Shown: positions 1 through 32,097 of the stretch, piece by piece
How the letters are laid out: every line of letters starts with the position of its first letter
Position numbering within the stretch: the stretch's first letter is position 1
NCBI GenBank assembly: GCA_947457925.1
Contig: CANGYA010000023.1
Location: forward strand, 1 to 32,097
Direction of reading: 5' to 3'
Origin: Cytophagales bacterium
Lineage (GTDB): Bacteria; Bacteroidota; Bacteroidia; Cytophagales; Thermoflexibacteraceae
Length of the DNA: 32,097 bases
Position numbers and translations under genes: made by a program
Notes under the pieces: model-generated
Told to the model about the DNA's origin: nothing
Seen by the model: the letters and a program-made list of their open reading frames with translations, nothing else
The model's database searches: none

Positions 1-1
1 A

Positions 2-139
2 CTTAAAAATAAGTGTATCCAAAATAGCAAAGAACTCCATGAAGAAATTGATAAAAGTATGGGGGAAATGAAAAAGAAACAGGACTTAATCCCTAACTTT
101 TTCAAACACCCCAAACTTGGTTTCTATAACAATTTATAG
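2..139 (+). CDS. 3' end of an unknown protein (partial)
   Basis: The frame is open from the left edge of the window to a TAG at 137-139 (45 codons). The translation is Lys/Glu-rich and looks like the end of an amphipathic helix or coiled coil (KELHEEIDKSMGEMKKK), followed by a short tail ending GFYNNL. No family is recognised and the start lies outside the window. The stop codon falls inside the first copy of a 25-bp repeat (125-149), so the native C-terminus may have been altered by that repeat. The call rests only on open frame and coding-like composition. Confidence 0.4.
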   Translation, partial: LKNKCIQNSKELHEEIDKSMGEMKKKQDLIPNFFKHPKLGFYNNL

Positions 140-213
140 CACGACACTAGAAAAGATGACATCTTTAGAGAACTTCTTGAATACTAAGTATAACAATTTA
201 CGGCACGACACTA
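125..213. repeat. Two 25-bp direct repeats
   Basis: The segments 125-149 and 189-213 match at 23 of 25 positions; both begin TATAACAATTTA and end GCACGACACTA, and 39 nt separate them. The spacer holds a short inverted repeat at 152-166 (AAAGATG/CATCTTT). A GACTTGGAAAGTTTAAAA string just after the second copy (217-234) recurs at 31913-31930 in a hairpin, so this gap is probably built from interspersed repeats. Confidence 0.6.
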
Positions 214-252
214 AAAGACTTGGAAAGTTTAAAATGTTACTCTACTATTGTT

Positions 253-2028
253 TTACTCACAATTATATTCATACGTAGCTACTGTAGTTGTGTTAAAACC
301 ACCTGCATTGCTGGTAACTGTAAATCTCGATAACATTCTATTTGCCCCAAATTCTCCTACACTTTCATTCACCACTGCTCCTGCTGCATCTCTTGCAGTC
401 ATTCGGCTTGGTTGGCAGTTTTGATAGACGGTAGTTATTCGGGCTGTTAGGCTATTATTCGCATCAAGTTGTTCTTCGGTTTGTGCTTGTCCTTCTGCCG
501 TAAAGTTGCTGTAGTTACTTTGCCCTGTGCGTTGGTTGGCTGCACTAAAGTTGGTAGCTTTTACTAATCTACCTGCACCATCATATTCATAAGTTGAGTA
601 ACCTGTCAAAGCATTATTTTGCAAAGTATTGCTTCTTATTTTTCGGCAACCATCAAAAATATTTTCGGTAATTACCGTAGTGCTACCTGTAAAGGCATTT
701 TGTGTAATAGTCGTAATACGAGTATTGCGGGCTTGGCTGTCATATTCGTAGGTACTTGTAGTAGTAATAGTAATGGTACTAGCAGTAGTTACTGTTAATT
801 TTGATACAACTTTACTACCTGCAACTGTCGTGTATTCAAAAACAGAGGTAATTGTAGCTGCTCCTGCCCCAGATGTTGCGGCTGTAACTTTACTAACATA
901 ACATTTGGGCAAATTACAAGGATTACCGTCTGCACAAGCATTGCTACTACCTGCCGTCACGTTCACAGCCACCGTTTGCGTTTGGGTATTGTTAAAGGCA
1001 TCTTTAACTGTTAATGTTACATTGTAAGTACCTGCCGTTGTAAAAGTGTAGGTTGGTTGTTGGGCAGTAGAACTAAAACCCGCAGGCGAAGACGACCATG
1101 CAAAACTACTTGCACCCGTACCTGTGTAGTTAAAAGTAACAGCCTCACCTACTTTCGGAGCTTCTGGCGAAATTTTGAAGGTAGCCGTAAGATTAGACGG
1201 TGCTACCGTAATATTGCGAGTCAATGTGGTACTACCACCAGCACCTGTAGCTACCAACGTGATTTGGTAAGTACCCGCCGTAGTAAATGTATAAGTCGGA
1301 TTTGGGGTAGTGGCACTAAAACCCGCAGGCGAAGAAGACCACGCCAAAGTAGTCGCATTTTGCACCGTTGCCATAAAACTAACTGCCTGCCCAACAGTTG
1401 GGCTTGTAGGAGTAAATAAGAACTCTACCGAAGGGGCTGGCGGAGCTACCGTAATACTTTTAGTTACAGTAATAGGCGTGCTGCCTGCTGCCCCCGTAAT
1501 GACCAATGAAACTTGGTAAGCACCCGCATTCGCAAATATGTATGTTGGGTTTTGGGTAGTGGCACTAAAACCTGTAGGCGAAGAAGACCATGCAAAGCCT
1601 GTAGCATTTTGGGCTACAGCTGTAAAAGAGACTGTTTGCCCTGCCACAGGATTAGTAGGTGTAAACGTAAAATCTCCTGCTGGGTTTACCACAGGCGAAG
1701 ACACCGTAATAGTTTTGGTAGCTACTGCCTCGCCACCATCTCCTTTGGCTGTAACCGTAACTTGATAAGTACCTGCACTACTCAATTTTGTTTTGAAACT
1801 TTGTTGGCTTGAACTAATGCCTGCTGGTACAGAACTCCAAACAAAGGTTTTGGCGTTGGTGGCTGTGGCTGTTAGGGTAATTTCGTCATTGGTAGTGGGA
1901 TTGGCAGGACTAAATGTAAAATCTACCGTAGGTTTGGGGGCAGGTTCATTTTTTGTTCCGCCACCACAAGCTGCTAAGAACAACAGCATGACCAAATTAA
2001 GAATGTAAATACTATTTAGTTTGTTCAT
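253..2028 (-). CDS. PKD-repeat surface lipoprotein
   Basis: A 591-residue lipoprotein. Residues 1-20 form a signal peptide ending in the lipobox LAAC (lipidated Cys21), followed by GGG and a Pro-rich linker. Four PKD-type beta-sandwich repeats follow at about 34-110, 118-195, 200-277 and 281-358. Each carries a W-S-S-x-P-x-G core and a Y-x-F-x-x-A-G-x-Y-x-V strand. A short Cys-containing linker (about 364-376) precedes a C-terminal region with YD/RHS-like strands (TYEYDSQAR, YEYDGAGRLVK). PKD repeats normally serve as spacers or in adhesion on exposed proteins; the GGG after the Cys is compatible with export to the outer surface in Bacteroidota, which is inference. The repeats are also similar at DNA level. 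No operon partner is seen, and the ligand is unknown. Confidence 0.8.
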   Translation of the reverse strand: MNKLNSIYILNLVMLLFLAACGGGTKNEPAPKPTVDFTFSPANPTTNDEITLTATATNAKTFVWSSVPAGISSSQQSFKTKLSSAGTYQVTVTAKGDGGEAVATKTITVSSPVVNPAGDFTFTPTNPVAGQTVSFTAVAQNATGFAWSSSPTGFSATTQNPTYIFANAGAYQVSLVITGAAGSTPITVTKSITVAPPAPSVEFLFTPTSPTVGQAVSFMATVQNATTLAWSSSPAGFSATTPNPTYTFTTAGTYQITLVATGAGGSTTLTRNITVAPSNLTATFKISPEAPKVGEAVTFNYTGTGASSFAWSSSPAGFSSTAQQPTYTFTTAGTYNVTLTVKDAFNNTQTQTVAVNVTAGSSNACADGNPCNLPKCYVSKVTAATSGAGAATITSVFEYTTVAGSKVVSKLTVTTASTITITTTSTYEYDSQARNTRITTITQNAFTGSTTVITENIFDGCRKIRSNTLQNNALTGYSTYEYDGAGRLVKATNFSAANQRTGQSNYSNFTAEGQAQTEEQLDANNSLTARITTVYQNCQPSRMTARDAAGAVVNESVGEFGANRMLSRFTVTSNAGGFNTTTVATYEYNCE

Positions 2029-2287
2029 TGTATAAAAAATTAAAGTAAGAAATTGATAATCAATAAGTTTTCTTTTTAAACTATGTCTTACTTAGTTTTT
2101 ACGATAAACAAAAAAATAGGTTTAGGTGCTTTGTTGTTTGTAAAATGTCATTTATTGACTTGTAAGAATAAAGTAGTAAGATTAAAAGGCTTATTTTATT
2201 TGATGAAAAATTTGTAAAAAATAAGTAATTTTACTTTGATTTTACTTTGATTTGTAAATATTATTTTGCTAAAAAATTTAAAAAATC

Positions 2288-2518
2288 ATGAACAAAAATA
2301 AAATTTCAGTATTAGCTTTATTTTTTGTAGGTATTGTATTTGTAGCATTTCGTCCTTTTAATACAAACGTGCCTTTTGCTAATGTCCATGAGGTTATACC
2401 TTACTAATCAGTGGGTTGTAGTTGTGCTACAGCTACTTTACCTGATGGGACAATAGAAAAGGCTTGTGTAAGTGTGAAGGCAGGGAGGTGTATTTGTAAT
2501 GCCAGATGTGGTAGATAG
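2288..2518 (+). pseudogene. NVEALA-like Cys-rich secreted peptide, interrupted by an in-frame TAA
   Basis: One reading frame runs from ATG 2288 to TAG 2516-2518 (76 codons), with a single internal TAA at 2405-2407. The first part encodes a signal-like leader (MNKNKISVLALFFVGIVFVA) ending in ANVHEVIPY. The frame then continues without another stop as a Cys-rich segment starting SVGCSC and ending CICNARCGR, with six cysteines arranged CxC, C, CxC, C. As I recall, Bacteroidota NVEALA peptides have this design: short leader, an ANVEAL-like motif, Cys-rich tail, and a gene for a beta-propeller lipoprotein next door, which is present here 68 nt downstream. The interruption may be a real nonsense mutation, a read-through site or a sequencing error. 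The short length makes the coding call moderate. Confidence 0.55.
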
Positions 2519-2586
2519 CATATAATTTAGCAGCTAACTTCAATTCATTTTATATAATTTTCACATTTAAACCTATACTCTCTTTT

Positions 2587-3732
2587 ATGAAAAACTTATT
2601 ATTAACTACAAGTTTTATTATACTCTGTAGTAGTGCTTGTCAGCAAACTACTGAACAAGACAAAGTTACTATGGCAAAAATGCCTAAAGAAAATAGCATT
2701 AGTACAATAAATGTTACGGACTCTATATTATTTAATATACCCAATGCAAGCATTTCTGCAAAAGATGTAACATTAGTCTATGCACAAAATAGGTATTATA
2801 TGATAGAAATGTTCGGCAAAAATATTCATGTTTTTGATGAGCAAGGAGGTTTTGTAAAGACCTTAAACAATGATAGTTTTACAGATTCGCCTACAGGAAT
2901 AGCAGCAAGCCCTTCTAATAGCATAGTAGTAGCACAGGGCATACATTTAGCCTTTGCAAGTTTTGATGCTCAATACATAAAGGTTGGGCAGGTAGTGGCT
3001 AAATTGTCTAAAAAAACAGACAAGTTTTATACAAAATATGCTCCTATACCTTTTTTGTATAATACGTTTATTGATGAGGCTGCTACTTCTATTCTTTTAC
3101 CTGTGTACCAAACAGATTTGCCAAGTTGGGAGGAAGATAAAGGTTATTACAACACGCCTTTAGTAGGTGTATTTGATACCAAAACAGGTAGCTTAAAGAA
3201 AACTTTTGGTAACTACCATAGTTCATATATAGCACATTATCCTACGCTAAATACTTTAAACAAAGTAAGTGTAGCTTTTAATCCAGAAAAAAACACCGTT
3301 TTTATAGGACAAGGAGCTACTGCACAAATCCAAGAATTTGATATAGAAGGGAATCTTTTGCGGTCTTTTGGGCAAGAAGGTAGTAAAATAAATACTGAAT
3401 CAGTTTTGAAAAACGCACAAACAGGCGAAAATATTTATCCTAAGAATAACTATTTTGCAATGTATTATGACAGACAGGCACAGTTATTACAAAGGGTGTA
3501 CTTTGCCTATCCTCCCAATACATTAAGTACACCAACGACCAGCATAGTCAATTTCCCTAAATATTTGCAAACCTATAAAGACGGAAAATTAGTAGCAGAA
3601 ATAGGCTTGCCGTCTAATGTAATCACACCAATCATTCGGGCAGATAACACAAAAGTCATGATGTGTAAAGCAGGTGAGCAAGATAAAATCGTTACACTAT
3701 ACACTCTTTCCCCCTCAATAGCACAGCAATAA
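2587..3732 (+). CDS. 6-bladed beta-propeller lipoprotein (TolB-like/DUF4221 type)
   Basis: A 381-residue protein with a hydrophobic signal (MKNLLLTTSFIILCSSAC) and a lipobox-like SSAC giving lipidated Cys18. The rest has no membrane segment. It shows repeated propeller strands of the NHL/TolB kind: IHVFDEQGGFVKTL near 77-91 followed by SPTGIAASPSN, and IQEFDIEGNLLRSFG near 248-262. Size and pattern fit the 6-bladed propeller lipoproteins common in Bacteroidota, which often sit beside small secreted Cys-rich peptide genes. Here an interrupted peptide gene ends 68 nt upstream on the same strand, suggesting co-transcription. A hairpin at 3773-3811 would end the transcript. The biochemical role is unknown; choosing between TolB-like and DUF4221 would need a profile search. 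Confidence 0.7.
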   Translation: MKNLLLTTSFIILCSSACQQTTEQDKVTMAKMPKENSISTINVTDSILFNIPNASISAKDVTLVYAQNRYYMIEMFGKNIHVFDEQGGFVKTLNNDSFTDSPTGIAASPSNSIVVAQGIHLAFASFDAQYIKVGQVVAKLSKKTDKFYTKYAPIPFLYNTFIDEAATSILLPVYQTDLPSWEEDKGYYNTPLVGVFDTKTGSLKKTFGNYHSSYIAHYPTLNTLNKVSVAFNPEKNTVFIGQGATAQIQEFDIEGNLLRSFGQEGSKINTESVLKNAQTGENIYPKNNYFAMYYDRQAQLLQRVYFAYPPNTLSTPTTSIVNFPKYLQTYKDGKLVAEIGLPSNVITPIIRADNTKVMMCKAGEQDKIVTLYTLSPSIAQQ

Positions 3733-3772
3733 TCTATCAGATAATAAAGCCTAATAGTATTATTTTGTGTAG

Positions 3773-3811
3773 CAAAAAGTCTTAGTAAAATTAGTTGTCT
3801 AAGACTTTTTG
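3773..3811. terminator. Hairpin terminator between convergent genes
   Basis: Perfect 13-bp inverted repeat: CAAAAAGTCTTAG at 3773-3785 and its complement at 3799-3811, with a 13-nt loop. A/T runs on both outer sides let it act in both directions. It lies between the ends of the propeller gene (3732) and the convergent TIR-SLOG gene (3835). Confidence 0.7.
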
Positions 3812-3834
3812 TTGATTGGAGTTATGATTTCTTT

Positions 3835-4998
3835 TTACAACCGTTTGAGCAAATCCATGATATTATCTACCACCAACTCAATGCCCATGTCATTGTCCAG
3901 ATTTACGTTGAGTTTTGCAAAAAATTCTTCTTTGCTTACATCATCTATCAATTTTTCGTCCCAATTCTGTAGCATTTCATCAAAAACCCGTTTTGCATCT
4001 CCACCCGTACCCGCCACAGGGAATACAGGCACTCTGTCTTGGGCAGCAAACTCAAAAGTTTCATACGTTCCGCCTTCACCGCCCAACAAAATAACAGCTT
4101 GAGCATATTTTACCGACTCAATCCATTCTTTTACACCTTGTTTTATATGCTCTATACTACCACCTTTAAAAATTGGTTCTCTGTTTTCTGAAACCACTTG
4201 TGTAAGGCGTGAGGACAAACGTATATCTCTGGTTTTCAGTATTTTACTAAACTCCTCTGCTACCACATAATCCACACCTTCCCAACCTCCACAAACCAAT
4301 TTGTAACCTTCAGAAGCTAAGGCATTGCCTAATATTTTTGTTGTTTTATACAAAACTTCGGGAATATTGTACTTGCCTGTTCCTACTACCAACACCGCCA
4401 AATCTCTTTGGTGCTTTTCTGCATTTTCTTTTATTTTTGCTGCAAGGGCTTTTTCTAATGCTTTAAAGTTCGTATCCAAATGAATTTGGCTGGTCAATAC
4501 GTTCATATCGGCTATCAGTGCCATAAAATCACTCAATTTATACGAAATTTCCTCTACATCTTTTATTCTCTCCAAAATTTTGGTTGCTAAAGTAGGCTGT
4601 TGGATACTCTTAAACTCTTGGTTGAGTTCCTCTTTTTGTGTTATCCAATGATTGATATACTGTGTTTGCCCTTTTATATCATAAATTTGAGCATCTGGCA
4701 ACACAATCGGAAACATACGGTCTTTGGCATCTTCGTTTTTCATTATTTCGGCAGCCTCAAACATACAGTATTCAGACCTAAGGTATTTATCACTAATGAC
4801 CGTAATCACAAAGTTGCCTTTGCCTATTCTCTGCATAAATTGGCGGATACTGCCTCTATAATTCAGGTGGTCTTTATCTCTGGTTATCGTAAAACCTTTG
4901 GCACGTAGAGTTTCGCAGAGGCGGTTTACAATTTCTTCGCGTTGTTTGCCTGTTTCGCTGTTGTCGCCCCATGCGTAGGAGATGAATATTTCGTTCAT
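3835..4998 (-). CDS. TIR-SLOG fusion protein, probable NADase immune effector
   Basis: A 387-residue cytoplasmic protein. Residues 1-125 form a TIR domain: FISYAW at 5-10, a BB-loop region around 38-52 (TRDKDHLNYRGSI) and SEYCMFE at 75-81, which matches the (W/Y)CxxE motif and makes Glu81 the candidate catalytic residue for NAD+ cleavage. A helical linker (about 125-198) leads to a Rossmann-like SLOG/LOG domain (198-387) with VGTG at 205-208, CGGWEG at 236-241 and ILLGGEGGTYETFEF at 303-317, resembling the nucleotide-binding PGGxGT motif. SLOG domains in immune proteins such as ThsA sense NAD-derived signals; a one-polypeptide sensor plus effector is the inferred role. The gene stands alone, with no ThsB-like or other defence partner adjacent. 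The TIR call is strong, the SLOG call good, the defence role inferred. Confidence 0.8.
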   Translation of the reverse strand: MNEIFISYAWGDNSETGKQREEIVNRLCETLRAKGFTITRDKDHLNYRGSIRQFMQRIGKGNFVITVISDKYLRSEYCMFEAAEIMKNEDAKDRMFPIVLPDAQIYDIKGQTQYINHWITQKEELNQEFKSIQQPTLATKILERIKDVEEISYKLSDFMALIADMNVLTSQIHLDTNFKALEKALAAKIKENAEKHQRDLAVLVVGTGKYNIPEVLYKTTKILGNALASEGYKLVCGGWEGVDYVVAEEFSKILKTRDIRLSSRLTQVVSENREPIFKGGSIEHIKQGVKEWIESVKYAQAVILLGGEGGTYETFEFAAQDRVPVFPVAGTGGDAKRVFDEMLQNWDEKLIDDVSKEEFFAKLNVNLDNDMGIELVVDNIMDLLKRL

Positions 4999-5046
4999 AG
5001 AAAGGGATAGTTAAAAAGTTTTATACTGAAACTAAATTGGTTTTAA

Positions 5047-5100
5047 TCTGTAGCATAGGCTTTAGCCTGTGTAGGCACAGGCTAAAGCCTATGCTACAGA
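5047..5100. repeat. Perfect 25-bp palindromic repeat (CTGTAGCATAGRCT family)
   Basis: Arms 5047-5071 and 5076-5100 are exact reverse complements with a 4-nt TAGG loop. The arm begins TCTGTAGCATAGGCTTTAG. Variants of the same arm occur at 19692-19784 and 24365-24447, and a half copy at about 9108-9121. It lies 48 nt upstream of the TIR-SLOG start and would form a very stable hairpin or cruciform. Confidence 0.85.
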
Positions 5101-5204
5101 AAATTCATTTTTGATTGAGTATATACGAATGAAATATAGCAAATAAGGGTTTGTTTTGGCAGCATAGGCAATAAATTATTTCCTAATGCAAGGTATGTTG
5201 TTTA

Positions 5205-5345
5205 TTTTACTTACCCCCAATCTTTTATTTCACTTCCCTCTCTGTCTGGCGAGGGAAGTTTTTGACTTTTTAAGGTCAAAATTTATGTAAAATATTCTTT
5301 CTCCAAATGGAGAGGCAACTGAGTTGGAAGGCGTGGGTGAGGTTA
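5205..5345. repeat. Interspersed palindromic element, CTCTCCAAATGGAGAG family, copy 1
   Basis: Contains an inner inverted repeat (TTGACTTTTTAAGGTCAA, about 5262-5279) and the right end TCTCCAAATGGAGAGG... followed by CAACTGAGTTGGAAGGCG. That right end recurs almost exactly at 22115-22165. The left part (CTTCCCTCTCTGTCTGGCG) is a diverged version of the CCCCTCTCCATTTGGAGAGG end seen in the other copies. Apart from this, the palindrome at 5047 and a small hairpin, the gap 4999-5437 shows nothing coding. Confidence 0.65.
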
Positions 5346-5355
5346 TAAAAAAAGA

Positions 5356-5377
5356 AACACCCCAAAATTGGAGTGTT
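5356..5377 (-). terminator. Short hairpin, putative terminator
   Basis: Arms AACACCCCAA (5356-5365) and TTGGAGTGTT (5368-5377) pair at 9 of 10 positions with a 2-nt loop. On the minus strand the stem is followed by TTTCTTTTTTT, fitting termination of the secreted repeat protein gene ending at 5438. Confidence 0.55.
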
Positions 5378-5437
5378 ACTTCCCATATTTCACATCAAAC
5401 CTTAATTTAACCTTTTTAATGAAACGCCGTGCAACGG

Positions 5438-5755
5438 TTACTTGCTACGGTCTGCATTTTCTTCTATCGTTGTTTGCAAAAAGTTAGCAGGAACTTTTGC
5501 CTTTTGCATATCTAAAATGTAGGCATTGCTTTGTTTTTCTGCATTTTCTTCAATCATGTTGTTCAAGAAATTAGCAGGTAACTTAATGCCGAATAATTCT
5601 GTGTTTGCCTCCAAAGCTGCATTTTCTTCAATTAACGTAGTCAAGTTGAAATACGCTGTAGGAGGAATTGTGTTGTTTACAGTTACATTCTTTGCGTTAG
5701 CAGTTGTACTAAAAGTAACGAATAAGAAGGCGAAAATATATGTTATAGTTTTCAT
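5438..5755 (-). CDS. Small secreted protein with IEENA repeats
   Basis: Start chosen at 5755, giving 105 residues beginning MKTITYIFAFLFVTFSTTANA, a good signal peptide with an AxA cleavage site. The longer in-frame start at 5782 would put nine polar residues before it. The mature protein of about 84 residues has three imperfect repeats of about 26-29 residues, each built on F(N/L)xxxIEENA: YFNLTTLIEENA, ANFLNNMIEENA and ANFLQTTIEENA. The last two are preceded by LP or VP. There are no cysteines and no membrane segment after the signal. I recognise no family. The repeats look like short amphipathic helices, so a periplasmic or secreted binding role is possible but not shown. It is monocistronic by position. 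Confidence 0.6.
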   Translation of the reverse strand: MKTITYIFAFLFVTFSTTANAKNVTVNNTIPPTAYFNLTTLIEENAALEANTELFGIKLPANFLNNMIEENAEKQSNAYILDMQKAKVPANFLQTTIEENADRSK

Positions 5756-6011
5756 AAAAGTACCAATTAAATTTTTGTGCATTTGCTATAGTAGTTGCCA
5801 AAGGCGTGCCAAAAGGTTTAAGTAATTCATAATCAATACTTTAACTTCTAAGCTATTTCTAAAACTGTACGCAAACGAACAACTTTTTGCAATAAAGTGA
5901 ACACTTTGATATTTGTTTAGGCGAAAATACGAAAATTTAAAATTTGCTTAAACGTATATACAAATATCAATTAAATTTCTTTAACGTAAAACCTGTTAAA
6001 TAGGTTAGGTC

Positions 6012-6044
6012 TTTTGAAAAATTAACAAAAAACGACTATCTTTC
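6012..6044 (+). promoter_or_regulatory. Bacteroidota-type promoter of the alkB-like gene
   Basis: TTTTG at 6012-6016, a 20-nt spacer, then TATCTTTC at 6037-6044, which differs from the TAnnTTTG -7 consensus only in the last base. Start of transcription would be about 6050, leaving a leader of roughly 15 nt before ATG 6065. Confidence 0.5.
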
Positions 6045-6064
6045 ATTAAAAATTTAGAGATTTT

Positions 6065-7150
6065 ATGCAGCACTTACTCAAAAAAATAGGCTTTTTATGT
6101 GCATTCTCTTTGCCTCTTACCGTAGTTGTTGGTTATTATATGGGGGCTTGGTGGAATTATAGCAATATTGTGTACGTTTTCGTACTTATTCCTCTTTTAG
6201 ATGAATTATTGGGGAAAGACCAGCATAATTTATCGCCAACCGAAGCCACTGCTGCCACACAAGACAATTTTTTTAATGCCGTATTGTATGCGTGGGTGTA
6301 CGTACAAGTAGCTTTTTTGCTTTGGAGTGCCTACGTAGTAAGCACAGATACACTTTCTACGGCAGCTTATATTGGTTTTTGCGTTAGTGTGGGCTTGGTT
6401 ACAGGTGGCGTTGGCATTACGGTAGCTCACGAATTGGGGCATAAAACAGCTTATTTTGACCGTCTGCACGCAAAAATATTGTTGATGACTGTTTGTTATA
6501 TGCACTTTTACGTGGCTCATAATCGTGGGCATCATGTTTGGGTAGCCACCCCAAAAGACGCAGCTACGAGCCGTTTGGGAGAAAATTTTTATAGCTTTTG
6601 GCTAAGAACCGTAGTGGGCAGTTGGCAGGAAGCATGGGATTTGGAAAAAGAAAGACTACATAAAAAAAACAAAGGTGTTTGGGTTTGGGAAAATGAAATG
6701 CTCAAAGCAATGATTTTTCCTCTCTTGTTTGCTGGTAGTATTTTTGTAGTATTGTCTGTATGGCAAGGTGTTATAGCGTATGAATGGTTATTGTTTTTTG
6801 TTTTTCAAAGTATTATAGCTTTTTCTCTATTAGAATTGGTCAATTATATAGAACATTACGGTATTTTACGCAAAGAACTTGCCCCAAACAAATACGAAAA
6901 AGTCAATCCTTTACATTCTTGGAATGCGAATCAACTGTTGAGCAACTTGTTTTTATTCCAACTACAAAGACATTCAGACCACCACGCCAACGCCTTGAAA
7001 CCTTACCAAACCCTCAATGATATGCCCGACAGCCCACAACTGCCCGCAGGTTATCCTCTCATGATTTTGACGGCTTTGTGTCCGCCTTTGTGGTTCAAAT
7101 TAATGAATCCAAGACTGCAACAATGGAAAATGTCGCAACAAGTAGGTTGA
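6065..7150 (+). CDS. alkB: AlkB-type membrane di-iron monooxygenase (alkane 1-monooxygenase family)
   Basis: A 361-residue integral membrane protein with several hydrophobic spans (about 8-27, 32-45, 75-93, 100-120, 214-232, 238-256). The full histidine signature of the AlkB family is visible: HELGH at 122-126, HNRGHH at 152-157, NYIEHYG at 260-266 and QRHSDHH at 301-307. These residues hold the di-iron centre that adds one oxygen atom to the terminal carbon of an alkane or alkyl chain, using electrons from rubredoxin. Sequence around the boxes (HHVWVATPKDAATSR, LQRHSDHHANALKPYQTL) is very close to classical AlkB. No rubredoxin, rubredoxin reductase or alcohol dehydrogenase lies nearby, so redox partners must be encoded elsewhere. 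The real substrate could be alkanes or other alkyl chains. Confidence 0.88.
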   Translation: MQHLLKKIGFLCAFSLPLTVVVGYYMGAWWNYSNIVYVFVLIPLLDELLGKDQHNLSPTEATAATQDNFFNAVLYAWVYVQVAFLLWSAYVVSTDTLSTAAYIGFCVSVGLVTGGVGITVAHELGHKTAYFDRLHAKILLMTVCYMHFYVAHNRGHHVWVATPKDAATSRLGENFYSFWLRTVVGSWQEAWDLEKERLHKKNKGVWVWENEMLKAMIFPLLFAGSIFVVLSVWQGVIAYEWLLFFVFQSIIAFSLLELVNYIEHYGILRKELAPNKYEKVNPLHSWNANQLLSNLFLFQLQRHSDHHANALKPYQTLNDMPDSPQLPAGYPLMILTALCPPLWFKLMNPRLQQWKMSQQVG

Positions 7151-7170
7151 GAAATGCTTGAATACCTACC

Positions 7171-7443
7171 TACGGACTGAATCCAATGCTATTAAGTTAA
7201 GGGATTTAAAATAAGCCCGTTAGGGCTGTTATCTTTGTAGAAAATGAATGATAATATTTTGTCAAAACCCCGTAGGGGTAGCATATATCACCCCTACGGG
7301 GTTTTAGCAGAGTACACTCACTCTTTTGCTACAAAGATGGCAGTCCTAACGGACTTAAAAGAATACAACTAATTGGTAATCAAAGGTTTAAAAATATTAT
7401 ATTCTTATTTTCTTAGCTTAATAGCATTGGGCTGAAGTCCGTA
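7171..7443. repeat. Triple-nested 273-bp palindromic element
   Basis: Three concentric inverted repeats fill the gap between alkB and lpxC-fabZ. Outer arms 7171-7201 and 7412-7443 share TACGGACT and CCAATGCTATTAAG. Middle arms 7212-7240 and 7330-7357 share CCGTTAGG and ATCTTTGTAG. Inner arms 7264-7279 and 7290-7305 (AAAACCCCGTAGGGGT) are a perfect 16-bp match with a 10-nt loop. The rest of the gap 7151-7536 holds only a terminator. The outer-arm motif recurs at 23003-23242. It contains no coding frame of note and resembles a non-autonomous (MITE-like) element. Confidence 0.8.
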
Positions 7444-7472
7444 GCTACAGTTAAAAGCAATTTTAAGACATA

Positions 7473-7516
7473 AAAAAATCCTTTAAGTTGAAAATCAATC
7501 ACTTAAAGGATTTTTT
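7473..7516. terminator. Strong bidirectional terminator
   Basis: Perfect 16-bp arms AAAAAATCCTTTAAGT (7473-7488) and its complement (7501-7516), with a 12-nt loop. A/T tracts on both ends suit termination of lpxC-fabZ (ends 7537, minus strand) and of read-through from alkB. Confidence 0.75.
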
Positions 7517-7536
7517 ATTTATATTTTTACAATCAA

Positions 7537-8931
7537 TTACGATTTTTTCACCAAACTTGCTGTTAAAGTAGCTTCACTTACTAAGTTACCAGCTACATAC
7601 GCCTGTCCTTTCATCTTCGCAATACCTCTGCGAATAGGAGCTAAGAGTTGGCAGTCGAAAATCAATGTGTCGCCGGGGACGACCATTTTCTTGAAACGGC
7701 ACTCGTCTATAGCCAAAAAGTACATCCAATAGTCCGCAGGATTTTCTACAGTGTTCATAATCAACACACCGCCTGTTTGAGCCATAGCCTCTATTTGCAA
7801 GACACCCGGCATAACGGGATTGTTAGGAAAATGCCCCATAAAGAAATTTTCATTCATTGTAACATTTTTCACACCTACGACTTTTGTACTATCCATATAA
7901 ATAATCTTGTCGACTAATTGGAACGGATAACGGTGAGGCAATGCCTTGTAAATTTGGTTTACATCTAATACAGGAGGCAATTTGGGGTCGTACACAGGGG
8001 CTTGGTTTTGTTGAGCCACTTTGGTCATTACTTTCTTTATCTTTTTGGCAAAGGCTACGTTAGCAGCATGACCGGGACGTGCTGCCAAAATTTGTGCTTT
8101 CAAAGGTCTGCCGACTAACGCCAAATCTCCCACCAAATCCAATAATTTATGTCTTGCGGGTTCGTTGGTATAACGCAACTCTACATTATTCAAAATGCCT
8201 TCTTTGCGAACATATACTTTTGGTTTGTTGAACAACGAAGCCAAATAGTCTAATTCCTCATCTTTTACCACTCTGTCCACTATCACAATGGCGTTATTCA
8301 AATCACCGCCTTTGATTAAGCCTTTTGAGTGCAACATTTCCAATTCATGCAAGAAACAAAATGTTCTACAAGAAGCTATTTCTTTCGAGAAATGCGAAAT
8401 GTCGTTGAGTGAGGCGTGTTGGCTACCCAAAACAGGCGAATTGTAATCTACCATGACCGTTAGGCGGTAGTCATTCAAAGGCAAAGCAGCTATCTCTACG
8501 CCTCTGTCGGGTTCTTCATAGAAAATACCAGAAGGCAACTCAAAGAAATTACGTGGGATATTGTACTCCTCTATGCCTGCACTTTCTAAGGCTTCGATAA
8601 ACTGCACCGAACTGCCGTCCATGATAGGCGGTTCGGGTCCATCTAATTGGATAAGTACGTTGTCTATTTCTAAGCCTACCAAAGCAGCTAAGGTATGCTC
8701 TACGGTATAAACCCTTGCACCACTTTGTTCTATGGTCGTACCTCTGGACACATCTACCACCAAATCTGCGTCTGCGTCTATAGTTGGTCGTCCTTCTATA
8801 TCAATACGTTGGAATTTGATACCATGATGAGCAGGTGCTGGGAGAAATGTCATATTTGCCCTCACACCTGTATGTAAGCCTACTCCAGAAATGGTAATGG
8901 CTTTTTGGATAGTTCGTTGTTTCTGATTCAT
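7537..8931 (-). CDS. lpxC-fabZ: Bifunctional LpxC-FabZ: UDP-3-O-acyl-GlcNAc deacetylase / 3-hydroxyacyl-ACP dehydratase
   Basis: A 464-residue cytoplasmic fusion. Residues 1-300 are LpxC, the zinc amidase that commits to lipid A synthesis: GVGLHTG at 16-22, Glu78-His79 (VEHT), HKLLD at 261-265 with zinc ligands His261 and Asp265, and PGH with catalytic His288. Residues 318-464 are FabZ, the hot-dog dehydratase of fatty acid elongation: LPHRYPF at 331-337, GHFP with His367, and Glu381 in IEAMAQ. The combined length matches separate LpxC (about 305) plus FabZ (about 150). This fusion is known in Bacteroidota. Start 8931 is preferred over 8961 because a good promoter (8949-8979) lies between them and the remaining N-terminus aligns with LpxC. 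Linking both activities fits balancing lipid A against phospholipid synthesis. Confidence 0.95.
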   Translation of the reverse strand: MNQKQRTIQKAITISGVGLHTGVRANMTFLPAPAHHGIKFQRIDIEGRPTIDADADLVVDVSRGTTIEQSGARVYTVEHTLAALVGLEIDNVLIQLDGPEPPIMDGSSVQFIEALESAGIEEYNIPRNFFELPSGIFYEEPDRGVEIAALPLNDYRLTVMVDYNSPVLGSQHASLNDISHFSKEIASCRTFCFLHELEMLHSKGLIKGGDLNNAIVIVDRVVKDEELDYLASLFNKPKVYVRKEGILNNVELRYTNEPARHKLLDLVGDLALVGRPLKAQILAARPGHAANVAFAKKIKKVMTKVAQQNQAPVYDPKLPPVLDVNQIYKALPHRYPFQLVDKIIYMDSTKVVGVKNVTMNENFFMGHFPNNPVMPGVLQIEAMAQTGGVLIMNTVENPADYWMYFLAIDECRFKKMVVPGDTLIFDCQLLAPIRRGIAKMKGQAYVAGNLVSEATLTASLVKKS

Positions 8932-8948
8932 TGCCAAAAAATCTTGCA

Positions 8949-8979
8949 CAAAAGTAGGCAACTTTGGGGGATTTCCAAA
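8949..8979 (-). promoter_or_regulatory. Promoter of lpxC-fabZ
   Basis: Read on the minus strand: TTTG (8979-8976), 19-nt spacer, TACTTTTG (8956-8949), a full match to the Bacteroidota -33/-7 consensus. Transcription would start near 8942, eleven bases before the ATG at 8931, so the in-frame ATG at 8961 cannot be on this transcript. Confidence 0.65.
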
Positions 8980-9011
8980 ATAGAGTTTATAAAGAACTTG
9001 TTTTTAGTGAG

Positions 9012-9077
9012 GGTAAAAAATGTATAATAAATAAATAATTGATTATCAGTAATTTACATCTTTATACATTTTTTACC
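9012..9077. repeat. 15-bp inverted repeat between iaaA-like and lpxC-fabZ genes
   Basis: GGTAAAAAATGTATA at 9012-9026 and its exact complement at 9063-9077 flank a 36-nt AT-rich spacer. It is followed by a half copy of the CTGTAGCATAGACT family (CACAGACTAAAGTCTATG, about 9097-9114). It could be a folded 3' end of the neighbouring minus-strand transcript or a decayed repeat element. Confidence 0.55.
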
Positions 9078-9148
9078 ATAACCTAATGTATGAATACACA
9101 GACTAAAGTCTATGTTACAAACCTTCATAACCTCTATTTATCAAATGT

Positions 9149-10165
9149 TTACTTATCCTTGTAAATCATCACAGACTTTTCGCCACTTGACCGCAAATAG
9201 CCTCGATACATACCTTCAGAATTAAACGGCATAGACAATTTTCCTTTTTTGTCTAAAATAATGCAACCACCTTCGCCACCTACTTTTACCATTTTGTTCA
9301 TAATCACTTCATTACCAGCTTTTTCTACCGACATTTTTTTGTACTCCACCAAAGCTGCTATGTCCCTCGCCACTGTCCAACGTATGAAATACTCACCATG
9401 TCCCGTACAAGACACCGCACACGCCTCGTTGTTGGCATACGTACCTGCCCCAATAATAGGAGCATCGCCAACTCTGCCATATCTTTTGTTGGTCATGCCA
9501 CCTGTAGAAGTACCTGCTGCTAAATTCCCGAATTTGTCTAAAGCTACTGCCCCTACTGTACCGAATTTATAGTTACGGTCAATTTCTACGCTGCCTGTGG
9601 TGTCTTCTTGGGCTGCTTTTTCTTTTTCTTGTGCCTTTTTAAGTTGTTGATACCTTTCTTCGGTATAAAAATAAGAGGAAGGCACTATTTCAATGCCTTT
9701 GCTGGCTGCAAATTTTTCTGCTCCTTGCCCAACCATCATGACGTGTTCAGATTTTTCCATAACGGCTATAGCTGCCGAAATAGGGTTTTTAATGGTCGTT
9801 ACACCTGCCACTGCCCCTGCTTTGAGGGTTTTTCCGTCCATGACAGACGCATCTAATTCGTTTTTGCCTTCATTCGTAAAAACAGCCCCCTTGCCCGCAT
9901 TGAACAAAGGCGAATCTTCTAAAATTTTAATGGCTGTTTCTACGGCTTGCAAACTTGTTCCGCCTTCTTTCAATACTTTCATGCCTGCTTCTAAGGCTTC
10001 GTTGAGTTTGTCTTTGTAGGCTTTTTCTTTGTCTGCGGTCATCAAAGCCCTGTCCCAAGTGCCAGCCCCACCATGTATGACTATCACTAAATTGTCGTTT
10101 TGTGCTACTAACTGCTTATTGATGAACAAGCAACATAGCACTACTAAAAAAAGAATTTTTTTCAT
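9149..10165 (-). CDS. iaaA: Exported isoaspartyl peptidase / L-asparaginase (Ntn hydrolase)
   Basis: 338 residues from the preferred start at 10165. This gives MKKILFLVVLCCLFINKQLVAQ, a signal peptide; the alternative start at 10192 adds nine residues before it. The mature enzyme begins at the typical VIVIHGGAGTWDR (28-39). The family hallmark GTVG is at 202-205: autocleavage before Thr203 would give alpha and beta chains, with Thr203 as N-terminal nucleophile. GTSTGGMTNKRYGRVGDAPIIGAGTYA (218-244) carries the substrate-binding Arg and the conserved Gly-rich loop. It removes beta-aspartyl residues from isoaspartyl dipeptides and hydrolyses asparagine, here probably in the periplasm for peptide scavenging. 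A Lys/Glu-rich stretch (about 170-187) lies in the surface linker before the cleavage site, as in homologues. It stands alone between repeat-rich gaps. Confidence 0.9.
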   Translation of the reverse strand: MKKILFLVVLCCLFINKQLVAQNDNLVIVIHGGAGTWDRALMTADKEKAYKDKLNEALEAGMKVLKEGGTSLQAVETAIKILEDSPLFNAGKGAVFTNEGKNELDASVMDGKTLKAGAVAGVTTIKNPISAAIAVMEKSEHVMMVGQGAEKFAASKGIEIVPSSYFYTEERYQQLKKAQEKEKAAQEDTTGSVEIDRNYKFGTVGAVALDKFGNLAAGTSTGGMTNKRYGRVGDAPIIGAGTYANNEACAVSCTGHGEYFIRWTVARDIAALVEYKKMSVEKAGNEVIMNKMVKVGGEGGCIILDKKGKLSMPFNSEGMYRGYLRSSGEKSVMIYKDK

Positions 10166-10202
10166 GTGTTTGGATAAATAGGTGAAATTCAACTAAAAAT
10201 GC

Positions 10203-10363
10203 TAAGAAGCTGTTTGAGTTAACTCCGTAGGAGTGAAATATAAACCCGCAATGGAATTGTCCTACGGAGTTCTTTTGTTAATTATCTCATAGATTTCTAT
10301 AAATATTACAGCCACAATGGAATTGTCCTACGGACTTTAAAAATTAACTTAAACAGCTTCTAA
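10203..10363. repeat. Nested palindromic element with internal direct repeat
   Basis: Outer arms 10203-10222 and 10344-10363 share AAGCTGTTT and AGTTAA with about two mismatches. Inside are perfect 12-bp arms AACTCCGTAGGA (10221-10232) and TCCTACGGAGTT (10260-10271). A 23-bp direct repeat centred on CAATGGAATTGTCCTACGGA occurs at 10246-10268 and 10312-10334 with one mismatch. The build resembles the element at 7171-7443. Confidence 0.7.
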
Positions 10364-10441
10364 GAAAAACTGTTGTTTTCAGCATTTTCTTAGCATCAAA
10401 TATAACTATTCAGGAGAGTTGCCTTTAGGCTACTTGTCTGA

Positions 10442-10499
10442 ATCATTCATTTTCCTTAGAATAGGGTTTGCAAACCCTACTCTAAGGAAAATGAATGAT
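10442..10499. repeat. 58-bp near-perfect loopless palindrome
   Basis: Two 29-bp arms meet between 10470 and 10471 (GGGTTTG/CAAACCC) with no loop and a single mismatched pair. The arms carry CATTCATTTTCCTTAGA. With elements at 10203 and 10521 it makes up most of the gap 10166-10622, which contains no gene I can support. Confidence 0.8.
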
Positions 10500-10520
10500 A
10501 AGAAATTAGTTAAAAAAATT

Positions 10521-10617
10521 AGAGTTTATGAATAATTTTTTGTTGTAGCCCCACCCAACCCTGCGAAACGTCGCACCGCCCACAGGGAGGGCTAAAAAGG
10601 AGTTATTCATAAACTCT
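10521..10617. repeat. Inverted-repeat element with GC-rich core, next to dcd end
   Basis: Perfect 15-bp arms AGAGTTTATGAATAA (10521-10535) and TTATTCATAAACTCT (10603-10617) enclose a GC-rich core (AGCCCCACCCAACCCTG ... CAGGGAGGGCT) whose ends also pair. It ends 5 nt after the dcd stop, so it may serve as dcd's transcript end. Confidence 0.65.
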
Positions 10618-10622
10618 ATTAA

Positions 10623-11159
10623 TTAAAACTTGTTTTTCCACATCATAGACTCCACAGGTTTGTCTGTGCGTTGGGTGTACTTGGCGTTTTGTTTGCGGTT
10701 ATAGTAGTTCAAAATTTCGCCTTGCACCATAAAAAATATAAGTTGTCCGATAGGCATACCTGCATAGACTCTTACTTTTTTGGACACAGAAATTTCCAAT
10801 GTCCACGTATTACAAAAGCCTACATCTCCTTTGCCTGCCGTAGCATGAATGTCTATGCCCAATCTGCCCACACTGGATTTGCCCTCCAAAAACGGCACGT
10901 GAGCATGAATTTCGGTGTATTCGGCAGTTACGCCCAAATACAGTTGGTTAGGGTGCAACACATAGCCGTCTTCAGGTATTTCAAAAACTTCAATCGGATT
11001 GTGTTTGCGGGCATCTAATACGTCTTCTTTGTAACACGCCAAATATTTGCCTAAATGCACGTCATACGAATTTGTCCCTAAATTGTCCGCAGCAAAGGGT
11101 TCTATAATAATAGTGCCTTTGTCTATTTCTGTTAGTATTTCTTTATCACTCAGTATCAT
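10623..11159 (-). CDS. dcd: dCTP deaminase
   Basis: 178 residues from ATG 11159. The enzyme converts dCTP to dUTP and ammonia, feeding dTMP synthesis; it acts as a cytoplasmic homotrimer. Family features are clear: the MILSDKEI start, EPF at 20-22, SYDVHLG at 31-37, the active-site loop EGKSSVGRLGIDIHATAG (92-109), TLE with catalytic Glu122, and PIGQLIFF at 136-143. A longer in-frame start at 11252 was rejected: its extra 31 residues are translated from a CTCTCCAAATGGAGAG-family repeat and are unlike any Dcd N-terminus. The gene is upstream of nothing obvious; lptB lies 245 nt upstream on the same strand, separated by the repeat. No dut gene is visible, so dUTPase must be elsewhere. Confidence 0.93.
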   Translation of the reverse strand: MILSDKEILTEIDKGTIIIEPFAADNLGTNSYDVHLGKYLACYKEDVLDARKHNPIEVFEIPEDGYVLHPNQLYLGVTAEYTEIHAHVPFLEGKSSVGRLGIDIHATAGKGDVGFCNTWTLEISVSKKVRVYAGMPIGQLIFFMVQGEILNYYNRKQNAKYTQRTDKPVESMMWKNKF

Positions 11160-11360
11160 GGGTTGGGGGTTTATTGACCTCATCCCCCAGCCCCCTCTCC
11201 ATTTGGAGAGGGGGAGAGGCGTGAGTGTTAAATTTATGTTACTTGAACTCACTCTATTTCCTCTCCCTTTGGACAGGAATTTTTTGACCTTATTAAGGTC
11301 AAAATTGAACTAAAACCTCCCCTCTCCAAATGGAGAGGGGCTGGGGGTGAGGTTATTTTT
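11160..11360. repeat. Interspersed palindromic element, CTCTCCAAATGGAGAG family, copy 2
   Basis: Left end CCCCCTCTCCATTTGGAGAG near 11190-11212 and right end CCCCTCTCCAAATGGAGAGG near 11319-11342 are inverted copies. A middle palindrome TTGACCTTATTAAGGTCAA (about 11284-11302) matches the centre of copy 1. The element starts one base before the dcd ATG, so dcd's 5' leader is made of repeat DNA. Confidence 0.75.
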
Positions 11361-11404
11361 TTAGCACTAATTGCCTTTCCCAAATGGGAAGGGTTGGGGT
11401 TTTA

Positions 11405-12205
11405 CTATTTCGCAGCACCAGCTTGAGGCTGCAAATTTACATTCATTGTTTCGCCTGTGTGTCTTTGTTTGAAGAAAGTTTTGCGTTTAAATTCAAAAAA
11501 TTCTCCTAAATAGGCTTTTCTTACGGTTTCGTTCTCTACCAATACTTCAGGAACATCTGCAATCAAGATTTTGCCCTCTGTCAAAATATATGCCCTGTCT
11601 GTAATAGACAAAGTTTCGTCCACGTTATGGTCTGTGATAAGGATACCGATATTTTTTTCTCGCAATTTATAGACAATGTACTGTATATCTTCTACCGCCA
11701 ACGGGTCGACACCCGCAAAAGGCTCGTCCAATAACACAAATTTGGGGTTGAGGGCTAAGGTACGTGCTATTTCTGTCCGTCTGCGTTCTCCACCCGACAA
11801 GACCTGCCCCAAGTTTTTGCGTACATGCGTAAGGTTAAATTCCTCTAACAATGCCTCTACACGCCGTTTCTGTTCGGCTTTGGGTAAGTCGGTCATTTCT
11901 AAAGGAGCTAAGATGTTTTCTTCTACCGTCAGTTGGCGAAACACCGAAGCCTCTTGTGCCAAATAGCCCAAGCCTTTTCTTGCCCGCATATACATCGGCA
12001 AGGCGGTAATGTCTTCATTATCTAAATAAATATTGCCTTTGTTGGGGTTTACCAAGCCTACGGTCATGTAGAAAGTAGTTGTTTTGCCAGCCCCGTTAGG
12101 ACCTAACAAACCCACAATTTCACCTTGCTCCACATGCACCGACACATTGTTTACGACTAATCTATTTTTGTACTTTTTGACTAAGTTTTCTGCCCGAAGT
12201 ATCAT
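11405..12205 (-). CDS. lptB: LPS export ABC transporter ATPase LptB
   Basis: 266 residues. LptB powers extraction of lipopolysaccharide from the inner membrane by LptFG and its transfer through the LptC-A-D bridge. Walker [10 protein letters not shown] is at 35-43, the Q-loop at 83-84 (AQEASVF), the ABC signature LSGGE at 136-140, Walker B FVLLDEP at 156-162 and the switch His193 in [19 protein letters not shown] and [13 protein letters not shown] are characteristic of LptB. Compared with the usual 240 residues there is a C-terminal tail of about 25 residues ([10 protein letters not shown]... to QPQAGAAK), probably disordered. No lptA, lptC or lptFG is adjacent. LpxC 2.5 kb away acts in the same pathway. 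The start codon fits the family N-terminus exactly. Confidence 0.93.
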
Positions 12206-12231
12206 GGAAATAATTGATAATTAGTAAGTTG

Positions 12232-12239
12232 CAAAGTTA
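12232..12239 (-). promoter_or_regulatory. -7 box upstream of lptB
   Basis: TAACTTTG on the minus strand, followed by CAA, matches the Bacteroidota -7 element; predicted start near 12225, about 20 nt before ATG 12205. A -33 TTG at proper spacing was not found. The remaining gap 12206-12511 contains the restriction-modification control region and otherwise nothing I can identify. Confidence 0.45.
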
Positions 12240-12450
12240 GTAAATAGTTAGCAAGGCGGAGAAATTAGGGCTGTTGTTTTTTGTTAAAGTGCAAGGGTTA
12301 TTTTTTCCATTTGTTCTTTGGAAACTTTTATTTTTATCGGCAAAGCATTGATTTATAGGCTTTTTAAGTAACATAAGAAAATTTCTTGTTGGATTGTTAA
12401 AATATTAAACCGTGGTATTGGGTGTTCATATAAAGAAGTATTTGTAAAAT

Positions 12451-12497
12451 TGCTACGTTTTGTATGTAGATTTAAACGTAGCAAAAAATTAGGTTTG
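12451..12497 (+). promoter_or_regulatory. Putative controller operator and promoter of the restriction operon
   Basis: A perfect 10-bp inverted repeat TGCTACGTTT (12451-12460) / AAACGTAGCA (12474-12483) with a 13-nt spacer lies directly upstream of a -7 box TAGGTTTG (12490-12497), 14 nt before ATG 12512. No -33 TTTG sits at the normal 19-21 nt, which would suit activator-dependent transcription. The segment 12454-12475 matches 14657-14678, upstream of the methyltransferase, at 20 of 22 bases, including an identical TACGTTTTGTATG. Confidence 0.55.
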
Positions 12498-12511
12498 CTT
12501 AAAATTTCTAC

Positions 12512-12736
12512 ATGGAAAAAGATAGTTTATTAGTTCTTTTTGGTAACAAAATAAGAGAGGAAAGACTAAAACGTAATCTGTCTCAAGAAGATTTTGCAGA
12601 ATTGACAGGGTTTCACCGTACTTATATTGGTATGGTAGAAAGAGCAGAACGGAATGTAACTTTATTGAATGTAGAAAAATTTGCAAAAGCACTACAACTA
12701 CCCTTAAAAGACCTTTTAAACTTCGATGCTTCCTAA
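12512..12736 (+). CDS. XRE-family HTH protein, probable restriction-modification controller (C protein)
   Basis: A 74-residue protein that is essentially one Cro/C1-type HTH domain. Helices run from about residue 8 (FGNKIREERLKRNL) through the HTH core SQEDFAELTGFHRTYIGMVERAERNVT (24-50) to the last helix (NVEKFAKALQLPLKDLL). Size, and its gene overlapping the nuclease start by 11 nt (ATG 12726 lies before its stop at 12734-12736), are typical of C proteins that time restriction after methylation. Coupled translation with the nuclease is likely. It would bind the shared sequence found upstream of itself and of the methyltransferase. DNA binding is confident from the fold; the controller role follows from context. 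Confidence 0.85.
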   Translation: MEKDSLLVLFGNKIREERLKRNLSQEDFAELTGFHRTYIGMVERAERNVTLLNVEKFAKALQLPLKDLLNFDAS

Positions 12737-13757
12737 AAAAGAATTGATTACCATACAAGACAATGAACAAAAAATAAAAAATTTTTTGCAAGAAATTGTC
12801 ATTGCTCCAAGAAAAAACATTGAAAAATGGGCAAAAGAAACAGGACAAACTGCAGGATTACGAATTGGTTATATTGGACAACATTTAGCTTCTTTGGTAG
12901 TCGGCATGAAAGGTACAAATACAGGTGCAAGAGGAAAAGACATCATAGATGGTTCAGAGGTAAAATCTTGTTATCGTATAGACCAAGTTGATACTTGTAA
13001 AGACTGTAAAAGAGGTGGTTATAAAAAAGAAGACGCAAGGGTTGTACGTTATGAAACAAAATGTCCTCGTTGTGGGTCGAGCAACATTAAACGCAATAAT
13101 GATTCTAAGTGGCTATTTTCTATCAGAAATGAGGACGAGTATAAGGACTTAGTGAATAATACTGAAAGAATTATACTTGTATTGGGTGACTATCCCGAAT
13201 TTGATAGCAAAAACTTTAACAAGTTACGTTTTCAAGTGTTTGAAATATGGGTTCAATCTGAAAGAAGTAAAGTTTTTAAACAAAGAATAGAATATTATTA
13301 TGAAAAAGTTTACTTACCTGATAAACAAAGGTATGAGAAAAAAGACAAAAATAGTCCGCCTGCTCCTGAAAATTTTTATCCTGACAAAATACCTTTCTTT
13401 TTCTCCAATCCTGTACTAGTATTCTCTTGTATAATTGATGAGGAGAATAATATTAACATTGAAAAATATGTTCAGCCTCATACAGATAGAACAAGTGAGC
13501 CTTATATTTCCGTACCAACTAAATTATTTACCCCTGATGATATAAAAAAATATTTTATACAAATTGAAGATGATTTGTTCTTACCACTACTGAAAAATGG
13601 AAGAAGTGATTTAGAAAAATTGAACCAAGTTTTAAAGTCAAAAGAATTAAAAAAAACTAAAATAGTTGAATTACTACCATTTATTAATAAAAAAATTTGT
13701 GATAAAATGGTAGAATTAGGCTTTAAACCTGTATTAATTTCGGAAGATGATGATTAA
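12726..13757 (+). CDS. Type II restriction endonuclease, MamI-like
   Basis: A 343-residue protein resembling the MamI restriction endonuclease family as I remember it (MamI cleaves GATNNNNATC). The N-terminal part contains RIGYIGQHLASLVVGMKGTNTGARG (46-70), then KDIIDGSEVKSC with Asp72/Asp75, Glu78 and Lys80 as candidate PD-(D/E)xK catalytic residues. A zinc-ribbon-like motif follows: Cys91-x2-Cys94 and Cys113-x2-Cys116. NNDSKWLFSIRNEDE (124-138) also looks conserved. The C-terminal half is likely specificity or dimerisation. It is encoded as the second gene of an operon with the controller, and its 3' end overlaps the convergent methyltransferase by 35 nt. Composition is more AT-rich than neighbouring housekeeping genes, consistent with transfer. 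Specificity is not read from sequence. Confidence 0.75.
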   Translation: MLPKKELITIQDNEQKIKNFLQEIVIAPRKNIEKWAKETGQTAGLRIGYIGQHLASLVVGMKGTNTGARGKDIIDGSEVKSCYRIDQVDTCKDCKRGGYKKEDARVVRYETKCPRCGSSNIKRNNDSKWLFSIRNEDEYKDLVNNTERIILVLGDYPEFDSKNFNKLRFQVFEIWVQSERSKVFKQRIEYYYEKVYLPDKQRYEKKDKNSPPAPENFYPDKIPFFFSNPVLVFSCIIDEENNINIEKYVQPHTDRTSEPYISVPTKLFTPDDIKKYFIQIEDDLFLPLLKNGRSDLEKLNQVLKSKELKKTKIVELLPFINKKICDKMVELGFKPVLISEDDD

Positions 13758-14649
13758 ACATCCCTTGTGGTTCTACTGTTTCCTTTACTCTTTCAACAAT
13801 AATTTGATGATAGTTTTCATCTAATTCAATCGTAATAAACTGTCGGTTTAGAGCTAAACAAGATAAAGCAGTAGTACCACTTCCGCCAAAAGGGTCTAAA
13901 ACTACATCATTTTCATTGCTACTTGCTTGTATAAGCCTTTTAATCAATTTCATTGGTTTTTGTGTAGGGTGAAACCTTTTCTCTTGATAAAAATCTATAT
14001 CTCTCCATACATCTGTAATCCCCATTTGAGCATTAAAAGTTTGCGTTATTTTTTCATACGGAATATTAAATTGTAAAATCTCTTGTAACTTTTCCCAAAG
14101 TTCAAATGTAGGCACTTGTTCGCAAATATTATTTCCTGTATAAATACTCCACATTCCACCTCCATAACTGGCTACACCAAGAGCCTCATTTATTTCCTTT
14201 GAAGATAACTTTAATGCTTTTTGCCTTTCCTTTAATGTTTTTTTGATAAATGGCTTACTATCTTTTATGATAAACAAACAACTTTCTGTAACATTTGGAA
14301 ACATCTTGTAATTCTTTGTAGCCCTACCAGAAACAGCACGCATACCTTTATCTATCATAATTTGTTGGCGAAGTTCTAAGCCTAATGTATCAAAATAAGG
14401 TACAAGCAGAGCCAATGTACGAAAATAACCAAATAAATAAAATGAGCCTCCTTTACGTAATACACGACTTGCCTCTGTAATCCATTTAATAGACCAATCT
14501 ATATAATCTTGTTCAGTTCTCCATTGATAATCCCACTTTTCTCCTACTACTTTCCAATAAGGAGGGTCAGCAATTATTAAATCTACACTTTCATCTTCTA
14601 TGAATTTTAGATATTCTAAACAATCTCCTAAAATAATATTTTGCTTCAT
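13723..14649 (-). CDS. Beta-class DNA methyltransferase of the restriction-modification system
   Basis: 308 residues from ATG 14649. Motif IV ADPPYW (27-32) comes before the SAM-binding motif I LDPFGGSGTTA (about 251-261), the beta-class order of N6-adenine and N4-cytosine methyltransferases. DPPY favours N6-adenine. FHPTQKPMKLIKRLIQAS (about 222-239) is the usual motif X region. The stretch between about 80 and 215 would hold target recognition. The longer start at 14700 was rejected because a good promoter and the shared operator (14657-14701) lie inside that extension, and the family starts at the KQNIILGDCLEYL strand. It should protect host DNA at the sites cut by the adjacent nuclease. 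It converges tail-to-tail with the nuclease gene, overlapping by 35 nt. Confidence 0.9.
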   Translation of the reverse strand: MKQNIILGDCLEYLKFIEDESVDLIIADPPYWKVVGEKWDYQWRTEQDYIDWSIKWITEASRVLRKGGSFYLFGYFRTLALLVPYFDTLGLELRQQIMIDKGMRAVSGRATKNYKMFPNVTESCLFIIKDSKPFIKKTLKERQKALKLSSKEINEALGVASYGGGMWSIYTGNNICEQVPTFELWEKLQEILQFNIPYEKITQTFNAQMGITDVWRDIDFYQEKRFHPTQKPMKLIKRLIQASSNENDVVLDPFGGSGTTALSCLALNRQFITIELDENYHQIIVERVKETVEPQGMFNHHLPKLIQV

Positions 14650-14656
14650 TTTTTGA

Positions 14657-14701
14657 TACGTTTTGTATGCAAATTTAATCAATAAAAAATTAATAACCAA
14701 A
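14657..14701 (-). promoter_or_regulatory. Methyltransferase promoter overlapped by putative controller operator
   Basis: On the minus strand: TTTG (14701-14698), 19-nt spacer, TAAATTTG (14678-14671), a full Bacteroidota promoter match. Predicted start near 14664, 15 nt before ATG 14649. The shared sequence 14657-14678 includes the -7 box and the start point; its core has ATAC-N5-GTAT symmetry (14656-14668). A protein bound here should block transcription. Confidence 0.6.
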
Positions 14702-14875
14702 TCTATTTTTGCATTCCTTAAGCAACCATTTATTTGCAGTTTCTCCTCTCTTCCGAATATAAAAATCTCCCCTTGCTTTGCTATTTTTGGCGTTGTTACC
14801 TCCTGTGGGTTTTTCTTTAATACGCAAAACTTGGCATAAATTATCTAATTGACTATTGTATGCACGAAAGACATA
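14690..14875 (-). pseudogene. Remnant or frameshifted small ORF upstream of the methyltransferase
   Basis: Between two stops an open frame of 61 codons reads as a plausible basic protein: RAYNSQLDNLCQVLRIK, then GGNNAKNSKARGDFYIRKRG and TANKWLLKECKNRFGY, ending at TAA 14690-14692. It has no ATG. An ATG (MSF...) lies at its 5' end one frame off; adding one base in a TTT run would join them into a 60-residue protein. I do not recognise a family. Its last codons overlap the -33 region of the methyltransferase promoter. It may be a decayed gene carried in with the restriction-modification block, or a short frame open by chance. Confidence 0.35.
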
Positions 14876-14894
14876 TTAAAAAACCTAACTACCT

Positions 14895-15365
14895 CTATTC
14901 ATCAAAAAAACATCTTAACATCAATAAAATATTCCACAAAGCAAATAATTCACCTCCCTTATTAGCCTCCATAATGTATTCATTATTAGCTTTATCAAAT
15001 ATTGTTAGTTGATACCAGTCGCCTTTAGCTGTATGTTTTTCTTTAAAAGCCATGATAGGATTCTTAGTAAAATTTGCTAAAAATGTTGGTCGTATCCTTG
15101 CTATATTTGATATATCTATGCTATTAATTTGATTATCAGTATTAAAGAGAATTTGACGAGTACAAACCAATGTCCAAGATTTTGTATTTACATTTGTAAA
15201 AAATAATGTAGGTATTCCACTCTTGCTAAACTCTAACTGTTTTGTTAAATAATTTTGCATTTCAATAGCAATATCCTTGAAGAATACAACATCATTTGTA
15301 GGCAACTTGTATTGTGTTGCTTTCCAGACTATTCTTCTAAAAATAAAATCATCTGTTTTTTGCAT
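14895..15365 (-). CDS. Hypothetical protein, possible bacterial PH-like fold
   Basis: 156 residues, no signal peptide or membrane segment. The N-terminus is helical with a run of charged and aromatic residues. From about 50 on, alternating strands (TLFFTNV, SWTLVCTRQILFNTD, IDISNIARIRPTF, DWYQLTIFDKANNEYIMEA) end in a helix, GELFALWNILLMLRCFF. That strand-plus-terminal-helix plan, with an FNTDNQINSIDISNIARI element, resembles PH-like domains, but this is a visual guess and no family is recognised. It lies on the same strand as the methyltransferase and the next small gene, in the AT-rich accessory block. A weak -7-like TAAATTTG sits at 15434-15427 on its strand. Confidence 0.6.
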   Translation of the reverse strand: MQKTDDFIFRRIVWKATQYKLPTNDVVFFKDIAIEMQNYLTKQLEFSKSGIPTLFFTNVNTKSWTLVCTRQILFNTDNQINSIDISNIARIRPTFLANFTKNPIMAFKEKHTAKGDWYQLTIFDKANNEYIMEANKGGELFALWNILLMLRCFFDE

Positions 15366-15431
15366 AGTTAATTTCGTATGAAGTTGTGTAAGTATTTGTA
15401 CTTGCTAAATGCTAAACAAATAGTTACAAAT

Positions 15432-15809
15432 TTACCTTAACTTTTTTACCATCACAAAAGTATGTCTTGGATTACCTCCTTCAAGAGAATACTTCCCACT
15501 CATTGTTGTATAGGCAAGAGAAGCATTTACTAATTCATAGCCTTCTGCATTGAGTTGGTTCAATATTTTTATAGTAGGAGTATAATCTTCATAAATTTCA
15601 GTCTTTTCTTTTTTCCATACCTCATCTGTTGCGGGTTGTGTGCCTTTGGTTACACGAATGGTTTTTGTTTTGTAATCCTCTATCACATCTACAATAGCAT
15701 ATTCCTCTGTTCTTGTGTTTTGGACAGAAGATTTTTGAATGAATGAGGAGAGAAGAATAGACAAAGCTACTATGCAAAATCCTGCGAGAATAATTGTGTT
15801 AGTTTTCAT
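15432..15809 (-). CDS. Small membrane-anchored protein, DUF4177-like tail
   Basis: 125 residues. Residues 5-23 form one hydrophobic segment (TIILAGFCIVALSILLSSF), either an anchor or an uncleaved signal. The rest is soluble. The C-terminal part, TIKILNQLNAEGYELVNASLAY followed by HTFVMVKKL, has the short helix then GYELVN strand and final strand of small DUF4177-type proteins. Function is unknown. A -7 box TAAATTTG lies at 15842-15835 on the minus strand, placing a likely start about 20 nt before the ATG, so it probably has its own promoter; no -33 was found at proper distance. Confidence 0.6.
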   Translation of the reverse strand: MKTNTIILAGFCIVALSILLSSFIQKSSVQNTRTEEYAIVDVIEDYKTKTIRVTKGTQPATDEVWKKEKTEIYEDYTPTIKILNQLNAEGYELVNASLAYTTMSGKYSLEGGNPRHTFVMVKKLR

Positions 15810-15912
15810 AGGGAGAACTGAATGTATGGATTTACAAATTTACCCTTTTCCCGCCAACCGCCATTCCTCTTGCTGTTAAATGTCGTTAAGGGTGTCATTT
15901 ATCAACCGAAAA

Positions 15913-15944
15913 TTGTTTTCCAATACGCTATTTGTTTACCTTTG
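15913..15944 (+). promoter_or_regulatory. Promoter of the T9SS cargo gene
   Basis: TTG (15913-15915), 21-nt spacer, TACCTTTG (15937-15944), matching the Bacteroidota consensus. Transcription would begin near 15951, 17 nt before ATG 15968, which also excludes the in-frame ATG at 15932 as the start. Confidence 0.6.
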
Positions 15945-15967
15945 TGCCAAAATTTAAGACAGGCAAC

Positions 15968-18900
15968 ATGAAAAAAAGGTATTTGTTATTTGTACTCTTA
16001 TTATTATTGTCAAATTCATTGGTAAATGCCCAAACAGTCGTAAGTGGTATCATTAACAATTACGTAAGGGTTACGGCAATAGACGTAGCCAATAGCACCC
16101 TGACAGTAGAAAGCACAACGGGCATACAAAATTGTAGTATCATTCTCATCGCACAGATGAAAGGGGCTACCCTTTCCACTGCCAACGACACGACTTTCGG
16201 CAGGGTAAACAGCTACAACTCCGCAGGCTTGTACGAAAGAGCCATTATAGACTTTGTAGATGTGGGCAACCGAAAACTCTTTTTAAGACATAAATTAGTC
16301 AATACCTATAACGTGGCAGGGACAGTACAAGTAGTTACCGTACCCCAATACACCAGTATAGACATTACAGGCACACTACAAGGGAAACCGTTTGATGGGC
16401 AAACAGGCGGTATCATCGCCTTAGAAGCCACAGGGACGGTTACGGTACAAGGTATCATAGACGCAACAGGTATTGGTTTTAGAGGCGGAAAAGTAAATAC
16501 CAACGCAGCTTGTAGCAGCAACGAAGCCTCCAACTTTGCCTACGACATTACTTTGAACAATGCAGGGCAAAAAGGCGAAGGCATTTTTGACCTCCCCAAC
16601 ACACAAGGCAGTGGCAAAGGACGCAATGCCAACGGTGGCGGTGGCGGTGCTTGTTTGAATGGCGGCGGCGGCGGCGGTGCAAGTTTTGGTGCTGGTGGTT
16701 TGGGTGGTCGCAGCCCTTTACATCTCGGTAATTCGGCATTGGTAAGTGGTATCGGTGGACACAACTTAGCCTATAACAACCAAAACCGTTTGTTTTTAGG
16801 TGGTGGCGGTGGTGCAGGCCATCAAGATAATTCAGCAGCAACAGATGGCGGAAATGGTGGCGGTATTGTCTATATTGTGGCTAATCAATTAGTAGGTGGC
16901 GGTATCATTAATGCAAGTGGTTTTGAGGCTGCCAATGCAGGTACAGACGGTGCTGGTGGCGGTGGCGGTGCAGGTACAATAGCTCTCAATATTACCAACA
17001 GACCTATTTTAGTGAATTTATTGGCAAGAGGGGGCAATGGTGGTAACAACATTGCGGTTGTGAGTGCAGCCAACCAATGTTTTGCAGCAGGTGGCGGTGG
17101 TGGTGGCGGTGCTGTGTTAGTCAATGGTAGTGCTAATTTAACAGGCATTACAGTAGCTTTGCAAGGTGGTGGTGCAGGTAGAATTACCAACATAGCCTCA
17201 CAATGCTCTGGTACAACACATGGAGCTACGGCAGGCACAAACGGAAGTGTGATTGGCGTAAGCACATGGACAGTGCCACAAGGTACAACCGAACAGTTAT
17301 TATTAGATATTACCGTTACTACTACAGCAGCAGCTTGTGCAGATACCCAACAGGGCTTCACAGCTACCAATATAGCAGGCGTAAGCTACCAATGGCAAAG
17401 AAATGGCGAGGACGTACCCAATGCCATAGGCGTAGGGTTCAATGCTACAGAGTCAGGTGTGTACCGTTTGCGTGCAAGTTTTGGTTGTAAAGTCTTTTTC
17501 TCCCCTAATTTCCCTGTCAATATCAAAAATACGCCTATTGCGTTTGTTATCGGCAATACGGTACAAGGGGTATGTACGGGTGGAACAGGTACTTTTTTAC
17601 AAGCTACCCAAGTAGCAGGTTACACGTACCAATGGCGAAGGAATGGTACGAATGTAGCAGGGGCTACCAACGCCTCTCTTTCGGCTACCCAAACAGGCGA
17701 ATATGATGTAGTTGTTACAGGTTGTGGGGGCAGTGCCACTTCTAATAAAATCAACTTAGTAGCTTCTTTGGCTACTACAGTGCCTACGATTGTGGGAATT
17801 TCGGCTGTTTGCCCCAATAATACTGTCCGTTTGCAAGTCAATAACCATATAGCAGGTAGCATTTATCAATGGCGTTTTAACGGCATAAATATCACAGGTG
17901 CTAATGCACCATTTTTAGAGGCTACACAAGTAGGAGCTTATACAGTAGCTAATTTGTCATCTTGTAATACAGATTTTTCTGCACCCTTCTTATTAGGTTT
18001 AGGCGAAGGAATTACGCAAGCTGTGATTGCAGGTAGCCCTTCTATTTGCCCAAATAGCACAAGCACCTTAAGAGCTACCAGAGCCGTAGGAGGTACATAT
18101 ATTTGGTTTAGAAATGACACCATCATTGCAGGAGCTACAACAGAAAATTTAGCCATTGGACAAGCAGGTCGTTATGTGGTACAAATTACAGATGCGTGTC
18201 GCAAAACCTATCTGTCTGCCCCATTTATCGTACAAACTACGACTATCAGTCAGCCATTTGTACGTGGGCAAGGCTTGTTGTGCCAAGGTCAAGCCCCATT
18301 GACTACGCCTCGTATTCCTAACTACCGTTACCAATGGTATCAAGGGGGAGGAGCATTACCCAATGCTACAGATACCATTTACGTAGCCAGAGCAGCAGGT
18401 AGATACACCGTAGAAGTAACAGATACTTGTGGACAAACTCGTATGTCGCCTATTTTCTTTGTCAATGACGATAACTTGGGCAATTCTACCCTATCTATCA
18501 CTGCCAACCGACAAGTAGTATGTACGCCGAATGATAATATTAGAATAACTGCCAACACAGATGCCGTCAATGCTACTCTACAATGGCAACGCAACGGTGC
18601 AGACATTCCAAATGCTACAGGCAATATTTATACAACTAATGTAGCAGGTACTTATACCGTAAGGCTAAGAAATTCTTGTTCTACCTTAACTTCTTCGCCT
18701 TTGGTGATACGTCAAGGGACATTGCCCGAAGCCGTTATTACAGGGGCAAATACATTTTGCGTAGGCACAAGTACCATGTTACGTACCAATGCAGGTGATA
18801 ATTTGAGTTATCAATGGTTTTTGAATGGTGAACCGTTGAACGGTGCTATCAATGCCCAAATTCCTGTCTTTACCGCAGGGTCTTATACAGTGCGTATTGT

Positions 18901-19684
18901 GAACGCAGATGGTTGTGCGACTGTATCGGCTCCTTTTGTTACTACCTTAAGTAGTGTGGGTACACCGACTATTAGCCAAAGCCGTACTATTTGTGTAGGC
19001 GACAGAGTAAATCTTTTTGCCCAAGCACAAGGGGCTGTAAAATATACATGGACTCCTGCAACAGGCTTAAACAACCCAAACATAGCTACGCCTGTAGCCA
19101 CCCCTACACAAACTACTTTATATACCGTAAAAATGGAAAACCAATTTGGTTGTTTTGTAGAAAGGCAAGTGCGTATAGAAGTGATACCAGCTATTACGGC
19201 AGATTTTGAGATAACAACCAATACGCAATGTGGAGATAAAACAACCATAAAGCTAACCAGTAAAATTACAAATATCGAAGCCTTTGCAGATGTCGTATGG
19301 TCTATGGGCAACGGTGATACATTAAGAGGCACTACTCCGCCTATTTATACTTACAACCAAAGTGGCACCTACAGCATCACCTTAACCGTAAACAATAGAG
19401 TATGTAGCCAAACTGTTAGGAAGTCTGTAGAAGTAGAAAATTTAGACATGGGCAACGTCATCACGCCGAATGAAGACGGTAAAAATGACAAGCTCATCAT
19501 AGACACACCGAATGAGGGCTGGAAATTGAAGATTTTTGACCGTTTCGGTAGGTCTGTTTACGAATCTGAAAATTATGATAACTCTTGGGGAGAGAGAATG
19601 CCATCAGGTACTTATTTCTACCAACTTGTTTCCCCAAAAAACAAAGAATGTACAGGTTGGTTACAAGTCTTATCCACGTATTAA
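15968..19684 (+). CDS. Large T9SS-secreted Gly-rich / Ig-like surface protein
   Basis: 1238 residues from ATG 15968. A signal peptide (KKRYLLFVLLLLLSNSLVNAQ) is followed by a domain of about 180 residues, then a glycine-rich region (about 221-404) with several runs of 5-7 Gly, likely a disordered or polyglycine-helix-like stretch. Seven Ig-like repeats of about 75-85 residues follow (about 450-1030). Each begins with a YQWxxNG-type strand (YQWQRNG, YQWRRNG, YQWRFNG, YIWFRND, YQWYQGG, LQWQRNG, YQWFLNG) and contains ATxxGxYxxxV with paired Cys. A PKD-like domain (about 1105-1155) precedes the CHU_C/gliding-motility C-terminal domain (about 1160-1238: NVITPNEDGKNDKLII, FDRFGRSVYES, PSGTYFYQL), the type-B sorting signal for type IX secretion. 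Probably an adhesin or matrix protein; its ligand is unknown. Confidence 0.88.
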   Translation: MKKRYLLFVLLLLLSNSLVNAQTVVSGIINNYVRVTAIDVANSTLTVESTTGIQNCSIILIAQMKGATLSTANDTTFGRVNSYNSAGLYERAIIDFVDVGNRKLFLRHKLVNTYNVAGTVQVVTVPQYTSIDITGTLQGKPFDGQTGGIIALEATGTVTVQGIIDATGIGFRGGKVNTNAACSSNEASNFAYDITLNNAGQKGEGIFDLPNTQGSGKGRNANGGGGGACLNGGGGGGASFGAGGLGGRSPLHLGNSALVSGIGGHNLAYNNQNRLFLGGGGGAGHQDNSAATDGGNGGGIVYIVANQLVGGGIINASGFEAANAGTDGAGGGGGAGTIALNITNRPILVNLLARGGNGGNNIAVVSAANQCFAAGGGGGGGAVLVNGSANLTGITVALQGGGAGRITNIASQCSGTTHGATAGTNGSVIGVSTWTVPQGTTEQLLLDITVTTTAAACADTQQGFTATNIAGVSYQWQRNGEDVPNAIGVGFNATESGVYRLRASFGCKVFFSPNFPVNIKNTPIAFVIGNTVQGVCTGGTGTFLQATQVAGYTYQWRRNGTNVAGATNASLSATQTGEYDVVVTGCGGSATSNKINLVASLATTVPTIVGISAVCPNNTVRLQVNNHIAGSIYQWRFNGINITGANAPFLEATQVGAYTVANLSSCNTDFSAPFLLGLGEGITQAVIAGSPSICPNSTSTLRATRAVGGTYIWFRNDTIIAGATTENLAIGQAGRYVVQITDACRKTYLSAPFIVQTTTISQPFVRGQGLLCQGQAPLTTPRIPNYRYQWYQGGGALPNATDTIYVARAAGRYTVEVTDTCGQTRMSPIFFVNDDNLGNSTLSITANRQVVCTPNDNIRITANTDAVNATLQWQRNGADIPNATGNIYTTNVAGTYTVRLRNSCSTLTSSPLVIRQGTLPEAVITGANTFCVGTSTMLRTNAGDNLSYQWFLNGEPLNGAINAQIPVFTAGSYTVRIVNADGCATVSAPFVTTLSSVGTPTISQSRTICVGDRVNLFAQAQGAVKYTWTPATGLNNPNIATPVATPTQTTLYTVKMENQFGCFVERQVRIEVIPAITADFEITTNTQCGDKTTIKLTSKITNIEAFADVVWSMGNGDTLRGTTPPIYTYNQSGTYSITLTVNNRVCSQTVRKSVEVENLDMGNVITPNEDGKNDKLIIDTPNEGWKLKIFDRFGRSVYESENYDNSWGERMPSGTYFYQLVSPKNKECTGWLQVLSTY

Positions 19685-19691
19685 AAGCTAT

Positions 19692-19784
19692 TAAGTTCTG
19701 TAGCATAGACTTTAATCTTTGCTTGTAATATATTGTTAATCAAGTAATTAATTCACAGACTAAAGTCTATGTTACAAAATCTTA
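19692..19784. repeat. CTGTAGCATAGACT-family inverted repeat, long-loop form
   Basis: Left arm 19692-19721 (TAAGTTCTGTAGCATAGACT...) and right arm 19754-19784 (CACAGACTAAAGTCTATG...) pair imperfectly across a 32-nt loop. The element at 24365-24447 matches it in arms and in part of the loop (TAATATATTGTTA). It directly follows the T9SS gene. Confidence 0.75.
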
Positions 19785-19806
19785 ATATCGTGTATTAGAT
19801 AAAAAT

Positions 19807-19839
19807 AAAACCCTTTCTATCATGTTTCGAAAGGGTTTT
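19807..19839. terminator. Bidirectional terminator
   Basis: Perfect 11-bp arms AAAACCCTTTC (19807-19817) and GAAAGGGTTTT (19829-19839), followed by T-rich sequence on both strands. It separates the convergent T9SS gene and the BadF-type kinase gene. Confidence 0.7.
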
Positions 19840-19846
19840 TTCATAG

Positions 19847-20692
19847 TTAATTTTGTGTATGAAATAAGGTCAAACCCGCAGCAGGATTTTCTACTATCTT
19901 ACCAATATGGTAGCCCTTATCTTGCCCGATACGGCGTACAAAGTCTGAAAAATAGAAAGCCAAAGAGCCTGTAAAATGAATAGGAAAAGCCTTTGGGTTG
20001 TCATACTTGGCTATGGCTTTGTCATAAAAATCAGTAAAACATTGTGTAATTACTTGGGCGGGGTATTCTTCGTGTCTGTGGTCAAACAAAAACTTACTGA
20101 ATTGTGCCAAAAATCTATTCGGATAAGGCTTGGCGTACACATTTTCCAAAATATTGGCTCTGGTCAATTCATATCTTTTTTGTAGTTTTTCTGCCAAATG
20201 GGTAGGCATTTCTTCGTTCAAAAGGTCTTGCAATAATTTTTTGCCCATATACGCCCCACTGCCTTCATCGCCCAACCATACACCCAGTCCGCCTATAGTT
20301 CGCATGATTTTTTCTCCGTCATAAAAAGCTGAATTAGAGCCTGTCCCAAGAATAGCCACAATGCCCGCCTCTCTTTGGCACAAACTACGTGCTGCCCCTT
20401 CCATGTCGTCTGCCACAAAAACAAGGGCTTGCGGAAAGACATTTCGCAAGGCAGTTTGCATTTTTGCGATATTATGGTGTGTAGAACAACCCGCACCATA
20501 AAAATAAATCTCTTGTACGGGTGCAACAGGGGGAAGTTGAGGTAATAATTCGGAGTGAATAGAGTGTTGTATATCGTCTTCTGCCTGAAAAAAGGGATTG
20601 TAACCCACCGTTTCGGCTTGAATTATCTCTTGGTAAGGCGAAACATAACGCCATGATGTTTTTGTAGAACCACTGTCTGCAATAAGAAGCAT
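19847..20692 (-). CDS. BadF/BadG-type ATPase, probable N-acetylglucosamine kinase
   Basis: 281 residues with the ASKHA (actin/hexokinase) fold signature. Phosphate-1 loop ADSGSTKT at 5-12, an internal VADDMEGAARS (93-103) whose Asp matches the catalytic base of NAG kinases, GTGSN at 116-120 (phosphate 2), and GGLGVWLGDEGSGAYMGK at 134-151. Bacteroidota proteins of this type and size are usually annotated as N-acetylglucosamine kinases that phosphorylate amino sugars recovered from peptidoglycan or chitin. The BadF family also includes benzoyl-CoA reductase activators, but the size and DDMEGAARS motif favour a sugar kinase. It has its own promoter (20711-20742) and no sugar-utilisation neighbours. 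Confidence 0.82.
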   Translation of the reverse strand: MLLIADSGSTKTSWRYVSPYQEIIQAETVGYNPFFQAEDDIQHSIHSELLPQLPPVAPVQEIYFYGAGCSTHHNIAKMQTALRNVFPQALVFVADDMEGAARSLCQREAGIVAILGTGSNSAFYDGEKIMRTIGGLGVWLGDEGSGAYMGKKLLQDLLNEEMPTHLAEKLQKRYELTRANILENVYAKPYPNRFLAQFSKFLFDHRHEEYPAQVITQCFTDFYDKAIAKYDNPKAFPIHFTGSLAFYFSDFVRRIGQDKGYHIGKIVENPAAGLTLFHTQN

Positions 20693-20710
20693 AATATCAT
20701 TAATTTTTCA

Positions 20711-20742
20711 CAAAGGTAGGTGGCTACCAACAACTTTCCAAA
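20711..20742 (-). promoter_or_regulatory. Promoter of the BadF-type kinase
   Basis: Minus strand: TTTG (20742-20739), 20-nt spacer, TACCTTTG (20718-20711). Predicted transcription start about 20704, 12 nt before ATG 20692. Confidence 0.6.
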
Positions 20743-20873
20743 CGCTGCGACATACTCCGTACATCTTGAATGATTTGGAGTGAAAATCACGAACTATTGA
20801 CTGATAAACAAAAAAATTTGACTTCAAAGCAATTTTTTCATAACATTAGGGCAAAATGTAAATCAACAACCCA

Positions 20874-22031
20874 ATGGCGAAAATTCTGATTATAGATGAT
20901 GAAAAAAGTATCCGTTATGCTTTGCGTGAAGTGCTGGAGTTTGAAAAATACGAGGTAAGCGAAGCAAAAGACGGCGAAGAAGGTTTGAACATGGTTTTAC
21001 AAAACCAATACGATATAGTGCTGTGTGATGTCAAAATGCCTAAGTTGGACGGGGTGCAGGTCTTAGAAAAAGCTATGGAAAGTGGCACAGATGCCCAATT
21101 CATTATGATTTCGGCACATGGCAACATAGAAACGGCGGTAGATGCTACGAAAAAAGGGGCTTTTGATTTTGTATCTAAACCACCAGACCTTAACAGATTA
21201 TTGCTTACTATTCGCAATGCTTTAGACAAATCTAATTTGGTGGCAGAAACCAAAACCCTCAAAAAGAAAGTGTTGAAAGGCATTGAAATTATAGGTGAAT
21301 CTGCTGCTATTCGCAAAGTAAAAGACGAAATAGAAAAAGTAGCCCCAACAGACGCAAGAGTATTGATTATTGGCGAAAATGGTTCTGGTAAAGAGTTGGT
21401 AGCCAAAGGCTTACACTCTAAAAGTAACCGTAATAAGTTGCCTTTGGTAGAAGTAAACTGTGCTGCTATTCCGTCTGAATTGATAGAAAGTGAATTGTTT
21501 GGACATGAAAAAGGGGCTTTTACATCTGCTATTAAACAACGTATCGGCAAATTTGAACAAGCCGAAGGTGGCACTTTATTTTTAGATGAAATAGGCGACA
21601 TGAGTCTTTCGGCACAAGCCAAAGTTTTGCGGGCTTTGCAAGAACACAAGATTACAAGAGTAGGCGGGGACAAAGAATTTAAGATTAATGTACGGGTCTT
21701 GGCTGCCACCAACAAGAATTTGAGAGAAGAAATCAAACAAGGACGTTTTCGCGAGGATTTGTACCACCGCCTTAGTGTGATTGTGATACAAGTGCCTTCG
21801 TTGAATGAACGGCGTGATGATATTCCTCTGTTGGTCAATAAATTTTTAGGCGACATAGCCGAAGACTACGGCACAGCCAAAAAAGGAATCACCGAAGATG
21901 CCCTCAAAGCCCTACAAGGCTTGGATTGGACAGGCAACATCAGAGAATTACGTAATGTGGTAGAAAGATTGGTGATTTTGTCGGGAGCTACCATTACGAT
22001 AGAAGAAGTGAATAAATATGCGAAGTATTAA
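20874..22031 (+). CDS. Sigma-54-dependent response regulator without DNA-binding domain
   Basis: 385 residues. The receiver domain (1-120) has acidic Asp8/Asp9, phosphoacceptor Asp52 in LCDVKMP, Ser80 and Lys102 (KPP). A linker leads to a sigma-54-interacting AAA+ domain (about 135-365): Walker A GENGSGKE at 167-174, ELFGHEKGAFTSA with the GAFTSA loop at 214-219 that contacts sigma-54, Walker B TLFLDEIGD at 234-242, and WTGNIREL at 352-359. The protein stops soon after the AAA+ lid (EEVNKYAKY), so the usual C-terminal Fis-type HTH of about 60-80 residues is absent. The frame runs cleanly to its stop, with no nearby continuation. It could act on RNA polymerase without specific DNA binding, as described for FlgR of Helicobacter, or use a partner. 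No histidine kinase gene is adjacent. Confidence 0.9.
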   Translation: MAKILIIDDEKSIRYALREVLEFEKYEVSEAKDGEEGLNMVLQNQYDIVLCDVKMPKLDGVQVLEKAMESGTDAQFIMISAHGNIETAVDATKKGAFDFVSKPPDLNRLLLTIRNALDKSNLVAETKTLKKKVLKGIEIIGESAAIRKVKDEIEKVAPTDARVLIIGENGSGKELVAKGLHSKSNRNKLPLVEVNCAAIPSELIESELFGHEKGAFTSAIKQRIGKFEQAEGGTLFLDEIGDMSLSAQAKVLRALQEHKITRVGGDKEFKINVRVLAATNKNLREEIKQGRFREDLYHRLSVIVIQVPSLNERRDDIPLLVNKFLGDIAEDYGTAKKGITEDALKALQGLDWTGNIRELRNVVERLVILSGATITIEEVNKYAKY

Positions 22032-22039
22032 GTTTTTTG

Positions 22040-22165
22040 ACCTCACCCCCTACCCCCTCTCCATTTGGAGAGGGGAATTATAAATACCATTTTTGAACTT
22101 AAAAGTTCAATCTTCCCCCCTCTCCAAATGGAGAGGCAACTGAGTTGGAAGGCGAGGAGTGAGGT
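22040..22165. repeat. Interspersed palindromic element, CTCTCCAAATGGAGAG family, copy 3
   Basis: Left end ACCTCACCCCC ... CTCTCCATTTGGAGAGG (22040-22075) and right end 22115-22165 (CTCTCCAAATGGAGAGGCAA, then GAGTTGGAAGGCG and GAGTGAGGT) are inverted; the centre TTGAACTTAAAAGTTCAA (about 22093-22110) is itself palindromic. The right end matches copy 1 closely. The element fills the gap between the response regulator and the hydrolase, and a 62-codon frame inside it is not a gene. Confidence 0.75.
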
Positions 22166-22191
22166 TTTTAACAATTATTTCAACCAAAATC

Positions 22192-22965
22192 ATGTTACAC
22201 TACACCATTCAAGGCAAAGGCAATACAGTTGTGTTATTGCATGGGTTTTGTGAAAGCCACACAATATGGGCAGATTTTGCCAGACAATTAGCCACCACCT
22301 ACCAAGTTGTTTGTATAGATTTGTCGGGTTTTGGGCAAAGCCCTTTGTTGGCTGTAACGCCCAGCATAGCAGCCTACGCCGTAGCTGTACATGAAACTTT
22401 GCAAGCCTTAGCCCTGCGAGAATATGTAATGATAGGGCATTCTTTGGGAGGTTATGTAACTTTGTCGTATGCCGAACAGTTTGCAGCAAATCTCAAAGGT
22501 TTTGGTTTGTTCAATTCTACGGCTTTGGCAGACAGCCCCGAAAAGCAAGAAAATAGAAACAAAGTGATAGCTGCCTTGCAAGAATATGGGGCAGAGGCTT
22601 TTATCAAAACTTTTTACTATAATTTGTTTGCTCCTACACACAAAGAAAAATTTGAGGCAACTATTCAAACTTTGATACAAGAGGGCAAACAAATTCCCAC
22701 ACAAGCCTTGATAGATGCGACAAAAGCCATGCGGGATAGGAAAGAACAGTTAGAGTTGTTACAAAATACACCTTTGCCTGTGTTGTTTGTGGTGGGTACG
22801 GCAGACCCTGTGATTCCGTACAGTGCAGTAGCTCCACAATTTGCCTTACCACAAAATACCATAGTTCATCTGGCTGCCTACGGACACATGGGTATGTTGG
22901 AAGCACCCCCAATAACTTTGCAGGCGGTTCGGCTGTTTATGGGGTATTGTTGGGGGCATGTATAG
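22192..22965 (+). CDS. Alpha/beta-fold hydrolase
   Basis: 257 residues from ATG 22192. The longer start at 22159 lies next to the repeat and adds 11 residues not expected in the family. Oxyanion-hole strand VVLLHGFCESHTIW at 13-26; nucleophile elbow GHSLGG at 82-87 with Ser84; acid Asp205 in VGTADPVIP; His232 in AYGHMGMLEAP, so the catalytic triad is complete. There is no signal peptide, so it is cytoplasmic. The architecture fits small esterases or C-C bond hydrolases of the alpha/beta family, and the substrate cannot be told. It lies downstream of the response regulator on the same strand but is separated by a 126-bp repeat element, so an operon is uncertain. Confidence 0.87.
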   Translation: MLHYTIQGKGNTVVLLHGFCESHTIWADFARQLATTYQVVCIDLSGFGQSPLLAVTPSIAAYAVAVHETLQALALREYVMIGHSLGGYVTLSYAEQFAANLKGFGLFNSTALADSPEKQENRNKVIAALQEYGAEAFIKTFYYNLFAPTHKEKFEATIQTLIQEGKQIPTQALIDATKAMRDRKEQLELLQNTPLPVLFVVGTADPVIPYSAVAPQFALPQNTIVHLAAYGHMGMLEAPPITLQAVRLFMGYCWGHV

Positions 22966-23002
22966 TGCAAGTTGCGTAGTCCCTATTGTAAAACAGAGTT
23001 TT

Positions 23003-23242
23003 GTCCAATGCTGTTCGGCTAAGTGTGTAAAATTATATATTTTTAATTATTTGATAATCAATTACTTATGTTTTAAAATTGCCATTAGCTATTCCATTGT
23101 GGGCAACGACATATTTTGCCCGCACTGGAACTGCTACGGCACTTCGAAAGATGAGAAAATGGCGTTACCATAACTATTTCGTGCCTACGGCACTTAGGCA
23201 GCCCCACTAAAAAAGCACTTTCTTAGGCGAACAGCATTGGAC
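23003..23242. repeat. 240-bp inverted-repeat element related to the one at 7171
   Basis: Arms GTCCAATGCTGTTCGGCTAAG (split as 23003-23013 and 23014-23023) and 23222-23242 are complementary with one mismatch. The arm shares CCAATGCT-R-TT...CTAAG with the outer arm of 7171-7443. Inside are CTACGGCACTT copies (about 23135 and 23183) and a diverged CATTGTGGGC string. It occupies nearly all of the gap 22966-23276, where no gene can be supported. Confidence 0.65.
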
Positions 23243-23276
23243 TAAAGTCTATTTTACAAAGTATTTCATCATGATT

Positions 23277-24281
23277 TTATCTCAAAGGCAATATGTTTTC
23301 AAACTCTACGGTTAAATAGACTAGTCTTTCCGTTATACTTTTTTGCGTAATTACGCTAATTTTTTCTTTATGTCCTTTGATTTTTCCTATTACTTCATAG
23401 TAAAAGCCCATAAAATGTTCTTGTTCTATTTCTAAGACAAAGCCACTTTGTAAATGTTGTGTATGAATAAGCCAATTTTCTGCCCTCACACAGACTTTAG
23501 AACTTGGCAAGGTAGCTAACTGTTGGGCAGTAAATATGTTTTTAAACAATGTAATTGGTAAAATATTTGTATTACCAAATAATCTTGCAACATACTCATT
23601 TTCAGGGTTTTGATAAATATTTTGTGCCGTATCTATTCTTATTACTTGTCCTTCTTGCATAATCACAATACGATTTGTGAGTGCCAACGCATCATAAATA
23701 TCATGCGTTACGATAATAGCCGTAGTAGCATTTTCTTGCAACTCTTCCAATAAACTTTGTTTAATACTATGTTTCAGTCGCATATCTAAGTGGCTAAACG
23801 GCTCATCTAATAACAAAAGTTCTGGCGAAGCTGCCAAAGCCACCGCCAAAGCTGTGCGTTGTTGTTGCCCACCAGAAAGTTCGGCAGGCAGTTTATTGGC
23901 ACAAGCCTCCAACTCAAACCTTATTAAATAATTGTCAATAGCCTTTTCATAGTCAGGATTGGTTAAATGGCGTAAATAGTAACCAATATTTTCATTGATT
24001 TTATGGCGAGGCATCAGTTGAAAATCTTGTTGCACCAATTTAATAGCCTTGTGTCCTGCAATGAGTCGCTGGCTACGTCCTTCAATTTGTTGTCCTTCAA
24101 AATAAATTTCGCCTGTGGTCGCATCGTCTAAACCAGCTATTAATCTTAGCAAAGTGCTTTTTCCACTGCCACTTTCGCCTACTATCCCAATAATTTCGCC
24201 TCTTTCTACCTCAAAAGAAACATCTTGCAAGCCTATAGCTTTACCATACCACTTACTTACTTGATTGACTTGTAACAACAT
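23277..24281 (-). CDS. ABC transporter ATP-binding protein, PotA/FbpC-like
   Basis: 334 residues. Walker A GESGSGKST at 35-43, Q-loop VQQDFQLMP at 83-91, signature LSGGQ at 135-139, Walker B LLLLDEP at 155-161 and switch His193 (VTHD). After the ATPase core (about 1-235) comes a C-terminal region (about 240-334) with beta strands and a CVRAENWLI motif, like the TOBE-type regulatory domains of importers for spermidine, iron(III), molybdate or sulfate. NPENEYVARLFGNTNIL is typical of that family. No permease or substrate-binding protein gene is nearby, so it is an orphan ATPase here and its substrate is unknown. It is flanked by repeats on both sides. Confidence 0.85.
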   Translation of the reverse strand: MLLQVNQVSKWYGKAIGLQDVSFEVERGEIIGIVGESGSGKSTLLRLIAGLDDATTGEIYFEGQQIEGRSQRLIAGHKAIKLVQQDFQLMPRHKINENIGYYLRHLTNPDYEKAIDNYLIRFELEACANKLPAELSGGQQQRTALAVALAASPELLLLDEPFSHLDMRLKHSIKQSLLEELQENATTAIIVTHDIYDALALTNRIVIMQEGQVIRIDTAQNIYQNPENEYVARLFGNTNILPITLFKNIFTAQQLATLPSSKVCVRAENWLIHTQHLQSGFVLEIEQEHFMGFYYEVIGKIKGHKEKISVITQKSITERLVYLTVEFENILPLR

Positions 24282-24364
24282 ATTTTAGGATATTTATAAA
24301 TGCAAGTTAGTTACTATTACTGTAGCTACAGACTTCAGTCCGTAGAAAACTGTTGTAGAAGTTA

Positions 24365-24447
24365 TTAAGGTCTGTAGCATAGACTTCAGTCTGTGCCTAT
24401 AATATATTGTTATTACACAGACTAAAGTCTATGCTACAAAATCTTAA
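24365..24447. repeat. CTGTAGCATAGACT-family inverted repeat, long-loop form
   Basis: Left arm 24365-24395 and right arm 24416-24447 pair imperfectly across a 20-nt loop containing TAATATATTGTTA, which is also in the copy at 19692. A further CTGTAGCTACAGACTTCAGT segment (about 24320-24339) precedes it. It lies between rpoC's terminator and the ABC ATPase. Confidence 0.75.
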
Positions 24448-24468
24448 TAATGTCTATTATATAAAACA

Positions 24469-24496
24469 AAAATGGCATCTTTTCAGATGCCATTTT
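24469..24496 (-). terminator. rpoC terminator
   Basis: Perfect 12-bp arms AAAATGGCATCT (24469-24480) and AGATGCCATTTT (24485-24496) with a TTTC loop. On the minus strand the stem is followed by TTTTTGTTTTAT, a classical intrinsic terminator 35 nt after the rpoC stop. Confidence 0.8.
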
Positions 24497-24530
24497 GTTC
24501 AAACAGTAAACTCAATAAGGGGTGCAAATG

Positions 24531-27500
24531 TTATACTCTTTCTTTTTTGCCACCACCCTTCACTTTCATTATGTCCTTAATACTGTCGTAGTCGCCATCA
24601 ACGTCTATTTGAATCTCTTGGAATCTACGCTGACCTGTACCCGCAGGAATCAAGTGACCAACAATTACGTTTTCTTTCAAACCTACCAAGTGGTCTGCCT
24701 TACCTCTAATAGCTGCTTCACTCAAAACTTTTGTAGTTTCTTGGAAAGACGCAGCTGAAATAAAGCTCTTAGTACCCAAAGAGGCTTGTGTGATACCTTG
24801 TAAAGTTGGTTGAGAAACGGCTGTTTGAGCATCTCTCACTTTTACTAACTTTCTGTCGTTGCGTTTCAAGTAAGAGTTTTCATCTCTTAACTGGCTCATA
24901 CTCACAATCATACCGGGTTTCATTTTTGCAGAATCACCGCCTTCTAAGACAATTTTCTTATCTAAAATAGCATCATTTGCCTCTCTGAATGTGAATTTGT
25001 CCACTACTTGTCCCAACAAGAACATTGTATCTCCCGGGTCGACAACTTCTACTTTTTGCATCATTTGGCGTACAATTACTTCAAGGTGCTTATCGTTAAT
25101 TTTTACACCTTGTAAACGGTAAACGTCTTGAATTTCTTGTACCAAGTATTCTTGTACTGCCGTAGGACCTTTGATAAACAAAATATCATTTGGCGAAATA
25201 GCACCATCAGACAATGGCATACCTGCTTTCACAAAATCATTTTCTTGTACCAAAATCAATTTAGCCAAAGGCACCATATATTTTTTCTGTACGCCGTCTT
25301 TAGACTCTATGACAATCTCACGATTACCACGTTTTACATCACCGTACTTCACATAACCGTCTATCTCTGTTACAATAGCAGGGTTAGATGGGTTACGAGC
25401 CTCAAACAACTCTGTTACACGAGGCAAACCACCAGTAATGTCTTTTGTCTTAGACAAGGCTCTTGGGATTTTCACCAATACCTGACCTGCACGGACTTTC
25501 TGACCATTATCCACCGCTAAGTGCGCACCTACAGGCACGTTACTGCTTTGGCGGTTGCCGTCATCTGCCAAGATTAGTAATGTTGGGTTTTTACGGCGGT
25601 CTTTAGTATCTATAATAACTTTTTCTTTGTAGCCTGTCTGTTCGTCAAGTTCCTCACGGTACGTAATACCTTCTTCAATAGCATCGTATTCTACAACACC
25701 ATCATATTGCGACAAGATAACTGCATTGTAAGGATCCCAGAAACACAATTCTTGTTCTTTTTCTACTAAGTCGCCTTCTTTAATTTTCAAGAAAGCACCA
25801 TAAGGTACGTTATGAGCAATCAAGACTTGTTTAGTTTCAGGGCTAACAATACGCATTTCCGCAGTACGAGCCATGACAACAGGTAGTTGAGAACCATCTA
25901 AAGAAGTGGTTACAACCGTTTTCATTTCTTCAAACTCAATTTTACCACTGAACTTCGCCTTGATAGATGAATTTACAGATACGTTACCCGCAGCACCACC
26001 AGCGTGGAAGGTACGGAGAGTAAGCTGTGTACCGGGTTCACCGATAGACTGTGCAGCAATCACCCCAACGGCTTCGCCTATGTGCGTCATCTTACCTGTA
26101 GGCAAGCTACGACCATAACACTTACCGCAAATACCTTGACGAGTTTCGCAAGTCAAGACAGAACGTACTTCTACTTGTTCGATACCAGCCAATTCTATTT
26201 GCTCACCCATGTCTTCGTTAATTGTTTCGCCAGAGGCTACAATCAATTCGTTAGTTTGTGGGTGATAAATGTCATGCACCGAAGTACGACCAATAATTCT
26301 ATCTATCATTTTCTCGATGATAGTATCTTCTTGTTTAATAGCCTCCATGACTAAGCCACGCAAAGTACCACAATCTACCTCTGTAACTACTACGTCTTGT
26401 GCTACGTCCACCAAACGGCGAGTCAAGTAGCCCGCATCGGCTGTTTTCAAGGCAGTATCCGCCAAACCTTTTCTTGCACCGTGAGTAGAAATGAAGTATT
26501 CCAATACGTCCAAACCTTCTTTAAAGTTAGACAAGATTGGGTTTTCAATAATCTCATTACCAGTACCTTGCAAGTTTTTCTGCGGTTTCGCCATCAAGCC
26601 CCTCATACCCCCTAATTGGCGAATTTGCTCACGAGAACCCCTTGCCCCAGAGTGCATCATCATGTAGATAGAGTTGAAACCTTGGTCGTCTTCAGACAAC
26701 TGTTTCATCAATACCTCCATGAGTTTGGTATTTACCCTTGACCAAACGTCAATGACTTGGTTATATCTTTCGTTATCAGTGATTAAGCCCATATAGAAGT
26801 TAGACAATACAGCTCCTACTTCTTCTTTAGCTTTTTCTATTAAGGCTTGTTTTTCATCAGGAATTTTGATGTCAGACAAACCAATAGACAAACCACCTTT
26901 GAAGGCTGTTTGAAAACCTAATGATTTGATGTCATCCAAGAATAAGGCAGTACGAGCCATACCTACAGTCTTAAACACCACCCCGATAACTTGTTGTAAT
27001 TTCTTCTTCGTTAATTCTTCGTTGATAAAACCTACTTCTTTAGGCATCACTTGGTTGAACAACACACGACCCGCCACCGTTTCGATAATTTTCGTAACCA
27101 ATTCGCCATTGGCTAATGGTTTGCCATCTACTTTACCTTCTTCTAATACTACAGGTACACGCACTTTAATCCATGCGTTTTTGTGCAATTTCTTTTCGTT
27201 CAATGCAATGATGACTTCTTCTGGAGAATAAAAAGTAAGTCCAGAACCTTCCACAGGTTTTTCAGGCGTTGGTTTACGTCCTTTAGACAAGTAATACAAG
27301 CCCAAAACCATGTCTTGCGAAGGTACGGTAATTGGCGTACCATTGGCAGGGTTCAAAATATTATGCGATGCCAACATCAATAGAGAGGCTTCCAAAACGG
27401 CTTCATGTCCGAGTGGTACGTGAACCGCCATTTGGTCACCGTCAAAGTCGGCGTTGAAAGCCGTACATACTAAAGGGTGCAACTGAATAGCCTTACCTTC

Positions 27501-28868
27501 TATCAATTTTGGCTGGAAAGCCTGAATACCTAAACGGTGCAAAGTAGGGGCACGGTTTAGCAATACAGGATGTCCTTTCAATACGTTTTCTAAAATATCC
27601 CATACTACAGGCTGTTTTCTATCTACAATTTTCTTTGCAGACTTCACCGTTTTTACAATACCTCTCTCTATCAACTTACGGATAATGAATGGTTTGAACA
27701 ATTCGGCAGCCATGTCTTTTGGTAAACCGCACTCGTGTAGTTTCAATTCAGGTCCTACTACGATTACAGAACGACCAGAGTAATCCACACGTTTACCCAA
27801 CAAGTTTTGACGGAAACGACCTTGCTTACCTTTGAGCATATCCGACAAAGATTTTAAGGCTCTGTTACCATCAGAACGTACTGCATTGATTTTACGAGAG
27901 TTATCGAACAAAGAGTCGACAGCCTCTTGCAACATACGTTTTTCATTACGTAAAATTACTTCGGGTGCTTTAATGTCTATCAGACGTTTCAAACGGTTAT
28001 TACGAATAATTACTCGTCTGTAAAGGTCATTCAAATCTGAAGTAGCAAAACGACCACCGTCAAGAGGTACTAATGGGCGTAATTCTGGTGGAATTACAGG
28101 CACCATACGAATCACCATCCATTCGGGTCTGTTTTCAATTCTTGTATTGGCAGAACGGAAAGCCTCTACCACTTTGAGCCTTTTAAGAGCTTCAGCCCTA
28201 CGTTGTTGCGAAGAGTCTGTAGCTGCTGCATGGCGAAGTTCGTAAGACAATTCGTCGAGTTTTGTGCGTTTCAACAACATTTCCAACGCCTCTGCTCCCA
28301 TCTTCGCAATGAATTTGTGAGGGTCTTCGTCATCTAATAGTTGGTTTTCTCTCGGCAATTTCTCTACAATGTCCAAGTATTCGTCTTCTGTCAAGAAGTC
28401 CATGCGTTGCACACCGTCATTTGCCTTGATACCGGGCTGAATCACGACATATCTTTCATAGTAAATCACTTGGTCAAGTTTCTTGGTAGGCAATCCTAAC
28501 AAGTAACCAATTTTGTTGGGTAGAGAACGGAAGTACCAGATATGAGCCACAGGAATAACCAACTGGATATGCCCCATTCTCTCTCTACGAACTTTCTTTT
28601 CCGTAACCTCAACGCCACAACGGTCACAAACAATCCCCTTGTAACGGATACGTTTGTATTTTCCGCAATGACATTCCCAATCTTTCACCGGTCCGAAAGT
28701 TCTCTCGCAAAACAAACCGCCCATTTCAGGTTTGTAAGTACGATAATTGATAGTTTCGGGTTGAGTAACCTCACCATGTGATGAGCTAAGAATAGACTCT
28801 GGAGAGGCTAAACTAATGGTGATTTTCGTGAAATCTGTATTGATTTTTTTGTTCTTCTTGAAAGCCAT
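24531..28868 (-). CDS. rpoC: RNA polymerase subunit beta'
   Basis: 1445 residues, full length for Bacteroidota. The zinc site near the N-terminus has Cys66, Cys68, Cys81 and Cys84; the catalytic loop NADFDGD at 472-478 holds the three magnesium-binding Asp residues; [13 protein letters not shown] (439-451) and the trigger-loop region with [16 protein letters not shown] are intact. The second zinc site, [13 protein letters not shown], is present with its upstream partner Cys in VDCGTL. The gene is not preceded by rpoB: the 353 bases upstream are non-coding and then a divergent gene begins. It has its own -7 box (28900-28907) and a strong terminator, so it is transcribed alone here. The usual ribosomal protein genes (rplL, rplJ) are absent too. 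Confidence 0.98.
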
Positions 28869-28899
28869 TAGACGTGCGCAGTTTACTGTTTTGAACTTG

Positions 28900-28907
28900 C
28901 AAAGTTA
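28900..28907 (-). promoter_or_regulatory. -7 box upstream of rpoC
   Basis: TAACTTTG followed by CAAG on the minus strand, the most common Bacteroidota -7 form. Transcription would start near 28893, about 25 nt before ATG 28868. No clear -33 TTG at 19-21 nt. The rest of the gap 28869-29221 shows the divergent promoter at 29181 and otherwise AT-rich sequence with no gene. Confidence 0.45.
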
Positions 28908-29180
28908 CAAAAAACATTTTCTCGTGCTAATTATGGGCAGTTTTTTTTGGTAAATTTTTTGTGGTAACAGCCTTTTTCTTTGCTAGGCTTTCCACTAAAG
29001 TCATTGCAAGCCATTTGTCTGATAACCTCGAAGGTATTAGGCAAATAAACTCTCATTGCCAAAAAACTAATATTTGTTAAATCTAAATAAAAAAAAGGCT
29101 TAATTCCTTAAAATGTAAGGGTTTTCGAGGCTTTTACTGTTTAAGTAACTACTAAAAATTTCGATTTATCTAAAAATTCT

Positions 29181-29188
29181 TACTTTTG
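29181..29188 (+). promoter_or_regulatory. -7 box upstream of the PorE-like gene
   Basis: TACTTTTG on the plus strand, followed by TAAC; predicted start near 29195, about 27 nt before ATG 29222. A TTTC at 29159-29162 lies at a plausible -33 distance (18 nt) but is a weak match. Confidence 0.45.
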
Positions 29189-29221
29189 TAACTACAAATA
29201 GACTGTATTACTCATTTTACC

Positions 29222-31261
29222 ATGACTAAGAAAATCATTATATATTCTCTGGCTTTTTTGGCAATGGCTGGTTGCCGAAGCCTCCCCAAAACAGCCAAAG
29301 ATTACTTTGAACAAGCTAAGTATGAGCCTGCTTTGGGAGTTTACAAACAAATTGCTGGCATTAAAGCTGCTACTGCCGAACAAAAAGGCAATGCAAACTT
29401 TATGATAGGCGAATGTTACCGCCTCTCTAACCGTGTGGCATTGGCTCTGCCTTACTACAAAGCTGCTATGGATTTGGGCTATACCAACAAAGTGGCTGAA
29501 TTGCCGTTTTACTATGCCCAAGCCCTCAAAGCCAATGAAAAATATGATTTGGCTGCCGAACAATTCAAGTTATTTGCAGAAAATACGACCAATAATGATG
29601 ACAAAGTGGCTATTGCAAAAAGAGAAGCTGCGGGTTTAGCCATTATCAGAGGGATTTACGAAACAAAATCTTTTACTACTATCAAAAACTGCACAGGTAT
29701 TAATACGCCTGATGCCGAATTTTCGCCTGCTATTTTGCAAAAGAAAGTAGTGTTTAGTTCTTCAAGACGCAAAGAAAAAGTTTTTGAAACCAACGGACAA
29801 GGTTTTAATGACTTGTACGTTTTCAACTTTAAGGACTCCGCTAATTGTCAAGGTGATATTGTGCCTTTCTTTGGGCTAAATGTTAATGCGTATTATTCAC
29901 ATGAGGCTTGTCCTACGTTTTCGCCAGACGGCAAAACCATGATTTTTGCCCGCAGCAACAAAGGCGAAAAGAAAGAGGCAATGAAAGAAGTAAAACTCTT
30001 TAAATCTACTTTCAACGGTACAGAGTGGGCAGAACCTGCGGTATTATCGCCTATTTCTAACGATACTTTGAGTGGTATTTGGGACTCTAACCCTGCTTTG
30101 TCGCCAGACGGCACAACTTTATACTTTGCCTCTAACCGCAAAGATGAAAGTTTTGGTGGCATAGATATTTTCAAAGCTACAAAAGATGCCAACGGAGGTT
30201 GGGGCAATGTTCAGAACTTAGGAAAACCGTTTAACACCGAAGGAGATGATATGTTTCCGTATATGTCGGCAGATGGTCGTTTCTTTTTTGCTTCAGATGG
30301 TCATGTGGGCTTAGGTGGTTTAGATATTTTTTACTTGGACACGACAAAAACCAAACAAGCTGATGGCAGTTTAAAAACAGAATTGGTAGTTCGCAATGCA
30401 GGTAAACCAATGAACAGCACCGCAGACGACTTCGGTATTGTCTTTGGCAATAAAACAGACGGCTATTTTACGTCTAACCGTAGCACAGACGAAGCCAAAG
30501 GTGATGACGATATTTTTGCCTTCAAAAATGACTCTATTTACCAGAAAAAAGTTACTTACTATTTGCAAGGTATCACGTATGCAGAAGACGAGTTGGGCAA
30601 ACAGCGGATTTTGGGTAGTGTAACTGTGGTATTGAAAAATGACAAAGGCGAAACTATAGAAAAAGTTGTTTCTACGGAAGAAGGTAAGTTTAAATTCCCT
30701 AAACCTGTGGCGGTTGATGCAAAATTTGAGTTGGAAGGCGAAAAAGGTGAACAATTCTTGAAACGAAATCTTAACTATAACACAATGGGCAAAGGCGTAA
30801 AAGACATTACAAAATTGCCTAAACGTGAAAATGAAATCTACTTTGATACTTTATTGGTGTTGAGAGAAAACATTTTCAAGAGAGTTGATGAAAAAACAAA
30901 GAAGGTGATTGTACCTGAAATTGAAATTTTGTACGACTATGACAAAGCTGATATTCGCCCAGATGCAGCAAAAACTCTTGATGAATTTTATGATTTCTTG
31001 AAAGATTACTTTGCTGAATACCCCACACAGGTATTAGAAATGGGTTCGCATACGGACTCAAGAGGTAGTGATAAGTACAACCAAAAATTAGCACAAAGAC
31101 GTGCCGAATCTGCCGTTGCTTACTTGGTGAAAAAAGGTATTGCCACAGACAGAATACGTGCTAAAGGTTATGGCGAATACGAACCCAAAGTAAAAAATGC
31201 AAAAACAGAAGCACAGCACCAAGCCAACCGCCGTACTACTGTAAAAATTATTAAAGGTTAA
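29222..31261 (+). CDS. PorE-like lipoprotein: TPR, PD40 propeller, CRD and OmpA domain
   Basis: 679 residues. A lipoprotein signal with MAGC places lipidated Cys at 18. TPR-like helices cover about 24-150 (KDYFEQAKYEPALGVYKQI, PYYKAAMDLGY, AAEQFKLFAEN). PD40/WD40-like propeller strands follow at about 170-430 (CPTFSPDGKTMIFARS, NPALSPDGTTLYFASNR, PYMSADGRFFFASDG, GGLDIFYL). A small beta domain (about 450-540) resembles the carboxypeptidase regulatory fold. The C-terminal OmpA peptidoglycan-binding domain (about 555-679) has SHTDSRG and LAQRRAESAVAYL with the Asp and Arg that bind diaminopimelate. This domain order and length match PorE, a T9SS component that tethers the machine to peptidoglycan. 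Bacteroidota carry several such paralogues, so identity as the true PorE is not certain. A T9SS cargo gene lies 10 kb upstream. Confidence 0.8.
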   Translation: MTKKIIIYSLAFLAMAGCRSLPKTAKDYFEQAKYEPALGVYKQIAGIKAATAEQKGNANFMIGECYRLSNRVALALPYYKAAMDLGYTNKVAELPFYYAQALKANEKYDLAAEQFKLFAENTTNNDDKVAIAKREAAGLAIIRGIYETKSFTTIKNCTGINTPDAEFSPAILQKKVVFSSSRRKEKVFETNGQGFNDLYVFNFKDSANCQGDIVPFFGLNVNAYYSHEACPTFSPDGKTMIFARSNKGEKKEAMKEVKLFKSTFNGTEWAEPAVLSPISNDTLSGIWDSNPALSPDGTTLYFASNRKDESFGGIDIFKATKDANGGWGNVQNLGKPFNTEGDDMFPYMSADGRFFFASDGHVGLGGLDIFYLDTTKTKQADGSLKTELVVRNAGKPMNSTADDFGIVFGNKTDGYFTSNRSTDEAKGDDDIFAFKNDSIYQKKVTYYLQGITYAEDELGKQRILGSVTVVLKNDKGETIEKVVSTEEGKFKFPKPVAVDAKFELEGEKGEQFLKRNLNYNTMGKGVKDITKLPKRENEIYFDTLLVLRENIFKRVDEKTKKVIVPEIEILYDYDKADIRPDAAKTLDEFYDFLKDYFAEYPTQVLEMGSHTDSRGSDKYNQKLAQRRAESAVAYLVKKGIATDRIRAKGYGEYEPKVKNAKTEAQHQANRRTTVKIIKG

Positions 31262-31285
31262 TTCATTAAACTGATAGTTGTACTC

Positions 31286-31319
31286 AAACCTATAAGGTTT
31301 TAAAAAACCTTATAGGTTT
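31286..31319. terminator. Perfect hairpin after the PorE-like gene
   Basis: 15-bp arms AAACCTATAAGGTTT (31286-31300) and complement (31305-31319) with a TAAA loop, 25 nt after the stop and 13 nt before the next ATG. It may terminate the PorE-like transcript or be an interspersed palindrome; there is little T-tract after it. Confidence 0.55.
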
Positions 31320-31331
31320 AACTTTTCGAAC

Positions 31332-31856
31332 ATGAATCCACGTATCTACATTCGCACTGCCCTCCTAACAGGTATGCTCACAGGCTTAGTTTGCTATTTG
31401 TCTGTTTTGTTGTTTTATCAAATAGGTATGCAGCCATTGGGCAAACATTTTTACTTGTTCATGCCTATTTTTGCTATGGGTTTTACCTTCGGCATTACCT
31501 ATTTTAGAAATTACCAAAACGGAGGAGTTTTGACTACTTCACAAGGTTTATTAATGGGTTTGGTAGCCAATTTCTTAGCCTCTACGTTTTATGCCACGAC
31601 CCTGTACGTCTATTTGCAATATGTGAATGATGAAATTTTTGTGAGCCACCTCAAAGATTTACAAAACTATTTCATACAAAATAAAGATGCTTTGATTCAA
31701 CAAACCTCCAAAGAAGCCTACGAAACACATTTACAATCTCTACCATCTGTAACAGTTACCACTAAAATTGCAGATAATTGGCTGCGTTGTTCTATTTTGG
31801 GGCTGTTTATTGGTGTGGCTACGGGCTTTTTCTTGAGGAAACAAGAAAAGGCATAG
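31332..31856 (+). CDS. DUF4199 family membrane protein
   Basis: 174 residues, the usual size of DUF4199 proteins, which are found almost only in Bacteroidota. Four membrane segments are visible: about 8-30, 40-56, 69-92 and 150-166. Between the third and fourth lies a polar, helical loop (about 98-145) rich in Lys, Gln and Glu. GFTFGITYFRNY(Q)NGG (49-64) and the second segment pair are typical of the family. Function is unknown. It follows the PorE-like gene on the same strand with only 70 nt between, but a strong hairpin sits in that gap. The next gene is convergent. Confidence 0.82.
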   Translation: MNPRIYIRTALLTGMLTGLVCYLSVLLFYQIGMQPLGKHFYLFMPIFAMGFTFGITYFRNYQNGGVLTTSQGLLMGLVANFLASTFYATTLYVYLQYVNDEIFVSHLKDLQNYFIQNKDALIQQTSKEAYETHLQSLPSVTVTTKIADNWLRCSILGLFIGVATGFFLRKQEKA

Positions 31857-31895
31857 AACGGCTCTCTATACAGTTACAAGTAATTGATAATTAAG

Positions 31896-31924
31896 ACTTT
31901 CCAAGTCTTGAAGACTTGGAAAGT
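31896..31924. terminator. Perfect hairpin between convergent genes
   Basis: 12-bp arms ACTTTCCAAGTC (31896-31907) and GACTTGGAAAGT (31913-31924) with a TTGAA loop, followed by TTAAAAC. It lies between DUF4199 and the convergent rtcB end. The right arm and following bases (GACTTGGAAAGTTTAAAA) recur unpaired at 217-234, so it also behaves as an interspersed repeat. Confidence 0.6.
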
Positions 31925-31968
31925 TTAAAACTTTGCTCATAAGGTTGATACCCAATGACTATTTTTAC

Positions 31969-32097
31969 TTAATCCTCTCTCGGCTGTTTACGGTCTGCGT
32001 CTGCCATACGCACAATTTTCGGGTGAAACTTCGCCAAAATGCTTACCAATTCCTCTTGTGCTTTCATCACTTCATAAATGTCTTTGTAAACCATTGG
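31969..32097 (-). CDS. rtcB: 3' end of RNA-splicing ligase RtcB (partial)
   Basis: The last 42 codons of a minus-strand gene cut by the window edge, ending at TAA 31969-31971. The translation starts PMVYKDIYEVMKAQEELVSI and continues through KFHPKIVRMAD. This resembles the C-terminal helix of RtcB, where a VYKDI(D/E)EVM.AQ..LV motif precedes the end. RtcB is the manganese- and GTP-dependent ligase that joins 2',3'-cyclic phosphate and 5'-OH RNA ends in RNA repair. The catalytic residues lie outside the window, so the call rests on the C-terminal signature alone. A short polar tail (ADADRKQPRED) extends beyond the usual end. Confidence 0.65.
   Translation of the reverse strand, partial: PMVYKDIYEVMKAQEELVSILAKFHPKIVRMADADRKQPRED

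Follow-up and report, generated by a model that had tools for sequence, protein, structure and literature searches.

The locus described here is very probably a type II restriction-modification system with a MamI-like nuclease, placed under a C (controller) protein that would act by Esp1396I-type logic on Bacteroidota promoters. It lies in a 32,097-nucleotide stretch of a Cytophagales genome (contig CANGYA010000023.1), referred to below as the window. One type of box takes the place of the -33 element before the controller gene and adjoins the -7 box of the methyltransferase gene. The parts themselves, their spacing and their conservation in related loci are read from sequence.

Genes of the locus and its relatives

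The locus comprises three genes:

12512 to 12736, + strand: C (controller) gene, 74 residues, Cro/CI-type helix-turn-helix (HTH) protein (open reading frame list, domain search and PDB comparison)
12726 to 13757, + strand: R gene, RE_MamI-family nuclease, 343 residues (PF09567, E 5e-33)
13723 to 14649, - strand: M gene, N6_N4 methyltransferase with a DPPY motif (PF01555, E 8.9e-44)

The R product scores 114.8 bits against PF09567, for which the cut-off is 25. With the methyltransferase gene adjacent, the locus is classed by its sequence as a putative MamI-type restriction system. MamI recognises GATNNNNATC. The ATG of R overlaps the 3′ end of C by 11 nt on the same strand, and the two genes would form one operon with C in first position. 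M is convergent with C/R, and the 3′ ends of M and R overlap by 35 nt, as the preliminary description had stated and the open reading frame coordinates bear out. The start of M is taken as the ATG at 14649, although a TTG also lies upstream at 14700. From this ATG, the N terminus reads MKQNIILGDC and resembles MKREIILGDC of the homologue in locus L009.

The 74-residue protein had been proposed as the controller, and its sequence indicates that it is a C protein of the type II restriction-modification controller family. It matches HTH_3 with an E value of 1.2e-14, and its closest PDB sequences are C.BclI (2e-13) and C.AhdI (4e-13), followed by C.Esp1396I (1.4e-6). Residues R36, T37, Y38 and R47 align with the DNA contacts R35, T36, Y37 and R46 of C.Esp1396I.

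Two other features of the window were noted by eye. Two C-x2-C pairs (CKDC ... CPRC) encoded at 12990-13080 form a possible zinc-binding insert in the nuclease. A 1250-residue open reading frame at 15932-19684 (+) contains glycine-rich stretches and Ig-like repeats, ends in a C-terminal tail of the gliding type and probably encodes a secreted surface protein.

Three overlapping genome sets were searched for homologues of C: the class (395 genomes, 41 with a match), the order (291 genomes, 38 with a match) and the phylum (395 genomes, 42 with a match). Viral contigs contributed 10 loci. A set of 71 loci was built from 60 of the 91 distinct class and order matches, the 10 viral contigs and L009; the matches left outside it are mostly weaker ones, and some of them are among the later rows. 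L083, in which C is cut by the contig end and its start mis-called, and L124, a near copy of L123, were dropped. Twelve of the remaining 69 loci, with a best box scoring below 8 (L039, L082, L085, L086, L106, L113, L118, L127 and L135-L138), were also dropped to leave 57. By eye, some of the 12 carry C-box-like sequence of other classes (e.g. L106 and L137), and in L113 the C start is mis-called, the box lying at +60 of the called start.

For the phylum matches, 20 stretches were taken, and the later rows number 50, some genes being read twice. No box at score 8 was present in 35 of the 50. Thirteen of the 15 rows scoring 8 or more are counted below as further loci. The two left out (L168_2 and L201_2) represent a single gene that was read twice; its residue 47 is Q, and for Q the residue rule given below is silent on base 5. 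Three of the 13 are not new wide reads: L186 is co-resident in an already sampled genome, and L181 and L075 come from short flanks. HRTYIG C-like proteins of another branch of the phylum, several of them in pairs, were seen at L168/L201, L170/L203, L176/L211 and L205; no C-box was found with this matrix before the best-matching gene at these loci.

Searches with the C protein recovered far more related loci than those with the nuclease, which gave one homologous locus in genome contigs, none in plasmids and one in phages. A PF09567 search of the 395 genomes gave a match in four, three of them above the cut-off and one the window's own. C/R and M genes are also convergent in L009, L015, L107, L115, L078 and L105. 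A more distant MamI-like nuclease with a convergent methyltransferase was observed in L014 (MT836270.1, 4986-7155), an unverified phage scaffold from human stool. In L014, R is not preceded by a C-like gene, and neither R nor M carries a TAC-N5-GTA box; its M gene is preceded by an HTH-like open reading frame (6880-7155, -).

Promoters and operators

The two promoters of the window contain the following elements:

12452 to 12469, + strand: OL, distal C-box, GCTACGTTTTGTATGTAG
12466 to 12469, + strand: GTAG within the C-box, at the place of the -33 TTTG, 20 nt before the -7 box
12474 to 12484, + strand: OR half-site, AAACGTAGCAA, which repeats the outer arm of OL in inverted orientation
12490 to 12497, + strand: -7 box of the C/R promoter, TAGGTTTG, 38 nt after the start of OL
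14655 to 14669, - strand: OM, predicted C-box of the M promoter, CATACAAAACGTATC on the - strand, adjoining the -7 box and lying over the expected start site
14670 to 14677, - strand: -7 box of the M promoter, TAAATTTG
14698 to 14701, - strand: -33 box of the M promoter, TTTG, with a spacer of 20

The promoters share a 26-nt direct repeat (12450-12475 and 14653-14678) that is identical at 23 of 26 positions. It extends the likeness reported earlier between 12454-12475 and 14657-14678, which was reproduced at 20 of 22 positions, and both copies run beyond the box into AnATTTAA. When the two 110-nt promoter regions were randomised by a first-order Markov model and the best 26-nt match on either strand was taken, none of 3000 pairs reached 23 (mean 16.9, maximum 21). 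The 13-mer TACGTTTTGTATG is exact at 12454-12466 and 14657-14669 and, as had been observed, occurs nowhere else in the window. No further copy with up to two mismatches was found in the window; about 1.9 chance matches are expected at that level, so only the exactness of the match is telling. Genome-wide, the exact 15-mer GMTACGTTTTGTATG is confined to the two promoters in the 4.86-Mb assembly, and the one site with a single mismatch lies inside an open reading frame read as SmpB. The box pattern with up to two mismatches has 69 genome sites, compared with 43 for the reversed control. When the window is scanned with a matrix derived from distant loci, OM comes first and OL fourth, with scores inside the range of randomised windows. 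The box score alone therefore proves little, and the case is made by position and conservation.

A candidate C-box with dyad symmetry stands upstream of C. It forms part of an inverted repeat, 12450-12460 with 12474-12484, which is perfect, as first described, and 11 bp long rather than 10. OR is a half-site in the window. Its inner half is not recognisable (best matrix score in 12468-12500, -6.5), and fuller versions occur in relatives such as L015, L087 and L195. The -7-like boxes of the preliminary description are present at both promoters (12490-12497, +; 14677-14670, -), and its view that the C/R promoter lacks a -33 box holds, since GTAG of the C-box occupies the TTTG place. Its placement of the shared sequence at the -7 box and expected start of M needs adjustment. 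The 22-mer does lie there, but the operator in the strict sense (14655-14669) directly adjoins the -7 box, which makes up the rest of the 22-mer. The box at M is reversed relative to transcription.

A box is found in 48 of 50 upstream regions of HRTY[IV]G-type C genes, near copies L123 and L124 included, a count that is no evidence by itself because the matrix was fitted on the same regions. What counts instead is the position of the -7 box. Counted from the beginning of the box, TAnnTTTG starts at exactly 38 nt in 27 of the 57 loci, and 38 of them have TTTG at the corresponding place. Among the remaining offsets between 18 and 61, none has TAnnTTTG in more than one locus or TTTG in more than two. 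The further loci with a box have TAnnTTTG at 38 in 6 of 13 cases. None of the 38 C promoters has TTTG at the -33 place, and 37 have GTnG of the C-box at a spacer of 20. In 13 of the 38 this is GTTG, which keeps a TTG within the C-box, so the -33 of the family is degenerate rather than absent. A weakened -33 held inside the C-box at fixed spacing is the arrangement of an activator that does the work of this element. The same arrangement is seen in a named plasmid of Dyadobacter fanqingshengii outside the training set, with a BglII/BstYI-type nuclease: OL is followed at the 38-nt distance by TAGGTTTG, and a box with a lower score (13.2) abuts TTTG at M.

Around the start, a box scoring 13 or more is present in 25 of 39 methyltransferase candidates and in 6 of 191 other open reading frames. 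The 25 include the near-identical pair L123/L124 as well as L027 and L099, in which divergent genes flank the box, which is the C-box itself. By their coordinates, the six others owe their score to these same boxes of an overlapping or neighbouring frame or, in L110, to that of a methyltransferase missed by the motif pattern and linked to M by BLAST. Fourteen of the 39 candidates have no box at score 13, and some of these are doubtful or have mis-called starts (e.g. L119). Outside the C upstream regions, 33 boxes occur in the 431,025 bases of the 69 loci. Nineteen of the 33 directly abut TTTG, and three further M boxes, in L009, L015 and L091, nearly do so. A TTG lies 19-21 nt before the -7 box in 13 of the 19 M promoters and at none of these spacers in the other 6. 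The M box, which covers the expected start immediately after the -7, has the layout of a repressor site. Position and conservation point to OM as a third operator at the M start site.

The M box also follows the class of the C-box in its own locus, at base 5 in 21 of 22 loci and at base 10 in 20 of 22. L119 departs from this at both bases and L111 at base 10. When partners were shuffled among these 22 loci (19 abutting and 3 near-abutting), a procedure that leaves kinship between loci in place, about 13 of 22 agreed, and the observed values were reached in 1 (base 5) and 0 (base 10) of 5000 shuffles. The methyltransferases with a box are of DPPY, DPPW, SPPY and C5-like kinds by motif, so the box stands before unrelated genes. 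In L108, whose C is near that of the window, an M box identical to the window's letter for letter precedes a C5-like methyltransferase. Comparison of the MamI-type loci, suggested in the preliminary description, shows the box at both promoters in six of the seven that have a C gene. The seventh, L105, has a good OL and no box at M. A general lack of the shared box in homologous loci, which that description had named as counter-evidence, is not what this comparison shows.

Proposed mode of control

Opposite control of the two promoters through one operator type, as originally proposed, is supported by the promoter layout and by the relatives, and the Esp1396I scheme is alike. The box replaces the -33 at C, and most of the M promoters examined combine a -33 with a box downstream of the -7, as activation and repression, respectively, would need. 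Binding by C, the sign of each effect, the start sites and the occupancy of OR are predicted from this layout. On entry into a cell, M would be made at once from its full -33/-7 promoter. The C/R promoter would initially be weak, because the C-box occupies its -33 position and has GTAG there instead of TTTG. Bound at OL, which begins 38 nt before the -7 box, a C dimer would then replace the -33 and recruit RNA polymerase, and C and R would rise after a delay. Accumulating C would fill the weak OR and limit its own synthesis, and would fill OM over the M start site and lower M. Self-limitation is the weakest step, as OR is only a half-site in the window.

The same box would also be found at both promoters if C were a plain repressor that limits expression without activating either gene. 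This is unlikely. Many Cro/CI-type HTH proteins do only repress, and such a role would suit the 13 of 38 C promoters that retain a TTG where the -33 belongs. A repressor, however, has no need of a 38-nt spacing kept to the base. TTTG is moreover missing at the -33 in all 38 C promoters, whereas the M promoters have TTG there in 13 of 19, and PMC4041747 describes C.Esp1396I as an activator of C/R.

That the shared 26 nt are a relic of duplication or recombination between the C and M promoters, with no binding function at M, is highly improbable. Such a relic could extend past the box into AnATTTAA, as the two copies do, but the box at M is reversed relative to transcription, and the same kind of box precedes other methyltransferase families with other flanks. 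The agreement of M box class with the C-box of the same locus also argues against a relic. Chance resemblance in AT-rich DNA has a negligible probability: the unexceptional matrix scores for a 32-kb window and the 1.9 expected occurrences of a 13-mer with two mismatches are outweighed by a promoter match that no randomised pair reached and by the conservation of the box in relatives. Activation of C/R and repression of M by C is the reading we prefer.

In Esp1396I, the C protein activates C/R and represses M through a distal OL, a proximal OR and an OM at the M start site, and the genes are convergent (PMC4041747, PMC3758141). The window shares with it a putative C-R operon convergent with M, a distal OL, a predicted OM at the expected M start site and the contact residues equivalent to R35, T36, Y37 and R46. 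It differs in its box core, TAC-N5-GTA instead of GAC-N5-GTC, in its Bacteroidota -33/-7 promoters, in its MamI-type nuclease and in having OR only as a half-site. The likeness to C.BclI and C.AhdI, the closest PDB sequences, concerns the proteins only. The C protein of Kpn2I represses M transcription, as predicted here, but it binds within the C gene, where the site serves as a roadblock to elongation of C (PMC6237814), whereas OL lies upstream of the -7 box. HsdC of Mycoplasma gallisepticum, too, is of the C type, regulates a restriction operon and has a box of its own; that box, unlike ours, consists of direct repeats, (GTGTTAN5)2, and belongs to an hsd operon (PMC5282649), listed as type I in PMC12707154.

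Our literature search returned no report pairing TAnnTTTG with restriction-modification and, judged by titles, no related work on MamI with a controller. Sorokin and co-workers reportedly surveyed C-protein sites in 2009, and some of the box classes may have been published before. The control scheme is known from Esp1396I; the Bacteroidota-promoter form, the fixed geometry and the residue rule described next are the added content.

Box specificity and co-resident systems

Two residues of C vary with two bases of the box. Residue 47 is R with C at base 5 in 25 of 27 cases and K with A in 26 of 30. At residue 34, F goes with T at base 10 in 16 of 17 cases, and where another residue is present the base is A in 37 of 40. 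In all 13 further loci, bases 10 and 5 are as predicted from residues 34 and 47. We know of no earlier description of the link between F34 and a box base. The link between R or K and base 5 is structurally sensible, since R46 of C.Esp1396I contacts the G of GTC (PMC4041747), which corresponds to the mirror-half C at base 5. In a poorly resolved tree built from 56 columns, at least 8 changes occur at residue 47 and at least 5 at residue 34, and the well-supported branches hold one usable pair for each residue. With so few well-supported independent changes, shared descent may still lie behind the rule.

A second C-controlled system is present in the same genome (G000:C96, 5590-7359; L002 and L016). 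Its C protein is 62% identical to that of the window, its nuclease belongs to RE_ScaI, and it has the same gene order with a convergent methyltransferase. The box is of class TAA..TA[AG]T, with GCTAACTATAATATG at C and GCTAATTTTAGTATG at M, and GCTAAYTWTARTATG of this system has no exact copy in the genome beyond its C and M promoters. Mutual exclusion has been described for C proteins that belong to one specificity group (PMC3874152, PMC12707154). Among co-resident systems with a box at score 8, none of 10 pairs differs at three or fewer of 15 box positions, compared with 33% of between-genome pairs, a null that leans towards this result because it counts likely orthologues between genomes. 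Permutations gave as few close pairs in 74 of 5000 cases and as large a mean distance in 415 of 5000. These box sequences are no more than suggestive of an avoidance of like boxes within one genome.

Some relatives carry an additional box at C itself. In L088, L089, L110, L114, L119, L193 and L197, an inverted third box abuts the -7 box at the start of C, and in L090, L091, L093, L095, L194 and L199 it is shifted by two bases. The seven loci with the abutting third box also have the upstream boxes and, mostly, the M box. Where present, a third box would allow C to repress its own gene directly, in the manner proposed for M. No such operator is found in the window, the best score in 12484-12515 being -8.0.

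These observations lead us to propose, tentatively and at somewhat less than even probability, a portable cassette common to many C-controlled restriction systems of Bacteroidota. It would consist of a C-box substituting for the -33 at a fixed 38 nt before the -7, an inverted box set against the -7 of any M and sometimes a third box at the start of C. Residues 34 and 47 would set the box and sort systems into compatible groups, and systems would reside together only with differing boxes.

C proteins determine whether an incoming restriction system kills or protects its new host. If the two-residue rule holds, compatibility between C-controlled systems might be readable from sequence. To our knowledge, few worked examples exist of activators at the Bacteroidota -33/-7 promoter, and the locus family offers a natural set of candidates.
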